A stretch of 35,001 nucleotides of DNA from Anaerolineae bacterium. Its GTDB lineage: Bacteria > Chloroflexota > Anaerolineae > Aggregatilineales > Phototrophicaceae. Made by a program: the position numbers and the translations under genes. The stretch is taken from NCBI GenBank assembly GCA_026645945.1, contig JAPKMO010000039.1, positions 1 to 35,001 of the forward strand, given 5' to 3'. Below the pieces are notes generated by a model. The model did not search any database and was not told the DNA's origin. It saw only the letters and a program-made list of their open reading frames with translations. This document shows positions 1 to 35,001 of the stretch, piece after piece (position 1 is the stretch's first letter; each line of letters opens with the position of its first letter).

Positions 1-906
1 CTAATACACCTGTTCAAAGCGGTGCTGGCGATGCGTCAGCAACTTCTCAGGCAGAACTGAAGCAACTCCAGATGTGCGGGGGTCTCTTTCAGGCGGCACT
101 TGTGCCGGACGGTGTGTCGCCTGCACGGTCTTCGCCACCTCACGAAGCAGCTTCGGTTGACGATCCAGCATCCGCTGCAGGGCATCGCCCAGGTTCTTCA
201 GCAGATGCCAGCGGTCAGCGACCTGAACCGCGTCGGGCGCGCCTTGTTTGGCCCCTTCGGCGTAGTTGCTGGCACGATCCCGGCTGATTATCTCCACACC
301 GGGATGAGCGCACAGCCAGGCGGCCAACGTCTCAGCTTCACGATCAGGCAGTAGATCCACCGGACAATGTTCCAGTAAGTCCACCAGGATCGTGCCATAG
401 ACGTGGCCCTTGCGCAGTGCCCAGTCATCCACGCCCAGTACTGTAGGTGTGGGGAAAGCGTCGAGGGGTGTGGCCCGCAGAATGCGCAGCAGCGTATCGG
501 CACTCCAGCTCATACGCAAATGCACCGGAAGGCGTTCGCCTGCTTCGCCGCCCAACTCATAAGCAACCGCACGCAGGGTCTCGGTCAGCCGTTGCGTTCG
601 TTGTCCCCGCATTGGCACCAGTTGCGGGAGGCGCTCAGCAAAGGTGGCACGCTGACAGTGTGTATTGAGACAGCGGAAGCGACGGACACCCAACACGAGC
701 CGAATAGCGCGCCCATTGCAGGGTAGATCACGCGGTGAGCGGGTGTAGTTACTGTGAACGCGGCTGGATGTTGTGCCACAATCTGGACAGCAGCTTTGGA
801 TAGCGGTCGATTGGGCTTTGATAATGAGGGTATGATCGTGGATCACAATGGCTTGTATGTGAAAGCCGGGCAGTTCAAAGGGGACGGTACTCTCGATCAT
901 CGACAC
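1..906 (-). CDS. ISL3-family transposase, C-terminally short
   Basis: DDE transposase of the ISL3 (IS204/IS1001/IS1096/IS1165) family, which cuts and pastes its own element. The N-terminus has the ISL3 zinc finger (CCPDCG near residue 40 and CLNTHC near residue 80). The first catalytic Asp is in [14 protein letters not shown] and the second in [13 protein letters not shown], followed by the family segment [16 protein letters not shown]. Family members usually run well past 400 residues, but this frame stops with TAG at 1-3 after 301 residues, before the region that normally holds the catalytic Glu. It is either broken by a nonsense or frameshift change or continues in another frame outside the window. 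Start is GTG at 906 or ATG at 900. Confidence 0.8.
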
Positions 907-990
907 CAGGCAGTTCTCGTTTTCAGTTCAGATTGCTGCCCAGTATAGCCTCGTGTTTCACCCCTTCAGCACCAAACCTGCGGAAGACCC
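1..990 (-). mobile_element. ISL3-family insertion sequence, one end (continues beyond the window)
   Basis: The transposase reads leftward out of the window. Its upstream end probably lies at about 990: read on the minus strand, the sequence from 990 begins GGGTCTTCCGCAGGTTTGG, a G-rich start with a TCTTC core like ISL3-type terminal repeats. The reading frame that enters from the right (991-1240) loses family likeness at this point, which supports the boundary. The other end and any target duplication lie outside the window and cannot be checked. Confidence 0.6.
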
Positions 991-1240
991 TTTTCGCTCG
1001 TAAAGTGACAGGCGATGGAGATGATCTGGCCGGAGGGGTCGGTCAGGTTGACCGGACTGCCGTGAACGCAGCGGAAGCCGTTATAGGACAGGCTGAGGCC
1101 GGGTACGCCCAGCACCGGGATTTTTGCTTCCCGATCCTTTTCCCAACCGCCTTCAAACCGAAATTTGGCATAGGACTGGCGTACTGGCAGGCGTTCGCTC
1201 CGGGTTTCTACTATAATGAATGTTAAAGGTTGATTTTCCT
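991..1240 (-). pseudogene. Remnant with Rhs-core-like (or FGE-like) motif
   Basis: A minus-strand frame is open from about 1274 and reaches the ISL3 end at 990. Its last part contains SYNGFRCVHGSPVNLTDPSG. The PVNLTDPSG portion matches the end of the Rhs repeat-associated core, where NPVNLTDPSG is typical. The GFRCV portion also resembles the end of formylglycine-generating-enzyme (SUMF1) domains. The fragment is too short to decide. Its upstream part overlaps the promoter region of the 1255 gene, so it is a relic and not a working gene. The final seven codons before its stop come from the insertion sequence. Confidence 0.4.
1212..1217 (+). promoter_or_regulatory. Possible -10 box for the 1255 operon
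   Basis: A perfect TATAAT lies 37 bases upstream of the GTG start at 1255, but no good -35 box stands 16-18 bases before it. The site is inside the Rhs-like relic. A ribosome binding site (GGCGAGG, about 1241-1247) stands closer to the start. Confidence 0.35.
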
Positions 1241-1254
1241 GGCGAGGCAGTATT

Positions 1255-2610
1255 GTGACTGATCCCGGCCTCACGAATTATCCTGATATTCTGGGTTACA
1301 TCACTGGCGGCGAGCGGCTAAACGTCAACGTCGTGCAGCTTGCGCTGGCCGTGCGCCCCCGCGTCACGCGGGCGGGGCGTCCCTTCGAGGCGATTTTGCT
1401 GATTCAAAACGCATCCGACGTGGACGTGGACGTGACGGCCACCCTCCAGATACCGGAGCTGGACGCCCGCAAGCAGAAAAAACGCTTCATCGCCAAAACC
1501 GAGCGGCTGGTGGTGGGTCTGCGCCCGGCGGAGGTGGGTTACGTGGTGCTGCCGCTCTCCAGCCTGCCGGATACCGCCGTCGGCGACAGCTACCGGGTGG
1601 GTATGGCGGTGGAAACCAAACCCCTGGGCAAACCGCGCCGCGTTCGCCTGCCGGAAGGCGGCGGCCCGGTCGTGTTGGAACTGCTTGCTGACGAAACCCA
1701 GGCGCGCCTGAACGAACTTAAACGGCTGACTTATTCGACCGCCAAACGCGGCCTGGTCGGTACGGCGCTGGAAGCGTCTTTCAGCGTCATGTCCGGGCAG
1801 ATCGGCCAGCTTGCCGACCTGAAACCCGGCTGGATCAGCCTGTGGAAGATGAGCGACTATTACAAGGATGAACGCCTGCTGCTGGAACGCTACGGCGACC
1901 TGCTGGCCGGCAAGGTGCTGCCGCAGCTTAAACGCCTGAAGCTGTTCAGCCCGCTGCGCCAGGCCACTTTACAGCGTTTCCAGGCTGCTCGATACCCGCT
2001 TAAACCTGTCGAGGCGTTTTACATCACCAAGCTGCTGGTTGCCATCCTGGAAATGGCCGCGCCCAAAGAAGATGCCTTCGATTACCTGAGCGATGACCGG
2101 TTAAACGTCTCGCTGCTGTTAAAAAAGCGCCCTGCCTCTGATGACTCCGGCAGCGTGGCGATGCCAAGCTGGTGCCGCGCCATGCTGCGCGCCATTGACC
2201 ACAACGAAGCGGCGGCGGAGCGTCCCGCCCACGCGCTGGCAACCACGCTGTACGACGAACTGCTGCGCGATGCCATGCGCCACGCTTTTAACATGATTAA
2301 AACCGTCTCCGGCGTTGAACTCGGCTCGGAAGAGGATATGCAGGCTTATACCGAAAAGCTGATCGGCGAAATTCGCCAGCCCAGCCGCCCGCTCACTTTT
2401 ACCGATGCCTACCTGCCGCTGATTATCGGCGGTTTTATTTTCTTCGACCGGGTGGTGATGCCGGAGGAAAAAATCGGCGAATCGCTGGCGGAGATGGCCG
2501 GTGCGCTGCAAGAGCGCGCCGCCGAACGGGACGAGGATAACGATCTGATTTTTAAGTTGGCGGAGCAGATTCTCGATCAGGCACTCCAGAAATATGGTTA
2601 CAGACAATAA
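1255..2610 (+). CDS. Unknown protein, first of a tandem paralogue pair
   Basis: A 451-residue protein I cannot assign to a named family. It starts at GTG 1255, 8 bases after GGCGAGG. Residues 1-150 look like a beta-rich module: YPDILGYITGGERLNV, then LALAVRPRVTRAGRPFEAIL, then LRPAEVGYVVLPLSSLPDT. The remaining 300 residues look alpha-helical. There is no signal peptide or membrane segment, so it is probably cytoplasmic. The next gene has the same plan and shares motifs throughout the N-terminal module, so the two arose by duplication. The stop TAA shares one base with the ATG of the next gene, so the two are translationally coupled. Function is not known. Confidence 0.8.
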   Translation: MTDPGLTNYPDILGYITGGERLNVNVVQLALAVRPRVTRAGRPFEAILLIQNASDVDVDVTATLQIPELDARKQKKRFIAKTERLVVGLRPAEVGYVVLPLSSLPDTAVGDSYRVGMAVETKPLGKPRRVRLPEGGGPVVLELLADETQARLNELKRLTYSTAKRGLVGTALEASFSVMSGQIGQLADLKPGWISLWKMSDYYKDERLLLERYGDLLAGKVLPQLKRLKLFSPLRQATLQRFQAARYPLKPVEAFYITKLLVAILEMAAPKEDAFDYLSDDRLNVSLLLKKRPASDDSGSVAMPSWCRAMLRAIDHNEAAAERPAHALATTLYDELLRDAMRHAFNMIKTVSGVELGSEEDMQAYTEKLIGEIRQPSRPLTFTDAYLPLIIGGFIFFDRVVMPEEKIGESLAEMAGALQERAAERDEDNDLIFKLAEQILDQALQKYGYRQ

Positions 2611-3905
2611 TGGCTGACGGCGCGCATAAACTCGAACCGTTTTATCCCGACGTGCTGGGGGCGATCACTGGCGGCACGCGCATCAGCATGGATAAACTCC
2701 AGTGCGCGCTGGGCATTTTCCCGCGCCGCACCTACATCAACCAGCCGGTCGAGGTCGTCCTCATCCTGCAAAGCATGGTAGACCAGAACATGCAGGTGAA
2801 GGTGGGTATTCAACTGCCCACCCAGGACAAAAAAGGCAACCCGGTGGTGCTGGACGTGCCGAAAAAGCTGATTTCGCTGGGGATGCGCCCCGGCGAAGTC
2901 GGCGTCCTGAATATCCCGCTGGTGCCGCTGCCGCCCACACAGCCGGGGACGGGCTTCCCGGTGCGCGTGGCCGTGCGCTTCCGCGCCGCCGCCGAGTCTA
3001 CCCACTATGTGCGCCCACCCACCGGCGGTGCGCCGCCCAGTGTATTGAGCGTGTCGCAGTTTAAACTCCAGGCGCTGCGCGATGTGGAATATTCCGCCCA
3101 CACCTGGAATCAGTCGGCAGAGATCGTCACCAGCTATTTTGACGTTGCGCCGCGCCGGCTGCCGCCCACGCCGCTGGACTTAAAAGCCCGCTACGAAAGC
3201 CTGTGGACGCACGAGGAAATGGCCGAGGAGCGCGAACTGGTGCAGGCGCGGGTGCAAGACGCGGTTTATCTTTCCGCCGGGCTAACGCGCGCCTCTGTTT
3301 ATGAGCCGCTGGTGGCAGCGGTGGACGAACGATTTGCCCGGCGCGGCCTGCCGCTGCATCCCGGCGAGGCCAAAGCTATCGCCAAGATGATGACCTACAC
3401 CCTGGACGAAGGGCTTGAACTGGAACCCGGTTTTAACATGCAGGAAAGCCGCTGGTTTCAAACGCTGTGCCAGGTGATCGCCTACAACCCTGAAGTGGAA
3501 CAGATGAAAAAGGGCGAGCTGGCCGTCAAATACCTGTTCGACTCGGCGCTTTTCGACGCTATCATCCTGGGTTTTGCCGTCATCCAGCCCAAAGTGAGGG
3601 AAGACCTGGGCGACAGCGCCGAGCGCATTAACTACGCCAACCGCGTGCTGACCTGGCTGGCCGGGCAGATTGAGCCGGATTTGAACTACGTCTACCTGCC
3701 GCTGGTGCTGGGCGGCGTGGTCGTCAACCAGTTCGTCACCCTGCGCGGCGACAACCCCTGGATTATGCTGGACGAACTGCGCGAAGCCTATCGCGGGCGC
3801 GTCCGGCTGGCGACCGGCGAGGCGGTGACGATCTTCAAAATGATGGGCAGCCTGCTGGACGACGCCGAGGAACAGCTCCGCCGCGCGCGTATTCCCAGGC
3901 CGTAA
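2610..3905 (+). CDS. Unknown protein, second of a tandem paralogue pair
   Basis: A 431-residue paralogue of the preceding gene. Shared landmarks are FYPDVLGAITGGTRISM at the N-terminus, ALGIFPRRTYINQPVEVVLI, LGMRPGEVGVLNIPLVPLPP, and an RPPTGG stretch closing the N-terminal beta-rich module. The C-terminal half is helical, with YVYLPLVLGGVVVNQFV matching AYLPLIIGGFIFFDRVV in the first copy. It has no predicted membrane segment or signal. ATG 2610 overlaps the TAA of gene 1 by one base. The two could form a heteromer, but this is inferred from coupling and homology only. Confidence 0.8.
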   Translation: MADGAHKLEPFYPDVLGAITGGTRISMDKLQCALGIFPRRTYINQPVEVVLILQSMVDQNMQVKVGIQLPTQDKKGNPVVLDVPKKLISLGMRPGEVGVLNIPLVPLPPTQPGTGFPVRVAVRFRAAAESTHYVRPPTGGAPPSVLSVSQFKLQALRDVEYSAHTWNQSAEIVTSYFDVAPRRLPPTPLDLKARYESLWTHEEMAEERELVQARVQDAVYLSAGLTRASVYEPLVAAVDERFARRGLPLHPGEAKAIAKMMTYTLDEGLELEPGFNMQESRWFQTLCQVIAYNPEVEQMKKGELAVKYLFDSALFDAIILGFAVIQPKVREDLGDSAERINYANRVLTWLAGQIEPDLNYVYLPLVLGGVVVNQFVTLRGDNPWIMLDELREAYRGRVRLATGEAVTIFKMMGSLLDDAEEQLRRARIPRP

Positions 3906-4209
3906 CCGCACCGTCACCGGCCCCCAACCAAAAACTTACGCGAATCTGATGTGGATGGCCTATACTGGCATTTAGTCTGGTTCGGTTTAATCCAAGTCGC
4001 CTGTTTTTAGCCCTTCTCCCCTGAATTCGGGGAGAAGGGTTGGAATGAGAGGGTTTGACTGGCCGCAGTAAATACTGCAAGCAGGAAACGAACGGGGTTC
4101 GGCCCTCAGACGGCCTTGAAAATGCCTGGGCCGAAAATCCGGTACAATGTAGAAATGGTCGCGCCCGCGCGCGTTACCCAGTTGTGCGAGACGAGGACTT
4201 AAAACAATC
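3906..4209. other. Intergenic region before clpC
   Basis: No credible gene is present in these 304 bases. They hold an 11-bp inverted repeat (listed separately) and a weak promoter: TTGAAA at 4116-4121 and TACAAT at 4143-4148, with a spacer of 21, longer than usual. A ribosome binding site, ACGAGG at 4191-4196, precedes the clpC ATG. Confidence 0.4.
4011..4039. repeat. Inverted repeat CCCTTCTCCCC / GGGGAGAAGGG
   Basis: Perfect 11-bp arms (4011-4021 and 4029-4039) surround TGAATTC. It is flanked by TTTTTAG on the left and GGTTGGAATGAGAGGG on the right. Hairpins of this type recur between genes in several bacterial genomes, from memory. No T-run follows on either strand, so it is not a standard intrinsic terminator. 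It is probably a REP- or MITE-like unit. Confidence 0.7.
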
Positions 4210-6699
4210 ATGATGCGATTTGACCGTTTTACCGAACGCGCCCAGGACGCTGCCGCCCGCGCTTACGAGGTTTTGCAGCGTTACCAGCATAACCAGGTAG
4301 ATACCGAGCATATCCTGGTGGCACTGCTGGAACAGCCCGACGGCGTGATTCCCCAACTGCTCCAGCGGTTGAATGTAGACATCATCGCCATGCGAAACCG
4401 CCTGGACGAGATTCTGCGCGCCAGCCCCAAAGCGGCCATCTACGGCGGCGGAACGGGCCAGGTGTTCATCACCCCGCGCGTGAAGCGGATCATTGACCTG
4501 GCGAACGAAGAAGCCAACCGCCTGCGCGATGAGTATATTTCCACCGAACATATCTTCCTGGCGATCCTCAGCGAGCGTAATACCGCCGTCGCTAAAATTA
4601 TGGCCGACAATGGCATCACCCGCGACCGCGTGTACGAGGCGATCAAGGAACTGCGCGGCGGCCAGCGCGTGACCGACCCGCAGGCCGAGACGCGCTACCG
4701 CACGCTGGAGAAATACAGCCGCGATTTAACCCGCATGGCGCAGGAAGGCAAGCTCGACCCGGTGATCGGGCGGGATGCCGAAATCCTGCGCGTGATCCAG
4801 ATTCTCAGCCGCCGGACGAAAAATAATCCGGTGCTGATCGGCGAAGCGGGCGTAGGCAAAACCGCCATCGTCGAAGGGCTGGCGCAGAAGATCGCCGCCG
4901 GCGACGTGCCGGAAATTTTGATCGGCAAGCGCGTCGTCAGCCTGGATTTGGGCGCCATGCTGGCCGGCAGCCGCTTTCGGGGCGAGTTCGAGGAGCGCCT
5001 GAAGGCCACGATTGAGGAGGTGCAGCGCGCGCAGGGCGAAATCATCCTGTTCATAGACGAAGTGCATCAGGTCGTCGGCGCGGGGGCTGCCCAGGGCGCG
5101 CTGGATGCCGGCAATATGATGAAACCGGCGCTGGCGCGGGGTGAGCTTCAGTGTGTGGGCGCTACCACGCTGGACGAATATCGCCAGTACATCGAAAAAG
5201 ACAGCGCGCTTGACCGGCGTTTTGCGCCCGTGTTCGTGGACGAGCCGAGCGTGGACGATACCATCGAAATGCTGTTCGGCCTGCGCGACCGCTACGAGGC
5301 GCACCATAAAGTGACCATCTCCGACGAGGCGATTGTGGCCGCCGCGCGGCTGTCGGCCCGCTACCTGACCGACCGCCGCCTGCCGGACAAAGCCATTGAC
5401 CTGCTGGACGAGGCCGCTGCCAAACTGCGGGTGGCGCTGTACTCCATGCCGCCCAGCCTGAAGGAGATGAAAGCCGCTATTGACCGCCTGCTGGCCGAGG
5501 AAGAAGCCGCCGGCATGGCGCGGGATTACGAACGCGCCGCCCAGTACAAAGTGGAACGTTTGCAGCTTGAGCAGGATTACGAGCGCGAGCGGATGCAGTG
5601 GCAGTCGGAAAACACGCTCGATGAAGTGGTGGACGCCGACGACATCGCCGGGGTAGTCGCCCAGTGGACGGGCATCCCGGTCAACCAGATGCTGGAAACC
5701 GAGAGCGAAAAACTGCTCCGCATGGAGGAGGCGCTCCACGCGCGCATCATCGGCCAGGACATCGCCGTATCGGCCATCGCGGATGCCATTCGGCGGGCGC
5801 GCAGCGGCCTCAAAGACCCCAAACGCCCCATTGGCTCGTTCATCTTCCTGGGTTCCAGCGGCGTGGGCAAAACCGAACTGGCGAAGGCGCTGGCGGAATT
5901 TATGTTTGACGACGAAGAGGCTCTGCTGCGGATTGACATGAGCGAATACCGCGAGCAGCACACCGTCAGCCGGCTGTTCGGCGCGCCGCCGGGTTACGTG
6001 GGCTACGAAGAAGGCGGCCAGCTTACTGAAGCGGTGCGCCGCCGCCCGTACCGCGTCATCCTGTTCGACGAGATCGAAAAAGCCCACCCGGACGTGTGGA
6101 ATGCGCTGCTGCAAATCCTGGAAGATGGCCGCCTGACCGACGGCCAGGGGCGCACGGTGGACTTCCGCAACACGGTTATCATCATGACCAGCAACCTGGG
6201 GACGGAATTCGTCCGGCGCGGCGGCGTGCTGGGTTTCGTCCAGCCGACCGACGAGCAGGCCATCGCCGACCATCAGAAGATCGAGCGGGCTATGCGCGAA
6301 ACCTTCCGGCCAGAATTTTTGAACCGCATTGACGAAATCATCATCTTTTCGCCGCTGTCGCTCTCGCAGGTCGAGCAGATCGTGGATTTGCAGATGCGCG
6401 GCGTGGCCGAACGGATGCACGAGGCCGGCATCGGCATTCACCTGACCGAACCGGCGCGCCGCTGGCTGGCGGAAAAAGGTTACGATCCGCAGTTCGGGGC
6501 GCGACCGCTGCGCCGCGCCATCCAGCGGTTTGTCGAAAACCCGCTCAGCGTGCAGCTTTTGCGCGGGGTGTTCCAGCCCGGCGATCTGGTGGTGATTGAC
6601 GAGGCAGGCGGCGAGCTGGTGTTCGCCCGCGACCAGGACGCCAGCAGCGACTACCTGAATGTGCCGCGCGACCAGTACGTAGACGGCGGCGGGCGGTAA
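4210..6699 (+). CDS. clpC: ClpC-type AAA+ ATPase (Clp protease unfoldase)
   Basis: A HSP100 unfoldase of 829 residues, the usual ClpC length. It unfolds proteins with ATP and feeds them to a ClpP-type protease in the cytoplasm. Two Clp_N repeats (residues 1-145, [15 protein letters not shown]) bind adaptors and substrates. Domain D1 has Walker A GEAGVGKT (211-218) and Walker [14 protein letters not shown]-like middle segment follows ([20 protein letters not shown]), shorter than the ClpB coiled coil and typical of ClpC. Domain D2 has GSSGVGKTE near 548 and [16 protein letters not shown]. The D2-small domain ends with [21 protein letters not shown] 4210 follows ACGAGG, and a second ATG at 4213 is also possible. 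No CtsR, McsA or McsB partner is adjacent. Confidence 0.95.
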
Positions 6700-6778
6700 A
6701 CGCCAGCCGCCCAAAATGCTTCAATCGGCGAACCCGCTCCCCGAAATACGGGATTAACGCATGGTGGGGCGCAAGGCC

Positions 6779-6886
6779 TTACGCCGGCTGCCAGCGGTGG
6801 CCTTCCTCCAGCATCGCCAGGAAGCTGCAAACGGGGATGTAGTTGGTGAGGCTGCTGCCCATGCCGAGCGTAACGAGCAGGGATAA
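6779..6886 (-). pseudogene. Possible C-terminal gene relic, unidentified
   Basis: A minus-strand frame ends with TAA at 6779-6781 and reads LLVTLGMGSSLTNYIPVCSF then LAMLEEGHRWQPA. It reads like the end of a real protein, but no start or upstream body is present. I do not recognise the family. It may be chance. Confidence 0.2.
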
Positions 6887-6897
6887 TAGAGTTGAGA

Positions 6898-6921
6898 GAC
6901 AGTGGGCTTAAGCCCACTGTC
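6898..6921. repeat. 24-bp perfect palindrome with TTAA centre
   Basis: GACAGTGGGCTT (6898-6909) is followed directly by its reverse complement. It lies between the convergent ends of clpC and metG, where a bidirectional hairpin could stop transcription. The inner 22 bases occur again at 25188-25209. Confidence 0.85.
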
Positions 6922-6990
6922 TTAGCCCACTGTCTTAGCCCACTGTCTTAGCCCACTGTCTTAGCCCACTATCTTAACCCGCTGTCCTTA
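6911..6990. repeat. 13-bp tandem repeat, about six units
   Basis: AGCCCACTGTCTT is repeated head to tail at 6911, 6924, 6937 and 6950. A one-base variant follows at 6963 (AGCCCACTATCTT) and a diverged unit at 6976-6989. The unit is the right arm of the 6898-6921 palindrome plus TT, so the array grew from that palindrome. The variants sit at the far end, as expected for slippage expansion. Confidence 0.9.
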
Positions 6991-7004
6991 TTCTCTCTTT
7001 TTGC

Positions 7005-8819
<1,815 letters not shown>

Positions 8820-8870
8820 GGTCAGCGCGCTCCTTTTTTGCGGTTGTGTTCGTGTTAAGGTATGCGGTAC

Positions 8871-8907
8871 GAGGCATGAGCATAAGAATTATAACAACTC
8901 GTGCCTC
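8871..8907 (-). promoter_or_regulatory. Inverted repeat around a TATAAT box upstream of metG
   Basis: Arms GAGGCATGAG (8871-8880) and CTCGTGCCTC (8898-8907) match at 9 of 10 positions across a 17-base spacer. The spacer holds TATAAT on the minus strand (8888-8893). A protein bound here would cover the -10 box of a metG promoter. No clear -35 stands at the right distance. Confidence 0.4.
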
Positions 8908-8924
8908 ATCCCTCGGCACTCAAT

Positions 8925-8957
8925 AAAAAACCGCCTGCCCGCGTTCAGGACAGACGG
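8925..8957 (-). terminator. Intrinsic terminator in the metG leader
   Basis: On the minus strand, CCGTCTGTCC (8957-8948) pairs with GGGCAGGCGG (8940-8931) across a 7-base loop, with two G-U wobbles. Six T residues follow (8930-8925). The terminator lies about 105 bases before the metG start, so it ends the leader transcript from the 9085-9113 promoter unless it is prevented from folding. Confidence 0.75.
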
Positions 8958-8987
8958 CTGAGGTAGGCTGCGTGTTCGGCTTACCGA

Positions 8988-9077
8988 TTAGGCATGGCGC
9001 AGCGCCCGGCGTCCGTCCCGACGCGGGTAACGCATGACCATCATGCCCAGAGAATGAAAAAGCCGTTTTGTCTTCAT
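8988..9077 (-). CDS. Putative 29-residue leader peptide with Met cluster
   Basis: A short frame runs from ATG 9077 to TAA at 8988-8990. It begins MKTKRLFHSLGMMVMRYP and ends in an Arg-rich stretch. Three Met codons fall within four positions (residues 12, 13 and 15). It lies between a well-formed promoter and an intrinsic terminator, directly upstream of metG, which is the layout of a transcription-attenuation leader. The predicted transcript start is on or next to the ATG, so translation would be leaderless. Whether the peptide is made is an inference. Confidence 0.35.
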   Translation of the reverse strand: MKTKRLFHSLGMMVMRYPRRDGRRALRHA

Positions 9078-9084
9078 GAGCAAC

Positions 9085-9113
9085 AGTATAAGAAAGGACG
9101 GCATGGGAGTCAA
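9085..9113 (-). promoter_or_regulatory. Promoter of the metG leader transcript
   Basis: On the minus strand, -35 TTGACT (9113-9108) and -10 TATACT (9090-9085) are separated by exactly 17 bases. Each box differs from consensus at one position. Transcription should start near 9078, at the leader ATG. Confidence 0.7.
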
Positions 9114-9144
9114 GCGTCGGCACTGGCCCGGTTCTGCCGCCTCG

Positions 9145-9648
9145 TTACCCTCCGTCCACCGGTAAAATCAGGCAGGTGGTTGTGCCGTGACCGTAGAGCT
9201 TGCCCGCCCGGTCGAACACCCGCCCTTCGGCGGTCGCCAGCCGCCGCCCGCTGTGGAGGATGGCCGCCTCGCAGCGGATTTCGCCGGTGGCGTGGGTCAG
9301 TGGGCGCACGAAGTTGATGTGCAGTTCGGCGGTCGTGTAACCCACCCCGGCGGGCAGCGTGGACTGCACCGCGCAGCCCATCGCGGAATCGAGCAGCGTG
9401 CTGATGAGGCCGCCGTGTACCATGCCAATGGGGTTATAGTGGTACTCCGCCGGTTCGCAGACGAAAGCGGCGCGCCCTTCGGATACCTCCGCCAGCCGGA
9501 AGTTGAGCAGATGGGCAATGGGCGGGGACGGCAGATCGCCGGCCAGTATCGCCTGGAGATAGGCCAGGCCGCTCATGCCGGGGGCGGCCTGCGCCCCGAT
9601 CAGCGGGTCCTGCCAGGTGACGGTGCGGGTGCGGTGGTTTTCGTTCAC
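9145..9648 (-). CDS. PaaI-type hotdog-fold thioesterase
   Basis: A 167-residue protein of the 4HBT/PaaI acyl-CoA thioesterase family, which hydrolyses acyl- or aryl-CoA thioesters. The hotdog signature is clear: YNPIGMVHGGLISTLLDSAM holds the central HGG helix, and AELHINFVRPLT matches the long beta strand. GTG 9648 follows GAGGAG (9655-9660) at good spacing, and no better ATG exists. Residues 1-40 are a family-typical lead-in (LAYLQAILAGDLPSPPI). It lies upstream of the metG leader on the same strand but is probably a separate unit, because a strong promoter follows it. The substrate cannot be read from the sequence. Confidence 0.88.
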   Translation of the reverse strand: MNENHRTRTVTWQDPLIGAQAAPGMSGLAYLQAILAGDLPSPPIAHLLNFRLAEVSEGRAAFVCEPAEYHYNPIGMVHGGLISTLLDSAMGCAVQSTLPAGVGYTTAELHINFVRPLTHATGEIRCEAAILHSGRRLATAEGRVFDRAGKLYGHGTTTCLILPVDGG

Positions 9649-9746
9649 AGCGCGCTCCTCATAACAATAAAGTTTCGCGTTTCCGGTTATCCAGGGCTGA
9701 GTTTAAGTGTTGGGATGGCGCAGACCTGATGGCGGGATGAAAACGC

Positions 9747-10652
9747 TCAACGGCGTTTGGCGGCCTGTTCCGGCAGGGGCAGGGCTTCGATCAAATCTTC
9801 ATATTCCGGGTATTCGTCATCATCTCTGGCCTTCTGCTTACGTTCGACCGGCGCTTCCAGGGTGCGTTTGGCGGCCTCGGCCAGCGCCGCCGCCAGGGCT
9901 TCGTGGCCGTCCAGCGCGAAGGCGAAAGTTTCGTCTTCGGCACGGAAGCGCACCAGCCCCTGCGCCCCCGGCACATCCAGCCGCCGCAGCGCGCCGATCT
10001 GCTGGACGGCCTCCAGCGGGATGGTTCGCAGCACCGTTTCGCCGCCCAGGATGACCAGAAAACGCGGCATCAGATACAGACTGACCGGCTGGGCCAGCGA
10101 CCACGCGCCGTAGATGTCCTGCGCGGCGGGCGCGGCTTTCAGCGGGCCGGCGTGGATGTATGGCCGCCGCCGCCGGTAGGCCGTCACCAGTTCTGGCGCG
10201 GCGAACGCCTTCAGCGCCCGCACCAGGCCGGCCATTGTCGTCCGGTACAGGCGTATTTTCAGCAGCAGCCAGCCGGGCGGCTGTTCGATGTGCAGCCAGA
10301 TGTCGTTATAGCCGCCGGTGTATTTGCGCGGGCGGCCAAACCAGCGCAGTTGTTCCGGCGCGAAGGAGAGAATTTCGCGCATTTCCGGCGTGCGTTCGTA
10401 CAGCGTCAAACGCTGTGGGGTAAGCACCAGCACACCCGCCCTGGCCGACTCCGAAATACCACCGATATAGGCGCATTCGTGGCGCAGGTCGGCCTGGTTG
10501 ATGACCAGCAGCGGCGGTTCGCCGGTGGCAGCGATCTGTTCCAGGCGGGCGGCGATGGCACGTTCGCGGCGAAGCTGCCGCCAGCTTAACAACGTCAGAC
10601 CGGCGATCAGCAAAAAAACCGACCCTGGGATGCATTGTTCGGCGGGTATCAT
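9747..10652 (-). CDS. Membrane-anchored protein of unknown function
   Basis: A 301-residue protein with one N-terminal membrane segment (GSVFLLIAGLTLLSW, about residues 9-24) followed by a basic stretch. The soluble body has paired strands such as AGVLVLTPQRLTLYERTPEM and PRFLVILGGETVLRTIPLEA, which resemble PH-like domains (bPH type). It ends in an acidic, charged tail. The frame is open further upstream to 10781, but ATG 10652 is preferred because a consensus promoter sits just before it. The predicted transcript start is the A of this ATG, so the mRNA would be leaderless. No family name can be given with confidence. Confidence 0.72.
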   Translation of the reverse strand: MIPAEQCIPGSVFLLIAGLTLLSWRQLRRERAIAARLEQIAATGEPPLLVINQADLRHECAYIGGISESARAGVLVLTPQRLTLYERTPEMREILSFAPEQLRWFGRPRKYTGGYNDIWLHIEQPPGWLLLKIRLYRTTMAGLVRALKAFAAPELVTAYRRRRPYIHAGPLKAAPAAQDIYGAWSLAQPVSLYLMPRFLVILGGETVLRTIPLEAVQQIGALRRLDVPGAQGLVRFRAEDETFAFALDGHEALAAALAEAAKRTLEAPVERKQKARDDDEYPEYEDLIEALPLPEQAAKRR

Positions 10653-10658
10653 GCTGCG

Positions 10659-10687
10659 ATTATAATCACCACAAATCGTTCTGCCAA
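10659..10687 (-). promoter_or_regulatory. Consensus promoter for the 9747-10652 gene
   Basis: On the minus strand, TTGGCA (10687-10682), a 17-base spacer and TATAAT (10664-10659). Six bases then separate the -10 box from ATG 10652, which predicts a leaderless transcript. Confidence 0.75.
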
Positions 10688-10706
10688 ACGACGGCGAAGG
10701 GGTGTG

Positions 10707-10735
10707 TTGTTCGGGCGAAAAAGATTGGTTATACT
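10707..10735 (+). promoter_or_regulatory. Promoter for the 10807 gene
   Basis: TTGTTC (10707-10712), a 17-base spacer and TATACT (10730-10735) on the plus strand. It is back to back with the minus-strand promoter at 10659-10687 and would give a leader of about 65 bases. Confidence 0.5.
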
Positions 10736-10806
10736 GGGAAATATTCACGCAGCCGGAGCAGGATTTTAAACCATCCATCACCGGTTTTTAACTTCCTCGT
10801 TGTATT

Positions 10807-11181
10807 GTGTTCACATGGGATAGCGCCGTGAAAATAGACGATAATCTGACCAACCTGCATTACGCCTACATGGATATGGTGCGGCACTGGCATCCGGGAT
10901 CGGAGCCGTATGCCGGGGGTGATGCGCTGTTCACGGCCCTTGAAAACGGTTGGGATGTCAGCACGACCGTCCGGTACGAAGAATATTGGCATACCGGGAT
11001 GCGTTTTGTTCTGGTTTATTACTTCGAGCTGACGCGCGGCGACGAAAGAATGGTGATGCCGGTCATCCGCAACCCTTACGTGAACCGCCTCGTCCGCGAA
11101 ATGCCCGCCGAACTGGTGCCGATTGAGGCCAACGCGGCTCTGCCGCGTAAACGCCCCACCAACTCGACTGCCGGTTCATAA
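10807..11181 (+). CDS. Small unknown protein, paralogue of the 11605 gene
   Basis: A protein of up to 124 residues with no recognised family. Core motifs are HWHPGSEPYAGGDALFTAL, a GW pair, YFELTRGDERMVMPVI and NPYVNRLVRE. All of these recur in the 11605 product. It has no signal peptide or membrane segment. The start is uncertain: GTG 10807 gives the longest form, and GTG 10828 is in frame and lies after a weak GGGAT. The repeated tryptophans and the PVIxNPYVNRL signature suggest a small folded domain. The function is not known. Confidence 0.65.
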   Translation: MFTWDSAVKIDDNLTNLHYAYMDMVRHWHPGSEPYAGGDALFTALENGWDVSTTVRYEEYWHTGMRFVLVYYFELTRGDERMVMPVIRNPYVNRLVREMPAELVPIEANAALPRKRPTNSTAGS

Positions 11182-11604
11182 CCGCGCGCCGCCGCCCGCA
11201 CGGTTTACAGGTGAATGGCGGCGGTTTCTTCGTTCCGGCGGACATAACCCCGGCCATCATGACGGCGACCGGAATCCGCCCTTCGTGGCACTGCCCGATA
11301 ACCAGTTCATCATCAGCGCCAGCCGCCCACTCGTGCAGCAGGCTGCACTTCCGCCTGGGGAAGTGGTGGTCAGGGGCAGCACGAAATGGTCGGCGTAAAA
11401 AGCACACATAGTATTACAAAACTCAGAAAACATTAAGAAAGAATTGTGTAGATTCGCCAGATACATTTGCCGGAAGCTATTGTATGATTATATAAACTTC
11501 ACATCTCAGCCCGATGTTCATCTGAACTATGGGCGGTGAACGTCTCTTTGCAGCCTCGGTTTACCACAGCACGCCGGTTTTGTTAGAGTAGTAAAGGAAG
11601 TCTC
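11182..11604. other. Intergenic region between two paralogous small genes
   Basis: 423 bases without a supported gene. Short open frames exist on both strands, but none has a ribosome site and family likeness together. The right third is AT-rich and holds a plausible promoter (TTGCCG 11467-11472, TATATA 11489-11494, spacer 16). A good ribosome site, AAAGGAAG (about 11593-11600), precedes the ATG at 11605. The GC-rich left part may be a decayed gene. Confidence 0.4.
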
Positions 11605-11997
11605 ATGTCTGAATATGCCTTAAGAGTTTTAGATTTTGCTATTATTGAAGAGGACCTGGCCGACATTTACCGGCATTGGCATTTCCGGTCGCAGAAGTAC
11701 GCCGGGGGTGACCAACTGGCGACGGCGCTGTACCTCGGCTGGCGGGCAAAAGAGGTCGTCCTGCTGGAAAAACGCTGGCTGGGCGGCGCGCGGCAGATCA
11801 GCATTTTTCACTTCGAGCTGGTGCGCGGCGGCGACTCGGTGGCGATGCCGGTGATCGGCAATCCCTACGTCAACCGCCTGATTGCCGAACAGGGTTTGCG
11901 TGTGGTGAACCTGAGCAAACCCGCCGCCGCGCCAATGCTGCGCCGCGCCTACCGGCCTGTAACAACCGCCGCCGGCGGCGAGGAAGCCTGGGCATAA
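11605..11997 (+). CDS. Small unknown protein, paralogue of the 10807 gene
   Basis: A 130-residue protein sharing HWHFRSQKYAGGDQLATALY, FHFELVRGGDSVAMPVI and NPYVNRLIAEQ with the 10807 product. The start is well supported: ATG 11605 comes shortly after AAAGGAAG. The C-terminal 30 residues are rich in Ala, Pro and Arg and are not conserved between the two copies. The pair is a tandem duplication with 420 bases between. No catalytic motif can be named. Both are probably cytoplasmic. Confidence 0.75.
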   Translation: MSEYALRVLDFAIIEEDLADIYRHWHFRSQKYAGGDQLATALYLGWRAKEVVLLEKRWLGGARQISIFHFELVRGGDSVAMPVIGNPYVNRLIAEQGLRVVNLSKPAAAPMLRRAYRPVTTAAGGEEAWA

Positions 11998-12262
11998 ATT
12001 CTTGTGGCTGTATTTGTGCAGATGGTGAATGCGCCGCGCCTGTCGCCTCGTTTTTAGCAGTTCTGGTGTATAGCCGCCGAATTGGCCTGGCTAGTTCTCG
12101 CCCTGTCTCTGAATAATCTCTCAATCACCCGAACCCGCCGGCGGAAAACCCGGTGGAACTGATGTGCGAAGCGGGGTAAAATACGTCCTGGGGTACAGCA
12201 GCTCGCCCCGCCCAACCTAACCGCCCGCTTGAACGGCTGAGGCGCGCCGTAAACCAGGTTTC

Positions 12263-13477
12263 ATGCACATCGAATACCTTTCGCTCACCAATTTTCGGAA
12301 CTATGCCCGGCTGGAGATCAGCTTGCCGGCGGCACGCCCGGTCGTCCTGCACGGCGCGAACGCCCAGGGCAAAACCAGCCTGCTGGAAGCCATCTACTAT
12401 CTTGCCACCTCGCGCTCGCCCTACACCACCACCGATCGCCAGCTCATCCACTGGCGCGCCGAGGATGATCCGATCCCCTTCGCGCGGATTTCGGCAGAAG
12501 TGACCACCCGGCGCGGCACGCTCGACCGTATAGATATGACGCTGGTGCTGGAGCGCGCCGAAGGCGGCAGCCCGCGTTTCAAAAAAAACATCAAACTCAA
12601 CGGCGCGGACAAACGGGTGATGGATATGGTCGGCCTGCTGGCAGTGGTGCTGTTCCTGCCGCAGGATTTATCGCTGGTGGAAGGCCCGCCCGCCGACCGG
12701 CGGCGTTTTATGGATAATACACTGGCGCAGGTGGAAAAAGACTACCTGCGCGCCCAGCACGTTTACGATAAAGTGCTGCCGCAGCGCAACGCCCTGCTGC
12801 GGCGCATCGCGGATAAACAGGCCTCGCCGGACGAACTGGCCTACTGGGACGAGCAGATCGTCCAGGCCGGCAGCGTGTTGATCGCCGGGCGGCAGCGATT
12901 TTTGCGCGAACTGGAAACCAGCGCCCAGGCCGCTCACCTCGACCTCACCGGGCGGCGCGAGACGCTGACACTGCACTACCAGCCCAGTTTTACGCCCACC
13001 GCCGAGGGCAACGGCCAGCTTTCGTTCGAGACGCTGGGGCTGGATTTACACCGCGAGCTGACGCCGGAGCAGGTCGCGCCGCAGTTCGCGGAGCAGTTAA
13101 AGGCCACCCAGGCCGAATCGATCCGGCGGGGAATCACGCTGTCCGGCCCGCACCGCGACGAACTGCGCCTATTCGTCAACAACCGCGACCTGGGCCTGTA
13201 CGGCAGCCGGGGGCAAGCCCGCACCGCTGTGATGGCGCTTAAGCTTGCCGAACTCGACTGGATGAAAACACGCATCGGCGAATGGCCGCTGCTGCTGCTG
13301 GACGAAGTGATTGCCGAACTAGACGGCCAGCGCCGCGCCTACCTGCTGGAACGCTTCACCGGCGCGACTCAAACCCTGCTGACCACCGCCGAGATGGAGA
13401 TTTTCCCCCAGGACTTTTTAAACCGTGCGGCCATCTGGCAGGTGGCCGAAGGACAGATTACGGCGGACGACGGGTAG
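12263..13477 (+). CDS. recF: DNA replication/repair protein RecF
   Basis: An SMC-like ABC ATPase of 404 residues that helps load RecA at gapped DNA with RecO and RecR. The N-terminus MHIEYLSLTNFRNYARLEI is typical. Walker A is GANAQGKTS (31-39), the signature motif is YGSRGQARTAVMALKLAE and Walker B is PLLLLDEVIAELD (about 342-354). The family segment VVLFLPQDLSLVEGPPADRR is present. In many genomes recF follows dnaA and dnaN, but neither is nearby, so this is a displaced recF. ATG 12263 is the only start that keeps the canonical N-terminus. Confidence 0.95.
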   Translation: MHIEYLSLTNFRNYARLEISLPAARPVVLHGANAQGKTSLLEAIYYLATSRSPYTTTDRQLIHWRAEDDPIPFARISAEVTTRRGTLDRIDMTLVLERAEGGSPRFKKNIKLNGADKRVMDMVGLLAVVLFLPQDLSLVEGPPADRRRFMDNTLAQVEKDYLRAQHVYDKVLPQRNALLRRIADKQASPDELAYWDEQIVQAGSVLIAGRQRFLRELETSAQAAHLDLTGRRETLTLHYQPSFTPTAEGNGQLSFETLGLDLHRELTPEQVAPQFAEQLKATQAESIRRGITLSGPHRDELRLFVNNRDLGLYGSRGQARTAVMALKLAELDWMKTRIGEWPLLLLDEVIAELDGQRRAYLLERFTGATQTLLTTAEMEIFPQDFLNRAAIWQVAEGQITADDG

Positions 13478-13552
13478 ATCGTATCACCCATGCCAGCTCC
13501 ATCTGGCGGCCCTAACGGGACGAGGCGGAACACTCACCGAAGACGGTTGAGG

Positions 13553-14143
13553 CTAAACAACGGAGATATACAGCGCCACCGTCACCAGCGCGCCCACCAG
13601 CGTGCCGGCCACCACCTGCGCCGGCGTGTGGCGGTTCAACTTCAACCGCGCCGCGCCCACCAGCGGGACCAGCGGGAAAACCACCAGCGCCGGGCCGACG
13701 CCGAACAGCAGCCCGGTCGCCACTACCGCGCTGGTGATGCTCATAGCGTGTATGCTGATCTGCCACACCAGAGTGATGGCCGCCATCGCCGTCAACTGCG
13801 CCAGCGTTACAATCGCCACCAGCGGCACGACCGACGGCGCGCCCATCAGCCGCAGCGCCCCCCAGGCCAGCCCGGTGCAGAACATCGAAACCAGAAATGG
13901 GCGCAGCCGCTCTTCGCGCAGCCGCATGTGAATATCGCTGATGCTGCCGCGCCGCACCATCCAGGCGACGTACAGCACCGGCAGCAGGCAAACCAGCACG
14001 CCGTAGGTCAGCGCCCACAGGATGGCAATCTCGCGCGAATCGGCCTCTCGAAAAGCAATCGGAAATATCATCACGCCCCACACCACCGGCGGGCTGACCA
14101 GATCGCTAATCAGACGGGCCCAATAAAAACGCGAGTCGTTCAA
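13553..14143 (-). CDS. PAP2-like integral membrane phosphatase-family protein
   Basis: About 196 residues with five or six hydrophobic segments, for example VVWGVMIFPIAF, YGVLVCLLPVLYVAWMV, VVPLVAIVTLAQLTAMAAI and GPALVVFPLVPLVGAA. Near the end, ARLKLNRHTPAQVVAGTLVG matches the last PAP2 motif (SRxxxxxHxxxDVxxG), including the His. An ISIHAMSITSAVVATG segment stands where the SGH motif is expected, with His retained. The residues are weak for an active phosphatase. TTG 14143 is preferred because GGGAGAG lies just upstream. ATG 14185 would add 14 residues but lies inside an inverted repeat and has no ribosome site. Confidence 0.75.
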   Translation of the reverse strand: MNDSRFYWARLISDLVSPPVVWGVMIFPIAFREADSREIAILWALTYGVLVCLLPVLYVAWMVRRGSISDIHMRLREERLRPFLVSMFCTGLAWGALRLMGAPSVVPLVAIVTLAQLTAMAAITLVWQISIHAMSITSAVVATGLLFGVGPALVVFPLVPLVGAARLKLNRHTPAQVVAGTLVGALVTVALYISVV

Positions 14144-14173
14144 TACAGATACTCTCCCGATGAAAGCATTTCT

Positions 14174-14194
14174 ACACTTTACCATAGAAAGTGT
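14174..14194. promoter_or_regulatory. Operator-like inverted repeat
   Basis: ACACTTT (14174-14180) and AAAGTGT (14188-14194) flank a 7-base spacer, just upstream of the PAP2-like gene. It could bind a dimeric regulator or be a chance palindrome. Confidence 0.3.
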
Positions 14195-14225
14195 GAAGAC
14201 CGGGCCAAAGAGTTTTAAGTTTGGA

Positions 14226-14972
14226 TTAGACTTTTTCCAGGCGGCCTATCACACCCGGCAGTTCGCCCAGCGAAATGATGATCGCGTCGGCGGGGATAGG
14301 CTGCTGCGGCGTATAGGGGTAACGGCGCGCGCGCTCAAAAGGGTCGAAGGCGCGTTGGCTGTCGGGCAGATCGCTGATCTTCCAGACGGTTTTAAAGCCG
14401 TAACCGGCGGGCGCTTCCACATCATCGTCGTAGCGGTCACCCACCATAATACACAGCCGCGCCTGCTCCGGCCAGCTGCCAAAAAAGGCGCGGCGCTTTT
14501 TCAACGCGCCGTGAACGTCCGGCGTCAGCACCGCGTCGAACAGCGGCGTCAAAGCCAGCGCATCCAGCACCGGGCGCTGGTATTTCGCCAGCCCTTTGGT
14601 CGCCACCACCAGCGCCCGCCCCGGCGCGGCCAGCTCGCGCAGCACGCGCGCGCCGTCGTCCAGCACGCGCGACCGCCCGGCGTAGGCGGCGGCTAGCTCA
14701 TGTGCGCCGAATTCGGGCCGGACGCCCAATCGCCCGGCGACGGCGGCGATGATGTCGTCCCAATCCATCGCCAGCACTGCCGGACACCCTTCGTCGGCCT
14801 GGCGGCGCTCGTTTTCCACGATGATCTGGCCGTACAGGGCGCGGCGTTCCAGGCCGGTTTTACGCGCCAGGTCGTCCAGCACGTTCGGCCACACCCCCAG
14901 GCCGAACGGCCCTTCGATAAGCGTGCCGTCCAGATCGAAAAAAACGGCGGAACGATAAACGGCGTGGGTCAT
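14226..14972 (-). CDS. HAD-superfamily hydrolase (phosphatase-like)
   Basis: A 248-residue HAD enzyme that uses an Asp nucleophile, usually to remove phosphate from a small molecule. Motif I is FFDLDGTLIEG (residues 10-20), motif II is VVATKG, the motif III Lys is in GALKKRRAFFG and motif IV is MVGDRYDDDVEAPAGYGFKT. A helical cap lies between motifs I and II. ATG 14972 puts motif I in the usual place, and the longer open frame to 15107 has no family likeness. It lies 11 bases after the DUF692-like gene, so the two are probably co-transcribed. The substrate is not known. Confidence 0.85.
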   Translation of the reverse strand: MTHAVYRSAVFFDLDGTLIEGPFGLGVWPNVLDDLARKTGLERRALYGQIIVENERRQADEGCPAVLAMDWDDIIAAVAGRLGVRPEFGAHELAAAYAGRSRVLDDGARVLRELAAPGRALVVATKGLAKYQRPVLDALALTPLFDAVLTPDVHGALKKRRAFFGSWPEQARLCIMVGDRYDDDVEAPAGYGFKTVWKISDLPDSQRAFDPFERARRYPYTPQQPIPADAIIISLGELPGVIGRLEKV

Positions 14973-14983
14973 GGGTGATCTGC

Positions 14984-15790
14984 CTAACCGTTCACCAGCG
15001 CAGCCAGGCGCGGTACGTCGGCGGCCAGCACGTCGGCTTTGCTGCGCCAGGCAAAACCCGGCCCCGTTCCGCCGTATTCCAGCGCCACGATACGCGGACG
15101 TTTCCACTCGCCCCGGTGGATGCGCTCAAACGCCCATTCGGCTAGTTCCCAGTCAGTTTCGCTCATCGGGTAATGGTCAACCAGCCGCGCCTGGGCGGAG
15201 TCGTATAGCGTGCCGGCGATGTGCAGTTCGGCCAGCCGGTCAACCGGAAGCTGCGCGATGTAAACGCGCGGCTCGATGCCCAGGTAAGCCGCCGCCATGC
15301 GGGCATGGGCGATGTCCAGCAGCAGGCCGCAGCCGCTTTCATAGACCACCTGCCGGATGATGCCCGCTTCCAGCACCGGGCGCGGGATTTCGTAGTTCGG
15401 GTCCCAGTTGGCGTTTTCCAGAATCACTTGTTCCCGCCCAAAACGCCGTACCATCCGACGGATGTCCAGCAGCATGGCGCTGACCAGCGCGCGAGTATGC
15501 GCCGGGTCGGTGGTGTCCAGCGGCATGTCGAAGTCCGAAGCGCGCGGCGCGAGGTGTGTATTGACGAACGGCGTCGGCGTAACCGCCAGCAGCCGCGTGA
15601 TCTGCTGCCAGCCCACTTTTTCGATGTTCGCGCGCCCGGCCATCAGCGGAAAATGCACGTAAGCCGGGCGCAGCGCCTGCGCGGTTTCGATCATATCCGG
15701 CCAGTCCGGGCATTTAAACAGGTCAAACTGGATGTGGCCCGCCGCCAGCAGTTCCGCCGCCTGCGGCGAGTAGTTCACGGCCAGATGCAT
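14984..15790 (-). CDS. DUF692/MNIO-like TIM-barrel protein
   Basis: A 268-residue TIM-barrel protein resembling DUF692, the multinuclear non-haem iron oxidative (MNIO) family. Some members modify Cys or other residues in ribosomal peptides. Putative metal ligands in family order are His in NTHLAPR, Glu in VILENANW, Asp and His in GLLLDIAHARMAAAYLG, His in AELHIAG, Asp and His in LVDHYPMSETDWEL, and Glu in IVALEYGG. A xylose-isomerase-like barrel is the alternative. ATG 15790 opens MHLAVNYSPQAAELL, a normal family start. The HAD gene follows. No RiPP precursor is visible next to it, but the upstream side is cut by an insertion sequence 75 bases away. Confidence 0.78.
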   Translation of the reverse strand: MHLAVNYSPQAAELLAAGHIQFDLFKCPDWPDMIETAQALRPAYVHFPLMAGRANIEKVGWQQITRLLAVTPTPFVNTHLAPRASDFDMPLDTTDPAHTRALVSAMLLDIRRMVRRFGREQVILENANWDPNYEIPRPVLEAGIIRQVVYESGCGLLLDIAHARMAAAYLGIEPRVYIAQLPVDRLAELHIAGTLYDSAQARLVDHYPMSETDWELAEWAFERIHRGEWKRPRIVALEYGGTGPGFAWRSKADVLAADVPRLAALVNG

Positions 15791-15899
15791 GGTTTCCCCT
15801 CAGCATGTATTCGCGCTAAGTGTACCACAGGCACGGGCCGAAGATCGTACAAAAACGTTTGTAGTGACCCCCAAAAGTTGGACACGAAAGTGCCTGTTC

Positions 15900-16540
15900 T
15901 TATTTTAGCACTGGTTCTGGCTGCCGCGTCAACCAGTTCGCCTCAAACTCCGCAGGCGTGAGATAGTCCAACGCGGAGTGAATGCGCTTGCGGGTATACA
16001 CGTCCTCCAGAAAGCGCCCAATCCGCTGGTAGGCGTCGTGAAAGTCGGCGTACTCGCTCAAATCGACTGCCTCTTCTTTAATCGTGCGCATGAGACGCTC
16101 CGCATAGCCGTTGTCTTCCGGTTTGCCGACTGCCGCCATGCTGATCTGGCGTCGTTTTCCTTCAGCAGGTCGGTGTAATCCTTGCAGGCATACTGAAGCC
16201 CTTGGTCGCTGTGGTGGATCAGCGGACAGTGACCGCTTGCCAGCGCCCGTCGCAGCGCCTTGAGCGTCAGGTGATGATCCAGCGACCGGCTCAGATGCCA
16301 GCCGCGCACCGCACGGGTGAAGACATCCATCAGCACCGCCAGATAGACAAAGCCCTGTCCCAGACGCACGTAGGTGATGTCCGCCACCCAAATATCGTCT
16401 GGGTGTGCAGCAGTTTCGCCTTTGACCAGGTTGGGATAGCGCGGGAAAGGATGGTTGCTGTGGGTCGTGCGCGTCTTGCGCTTTTTCACCGGACGCTGCA
16501 AGCCCATCTGCTGTATCAACCGCTGGATACGCTTCCGCTC
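15900..16540 (-). pseudogene. IS3-family orfB transposase, deleted and frameshifted
   Basis: The IS3 DDE integrase core is present but split. From about 16540 to 16150 one frame reads ERKRIQRLIQQMGLQRPVKK, then DDIWVADITYVRLGQGFVYL (first Asp) and PLIHHSDQGLQYACKDYTDL (second Asp). Near 16150 the frame shifts, and the rest is read in another phase: GKPEDNGYAERLMRTIKEE (catalytic Glu) and HSALDYLTPAEFEANWL. The N-terminal orfB part (about 90-100 residues, up to the segment before the RLM helix) is missing, as if deleted between 16547 and 16540. The stop is TAA at 15900-15902. Confidence 0.85.
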
Positions 16541-16546
16541 GCAGCG

Positions 16547-16858
16547 TCATGACCGCTTGCCGTTTCTGCGCGACGTCCCATCCAGCCAGCGCGAGGCTTT
16601 TTTTGCAATCTCCAACTGCATCGTCAGCTTCCCGACCATCTGCTCCGGCTCCGCGATCCGTTCCGCATCCCCGCTGTTGGGTGCGCCTTTCTCAAACGCC
16701 TGCGGTGCGGCTGCCAGAAACTGTGCTTTCCAGTCGTTGACCATTTGTGCTGTCAGTTCGTACTCCCGGCACGCCTCTGCAACCGTCTTTTCCCCGCTCA
16801 GCAGTTCCAACACCACCCGGCTCTTGAACTCGCTGGTGAACTTCCGTCTCGTTCGCAT
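16547..16858 (-). CDS. IS3-family orfA (helix-turn-helix subunit)
   Basis: A 103-residue orfA, the DNA-binding half of an IS3 transposase, normally fused to OrfB by -1 frameshifting. MRTRRKFTSEFKSRVVLELL opens it, and ACREYELTAQMVNDWKAQFL is the HTH. A leucine-zipper-like stretch follows (AEPEQMVGKLTMQLEIAKKA). It seems complete up to LEIAKKASRWLDGTSRRNGK, then runs straight into the deletion that removed the start of orfB. Even if expressed, it has no functional partner here. Confidence 0.85.
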   Translation of the reverse strand: MRTRRKFTSEFKSRVVLELLSGEKTVAEACREYELTAQMVNDWKAQFLAAAPQAFEKGAPNSGDAERIAEPEQMVGKLTMQLEIAKKASRWLDGTSRRNGKRS

Positions 16859-16921
16859 CTGTCATCCCCTTCCTGAACATAGGATACTTCATTTAGCCCT
16901 GTGTCCAATTCAAGGGGGTCA

Positions 16922-17269
16922 GTACACCGCCTGACGGCCAACGCCGCCCCGGATGTCGCGCCGGTCTGGTCGCCGGATGGCACGAAGATCGCCTTTGCCA
17001 GCAGCCGGGATGGCAGCTATGACGTGTACGTGATGAACGCCGACGGCTCGAACGTGACGCGGCTGACGACAAACGCCGCCGAGGACGGGTTCTACGCCGT
17101 GTCAGTTAATGAAGTCTACTATGGCTTGTCGTGGTCGCCGGATGGGACGCAGCTGGTATTCATCTCGCGGCGCGATGGCAGCCTGGAAGTCTACCGGATG
17201 AATGCCGACGGCACGGCCCAGACGCGGTTAACGAACACCGGCGGCCTGGATGCCTTCACCGACTGGTAG
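16922..17269 (+). pseudogene. 5'-truncated TolB-like beta-propeller fragment
   Basis: The C-terminal part of a WD40-like/TolB propeller (PD40 repeats). Two and a half blades are visible: APVWSPDGTKIAFASSRDGS, DVYVMNADGSNVTRLTTNAA, LSWSPDGTQLVFISRRDGSL and EVYRMNADGTAQTRLTNTGG. It ends FTDW and TAG. The frame enters from the insertion sequence, and nothing propeller-like lies left of the element, so the 5' part was lost by a deletion next to the IS and not by simple insertion. Such proteins are usually secreted or surface-exposed, but the signal region is gone. Confidence 0.85.
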
Positions 17270-17513
17270 GCGCACAACGACAACCCGCTTTCAAAGCTGC
17301 GCTGCCAGAAGGGGCGCGGCTTATATTTTTGAATCGCAAGAAGTGAACAAGCGGCAACAAGTTGATTATGGTACCCGACTGCGGCGTCCGGTACAGATTT
17401 ACGCCCGTCGAAAAACAAACGTCTTTCTAAGGGACGCCTATAGGGTTTATGATATAATCGCTTGTTGCAGATCGAAATATGCTACCTGAATGGGCTGGAA
17501 ATCGAGGCGGTGG
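17270..17513 (+). promoter_or_regulatory. secA upstream region with extended -10 promoter
   Basis: TGATATAAT at 17450-17458 is an extended -10 box (TGN plus perfect TATAAT). No -35 is evident, as is usual for this class. GAGGCGG (17504-17510) is the ribosome site for ATG 17514. The remaining part holds no supported gene. Confidence 0.6.
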
Positions 17514-20303
17514 ATGTTTAAAAGTATCGTCAAGAAGGTCGTCGGCGACCCGATTGAGCGGGCGATGTCGCGTTATCGAGAGGTCATTGAGCGCATCAAT
17601 GCCCTCGAACCGGACATGAAAAAACTCAGCGATGCCGACCTGCGCGCCAAAACGGCGGCATTTAAACGCCGTCTGGCCGAAGGCGCGGCACTCGATGATC
17701 TCCTGGTGGAAGCCTACGCCGTCGTCCGCGAGGCATCGGTGCGGACGATTGGCCTGCGACATTATGACGTGCAGTTAATCGGCGGAATTGTTCTGCATCA
17801 GGGGCGCATCGCCGAAATGAAAACCGGTGAAGGTAAAACACTGGTCGCCACCCTGCCTCTGTATCTGAATGCGCTGTCGGGACAGGGCGCGCATCTGGTG
17901 ACGCCGAACGATTACCTGAGTAAAGTCGGCGCGCAGACGATGGGGCCGATTTACCATTTTCTGGGCTTGAGTGTGGCCGTCATCCAAAGTAAAGGCGATA
18001 GCCCTGACCCGGACGCCGGTTCGTTTTTGTTCGATCCGAACTACCCATCCGACGACGCGCGTTACCAGAATTTGCGGCCCTGCAAACGCCGCGAGTGTTA
18101 TGAAGCCGACATCACCTACGGCACGAACAACGAATTTGGCTTCGACTACCTGCGCGATAATATGGTCTACGAGCCATCGCAGTTGGCGCAGCGCGACCTG
18201 AACTACGCCATCGTGGACGAGGTAGACAACATCCTGATTGACGAAGCTCGCACCCCGCTGATTATCTCCGGCCCGTCTGATGAACCATCCGACTACTACA
18301 AAAAATTCGCCGAAGTCGTGCGGCGGTTAAAGCCAAGCACCAACGGCGATGTCAAAGATGAAGAGCCGGATGGCGATTACATAGTGGATATTAAAGACCG
18401 CGTGGTGTATCTGACCGAACGGGGCGTCGAGCGGGTTGAAAACATACTGGGCATTGACCAGCTTTATCACCCCAGCAATTCGGAAATGATCCCTTACCTG
18501 GATAATTCACTGCGGGCGCTGGCGCTGTATCACCGCGATAAAGAGTATGTCGTCCAGAACGGTCGAGAAGGCCCGGAAGTTATCATCGTGGACGAGTTCA
18601 CCGGGCGTTTAATGTATGGCCGCCGCTTTTCTGAAGGTCTGCATCAGGCCATTGAGGCCAAAGAAGGCGTCAAAATCCGCCGCGAAAATATGACGCTGGC
18701 GACCATCACCTTCCAGAATTTCTTCCGCATGTATCGCAAGCTGGCCGGCATGACCGGCACGGCGCTGACCGAACAGGAAGAATTTGAGAAGATTTACAAC
18801 CTGGAAGTGGTCGCCATCCCCACTAACCTGCCTATCATCCGCCAAGATCATGACGACCTGGTGTTTATGACCGAAAAGGCCAAGTTCAGCGCCGTTGTCC
18901 AGGAGATCAAACAGCGCCAGGAGCGCGGACAGCCGGTGCTGGTCGGCACGGTGGCGATTGAAACCTCCGAACGGTTGAGTAAGGCGCTCGACCGGGCCGG
19001 CATTAAACATGAGGTTTTAAACGCCAAACAGCATGAACGCGAGGCCGGCATCATCGCTCAGGCCGGTCGGCCCGGCGCGGTGACGATTGCGACCAACATG
19101 GCCGGGCGCGGCGTGGATATTCTGCTCGGTGGTAATCCTGAAGGGCTGGCGCGCGAAAAACTCCGCCGGCAGGGTATTGAAATCACCCAGGCCACGCCGG
19201 AACAGTGGCAGCAGGCTTTTGCCGAGGCGCGCGCGCAGTGCGCGGAAGATCGGCAAAAAGTGCTGGCGGCGGGAGGCCTGTTTGTATTGGGTACGGAGCG
19301 CCATGAGGCGCGGCGTATTGATAACCAGCTTCGCGGGCGTTCGGGCCGCCAGGGCGACCCCGGTGAAACGCGCTTTTACCTCAGCCTGGAAGATGACCTG
19401 ATGAAACGCTTCGGCGGCGACCGCGTGAAGGGCTTCATGTCCTGGGCTAACATCCCGGAGGATGAACCCATCCAGCACGGCATGATTACCCGGTCTATCG
19501 CCCAGGCACAGGTGCGGGTCGAAGGTTACAACTTCGACATTCGTAAACGGGTGCTGGAATACGATGATGTGGTGAACAAACAGCGCGAGGTGCTGTACGC
19601 CCGCCGTCGAGACATCGTATTTAAGGAAAATCTGCGCGACGACTACCTGAAAATCCTGGAAGAAGCGGTTCTGGGCGTGCTGGACGAATACGCGCCCGAA
19701 AATACGTCCCCAGAAACATGGGACCTGGAAGCGATGTACCGCCAACTGCTGACGATCTTCCCTGTCCCCGAACCGATCACGCCGGAGACAATGGCCGGCC
19801 GCACGCTCGAAGAGCTAGAAACCCTGCTGATCGAAGCTGTCCACAAGGCTTATCATCAAAAAGAGCAGGAATTCGGCGCCGAGATGATGCCCAAAGTGGA
19901 AAAATGGGTGATGCTGCGAACGATTGACCAGCACTGGCAGCGCCACCTGACCGACCTGGACGTGCTGCGCGAAGGTATCGGCCTGATGTCGGTGGCCCAG
20001 CGCGACCCCCTGGTGGAATACAAACGGCAGGCGTTTGGTATGTGGCAGGGCATGATGGATCAGATTCGCGTGCAGGCGGCCACCCAACTGCTGATGACCC
20101 AGGTGATGCAGCGGCAGCCCCAACCCACCATGCGGCGTCAGATGCAGCTGCAGGCAGCGCGGGCGGGCGGCGCTGCGGAATCGAAACCCGAACCGGTGCG
20201 CGCGCAGCACAAACTGGGGCGCAATGACCCCTGCTGGTGTGGCAGCGGCAAAAAATATAAACACTGCCACTACAAACAGGATCGAGGCGGGCAGGCTCCG
20301 TAA
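17514..20303 (+). CDS. secA: Protein translocase ATPase SecA
   Basis: The motor ATPase that drives preproteins through SecYEG, 929 residues. ATG 17514 follows GAGGCGG at good spacing and gives MFKSIVKKVVGDPIERAMSR, while the ATG 24 bases upstream lacks a site. Walker A is MKTGEGKT (residues 102-109), the DEAD-type box is IVDEVDNILIDEARTPLIIS, and helicase motif VI is QLRGRSGRQGDPGETRFYLS. The preprotein cross-linking and scaffold domains are full length. The C-terminus is a SEC-C zinc site, NDPCWCGSGKKYKHCH, which binds SecB or ribosomes. Between about residues 160 and 200 an insertion (PDPDAGSFLFDPNYPSDDAR, then RPCKRRECYEADITYGTNNE) separates motifs that are close in E. coli. Confidence 0.97.
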   Translation: MFKSIVKKVVGDPIERAMSRYREVIERINALEPDMKKLSDADLRAKTAAFKRRLAEGAALDDLLVEAYAVVREASVRTIGLRHYDVQLIGGIVLHQGRIAEMKTGEGKTLVATLPLYLNALSGQGAHLVTPNDYLSKVGAQTMGPIYHFLGLSVAVIQSKGDSPDPDAGSFLFDPNYPSDDARYQNLRPCKRRECYEADITYGTNNEFGFDYLRDNMVYEPSQLAQRDLNYAIVDEVDNILIDEARTPLIISGPSDEPSDYYKKFAEVVRRLKPSTNGDVKDEEPDGDYIVDIKDRVVYLTERGVERVENILGIDQLYHPSNSEMIPYLDNSLRALALYHRDKEYVVQNGREGPEVIIVDEFTGRLMYGRRFSEGLHQAIEAKEGVKIRRENMTLATITFQNFFRMYRKLAGMTGTALTEQEEFEKIYNLEVVAIPTNLPIIRQDHDDLVFMTEKAKFSAVVQEIKQRQERGQPVLVGTVAIETSERLSKALDRAGIKHEVLNAKQHEREAGIIAQAGRPGAVTIATNMAGRGVDILLGGNPEGLAREKLRRQGIEITQATPEQWQQAFAEARAQCAEDRQKVLAAGGLFVLGTERHEARRIDNQLRGRSGRQGDPGETRFYLSLEDDLMKRFGGDRVKGFMSWANIPEDEPIQHGMITRSIAQAQVRVEGYNFDIRKRVLEYDDVVNKQREVLYARRRDIVFKENLRDDYLKILEEAVLGVLDEYAPENTSPETWDLEAMYRQLLTIFPVPEPITPETMAGRTLEELETLLIEAVHKAYHQKEQEFGAEMMPKVEKWVMLRTIDQHWQRHLTDLDVLREGIGLMSVAQRDPLVEYKRQAFGMWQGMMDQIRVQAATQLLMTQVMQRQPQPTMRRQMQLQAARAGGAAESKPEPVRAQHKLGRNDPCWCGSGKKYKHCHYKQDRGGQAP

Positions 20304-20362
20304 TGCGGAATTGCACACGCATAGACGCGCGTCCTATAGGCTGGTTGGATAGAGGAATACCT

Positions 20363-20734
20363 ATGGCTCAAAAATCTGCCTCGCGGGTGGCGATGGACGA
20401 TATTGATCCGCAGTTGCTGCGTTTTCTGCGAGATAAAGTGAATTCGTTCGTCAAGTGGGACCTGGTTCGTTTTTTCCACGACAACCCGCACGCCGCCGAC
20501 ACGGCTGAAAATATCGCTCGCTACACCGGGCGCGACGTGCGAACCATCACTGACGAACTGGCCGGGCTGGTTGAAGCCGGCGTGCTGGAGCGGAACGAGT
20601 TTTCAAACCAGACGATCTACGCGCTGGCTTCCGATGCAGATATGCGCCGCCTGATTAACGATTTTGTGCTGGCGTGCGACGACCGCCAATTCCGGGTGAA
20701 AGCCATCTACCACGTCATTCGTGGGATGCGCTGA
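20363..20734 (+). CDS. Winged-helix DNA-binding protein
   Basis: A 123-residue small regulator. Residues 20-100 form a winged helix: VKWDLVRFFHDNPHAADTAE, then IARYTGRDVRTITDELAGL as recognition helix, then VEAGVLERNEFSNQTIYALA as wing. It resembles ArsR/MarR-type folds but lacks metal-binding Cys. ATG 20363 follows AGAGGA at good spacing; the longer frame from 20303 lacks a site. It is the first of a likely three-gene unit with two small membrane proteins, so it may regulate its own operon. Its target is not known. Confidence 0.75.
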   Translation: MAQKSASRVAMDDIDPQLLRFLRDKVNSFVKWDLVRFFHDNPHAADTAENIARYTGRDVRTITDELAGLVEAGVLERNEFSNQTIYALASDADMRRLINDFVLACDDRQFRVKAIYHVIRGMR

Positions 20735-20751
20735 CCGACGGGAAACGGCGG

Positions 20752-21045
20752 TTGGGCGCGGTATCACTCGGCCAGTTTTTGACGCTGTTCGGCTGGTTTT
20801 CGATAACCGTCGTGCTGGTTTTTTTGCTGCTTATCGCGCGGTTTTACCAGCGGTTTGCCGGCGAAAAAACCTTCTACGAGTTTTTTTTGATTCCAATCGT
20901 TCTGTTCGGCGCGGCTGCCGTGCGTTACAGCAGTATAGATCAGATGGCCGGAGATGCCATCGCCGACCTGCTGCTGGCCGCTGGCGGCCTGGTGTTGATT
21001 GTGTTATGTGTATTTCTGTACTGGATGATGACGCGCAACCGCTGA
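20752..21045 (+). CDS. Small membrane protein, unknown
   Basis: About 97 residues with three predicted membrane segments: FLTLFGWFSITVVLVFLLLI, FFLIPIVLFGAAAV and LLLAAGGLVLIVLCVFLYWM. It ends MMTRNR. The start is uncertain. TTG 20752 avoids overlap with the previous gene, and ATG 20674 would overlap it by 61 bases without a ribosome site. The TGA stop is followed after 6 bases by the next gene, so they are coupled. No family is recognised. Confidence 0.6.
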   Translation: MGAVSLGQFLTLFGWFSITVVLVFLLLIARFYQRFAGEKTFYEFFLIPIVLFGAAAVRYSSIDQMAGDAIADLLLAAGGLVLIVLCVFLYWMMTRNR

Positions 21046-21051
21046 GGAACG

Positions 21052-21381
21052 ATGAGTGTTGATTGGGCAGGTTTACTAGGCCTGTTGGGGCCGGTATCAC
21101 TCTGTGTCGCGCTGGTGGTAATCGGCCTGTTGAGCCGGCGATTGGGCAGCGTGATACGAACACCGCGTTATTATTTGGGGTTCTTTCTGGCTGCCGTGCT
21201 GTTAACCATCAGCATCCTGGCGCGCCTGCTGAACCTGGGACGCGGCCCGGCTGTCGCCGCCGAGTTGAACCGCGATCCGGTCTGGGTATTCCTGTATGCC
21301 GGACTGCCCATGATTGCGACCCTGATGGGGGCAGTCACCGCCTGGCGTTACTGGAGCTGGCTGCTGGCGGAGCGGAGTTGA
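21052..21381 (+). CDS. Small membrane protein, unknown
   Basis: A 109-residue protein with three hydrophobic helices: LLGLLGPVSLCVALVVIGLL, YYLGFFLAAVLLTISILARL and WVFLYAGLPMIATLMGAVTA. ATG 21052 follows GAGGA in the preceding stop region. With the 20363 and 20752 genes it forms a compact operon of a regulator and two membrane proteins. The pair might form one membrane complex, but nothing in the sequence shows a substrate. Confidence 0.7.
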   Translation: MSVDWAGLLGLLGPVSLCVALVVIGLLSRRLGSVIRTPRYYLGFFLAAVLLTISILARLLNLGRGPAVAAELNRDPVWVFLYAGLPMIATLMGAVTAWRYWSWLLAERS

Positions 21382-21443
21382 ATCACATAAAATGTTGAGG
21401 AGAAAGTCGCCGGTTCGCCTTTTTAAGTCGAGGGGACAGGGGT

Positions 21444-22484
21444 TTGGGTGAGTCCGACTTGATCCAAAACATCCGGGCGCTGCCCAAAATAGACCTCCAC
21501 CGCCATCTGGAAGGGGCGGTTCGTTTAGAGACTTTGATTGAGATCGCGCAGGATTACGGCATCGAAATGCCCGAATATGATGTCGAAACCCTGCGCCCTT
21601 TTGTCCAGATGATGCCCGACGAAACCCACAATTACCAACATTTCCTGGGCAAATTTTCCACCCTCCGGCAGTTTTTTCGCTCCCCAGACATCATCCGGCG
21701 GGTCACGCAGGAAGCGGTTGCGGACGCCGCCGCCGATAACGTCCACTACTTGGAACTCCGCTTTACGCCCCCGGCACTCAGCAACATCATTCGCTGTTCG
21801 TATGAGGAAGTTATCGGCTGGGTGTGCGATGCGGCAGCCGAGGCCGCCCGCGCCCATGCCATCACCGTCCGGCTGATCGTTTCCATGAACCGGCACGAAA
21901 GCGTTCAGAACGGCGAAAAGGTATTACAGGCGGCGCTGGCCTGCTATGATCGCGGCGTCGTCGCGCTTGATCTGGCCGGGAACGAAAGCCAGTACCCGGC
22001 GCAGCCGTTTTACCCGCTGTTCGAGCGGGCCAAAGCTGCCGGGCTGTTCATCACCATTCATGCCGGGGAATGGGCCGGCGCTGAAGGCGTGCGCGAGGCG
22101 CTGGCCTGCCTGCACGCCGACCGCATCGGTCACGGCGTCCGCTCGATTGAAGACCCCGAACTGGTAGCCGAACTGGTGGAACACGGCACGGCGCTGGAAA
22201 TTTGCCCGTCCAGCAATTATGACAGCGGCGTGGTTACTGACTGGCTGCGGCATCCCCTCGCGCCGCTCTACCGCCAGGGAGTCAAAATCACCATCAACAC
22301 CGATGACCCGGTTATCAGCGCCATCACCCTGAGCGACGAACTGGCGCGCGTCGTTACCCATTTATCGCTGGGGCTGGAGGACGTGAAACAGGCCGTTTTG
22401 AATGCCGCCGGGGCGGCCTTTTTGCCGCCTGCCGAACGGGAAACCCTGGTGGCAGCGTTTAAGGCGCGGCTGGCTGTTCCTTAA
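21444..22484 (+). CDS. add: Adenosine deaminase family protein
   Basis: A zinc-dependent purine deaminase of 346 residues. The family converts adenosine (some members adenine) to the hydroxy product plus ammonia in the cytoplasm. Zinc ligands are HRH (H19 and H21 in KIDLHRHLEG), His in ITIHAGEWAG and the Asp in ITINTDDPVIS. The catalytic Glu is in HAGEW, and RIGHGVRS supplies the other His. The start is TTG 21444, after an AGGGG-rich stretch; no in-frame ATG precedes the HRH motif. Members acting on adenine or on modified nucleosides cannot be excluded. The next gene begins 36 bases later. Confidence 0.9.
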   Translation: MGESDLIQNIRALPKIDLHRHLEGAVRLETLIEIAQDYGIEMPEYDVETLRPFVQMMPDETHNYQHFLGKFSTLRQFFRSPDIIRRVTQEAVADAAADNVHYLELRFTPPALSNIIRCSYEEVIGWVCDAAAEAARAHAITVRLIVSMNRHESVQNGEKVLQAALACYDRGVVALDLAGNESQYPAQPFYPLFERAKAAGLFITIHAGEWAGAEGVREALACLHADRIGHGVRSIEDPELVAELVEHGTALEICPSSNYDSGVVTDWLRHPLAPLYRQGVKITINTDDPVISAITLSDELARVVTHLSLGLEDVKQAVLNAAGAAFLPPAERETLVAAFKARLAVP

Positions 22485-22519
22485 AGCAAACCAGGCCGGC
22501 CATCTTGTGGGGAAAATTC

Positions 22520-23380
22520 ATGTTCCAGATTGGCGAAATTTGCTTACACCTGATAAACGACTGCACGATCAAGGTAGACCCCGGCGGAGCATTCGGCCTC
22601 GTTCCGCGCGCGCTGTGGTCATCGCTGATGCCACCGGACGAAAATCATCTCGTCCCCATGCATCACCACTGCCTGCTGGCGCAAACCGCCGGGAAAAATA
22701 TCCTCGTGGATGTTGGCTATGGCGATAAACTGGCCGACAAACAAAAATTTCAGCTCCATTTTCAGCGGCCCACCGGCGGCCTGACTGATGCGCTGGCCCG
22801 GTTGGGTCTGTCGCCCGCCGATATACATCTGGTGATTGATACACACCTGCACGCCGACCACGCCGGCGGTAATACGCGCTTCGGCGCGGATGGGGGTATC
22901 GAGCCGGTTTTCCCGAATGCGGAATATGTCGTGCAGCGCCGCGAGTACGAGGACGCTATGCGCCCAAACGAACGCACGCGGGCGACTTATTTCCCGATCA
23001 ATTATCATCCCCTGGTCGAAAGCGGCCAGATGCGCCTGTTGGACGGCGATGCGGAACTCGCGCCTGGCGTTTACGGCGTCGTGACGCCCGGACACACCCC
23101 CGGCCATATGAGCGTGCGTTTTGAAAGCGGCGGGCAGCACGCCGCCTTTGTCTGCGATCTGGCGAGTTATGCCATTCACTTCGAGCGGCTGGGCTGGATG
23201 ACAGCTTATGATGTTGAACCGCTGGTCACGCTGGAAACCAAGCGCCGCTGGCAGCAGTGGGCGCTGGAAACGGATGCGATTTTGATCTTCCCACACGACC
23301 CGCGCCGTCCGGCGGGACGGTTTGTTTTAGACGCCGACGGAAAGGGGTCTGTCCAGCCGGTAGACATACCGTTCGCCTGA
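22520..23380 (+). CDS. Metallo-beta-lactamase-fold hydrolase
   Basis: A 286-residue binuclear-metal hydrolase. The metal motif THLHADHAGG (residues 107-116) is HxHxDH, and further ligands come from VVTPGHTPGHMSVRF and the Asp in FVCDLASYAIHF. The closest types by layout are lactonase-like (AHL lactonase or AttM) MBL proteins, where ILVDVGYGDKL precedes the motif. ATG 22520 follows TGGGGA at 7 bases; the TTG five codons upstream is less likely. It lies just after the adenosine deaminase, perhaps in one transcript. Acyl-homoserine lactones are a possible substrate but unproven. Confidence 0.85.
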   Translation: MFQIGEICLHLINDCTIKVDPGGAFGLVPRALWSSLMPPDENHLVPMHHHCLLAQTAGKNILVDVGYGDKLADKQKFQLHFQRPTGGLTDALARLGLSPADIHLVIDTHLHADHAGGNTRFGADGGIEPVFPNAEYVVQRREYEDAMRPNERTRATYFPINYHPLVESGQMRLLDGDAELAPGVYGVVTPGHTPGHMSVRFESGGQHAAFVCDLASYAIHFERLGWMTAYDVEPLVTLETKRRWQQWALETDAILIFPHDPRRPAGRFVLDADGKGSVQPVDIPFA

Positions 23381-23412
23381 AACTGCCCTTTGATCGTTAT
23401 AACGTGAATGCC

Positions 23413-23444
23413 GGTTGGGGACGCCCTGTTTTGCGCCCCCGACC
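23413..23444. terminator. Hairpin between convergent genes
   Basis: GGTTGGGG (23413-23420) pairs with CCCCGACC (23437-23444), extended by CGC/GCG around a CCTGTTTT loop. A TTTTATTT run follows on the plus strand after 9 bases. It lies between the MBL gene and the convergent protease gene and could serve both. Confidence 0.5.
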
Positions 23445-23458
23445 TCTGCGCGTTTTAT

Positions 23459-24985
23459 TTACTGTGTGCCGACATGGAAAGCGATCAGGTAATCGCCAAA
23501 GGTGGTTTGCTGGTAGCTGGTCATCAGGAATGTCAGCGCGAAAAATTCATCCGGTCGAATTTGAAAATCGGAGATGGGAATCCGCAGCATGGCATCGTAC
23601 TGACCGCCCGGCAGGGAACGCCCGTTGATCTGTGGGACGAAACTGTTCGACAGATCGCGCGATTCGCCCCAACACTGATTGGAGCCGGCGTCGTCGCAGT
23701 ACAGCTGCGTGCCGTCATTGAAGGTGAAGATGTTGTAGTTTTCATCCGCCAGATATATAAACGGGTCCAGCGCGGTCGTTTTAGAGATCATATAAACGGT
23801 CAGCGGCACACCCGATGCGACCATACCCGGCGTTAAGCGCACCGAAAACGGGTCGCCCTTGCCATCGGCAGCGGTGGCGGCCATACCTTCCAGAATGAGC
23901 AGGAATTCCCCAGCGGCATTTTCAAATCCGCCGACCACCAGCGAGACATCGGCCATGCCCTGGCCGCTGGTCTGCGAAAAGCGCACCTGAGCCGTAAGGT
24001 TCGACGCAGCTACCGCCCCTGTACTCGGCAGCGAAGCCGTATACCTGGCGGCCGCGGGTTCGTCATCGGCACACAGTCCTCGACCGGTGTCGCTGTCCAA
24101 CACCGCCAGCACCGGGTCGAAGCCGTTCAGACCGATGGCGGTCGCCGTATATTCAAAGCCGGAGCGCATCTGGCGCACGATAATTTCCACACCGTTGTCA
24201 AAGCTGATATTCGCGCCGCAGTCCACATGGACGCCGCCAGAACCGACCGGTTCCGGCTGCGGCGGCTGCTGCGAGGGCTGCACCAGGCTGTTTTCCTGGC
24301 GCATCAGCGCGGCGATAGCTGTCATCGGCAGGATGCCCCCCAACCGGCCCAACGTGCGCCCTTCGGACTGAACGGCGGTTGGGATGCCGATGAACTCTCC
24401 CGCCTCGTTAACGACCAGGCCGCCGCTGTTACCGGGCGAGATTTCCGCATCTGTCTGATACCAGACCGGCAGCCGCTGGCCGCTGATCGTGCCGTTTTCG
24501 ATGGTCGTGATCGTCCCCTGGGTCAGCACCAGATAACCATCGCCAATGCCGGGAAAACCAAAAATGTACACCCGGTCGCCGTGTCCCATGTCGCTTTTGC
24601 CGAGCGGCACGAAAGGCAGCTGCAAATTGTCCGGGTTCACATCTTGGCCTCGGTTGTCGCGGTTAATTTGCAGCACCGCAAAATCAATGTCGTTCGAGAC
24701 ACCCACCAGTCCGGCATAAAAACGGTGAACCGGCACTTCGCGCATATCGTCAATCATCAAAATGGCGAAGTCATCGGCCCCCTCCACGACATGACGATTG
24801 GTGAAGATCATGCCGGTCGCATTCACAATCGTGCCGGAGCCGGTGCTGATGGCTTCACCATTAGCCAGCGCCACGATTTGCACAACACTGGCTGCGATCT
24901 GATCTATTTGATTTCGGCTAAGTTGGGCAAATACCGAACCCGACAGCGTAAAAAGGATGAAAAACAGAAAAACGGCCTTCTTCAT
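23459..24985 (-). CDS. Secreted trypsin-like serine protease with two PPC-like domains
   Basis: A 508-residue exported protease. ATG 24985 gives a clean Sec signal peptide (MKKAVFLFFILFTLSGSVFA, cleavage after residue 20). The chymotrypsin-fold domain (30-230) has His65 in FTNRHVVEGA, Asp101 in NDIDFAVLQI and Ser187 in ISPGNSGGLVV, a complete HtrA-like triad. No PDZ domain follows. A Pro/Gln linker (QPSQQPPQPEPVG) leads to two beta-rich repeats. Each has an FDP- or LDP-type start and an acidic Cys-containing turn (DPVLAVLDSD... and DPFIYLADEN...), like bacterial pre-peptidase C-terminal (PPC) domains. It probably works outside the membrane. The gene begins after the nested palindrome at 25143. 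Confidence 0.88.
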   Translation of the reverse strand: MKKAVFLFFILFTLSGSVFAQLSRNQIDQIAASVVQIVALANGEAISTGSGTIVNATGMIFTNRHVVEGADDFAILMIDDMREVPVHRFYAGLVGVSNDIDFAVLQINRDNRGQDVNPDNLQLPFVPLGKSDMGHGDRVYIFGFPGIGDGYLVLTQGTITTIENGTISGQRLPVWYQTDAEISPGNSGGLVVNEAGEFIGIPTAVQSEGRTLGRLGGILPMTAIAALMRQENSLVQPSQQPPQPEPVGSGGVHVDCGANISFDNGVEIIVRQMRSGFEYTATAIGLNGFDPVLAVLDSDTGRGLCADDEPAAARYTASLPSTGAVAASNLTAQVRFSQTSGQGMADVSLVVGGFENAAGEFLLILEGMAATAADGKGDPFSVRLTPGMVASGVPLTVYMISKTTALDPFIYLADENYNIFTFNDGTQLYCDDAGSNQCWGESRDLSNSFVPQINGRSLPGGQYDAMLRIPISDFQIRPDEFFALTFLMTSYQQTTFGDYLIAFHVGTQ

Positions 24986-25142
24986 CGTGGTATAATCTCC
25001 CACTACGACGCTAAAAATCGGCTAAATCCATTGTAGTATGACTCGGACATTTACAAAAAATGCCGACCGTTCGCCCGATGATTTGTTCTCTCCTCCTTCC
25101 CCGGCAGAAAGCGGATTGATCGTTCGGACTTGATTTAGTATC

Positions 25143-25227
25143 TATCCGTAAACCGATTGATCTGATAGCAGAACAGTGGGCTTGAGAACAGTGGGCTTAA
25201 GCCCACTGTCTGGTGGGTTTACGGATA
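25143..25227. repeat. Nested palindromic element
   Basis: Outer arms TATCCGTAAACC (25143-25154) and GGTTTACGGATA (25216-25227) are perfect inverted repeats. Inside lies the 22-bp palindrome 25188-25209 (ACAGTGGGCTT and its complement), preceded by a direct half copy AACAGTGGGCTT (25172-25183). It stands between the stop of the 25244 gene and the start of the protease gene, both on the minus strand, and could end the upstream transcript. Its core matches 6898-6921. Confidence 0.85.
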
Positions 25228-25243
25228 AACTCTTAGCGTGCGG

Positions 25244-26146
25244 TCAGTGCCGTTCCTGCCACTCTTGAATTGTGGTTTGCAGGAAGGCACGGATTTCGGC
25301 GTCCGCCACCTCGCCGACGGTATCGTAAAAGCGGCCATCCACCTCTATGCTGACGCCGCCATCCGGCGATGGGTAAATGTGGATACTGCGCCCTTCGTAC
25401 TGGGGCAGATAACGCAGTTTGTGCTGGAGATACGCTTCAATCGCAGCGGCGATATTGATCTCTGGAACCGGCTTGACCTCGCGCTTCTGGCCGCGCGCAG
25501 GTTTGATCGGCCCCTGGTCATCCAGGCTGAACTTCGGCAGGTCGCCGGGCATTTCGCCGGTCGGCGCAGGCGGCGGGGTAAAAGCGGGCTGCTGGCCGAG
25601 TTCAGGAGCAGGCGGAGGCTCTGGCGCGGAGGGCGGCGGGGCAGCAGTCTCCCGCTCGGCAGGCGGCGGCACGGGCGGAGCAGCGGGTGAGACGGGTTTG
25701 GCAACCTGCGCTAGTTCGCGCATCAACCGCGTGAAGCGGTCTTTAAAGTCCTCATCACTGTTGATGTTCTGGTAAATCCGGTCGCCCATCTGCACGATCA
25801 ACCGCCCGTCCACCACGTCGCGCAGGACGGCCATCACTTCGACAACTTCCGCCGTTTTACCATCGTTCACCTGCACCAGCATCGCGCCTTTGCGCGTCGC
25901 CCGCGCGGGCGCGGCAGCCGCCGGCAGGTTATGTACCAGCGTATCCAGATCGGGCATCTCGCCCTCGTCAAAACCGGCGGCGGAATAATCGAGAACCGGG
26001 GGTTGGGCTCGCTGTTGGGCGCGCCGCTGCCGCACGTAAAACAGGGCGGCGATCACCACCGCCAATAACAACGCAAAAAAGCACAACAGCGCCAGCATCC
26101 CGCCGACGAACGGTTGGGCAAAAAATTCGGTCAAATCGCTCCCCAT
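25244..26146 (-). CDS. One-pass membrane protein with Pro-rich linker
   Basis: A 300-residue protein of no recognised family. An N-terminal membrane helix (residues 15-38, MLALLCFFALLLAVVIAALF) is followed by a basic stretch. A folded part with GAMLVQVNDGKTAEVVEVMA and LRDVVDGRLIVQMGDRIYQN comes next. A Pro/Ala linker (about residues 148-200) separates a C-terminal domain with GRSIHIYPSPDGGVSIEVDG and IRAFLQTTIQEWQ. ATG 26146 lies 5 bases after the mutM stop and is preferred to the longer upstream frame, which overlaps mutM. It is co-transcribed with mutM, with a bitopic, mainly cytoplasmic topology. Function is not known. Confidence 0.78.
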   Translation of the reverse strand: MGSDLTEFFAQPFVGGMLALLCFFALLLAVVIAALFYVRQRRAQQRAQPPVLDYSAAGFDEGEMPDLDTLVHNLPAAAAPARATRKGAMLVQVNDGKTAEVVEVMAVLRDVVDGRLIVQMGDRIYQNINSDEDFKDRFTRLMRELAQVAKPVSPAAPPVPPPAERETAAPPPSAPEPPPAPELGQQPAFTPPPAPTGEMPGDLPKFSLDDQGPIKPARGQKREVKPVPEINIAAAIEAYLQHKLRYLPQYEGRSIHIYPSPDGGVSIEVDGRFYDTVGEVADAEIRAFLQTTIQEWQERH

Positions 26147-26151
26147 AGCTT

Positions 26152-26967
26152 TTATCGCTCCGGTTGGCAGTTTGGACAAAAATGCGTGCCGCGCTGGGCA
26201 ACGCGAATCTTGGCGATCAACTGGCCGCAGGTCAGGCACGGCTGGCCGTCGCGCCCATAAGCGTAAAAATGCTCCTGAGACTCGCCGGGTGTGCCGTCCG
26301 GCTTGCGATACCAGCTAACGCTCGCTCCTTCATAGTCTATGCCGCTGGCAAGTACAGCGCGAATCGCATCATGCAGGCGGGCGATTTCGGGTTCGGTGAG
26401 CATATTGGAGAGGCGCAGGGGATGAATCCCGGCGCGGTGCAGGGCTTCATCGGCATAGATGTTCCCCACCCCGGCGATGAAGGATTGATCGAGCAGCAGC
26501 GCCTTAATACGTGTGCGGCGTCCGGCCAGGCGCTCTCGCAGTATCTCCACTGTAAAGGAATCGTCCAGCGGCTCCGGCCCCAGCTTCGGCGCGATGCGTG
26601 TCAGATCATCCACCAGGTAGACGCCGCCGAAGCGCCGTGCGTCGGAAAAATAAAGCGACTGGCGATTATCCAGATGCAACCGCAGGCGCACCCACCGGTC
26701 GGACGCTTCCGGCGCGCCAGCGACATACAGCCGCCCGGTCATTTTTAGGTGGATGACGAGCAAGCCCTCGTCCAGGGCGCACAGGATGTATTTAGCGCGG
26801 CGGTTGATGGCGGTGATGGTCTGGCCGACGATACGGGCGGCAAATTCGGTTGGGTCGGGCGCGCGGATAACTCTGGGCTGTTCCATCCACACGTCGGTGA
26901 CGGTTCGCCCTACCAGCGGGGCGCGCAGCCCGCGCACGACGGTTTCGACTTCCGGTAGTTCAGGCAT
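26152..26967 (-). CDS. mutM: Formamidopyrimidine-DNA glycosylase
   Basis: A bifunctional base-excision repair enzyme (Fpg) of 271 residues that removes 8-oxoguanine and formamidopyrimidines and nicks the abasic site. The catalytic N-terminus is MPELPEVETVVRGLRAPLVG, with Pro2 as nucleophile and Glu3. The catalytic Lys lies in NRRAKYILCAL. The H2TH motif is LLLDQSFIAGVGNIYADEAL. The zinc finger is formed by CLTCGQ and FCPNCQPER at the C-terminus, a Cys4 site. Nei would lack PELPEVE, so Fpg is favoured. ATG 26967. It is divergent from dnaE across 145 bases and followed by the membrane protein gene. Confidence 0.96.
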   Translation of the reverse strand: MPELPEVETVVRGLRAPLVGRTVTDVWMEQPRVIRAPDPTEFAARIVGQTITAINRRAKYILCALDEGLLVIHLKMTGRLYVAGAPEASDRWVRLRLHLDNRQSLYFSDARRFGGVYLVDDLTRIAPKLGPEPLDDSFTVEILRERLAGRRTRIKALLLDQSFIAGVGNIYADEALHRAGIHPLRLSNMLTEPEIARLHDAIRAVLASGIDYEGASVSWYRKPDGTPGESQEHFYAYGRDGQPCLTCGQLIAKIRVAQRGTHFCPNCQPER

Positions 26968-27046
26968 AAAACCAGTGTACCCCAGATCAAGGCCGCTAGA
27001 GATGAAGATATGATAGACGGGTTTTCCCCGCCGCGCATTTGTGGGC

Positions 27047-27052
27047 TATAAT
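27047..27052 (+). promoter_or_regulatory. -10 box upstream of dnaE
   Basis: A perfect TATAAT lies 60 bases before ATG 27113. No clear -35 stands 17 bases upstream, but TTTTCC (27022-27027) is 19 bases away. The leader contains the 12-bp palindrome GGCTTGCAAGCC (27063-27074). Confidence 0.45.
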
Positions 27053-27112
27053 GTGTCATGGGCGGCTTGCAAGCCACCCCGGCGGAGTCCCATCGAGAAC
27101 CCTGGAAAGCCC

Positions 27113-30100
27113 ATGTCGCAAAATTCATTTGTGCATCTCCACGTCCACACGGAATATTCCCTGCTGGACGGTTTAAGCCGGATAGACCATCTGGTAAAAC
27201 GCGCCAAAGAACTCGATATGCCGGCCCTCGCCATCACCGATCATGGCGCGATGTTCGGGGTGATTGATTTTTACCGCGCCTGCAAAGCCGCCGGCATCAG
27301 GCCAATCATCGGCATGGAGGCTTACCTGGCGCGGCGTTCGCGCTTCGACAAAGACCCCAAACTGGACAAACGTCCCTATCACATGCTGCTGATCGCGCGC
27401 AGCCAGACCGGCTACCAGAATCTGCTCAAACTCGCCAGCCTGGCGCAGCTCGAAGGCCATTATTATCGCCCGCGCGTGGACTGGGAGCTGCTGGAACGCT
27501 ATCACGAAGGGCTGATCGCCACCTCTGGCTGTCTGGCGGCGGAAATCCCTTCGATGATTACCGAAGGACGCGACGACGAGGCGAAGGCCCTGATCGGCAA
27601 ATACCAGGAAGTGTTCGGTAAAGATCATTTTTACCTGGAACTTCAGCAGCACGACATCCCGGAGCTGGAAGCGCTCAACCGCTGGTTGATCGAATATCGG
27701 CGCAGCCACCATACCGATGTGCCGCTGGTTGCTACCAACGACGTGCATTACGTGATGAAAAGTGACTACGACCCGCACGATACGCTGCTGTGCATCCAGA
27801 CCGGCGCGCTAAAGAACGAAACTAACCGGCTGCGGATGTCCGACCCCAGTTATCACCTGACCACGCCGGATGAAATGTGGGGGTTCTTCGGCCAGGCCGC
27901 ACCAGAGGCGTTGAAAAACACGCTGAAGATCGCCGAAATGTGCGACGTGAGCCTGGAAAGGGAAGGCTATCATCTGCCGGTATTCCCCGTGCCGCCGGGT
28001 TACGACTCCGGCAGCTACCTGCGCTACCTGTGCGAAAAAGGACTGCGCTGGCGTTATGGCGACGGCGCGAACGACCCGGCCATACGCGAACGGCTCAACC
28101 GTGAATTGCAGATCATCGGCAGCATGGGTTTTAACACCTATTTTTTGATCGTGTGGGATTTGTGCCAGTATGCCCGCAGTGCCGACATCTGGTGGAACGT
28201 GCGCGGCTCCGGCGCGGGCAGCGTAGCGGCCTACAGCCTTGGTATCACCAACATTGACCCCATCCAGAACAACCTGCTGTTCGAGCGATTTCTCAATCCG
28301 GGGCGCGTCAGTATGCCGGATATTGACCTTGACTACCCCGACGACCGGCGCGAAGAAATGATTACCTATACCGCCCGCAAGTACGGCGAGGACAAAGTGG
28401 CGGCCATCATCACTTTTGGAACGCTGGGGCCAAAAGCTGCCGTCCGCGATGTGGGGAGGGCGCTGGGCGTGCCGCTGGAGATCGTCAACCAGGCCGCCCG
28501 GCTGATCCCCCAGGAACCGAAGCCTAAACCCCTGATGGAATACGTCGAGGGCAACCCGGAGCTGAAGGCGCTTTACGATCAGAGCAGCGAAGTCCGCCAG
28601 ATTGTGGACACCGCCGTACATTTGCAGGGCATCAGCCGCCACGCTTCAACCCATGCGGCGGGTGTGATCGTGGCCGATAAACCGCTGACGGAATATATAC
28701 CCCTGCACCGCCTGACCAACGAGGAGCAGGCGGAAACCAGCGCGCTGCGCGCCGTGACGCAGTTCCCGATGGAAACCTGTGAGCAAATCGGCCTGCTGAA
28801 GGTGGACTTCCTGGGGCTTTCCACGCTGACGATTCTGCGAAAAGCCTGCGACTTGATCGCGCAGCATCATGGCATTCGTTACACGATGGACAATATTCCA
28901 TATCGCCCCACTGGCGACCCACAAACCGACGCCATGCTCCAGGAAACGTTTGAGATGATCGGGCGCGGCGAGACGGTTGGTGTGTTCCAGGTCGAAAGTA
29001 CGGGGATGCAGCAGATGCTCCGCGACATGCGCCCGAACCGCTTCGAGCATATCGTCGCAGCGGTATCGCTTTACCGCCCTGGCCCGATGGACTTCATACC
29101 CCTGTACAACAAACGGATGCACGGCGAAGAACCGATTGAGTACCGGCACAAACTGTTAGAACCTATCCTGGCCGAGACTTACGGTATTTGTATTAGTGGC
29201 GATTCTCTGGTATTCGATGCTATCTCCGGGAAACGTTACCGGGTGGCTGAACTCAAGGATCAAACCGGCGACTTTTACATACAGGGGATTGACGAGCAAT
29301 ATCAACTGTCGATCAGCCGTGTAACGCATTGGATAGATAACGGTGTCAAACCCGTTTATCGTATGTCATTATCCAATGGCACCAGCATCAAGGCGACTGC
29401 CGATCATCAATTCTTGACCGAGACGGGCTGGAAAAATCTTGAAAGACTGTGTCCAGGTGACTATATCGCCACCCCGCGTCAGCTCACCGAGCCGATCTAT
29501 CCCGCCAAAATTGAAAAAGAAAAGCTCCGTGTGCTGGCATATCTCATTGCTGATGGCAGCCTGGCTTCAATGGCAGCGGTTGATTTCGTCAACAAAGAAC
29601 AATGTTTACTCGATGAATATGTCCGCTGTCTTGCTATATTCGAGGACGTTGAACCGGTTTGTCTTACACAGATTCGCAACGTCACCCGCATTATGAGCAG
29701 AAGACGCGGTGGCAAAGGTACAAGCAGCTTACTCGCCTGGATGCGTGAACTGGGTCTTAAGAAACCAGCCCGTTCAGGTGGCTGTCGCAGTCAGGAGAAG
29801 TTCGTACCTGATTTCGTGTTTCAACTCAGTAACGATGACATTATCTTCTTCCTGGCCTCCTTGTGGGATTGTGATGGTTACATGGGGAAGAAGTTATGTC
29901 ATTATAAAACGATCTCTGAAAAACTGGCATTTGATATTCAGACGTTGCTACTGCGTCTGGGCATTACAGTGACCGTCTACACTTCGAGCTATTCGTCGAG
30001 TAGGGGGGAACGAATCGCCTATCAAATTACAACCTACGATACGGCAAAACTGGCCGAACTATTGCAGCCTCATATGCTGACGGAGAAAAGAAACGTTCTT

Positions 30101-32146
30101 TGTACCGGACACCGGCATTTCACGATTGATCGGGCTAACTTCATTGACGAACTTAACACCCAGACGCCTCTGTCTAAAAGAGCAATCAATAAAGTATATG
30201 GCCTTTCTCGGCAGCATCTAAATAAAAGGGGGCGAGAACGAGCGCGTATATCAACCCACATTGTTCAAGACATTGCTGATACACTTGTCCTGACCAGAAC
30301 AAAGCAGATAAGCACGCTTGCCTGGGAAGAAATACAAACGATCGAACCAGCAGGCGTAGAACATGTATACGACCTTACTGTTGATCGTTTACATAATTTT
30401 GTCGCAAACAATATAATCGTGCATAACTGTGTCTATCAGGAACAGATTATGCAGATTGCAGGGCAGATCTTCGGCTACGAACTCGGCGAAGCCGACCTGA
30501 TGCGCCGCGCGGTTTCCAAAAAGAAAGAGAAAGACCTTAAGAAGCATCGCGATATATTCCTGGAGCGCGGCAAAGAGCGTGGGCTGAGTGATGACATTAC
30601 AAATAATATCTTTAATGACATAGAATTTTTTGCTAATTATGGCTTTAATAAAAGTCACGCCGCCGACTACGCGGTGATTACCTGCCAGACGGCCTTCCTC
30701 AAGTGCCACTACAAAGAAGAATATATGACGGCGCTGCTGTCCGTCCACCGCGACGACAGCGCCAAAGTCAGCCACTTTCTCAGCGAGTGCCGGCGGCTGG
30801 GCATCCCGGTGCTGCCGCCGGACGTGAACACCAGCCAGATGGACTTCGATATTCAGAAGCAGCCGGGTGGTAAACGCGGCATTCGCTTCGGCCTGGTCGC
30901 CATCAAAAACGCCGGCGCGGGGCAGCTTCAGCCCATCCTGGATGCGCGTGCCGAAGGCGGCCCGTTTGCCAGCCTGGAGGAATTCTGCCGCCGGGTGGAT
31001 TTGCGGCAGGTGGGCAAACGCACTCTGGAAAGCCTGGTCAAGGTCGGCGCGCTGGACGCGCTGGCCCCGCGCGCATCGCTGGTCAGCGCGGCGGCGCTCG
31101 ACCGGCTGATGAGCTTCAGCGCCGACGACCACCGCGCCAGGGAAGTCGGGCAGATGAGCATGTTCGGTGGAGATACCGGCGTCTCCGACACCCTCAAACT
31201 TCCCGAACCGGAAGCCCTGAGCGAACGCCAACTGCTGACCTGGGAAAAGGAACTGCTCGGCCTGTACGTTACGGGGCGTCCAGTGGACAAAGTGCGCGGG
31301 ATGCAGCGCGATTCCAACACGGCGGAAATCGCCCTGCTCAAGGCTGACCCGTCGGTTTGGGCCGGCAAAACCGTGACGCTGGTCGGCGAGGTGGCGGCGC
31401 TGCGAAAGATCGTCACTAAAAACGGGCAGATGATGGGCGTCGTCCAGCTGGAGGACTGGCACGATTCGGCGGACACGATTGAGGTGGTTCTGTTCCCACG
31501 CACCTGGGATCAGTTTCACGAGATGGTGGACGAAGGTAACGTGCTGATGTTTACCGGCAAAGTGGATATGCAGCGCGGCGATGTGCAGATCATCTGTGAC
31601 AAAGTGAGCAAGGATTTACGCACAACAAGCGCCGCCGAGCCGGCGCAGATCGCCATGCAGGACGAACCGCCCTACTGGGCATCCGACGAGCTGTATGACG
31701 AGGAAACCGGCGAAATAGCGCCCCCACCCACCATCCCTGAACCGGCGCCAATGGCGGCGGTCGCCCCGGCCACGCAGGGCGCGTTGGCAGCGCCCATCCC
31801 GTCGGTCGAGCCGCAGTTCGCGCCGCCGCCGCCCGACCCGGCCTGGAATGATGACCTGCCAGACTTTCTGCCGGAAAAACCAGCACCTCCCGCGCAGCGA
31901 TGGGTGATGGTGTATTTCCAGCGTTCTGGCGACGCAGACAAAGACCGCCGCAAACTGCGCCGGCTGCACGGGCTTTTACTGCAATATCCCGGCCAGGATC
32001 GTTTTTCGATTGTGGTCGAAGGGCGCGGGCAAGCGTTTACGATGGAGTTCCCCAACCACACCACCGCCTACTGCGACGATCTGGTGGCCGAACTTTCGAG
32101 CGTGGTCGGGGAAAACAATATCGAAGTGTTCGACCGAAGTGGTTAA
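27113..32146 (+). CDS. dnaE: DNA polymerase III alpha subunit with intein
   Basis: The replicative C-family polymerase, 1677 residues as translated and 1264 after intein removal. It has an N-terminal PHP domain (FVHLHVHTEYSLLDGLSRID). The palm has PDIDLDYPDDRREEM and VDFLGLSTLTILRKA, which hold the three catalytic Asp residues. Thumb and fingers follow, with KSHAADYAVITCQTAFLKCH. Then come a tandem HhH segment (RQVGKRTLESLVKVGALDAL) and an OB fold (VTLVGEVAALRKIVTKNGQM). After a Pro-rich linker there is a C-terminal domain with WVMVYFQRSGDADKDRRKLR. The start is ATG 27113, where PHP begins at once; the open frame from 27041 has no family likeness. An intein interrupts residues 693-1105. Confidence 0.96.
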   Translation: MSQNSFVHLHVHTEYSLLDGLSRIDHLVKRAKELDMPALAITDHGAMFGVIDFYRACKAAGIRPIIGMEAYLARRSRFDKDPKLDKRPYHMLLIARSQTGYQNLLKLASLAQLEGHYYRPRVDWELLERYHEGLIATSGCLAAEIPSMITEGRDDEAKALIGKYQEVFGKDHFYLELQQHDIPELEALNRWLIEYRRSHHTDVPLVATNDVHYVMKSDYDPHDTLLCIQTGALKNETNRLRMSDPSYHLTTPDEMWGFFGQAAPEALKNTLKIAEMCDVSLEREGYHLPVFPVPPGYDSGSYLRYLCEKGLRWRYGDGANDPAIRERLNRELQIIGSMGFNTYFLIVWDLCQYARSADIWWNVRGSGAGSVAAYSLGITNIDPIQNNLLFERFLNPGRVSMPDIDLDYPDDRREEMITYTARKYGEDKVAAIITFGTLGPKAAVRDVGRALGVPLEIVNQAARLIPQEPKPKPLMEYVEGNPELKALYDQSSEVRQIVDTAVHLQGISRHASTHAAGVIVADKPLTEYIPLHRLTNEEQAETSALRAVTQFPMETCEQIGLLKVDFLGLSTLTILRKACDLIAQHHGIRYTMDNIPYRPTGDPQTDAMLQETFEMIGRGETVGVFQVESTGMQQMLRDMRPNRFEHIVAAVSLYRPGPMDFIPLYNKRMHGEEPIEYRHKLLEPILAETYGICISGDSLVFDAISGKRYRVAELKDQTGDFYIQGIDEQYQLSISRVTHWIDNGVKPVYRMSLSNGTSIKATADHQFLTETGWKNLERLCPGDYIATPRQLTEPIYPAKIEKEKLRVLAYLIADGSLASMAAVDFVNKEQCLLDEYVRCLAIFEDVEPVCLTQIRNVTRIMSRRRGGKGTSSLLAWMRELGLKKPARSGGCRSQEKFVPDFVFQLSNDDIIFFLASLWDCDGYMGKKLCHYKTISEKLAFDIQTLLLRLGITVTVYTSSYSSSRGERIAYQITTYDTAKLAELLQPHMLTEKRNVLCTGHRHFTIDRANFIDELNTQTPLSKRAINKVYGLSRQHLNKRGRERARISTHIVQDIADTLVLTRTKQISTLAWEEIQTIEPAGVEHVYDLTVDRLHNFVANNIIVHNCVYQEQIMQIAGQIFGYELGEADLMRRAVSKKKEKDLKKHRDIFLERGKERGLSDDITNNIFNDIEFFANYGFNKSHAADYAVITCQTAFLKCHYKEEYMTALLSVHRDDSAKVSHFLSECRRLGIPVLPPDVNTSQMDFDIQKQPGGKRGIRFGLVAIKNAGAGQLQPILDARAEGGPFASLEEFCRRVDLRQVGKRTLESLVKVGALDALAPRASLVSAAALDRLMSFSADDHRAREVGQMSMFGGDTGVSDTLKLPEPEALSERQLLTWEKELLGLYVTGRPVDKVRGMQRDSNTAEIALLKADPSVWAGKTVTLVGEVAALRKIVTKNGQMMGVVQLEDWHDSADTIEVVLFPRTWDQFHEMVDEGNVLMFTGKVDMQRGDVQIICDKVSKDLRTTSAAEPAQIAMQDEPPYWASDELYDEETGEIAPPPTIPEPAPMAAVAPATQGALAAPIPSVEPQFAPPPPDPAWNDDLPDFLPEKPAPPAQRWVMVYFQRSGDADKDRRKLRRLHGLLLQYPGQDRFSIVVEGRGQAFTMEFPNHTTAYCDDLVAELSSVVGENNIEVFDRSG
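29189..30427 (+). other. DnaE intein with LAGLIDADG (DOD) homing endonuclease
   Basis: A self-splicing protein element of 413 residues. It lies between TYGI and CVYQEQIMQ of DnaE, next to the conserved VYQEQ segment. Residue 1 is Cys in CISGDSLVFDA (block A). Block B is GTSIKATADHQFLTETGW with the T70xxH73 pair. Blocks F and G are VYDLTVDRLHNFVANN and IIVHN with terminal His-Asn, and the +1 extein residue is Cys. The endonuclease motifs LAYLIADGS (about 117-124) and LASLWDCDGYM (222-232) each keep their Asp. All splicing residues are present, so it should splice, and the nuclease may be active. Its codons are more AT-rich than the exteins. It is contiguous, not split. Confidence 0.95.
30587..30655 (+). 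other. AT-rich coding tract at an empty intein site in dnaE
   Basis: About 15 of these 69 bases are G or C, in a gene that is otherwise clearly GC-rich. The tract encodes NIFNDIEFFANYGFNKS. Its centre, between Tyr and Gly of ANYGFNKSH, corresponds to the position where cyanobacterial DnaE carries its split intein (EY/CFNKSHS). No intein is present here. See findings. Confidence 0.6.
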
Positions 32147-32514
32147 CGCCGCCGGGCGGCGCGGCGCGGCGGGCCTTCATAGTTTTTCACGTACAGGTCG
32201 CCCAACCGCTGCGCCCACCACCGCTGATAAACTTCGTTGCTGACATCAAAAATGAAGCTGTAGTTCCGCCCGCAGTTCGGGCAGGCCGTGACCAGTTCGT
32301 TTAAACCCTGGTAGGAGCGGTTGATCTGCGCGATGACATGCAGGGGGCAGCCGCAGTCCGCGCAAAGCTGCGACTCAACGTATTCATACTGGCAGGCGAT
32401 GTCCTGCGCGATGATATAACCCTCTGCCGTCAGGGCAAATAAATCCGGCGTGCGGTTCGGGTTATAGCCGGGGTCGGTGTCGGATTTGCCGGTAGACCGC
32501 CGCTTAAAAGCCAT
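32143..32514 (-). CDS. Small zinc-ribbon protein, unknown
   Basis: A 123-residue protein with a four-Cys zinc ribbon: QLCADCGCPLHVI and TACPNCGRNYSF, 30 residues apart. The Cys pairs and the surrounding beta strands suggest a metal-binding ribbon. The C-terminus is basic (EGPPRRAARRR), as in nucleic-acid-binding proteins. ATG 32514 follows AAAGGGG. It lies 12 bases after the YbaK-type gene on the same strand and is probably co-transcribed with it. Its end overlaps the dnaE stop by 4 bases in convergent orientation. Family and function are not known. Confidence 0.75.
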   Translation of the reverse strand: MAFKRRSTGKSDTDPGYNPNRTPDLFALTAEGYIIAQDIACQYEYVESQLCADCGCPLHVIAQINRSYQGLNELVTACPNCGRNYSFIFDVSNEVYQRWWAQRLGDLYVKNYEGPPRRAARRR

Positions 32515-32526
32515 GACCTTGCCCCT

Positions 32527-33003
32527 TTAATCAGCGCTGATCTCAGCGATGCGGGCGTTGAGAACCCGCACCAGAGCCATCGTCGGCACGCGCAAATCCA
32601 ATCCACGCTGTCCGGCGCTGACGAGGATGTGTTCCTGCTCCGCAGCGGGTTGATCGAGAAAAACCGGCCAGTTTTTGTGCGTCAGCGCCAGGGCGCTGAT
32701 GCCACCTACTTTCAGGCCTGTCAGGGACTCGGCCTCTTTATGCGAGGCCATCACCACTTTTTTGTGGCCGCCGGCTGCCGCCAGCTTTTTTAAGTCCAAG
32801 CTGCGGTGCGCGGCGATGAGCGCCAGCAGCGGCTTACCGCCGTCCGCCGGCTGCGCTACCAGCGTTTTGTATACCAGGTAAGGAGGAACACCCAATACCT
32901 CAGCAATGACCTCGGCGTCACGCAGGGTGTCGGGAAATTCGGTCACTTCGTAGGGGATGTTGTATTTTTCCAACAAACGCATGGAGTTGAGTTTTTGAGC
33001 CAT
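32527..33003 (-). CDS. ybaK: YbaK/EbsC-type aminoacyl-tRNA deacylase
   Basis: A 158-residue member of the YbaK/EbsC (ProX-like) family, which removes wrongly attached amino acids, typically Cys, from tRNA-Pro in trans. Key segments are MRLLEKYNIPYEVTEFPDTL, YLVYKTLVAQPADGGKPLLA with the conserved Lys in KTL, and LALIAAHRSLDLKKLAAAGG. GLKVGGISALALTHK matches the G-G-I-S-P region, with Ala replacing Pro. ATG 33003 gives the normal N-terminus, but no strong ribosome site precedes it. A GTG at 33051 would add 16 residues that do not fit the family. The promoter is at 33056-33085. Confidence 0.88.
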   Translation of the reverse strand: MAQKLNSMRLLEKYNIPYEVTEFPDTLRDAEVIAEVLGVPPYLVYKTLVAQPADGGKPLLALIAAHRSLDLKKLAAAGGHKKVVMASHKEAESLTGLKVGGISALALTHKNWPVFLDQPAAEQEHILVSAGQRGLDLRVPTMALVRVLNARIAEISAD

Positions 33004-33055
33004 CAAAACCAGCCCTGCTTTCCCGGTCGCCGATGATCTGCTCTCAAACACACCT

Positions 33056-33085
33056 ATTGTAACCGGTTGTTTAACCGAATTTCAA
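33056..33085 (-). promoter_or_regulatory. Promoter for the ybaK gene
   Basis: On the minus strand, -35 TTGAAA (33085-33080), an 18-base spacer and -10 TACAAT (33061-33056). Transcription would start near 33049. Confidence 0.5.
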
Positions 33086-33137
33086 CGTTCAGTTGCCGTA
33101 AGTGACCATGCCCATTTTGTGTCTAATACGCTAGAAT

Positions 33138-33153
33138 ATACCCATCAGGGTAT
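33138..33153 (+). promoter_or_regulatory. CsoR-like operator
   Basis: ATACCCATCAGGGTAT is a perfect inverted repeat (ATACCC and GGGTAT around ATCA). It resembles the operators of CsoR-type copper repressors, described as ATACCC-N-GGGTAT types. It overlaps a weak -10 (TAGAAT, 33132-33137) and stands 19 bases before the HMA protein gene. No csoR gene is in the window. Confidence 0.55.
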
Positions 33154-33172
33154 GTAGTGGAGGCAAAAACTC

Positions 33173-33382
33173 ATGGATCGCAAAACGTTTGAAGTGCCTA
33201 ATATCGGCTGCGACGGCTGCGTGCGGACGATCAAAAACGAGATCGGCAGCATCGCCGGCGTCAAACGGGTTGAAGGCGAAGTCGCCACCCGCATCGTCAC
33301 GGTCGAATGGGATGACCCGGCCAACTGGCAGCAAATCGTGACTGCGCTCAAGGAGATTGATTACGCCCCGGCGGAGGCATAA
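33173..33382 (+). CDS. Heavy-metal-associated (CopZ/MerP-like) protein
   Basis: A 69-residue HMA domain protein that binds soft metal ions such as copper(I), or mercury in MerP proteins. The metal motif is IGCDGCVRTIK (GxxC-like CxxC, Cys13 and Cys16). The ferredoxin-like fold is complete: IKNEIGSIAGVKRVEGEVAT, then RIVTVEWDDPANWQQIVTAL, then KEIDYAPAEA. ATG 33173 follows GGAGG at 9 bases. It lacks a signal peptide, so it is cytoplasmic and closer to CopZ than MerP. It converges on the UxxU thioredoxin-like gene with 51 bases between. Copper control is supported by the operator-like repeat upstream. Confidence 0.88.
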   Translation: MDRKTFEVPNIGCDGCVRTIKNEIGSIAGVKRVEGEVATRIVTVEWDDPANWQQIVTALKEIDYAPAEA

Positions 33383-33433
33383 GTATATCCGGCAGCGGCG
33401 GCGTTCGATTCGGGCGAGGCTGGTCGCCGGCCT

Positions 33434-33820
33434 TCACCGTTCTAACGCCGCTTCGATTTCCTCTCGCAGCGTCTCCTCAGCAATAATGCCAAATCCCCGG
33501 TATGTTTCGCGGCCATCCGGCAGGAAGATGACGTATCCGGGATGGCCGGGCCGCGCCAGCCGTTCATAAGCCGCCTGCCCCTGGTCGCCGTCGGCAGCAT
33601 TCAAATAAACAAAATCCACCCTGTCGCCAAATGCATCCTGAAGCCCCTCCACGATGGGCCGCATCAACGTTCAAGACGCTCACGGGTTGGTGAAAAACCA
33701 TAGAAAAGTTGGTTTATCCTCCACCAGCGGCAGGCGCTGGGCCGGCGCATCTGCCGGGGCGCAGGCCGTCATCACCGACAGCGCAACAAGCATCCCCAAT
33801 CGAACGAACAGGTGCATCAT
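33434..33820 (-). CDS. Thioredoxin-like lipoprotein with two in-frame TGA codons (UxxU candidate selenoprotein)
   Basis: A 128-residue frame from ATG 33820 (or 33817) to TGA at 33434. A lipobox-type signal comes first (MLVALSVMTAC, Cys21). Then EDKPTFLWFFTNP leads to the motif x-A-S-x-TLMRPIVEGLQDAFGD, then DFVYLNAADGDQGQ, the cis-Pro region RPGHPGYVIF and the helix EETLREEIEAALER. This is a thioredoxin fold with all parts in order. The two x positions are TGA codons, at 33682-33680 and 33673-33671, where the family has the CxxC cysteines. The same frame has no other stop. If read as selenocysteine, the protein is a UxxU oxidoreductase anchored outside the membrane. The alternative is a pseudogene with two stops at just these codons. 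Other genes here use TGA as stop. Confidence 0.72.
33631..33664 (-). promoter_or_regulatory. Candidate SECIS hairpin
   Basis: Directly downstream of the two TGA codons on the minus strand. Inner stem GGCCC (33660-33656) pairs with GGGCT (33646-33642) around the loop ATCGTGGAG. Outer stem ATGC (33664-33661) pairs with GCAT (33634-33631), with a 7-base bulge on the 3' side. It begins 6 bases after the second TGA. Bacterial SECIS hairpins lie just downstream of the UGA and are about this size. The fold was read by eye, not computed. Confidence 0.3.
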
Positions 33821-33844
33821 CACAATTCATTCTTTCTCACAAAT

Positions 33845-34430
33845 GGTCTTGACCCGATTTGGTGGAGGGTTCATAAGAGACACTTCAGGATAAATAGTCG
33901 GCTTCATAGGCCAGTGGACTATAGTAGCCCAGCGACGAATGTAACCGCTGACGATTGTAGAACACTTCAATGAAGTCGAATACGGCGGTACGAGCAGCCT
34001 GCCGGGTAGCAAAGCGCTCCAGGTCGGTCAACTCCGCCCGCAGCGGGCTGAAGAAACTTTCCATCATGGCATTGTCATAGGGATCAGCCTTACCGCTCAT
34101 GCTGAATACCGTGTGCCTTCAGCAGCTCCAGGTAATTGTCGGCTGTGTATTGGCTGCCACGATCCGTATGCTGGATCAGGTCGCTATCCTCAGGCAGTTC
34201 GCGCCGGGCTAAGGCCATGCGTAAGGCTGCCTCTACCAGTGCTTCATCGCGGTAGATGCTCATGGCCCAGCCTACAATCAGCCGTGAATAGGTGTCTAGC
34301 AACGCGGCCAGGTACAGCCAGCCTTCATCCGTCCAGATGCCCACGCTGTCGCCGACCCCTTTCTCGTTAGGCGCATCGGCACTGAAATCCCGCTGGAGTA
34401 GATTGGGAGCTGTCACTTTACGGGCGAAAA
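33845..34430 (-). mobile_element. Truncated IS3-family element
   Basis: Remnant of an IS3-type element carrying the C-terminal part of its transposase. The left limit near 33845 is judged from the end of the transposase and is not supported by a confirmed terminal repeat. On the right it is cut at about 34430 by the IS21-type end repeats. Its left end lies about 25 bases from the start codon of the UxxU thioredoxin-like gene and may have replaced that gene's promoter. Confidence 0.6.
33885..34428 (-). pseudogene. IS3-family transposase (orfB) C-terminal fragment, frameshifted
   Basis: The N-terminal side of the core reads APNLLQRDFSADAPNEKGVG then DSVGIWTDEGWLYLAALLD, where family members have NxxWVGDIT; the W and the IT are changed. 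The second Asp is in LIQHTDRGSQYTADNYLELL. At about 34096 the frame shifts, apparently by loss of about five bases. The rest is MSGKADPYDNAMMESFFSPL (with the catalytic Glu in MMESFF) and HSSLGYYSPLAYEADYLS, ending TGA at 33885-33887. The N-terminus is missing. It cannot act. Confidence 0.85.
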
Positions 34431-34819
34431 TGTACCAGAGGTTTTCACCGAAACTGTACCAGTGATGTTCACCCAGAATAGGCCAGGTAGATGGCACAAC
34501 TCCTGTGCCAACCGTATCCTTCCGCTGAGGCGCACCAGCAGCAGCGGGAGGGGGTATGGCAAACAGGAGGAAAGACAGTATGGAGATACAAGAAATCGTA
34601 CGCCGCCTGCGGGCTGGCGACAGCGACCGGGCCATCCACCAGGCGCTGGGGATGCACCGGGAGACGGTGAAGAAGTACCGGGTGTGGGCCACCGAACAAG
34701 GGCTGCTCACCGGCGAACTACCGTCAGTGGCCGAACTGCATCAATTACTGTCAAGTAACGCCTGAAAGTGTGCCACCCAGTGTGCCGCGCAGACAGCCAC
34801 TCCTGTGCATCCTTCAACG
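34431..34819 (+). mobile_element. IS21-family left end with istA fragment
   Basis: Two direct repeats spaced 24 bases apart, TGTACCAGAGGTTTTCACCG (34431) and TGTACCAGTGATGTTCACCC (34455), are like the multiple terminal repeats bound by IS21 transposase. They precede a truncated istA on the plus strand. The element breaks off at about 34810, where a minus-strand istB end begins. Confidence 0.65.
34580..34765 (+). pseudogene. istA: IS21-family IstA, N-terminal fragment
   Basis: The 61-residue N-terminus of an IS21 transposase. MEIQEIVRRLRAGDSDRAIH is followed by the HTH QALGMHRETVKKYRVWATEQ. ATG 34580 follows GGAGG (34566-34570). The frame ends in TGA at 34763-34765. One base out of phase the text continues in a family-like way, TPESVPPSVPRRQPLL, so a frameshift has broken the gene. 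The DDE core is absent because the element is cut soon after. Confidence 0.8.
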
Positions 34820-35001
34820 TTAAGAAACTACTGCTGGTTGAGCCACTCGCACCTCCTGTTCTAAGGGCTGCCTTCCGCGCGGGCGGAAGCTGTCCCCGGT
34901 AATGACCAGGACATCGGCGTGGTGCAGCAGCCGGTCCAAGCCTGCCGAAGCCAATAAGGGATCGCCAAACAAATCAGGCCATTCACTGGGGGCGCGGTTG
35001 G
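34820..35001 (-). CDS. istB: IS21-family IstB-like ATPase, C-terminal part (runs off the window)
   Basis: A minus-strand frame enters at 35001 and ends TAA at 34822-34820, 59 residues. NRAPSEWPDLFGDPLLASAG then LDRLLHHADVLVITGDSFRP are the end of an IstB/DnaC-like AAA+ helper, where S/N-R-P-x-x-E-W and ILDRLLHHAxVIxIxGxSYR are typical. The sensor or Arg-finger region is intact, and the Walker motifs would lie beyond the window. It faces the istA fragment head-on, while intact IS21 elements have istA and istB in one direction, so at least two copies or an inversion are involved. Confidence 0.85.
   Translation of the reverse strand, partial: NRAPSEWPDLFGDPLLASAGLDRLLHHADVLVITGDSFRPRGRQPLEQEVRVAQPAVVS

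Follow-up and report, generated by a model that had tools for sequence, protein, structure and literature searches.

Selenoproteins in which two selenocysteines (Sec, U) lie two residues apart, in a UxxU motif, are rare in print. One of them is SelL of fish, in which Shchedrina et al. reportedly described a diselenide in 2007. In the available parts of the published accounts, UxxU is given for SelL, for SELENOW of an alga and of amphioxus, and for bacterial peroxiredoxin-like (Prx-like), FmdB-like and metal-binding families (PMC13188914, PMC9312934, PMC2398784, PMC7539508, PMC3316567). The two Sec residues of SelL are reported to share one SECIS (PMC3316567, available part), and the accessible text on bacterial Prx-like 2 includes UxxU sequences (PMC2398784). 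The catalogues of 2022 and 2026, as far as their available parts go, record UxxU for peroxiredoxin-like, FmdB-like and metal-binding proteins, and thioredoxin only as UxxC (PMC9312934, PMC13188914).

The gene described here lies in a window of 35,001 nucleotides, the whole stretch of DNA that was analysed, which represents contig C187 of the 4.7-Mb genome, in 254 contigs, of an uncultured Chloroflexota bacterium. An earlier note on this DNA had proposed it as a UxxU selenoprotein candidate, and the proposal is supported by the Sec genes of the host, the conservation of the TGA codons and a covarying hairpin. Together with computed purifying selection and a predicted fold, these findings give high confidence in a candidate family of double-Sec (UxxU) proteins, with Sec predicted at both sites, made by means of one SECIS hairpin for two UGAs. 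The window protein itself very probably carries two Sec in place of the two Cys of thioredoxin.

The closest described systems each share part of this arrangement. SelL of fish and the marine Prx-like 2 resemble the window protein in having two Sec two residues apart. They are peroxiredoxin-like, whereas the window protein is thioredoxin-like and matches no Pfam family of the peroxiredoxin type at E up to 1; the likeness to SelL drawn in the earlier note therefore holds for the motif and not for the family. The eukaryotic SECIS is placed in the 3' UTR in the available part of PMC13188914, while the predicted one of the window gene lies within the coding sequence. With the bacterial thioredoxin selenoproteins (PF00085, UxxC) the window protein shares a thioredoxin fold and a predicted Sec in place of the first Cys. 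Those selenoproteins are catalogued with one Sec in the accessible parts of PMC13188914 and PMC9312934, whereas the window protein has two and stays below the PF00085 cut-off (17.2 versus 23.5 bits in Pfam).

Bacterial UxxU proteins, as far as the available sources go, include the Prx-like thiol:disulfide oxidoreductases (PF00578, UxxC or UxxU), the FmdB-like proteins (TIGR02605) and NF041115. These are other domains, and the window protein matches none of them. NF041057, the Rcas_1661 family, is likewise a thioredoxin-like (seleno)lipoprotein; it is of the DsbG/Thioredoxin_4 type and gives no match with the window protein. A protein near one UxxU gene comes close to NF041057 in score (160.5 versus a cut-off of 190). 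In NCBIfam no family exceeds its cut-off for the window protein, and the thioredoxin models match below theirs. No description of a UxxU thioredoxin-like lipoprotein family was recognised in searches of the open-access literature. Since the protein matches no known UxxU family and the catalogues give thioredoxin only as UxxC, it would represent a new variant of UxxU selenoproteins.

Translated with TGA as U, the frame from 33820 to 33434 on the minus strand has 129 codons and reads MMHLFVRLGMLVALSVMTACAPAD...FFTNP-U-AS-U-TLMRPIVEGL...AALER-TGA. It encodes a lipoprotein signal followed by a thioredoxin-like domain. Apart from the terminal TGA (codon 129), stops in this frame occur only at codons 47 and 50, and these two TGAs lie between FFTNP and TLMRPIVEGL. 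Translation thus confirms the earlier claim that a lipoprotein signal and a thioredoxin-like fold share a single frame, interrupted only by TGAs at the CxxC. When TGA is read as a stop, the only part of this frame that forms an ORF of at least 60 aa is the part 3' of the second TGA, so genes of this kind are easily overlooked. The features are collected in the table.

Table. Features of the UxxU locus, in window coordinates.
Feature	Position	Strand	Description	Basis
UxxU thioredoxin-like lipoprotein CDS	33434..33820	(-)	128 residues, terminal stop TGA 33436-33434	translation, fold, purifying selection
UGA-1 = codon 47, predicted first Sec	33680..33682	(-)	first Cys position of CxxC	
UGA-2 = codon 50, predicted second Sec	33671..33673	(-)	second Cys position of CxxC	
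Lipobox cysteine, codon 20 of signal	33761..33763	(-)	invariant in 60-row UxxU protein alignment	
SECIS-like hairpin core	33643..33659	(-)	columns 24-40 from UGA-1, loop CGTGG	covariation, excess structure
Small HMA (CopZ-like) protein, 69 aa	33173..33382	(+)	convergent with UxxU gene	Pfam HMA

The structure predicted by AlphaFold2 (mean pLDDT 90, pTM 0.76) has a strand at residues 38-43 and a helix at 48-64, with the motif (47-50) at the start of the helix, as in a thioredoxin fold. Searched with Foldseek, the PDB gives a thioredoxin as best match (E 5e-8, TM 0.64/0.76), and thioredoxins, alone or in fusions, make up most of the best 50. Sixty of the 72 UxxU rows were used for aligning the proteins and predicting the structure. 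Invariant in this alignment, besides the lipobox cysteine, are both motif positions, V57, G92-H93-P94 and G111.

Profile searches for relatives covered two overlapping sets of genomes, 396 from the class and 98 from the family, and gave at least 72 UxxU loci in 64 genomes. For comparison, 18 UxxC and 9 CxxC loci were hand-picked from the listings; they are a non-random sample, in which the CxxC loci are few and heterogeneous. Both TGAs fall on the CxxC positions in all 72 listed two-TGA loci, the window included, and their 8477 codons contain no further in-frame stop. This agrees with the earlier argument that random decay would be unlikely to place stops at just these two codons. The first CxxC position is TGA in 72/72 UxxU and 18/18 UxxC loci read, and at the second the 72 UxxU loci all have TGA, the 18 UxxC loci a Cys codon (TGC or TGT). 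Among close relatives the motifs are UPPC (L175), UARC (L176) and CPNC (L177 and L178). The question raised in the earlier note, whether Cys or TGA stands at the two sites in homologues, is thus answered by relatives with TGA at both and by UxxC and CxxC forms as well. The in-frame UGA is conserved against Cys or Sec in relatives, and coding sequence continues beyond it.

A contig scan of genomes gave three relatives. Each of them has both TGAs: the motif is UAPU in 'Chloroflexi bacterium isolate CFX2', and two 'Anaerolineae bacterium' MAGs have UPPU. The loci L104, L144 and L145 are on the same contigs as L018, L019 and L020. A search of 400 genomes of the phylum added two two-TGA rows among the matches listed. 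One, G799, lies outside the class and has UIPU with a fully paired hairpin. The other, G064, is a UxxC form (UIAC), its second counted TGA being its terminal stop. In a tree of 94 columns with many open forks, two UxxC rows and the CPNC rows are placed among UxxU rows, the CPNC branch being long and its support moderate.

Over the 77 codons 3' of the second TGA, comparison of the window gene with the 88-90% identical L018/L104 gives dN 0.041 and dS 0.223, a ratio of 0.19. The ratio is 0.32 over the 25 codons 5' of the TGAs (window gene versus L104), and both values come from few sites. Judged from these alignments, selection on the window copy is still purifying relative to its close relative L104.

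Thioredoxin-like lipoproteins of one clade usually have UxxU (at least 64 genomes), and UxxC and CxxC relatives are there for comparison. The clade makes two questions directly testable: how one bacterial SECIS might serve two UGAs, and what the active site of a thioredoxin gains from the second selenium. From the sequences, the UxxU thioredoxin-like lipoproteins are a real, if predicted, selenoprotein family in related Chloroflexota, often near copper-handling genes. Thioredoxin-like UxxC selenoprotein candidates, with a hairpin at the same position, are also frequent in these Chloroflexota genomes (L175, L176, L179-L182, L184-L194, L199, L239, L245 and L250).

The gene neighbourhoods bear on what the protein may do. 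A P1B-type ATPase lies within 5 kb of 30/72 UxxU genes, compared with 2/27 UxxC/CxxC genes (Fisher 0.0007, a value that ignores relatedness and uses hand-picked controls). Within the same distance, a cytochrome c is found at 28/72 UxxU versus 1/27 UxxC/CxxC loci, at least one of Thioredoxin_4, DsbD, rhodanese, PCYCGC and DUF1573 at 27/72 versus none of the 27 controls, and cupredoxins at 6/72 versus 0/27. These counts are lowered by the many contigs that end early, and the neighbour families were named from one representative each. The ATPase at L144 has a copper-translocating score (TIGR01511, 569 bits). At L138, L145, L148, L154 and L156 the P1B ATPase is on the same strand and ends less than 100 nt upstream of the match. 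Domains of the types Thioredoxin_4, rhodanese, PCYCGC and DUF1573, seen in neighbours at L143 (5389-6150), L148 (2655-3146), L173 (3601-4071) and L133 (6873-7454), also occur as selenoproteins in the available parts of published catalogues (PMC13188914, PMC9312934).

The window has no P1B ATPase within 5 kb of the gene; its near neighbour is the HMA protein, which has a Pfam HMA match and a TIGR00003 match below the cut-off. By direct search, an HMA ORF is present within 1 kb at 14/72 UxxU, 1/18 UxxC and 2/9 CxxC loci. A first count (6/72, 1/18 and 1/9) had missed HMA genes beneath longer opposite-strand ORFs. A specific tie of the HMA gene to the Sec state was considered and rejected, both CxxC matches being the close relatives L177 and L178. 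Since these CxxC relatives also have the gene, it marks the locus and not the Sec state. The redox role in metal handling that the earlier note had thought possible gains moderate support from the neighbourhoods and keeps its standing as a suggestion.

The UxxU protein would act as an extracytoplasmic diselenide/diselenol oxidoreductase. Its likeliest clients, on the evidence of the neighbours, may be copper-handling and cytochrome-type surface proteins, an assignment made tentatively. A redox role of the family toward copper and cytochromes is suggested by the neighbour genes, the P1B ATPase near 30/72 loci among them. The main alternative is a general thiol/disulfide quality control at the surface with no specific copper role, the copper and cytochrome genes being nearby because surface redox genes cluster. 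It has close to an even chance. The 42/72 UxxU loci without a P1B ATPase match within 5 kb are in keeping with it, and so are the DsbG-like Thioredoxin_4, DsbD_TM, rhodanese and DUF1573 proteins among the neighbours; the excess of P1B ATPases over the controls argues for the copper and cytochrome assignment instead, as do the cupredoxins and HMA proteins that recur near UxxU genes.

Insertion of Sec would depend on a putative RNA signal within the gene. A scan of the window against Rfam at gathering thresholds gave no match. Stability was measured by folding 42-nt windows at 36 offsets per gene, with 60 synonymous-codon shuffles of each gene as its reference. In UxxU genes the excess stability is confined to offsets 0 to +18, counted from the first TGA (mean z -1.15, -1.01, -1.23 and -1.10), and at all remaining offsets the mean z is within 0.33 of zero. 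UxxC genes are alike at offsets 0 to +18 (z -0.92 to -1.21). CxxC genes have no such stability except for -0.51 at offset 0, a noisy value (n=9, with means to -0.78 elsewhere).

The stability corresponds to a hairpin with a 6-bp stem and a 5-nt loop, in which columns 24-29 pair with columns 35-40, counted from the first TGA, and the loop is CGTGR in nearly all UxxU rows. In the 72 listed UxxU sequences 95.6% of the cells are paired, and sliding the partners abolishes the pairing. Doubly changed cells number 19; shuffling gives a mean of 4.0 and, in 500 trials, never a value as high, in a comparison that ignores relatedness. When UxxU and UxxC genes are taken together (89 distinct sequences), five of the six pairs have changes on both sides. 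All six pairs are formed in 56/72 UxxU, 17/18 UxxC and 0/9 CxxC loci. The 17-nt core reaches the SECIS free-energy threshold, at or below -7.5 kcal/mol, in 43/72, 16/18 and 0/9 respectively. A SECIS-like hairpin with covariation is thus present just downstream of the UGAs, where the earlier note had advised looking for a bacterial SECIS.

The loop codons are also constrained at their third bases. The C of ATC is kept in 72/72 UxxU loci and the G of GTG in 71/72, compared with 2/9 and 4/9 in CxxC loci. Because these bases are fixed in UxxU and not in CxxC genes, the conserved P-I-V-x-G-L is probably at least partly an RNA signature. The start of the loop is 26 nt away from UGA-1 and 17 nt from UGA-2. 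The spacing of bacterial SECIS elements is published as 16-37 nt (PMC13188914, available part); both distances fall inside this range, so a single hairpin can serve both UGAs.

In the proposed mechanism, the SECIS hairpin in the P-I-V-x-G-L codons would recruit SelB with Sec-tRNA. Recruitment would occur first with UGA-1 in the A site, 26 nt before the loop, and next with UGA-2, 17 nt before it. The last UGA, downstream of the hairpin, would terminate. The product would be an extracytoplasmic thioredoxin-fold lipoprotein with Sec-x-x-Sec instead of CxxC, and it would then act as a diselenide/diselenol oxidoreductase outside the membrane. A more specific version combines one coding-region SECIS that recodes two UGAs nine nucleotides apart with a diselenol/diselenide that acts directly on the copper exported by the P1B ATPase; as a whole this is rather unlikely. 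Acting on copper would there mean binding Cu(I) or keeping copper-site and haem-site cysteines reduced. If this version were true, P-I-V-x-G-L would be partly the imprint of an RNA hairpin rather than of protein function.

Another model accepts the hairpin and limits its effect. Only one of the UGAs, either the nearer (UGA-2, 17 nt) or the farther (UGA-1, 26 nt), would be read efficiently as Sec, the other would mostly stop translation, and the double-Sec protein would be a minor product. A single hairpin is seen for both codons, and in the 18 UxxC relatives, which have the hairpin in common with the UxxU genes, it serves UGA-1 alone; the window hairpin, moreover, is weaker than most. A codon that is read inefficiently should drift to Cys, as has happened in L175, L176, L177 and L178, yet both TGAs are kept in 72/72 listed loci with purifying selection beyond them. 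The model is improbable on this balance.

For the window copy itself the efficiency of the SECIS is less certain than for the family, because one pair of its hairpin is mismatched. Its stem consists of G-C, C-G, C-G, C-G, an A x G mismatch and T-A (5/6 pairs: 4 bp, mismatch, 1 bp), with a core energy of -5.8 kcal/mol. Over the 48-nt region an alternative fold is slightly better (-14.7, versus -12.9 with the stem held). The stem-held energy is usable for the window only; for L104 it forces a non-standard pair and is not meaningful.

Evidence for selenoprotein synthesis in the host can be provided by its Sec genes. The search covered the full set in the window genome, selA in the 98 family genomes, and selB, SepSecS and tRNA-Sec in eight of these; ARAGORN was applied only to the best tRNA-Sec matches that were fetched. 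The host has a tRNA-Sec with anticodon TCA on C181 (68.3 bits, over the Rfam cut-off), SelB on C199 (370 bits), SelA on C124 (553 bits) and SelD on C172 (357 bits). The selD gene has an in-frame TGA, read by eye, in the motif CAG-TGA-ASK (L016, 1531-1533). With tRNA-Sec, selA, selB and a TGA-containing selD in its genome, the host is equipped for making selenoproteins, and the absence of Sec machinery that would have spoken against the candidate was not encountered. Further predicted selenoproteins of the same genome are SelD itself (L016, 1489-1533) and a thioredoxin-like UTTC protein (L192, G000:C221) with the same hairpin as the UxxU gene.

Within the family, selA exceeds its cut-off in 74/98 genomes: in 20/23 with a listed UxxU gene versus 54/75 others, a comparison within the family, outside which the other 41 UxxU genomes lie. 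The full set of selA, selB, selD and tRNA-Sec is found in the window genome and not in three other UxxU genomes. These are G590, a one-contig genome (L108), G689 (L153) and G698 (L147, L155 and L173). In their UxxU genes 5 or all 6 of the hairpin pairs are formed, yet no selA, SelB or SepSecS exceeds the cut-off in these genomes. They are the main evidence against a double-Sec family; the imperfect hairpin of the window copy and the broken transposase beside it also count against this reading. In G689 and G698 a match to the tRNA-Sec model lies just over the cut-off and is called tRNA-Ser by ARAGORN; the best matches in G590 are also tRNA-Ser. Other members of the genera of G590 and G689 (G525 and G690) do have selA. 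SepSecS as a route for the three selA-less genomes was rejected, with no match over the cut-off in the eight genomes searched. That the TGAs reflect a pseudogene or an assembly error, or another amino acid under a changed genetic code, is extremely improbable and was rejected: the three genomes without detected Sec machinery and a transposase remnant directly upstream of the window copy (33885-34710, minus strand, integrase core/rve families, two frames) would suit it, but both codons are kept in 72/72 listed loci without another in-frame stop, the hairpin covaries, the host has the full Sec gene set, dN/dS is 0.19, and TGA is the gene's own terminal stop in the window and L018 (TAG in L019).

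A replacement of Sec by Cys may be seen in G660 and G661, which belong to the window's genus and have the closest CxxC forms (CPNC). Neither has a selA match, a SelB over the cut-off or a tRNA-Sec, their best tRNA-Sec-model matches being tRNA-Ser. Their hairpins retain 4 and 3 of the 6 pairs, and the convergent HMA gene is kept beside the thioredoxin gene, as in the window. CxxC relatives of this type, in which no Sec machinery was detected, the hairpin has decayed and the convergent copper-chaperone-like gene is retained, appear to represent a natural replacement.

Elsewhere in the window, the dnaE gene for DNA polymerase III alpha (27041-32146, plus strand), whose orthologous ORF in L018 is without the insert, contains an intein with Intein_splicing and LAGLIDADG_3 domains.
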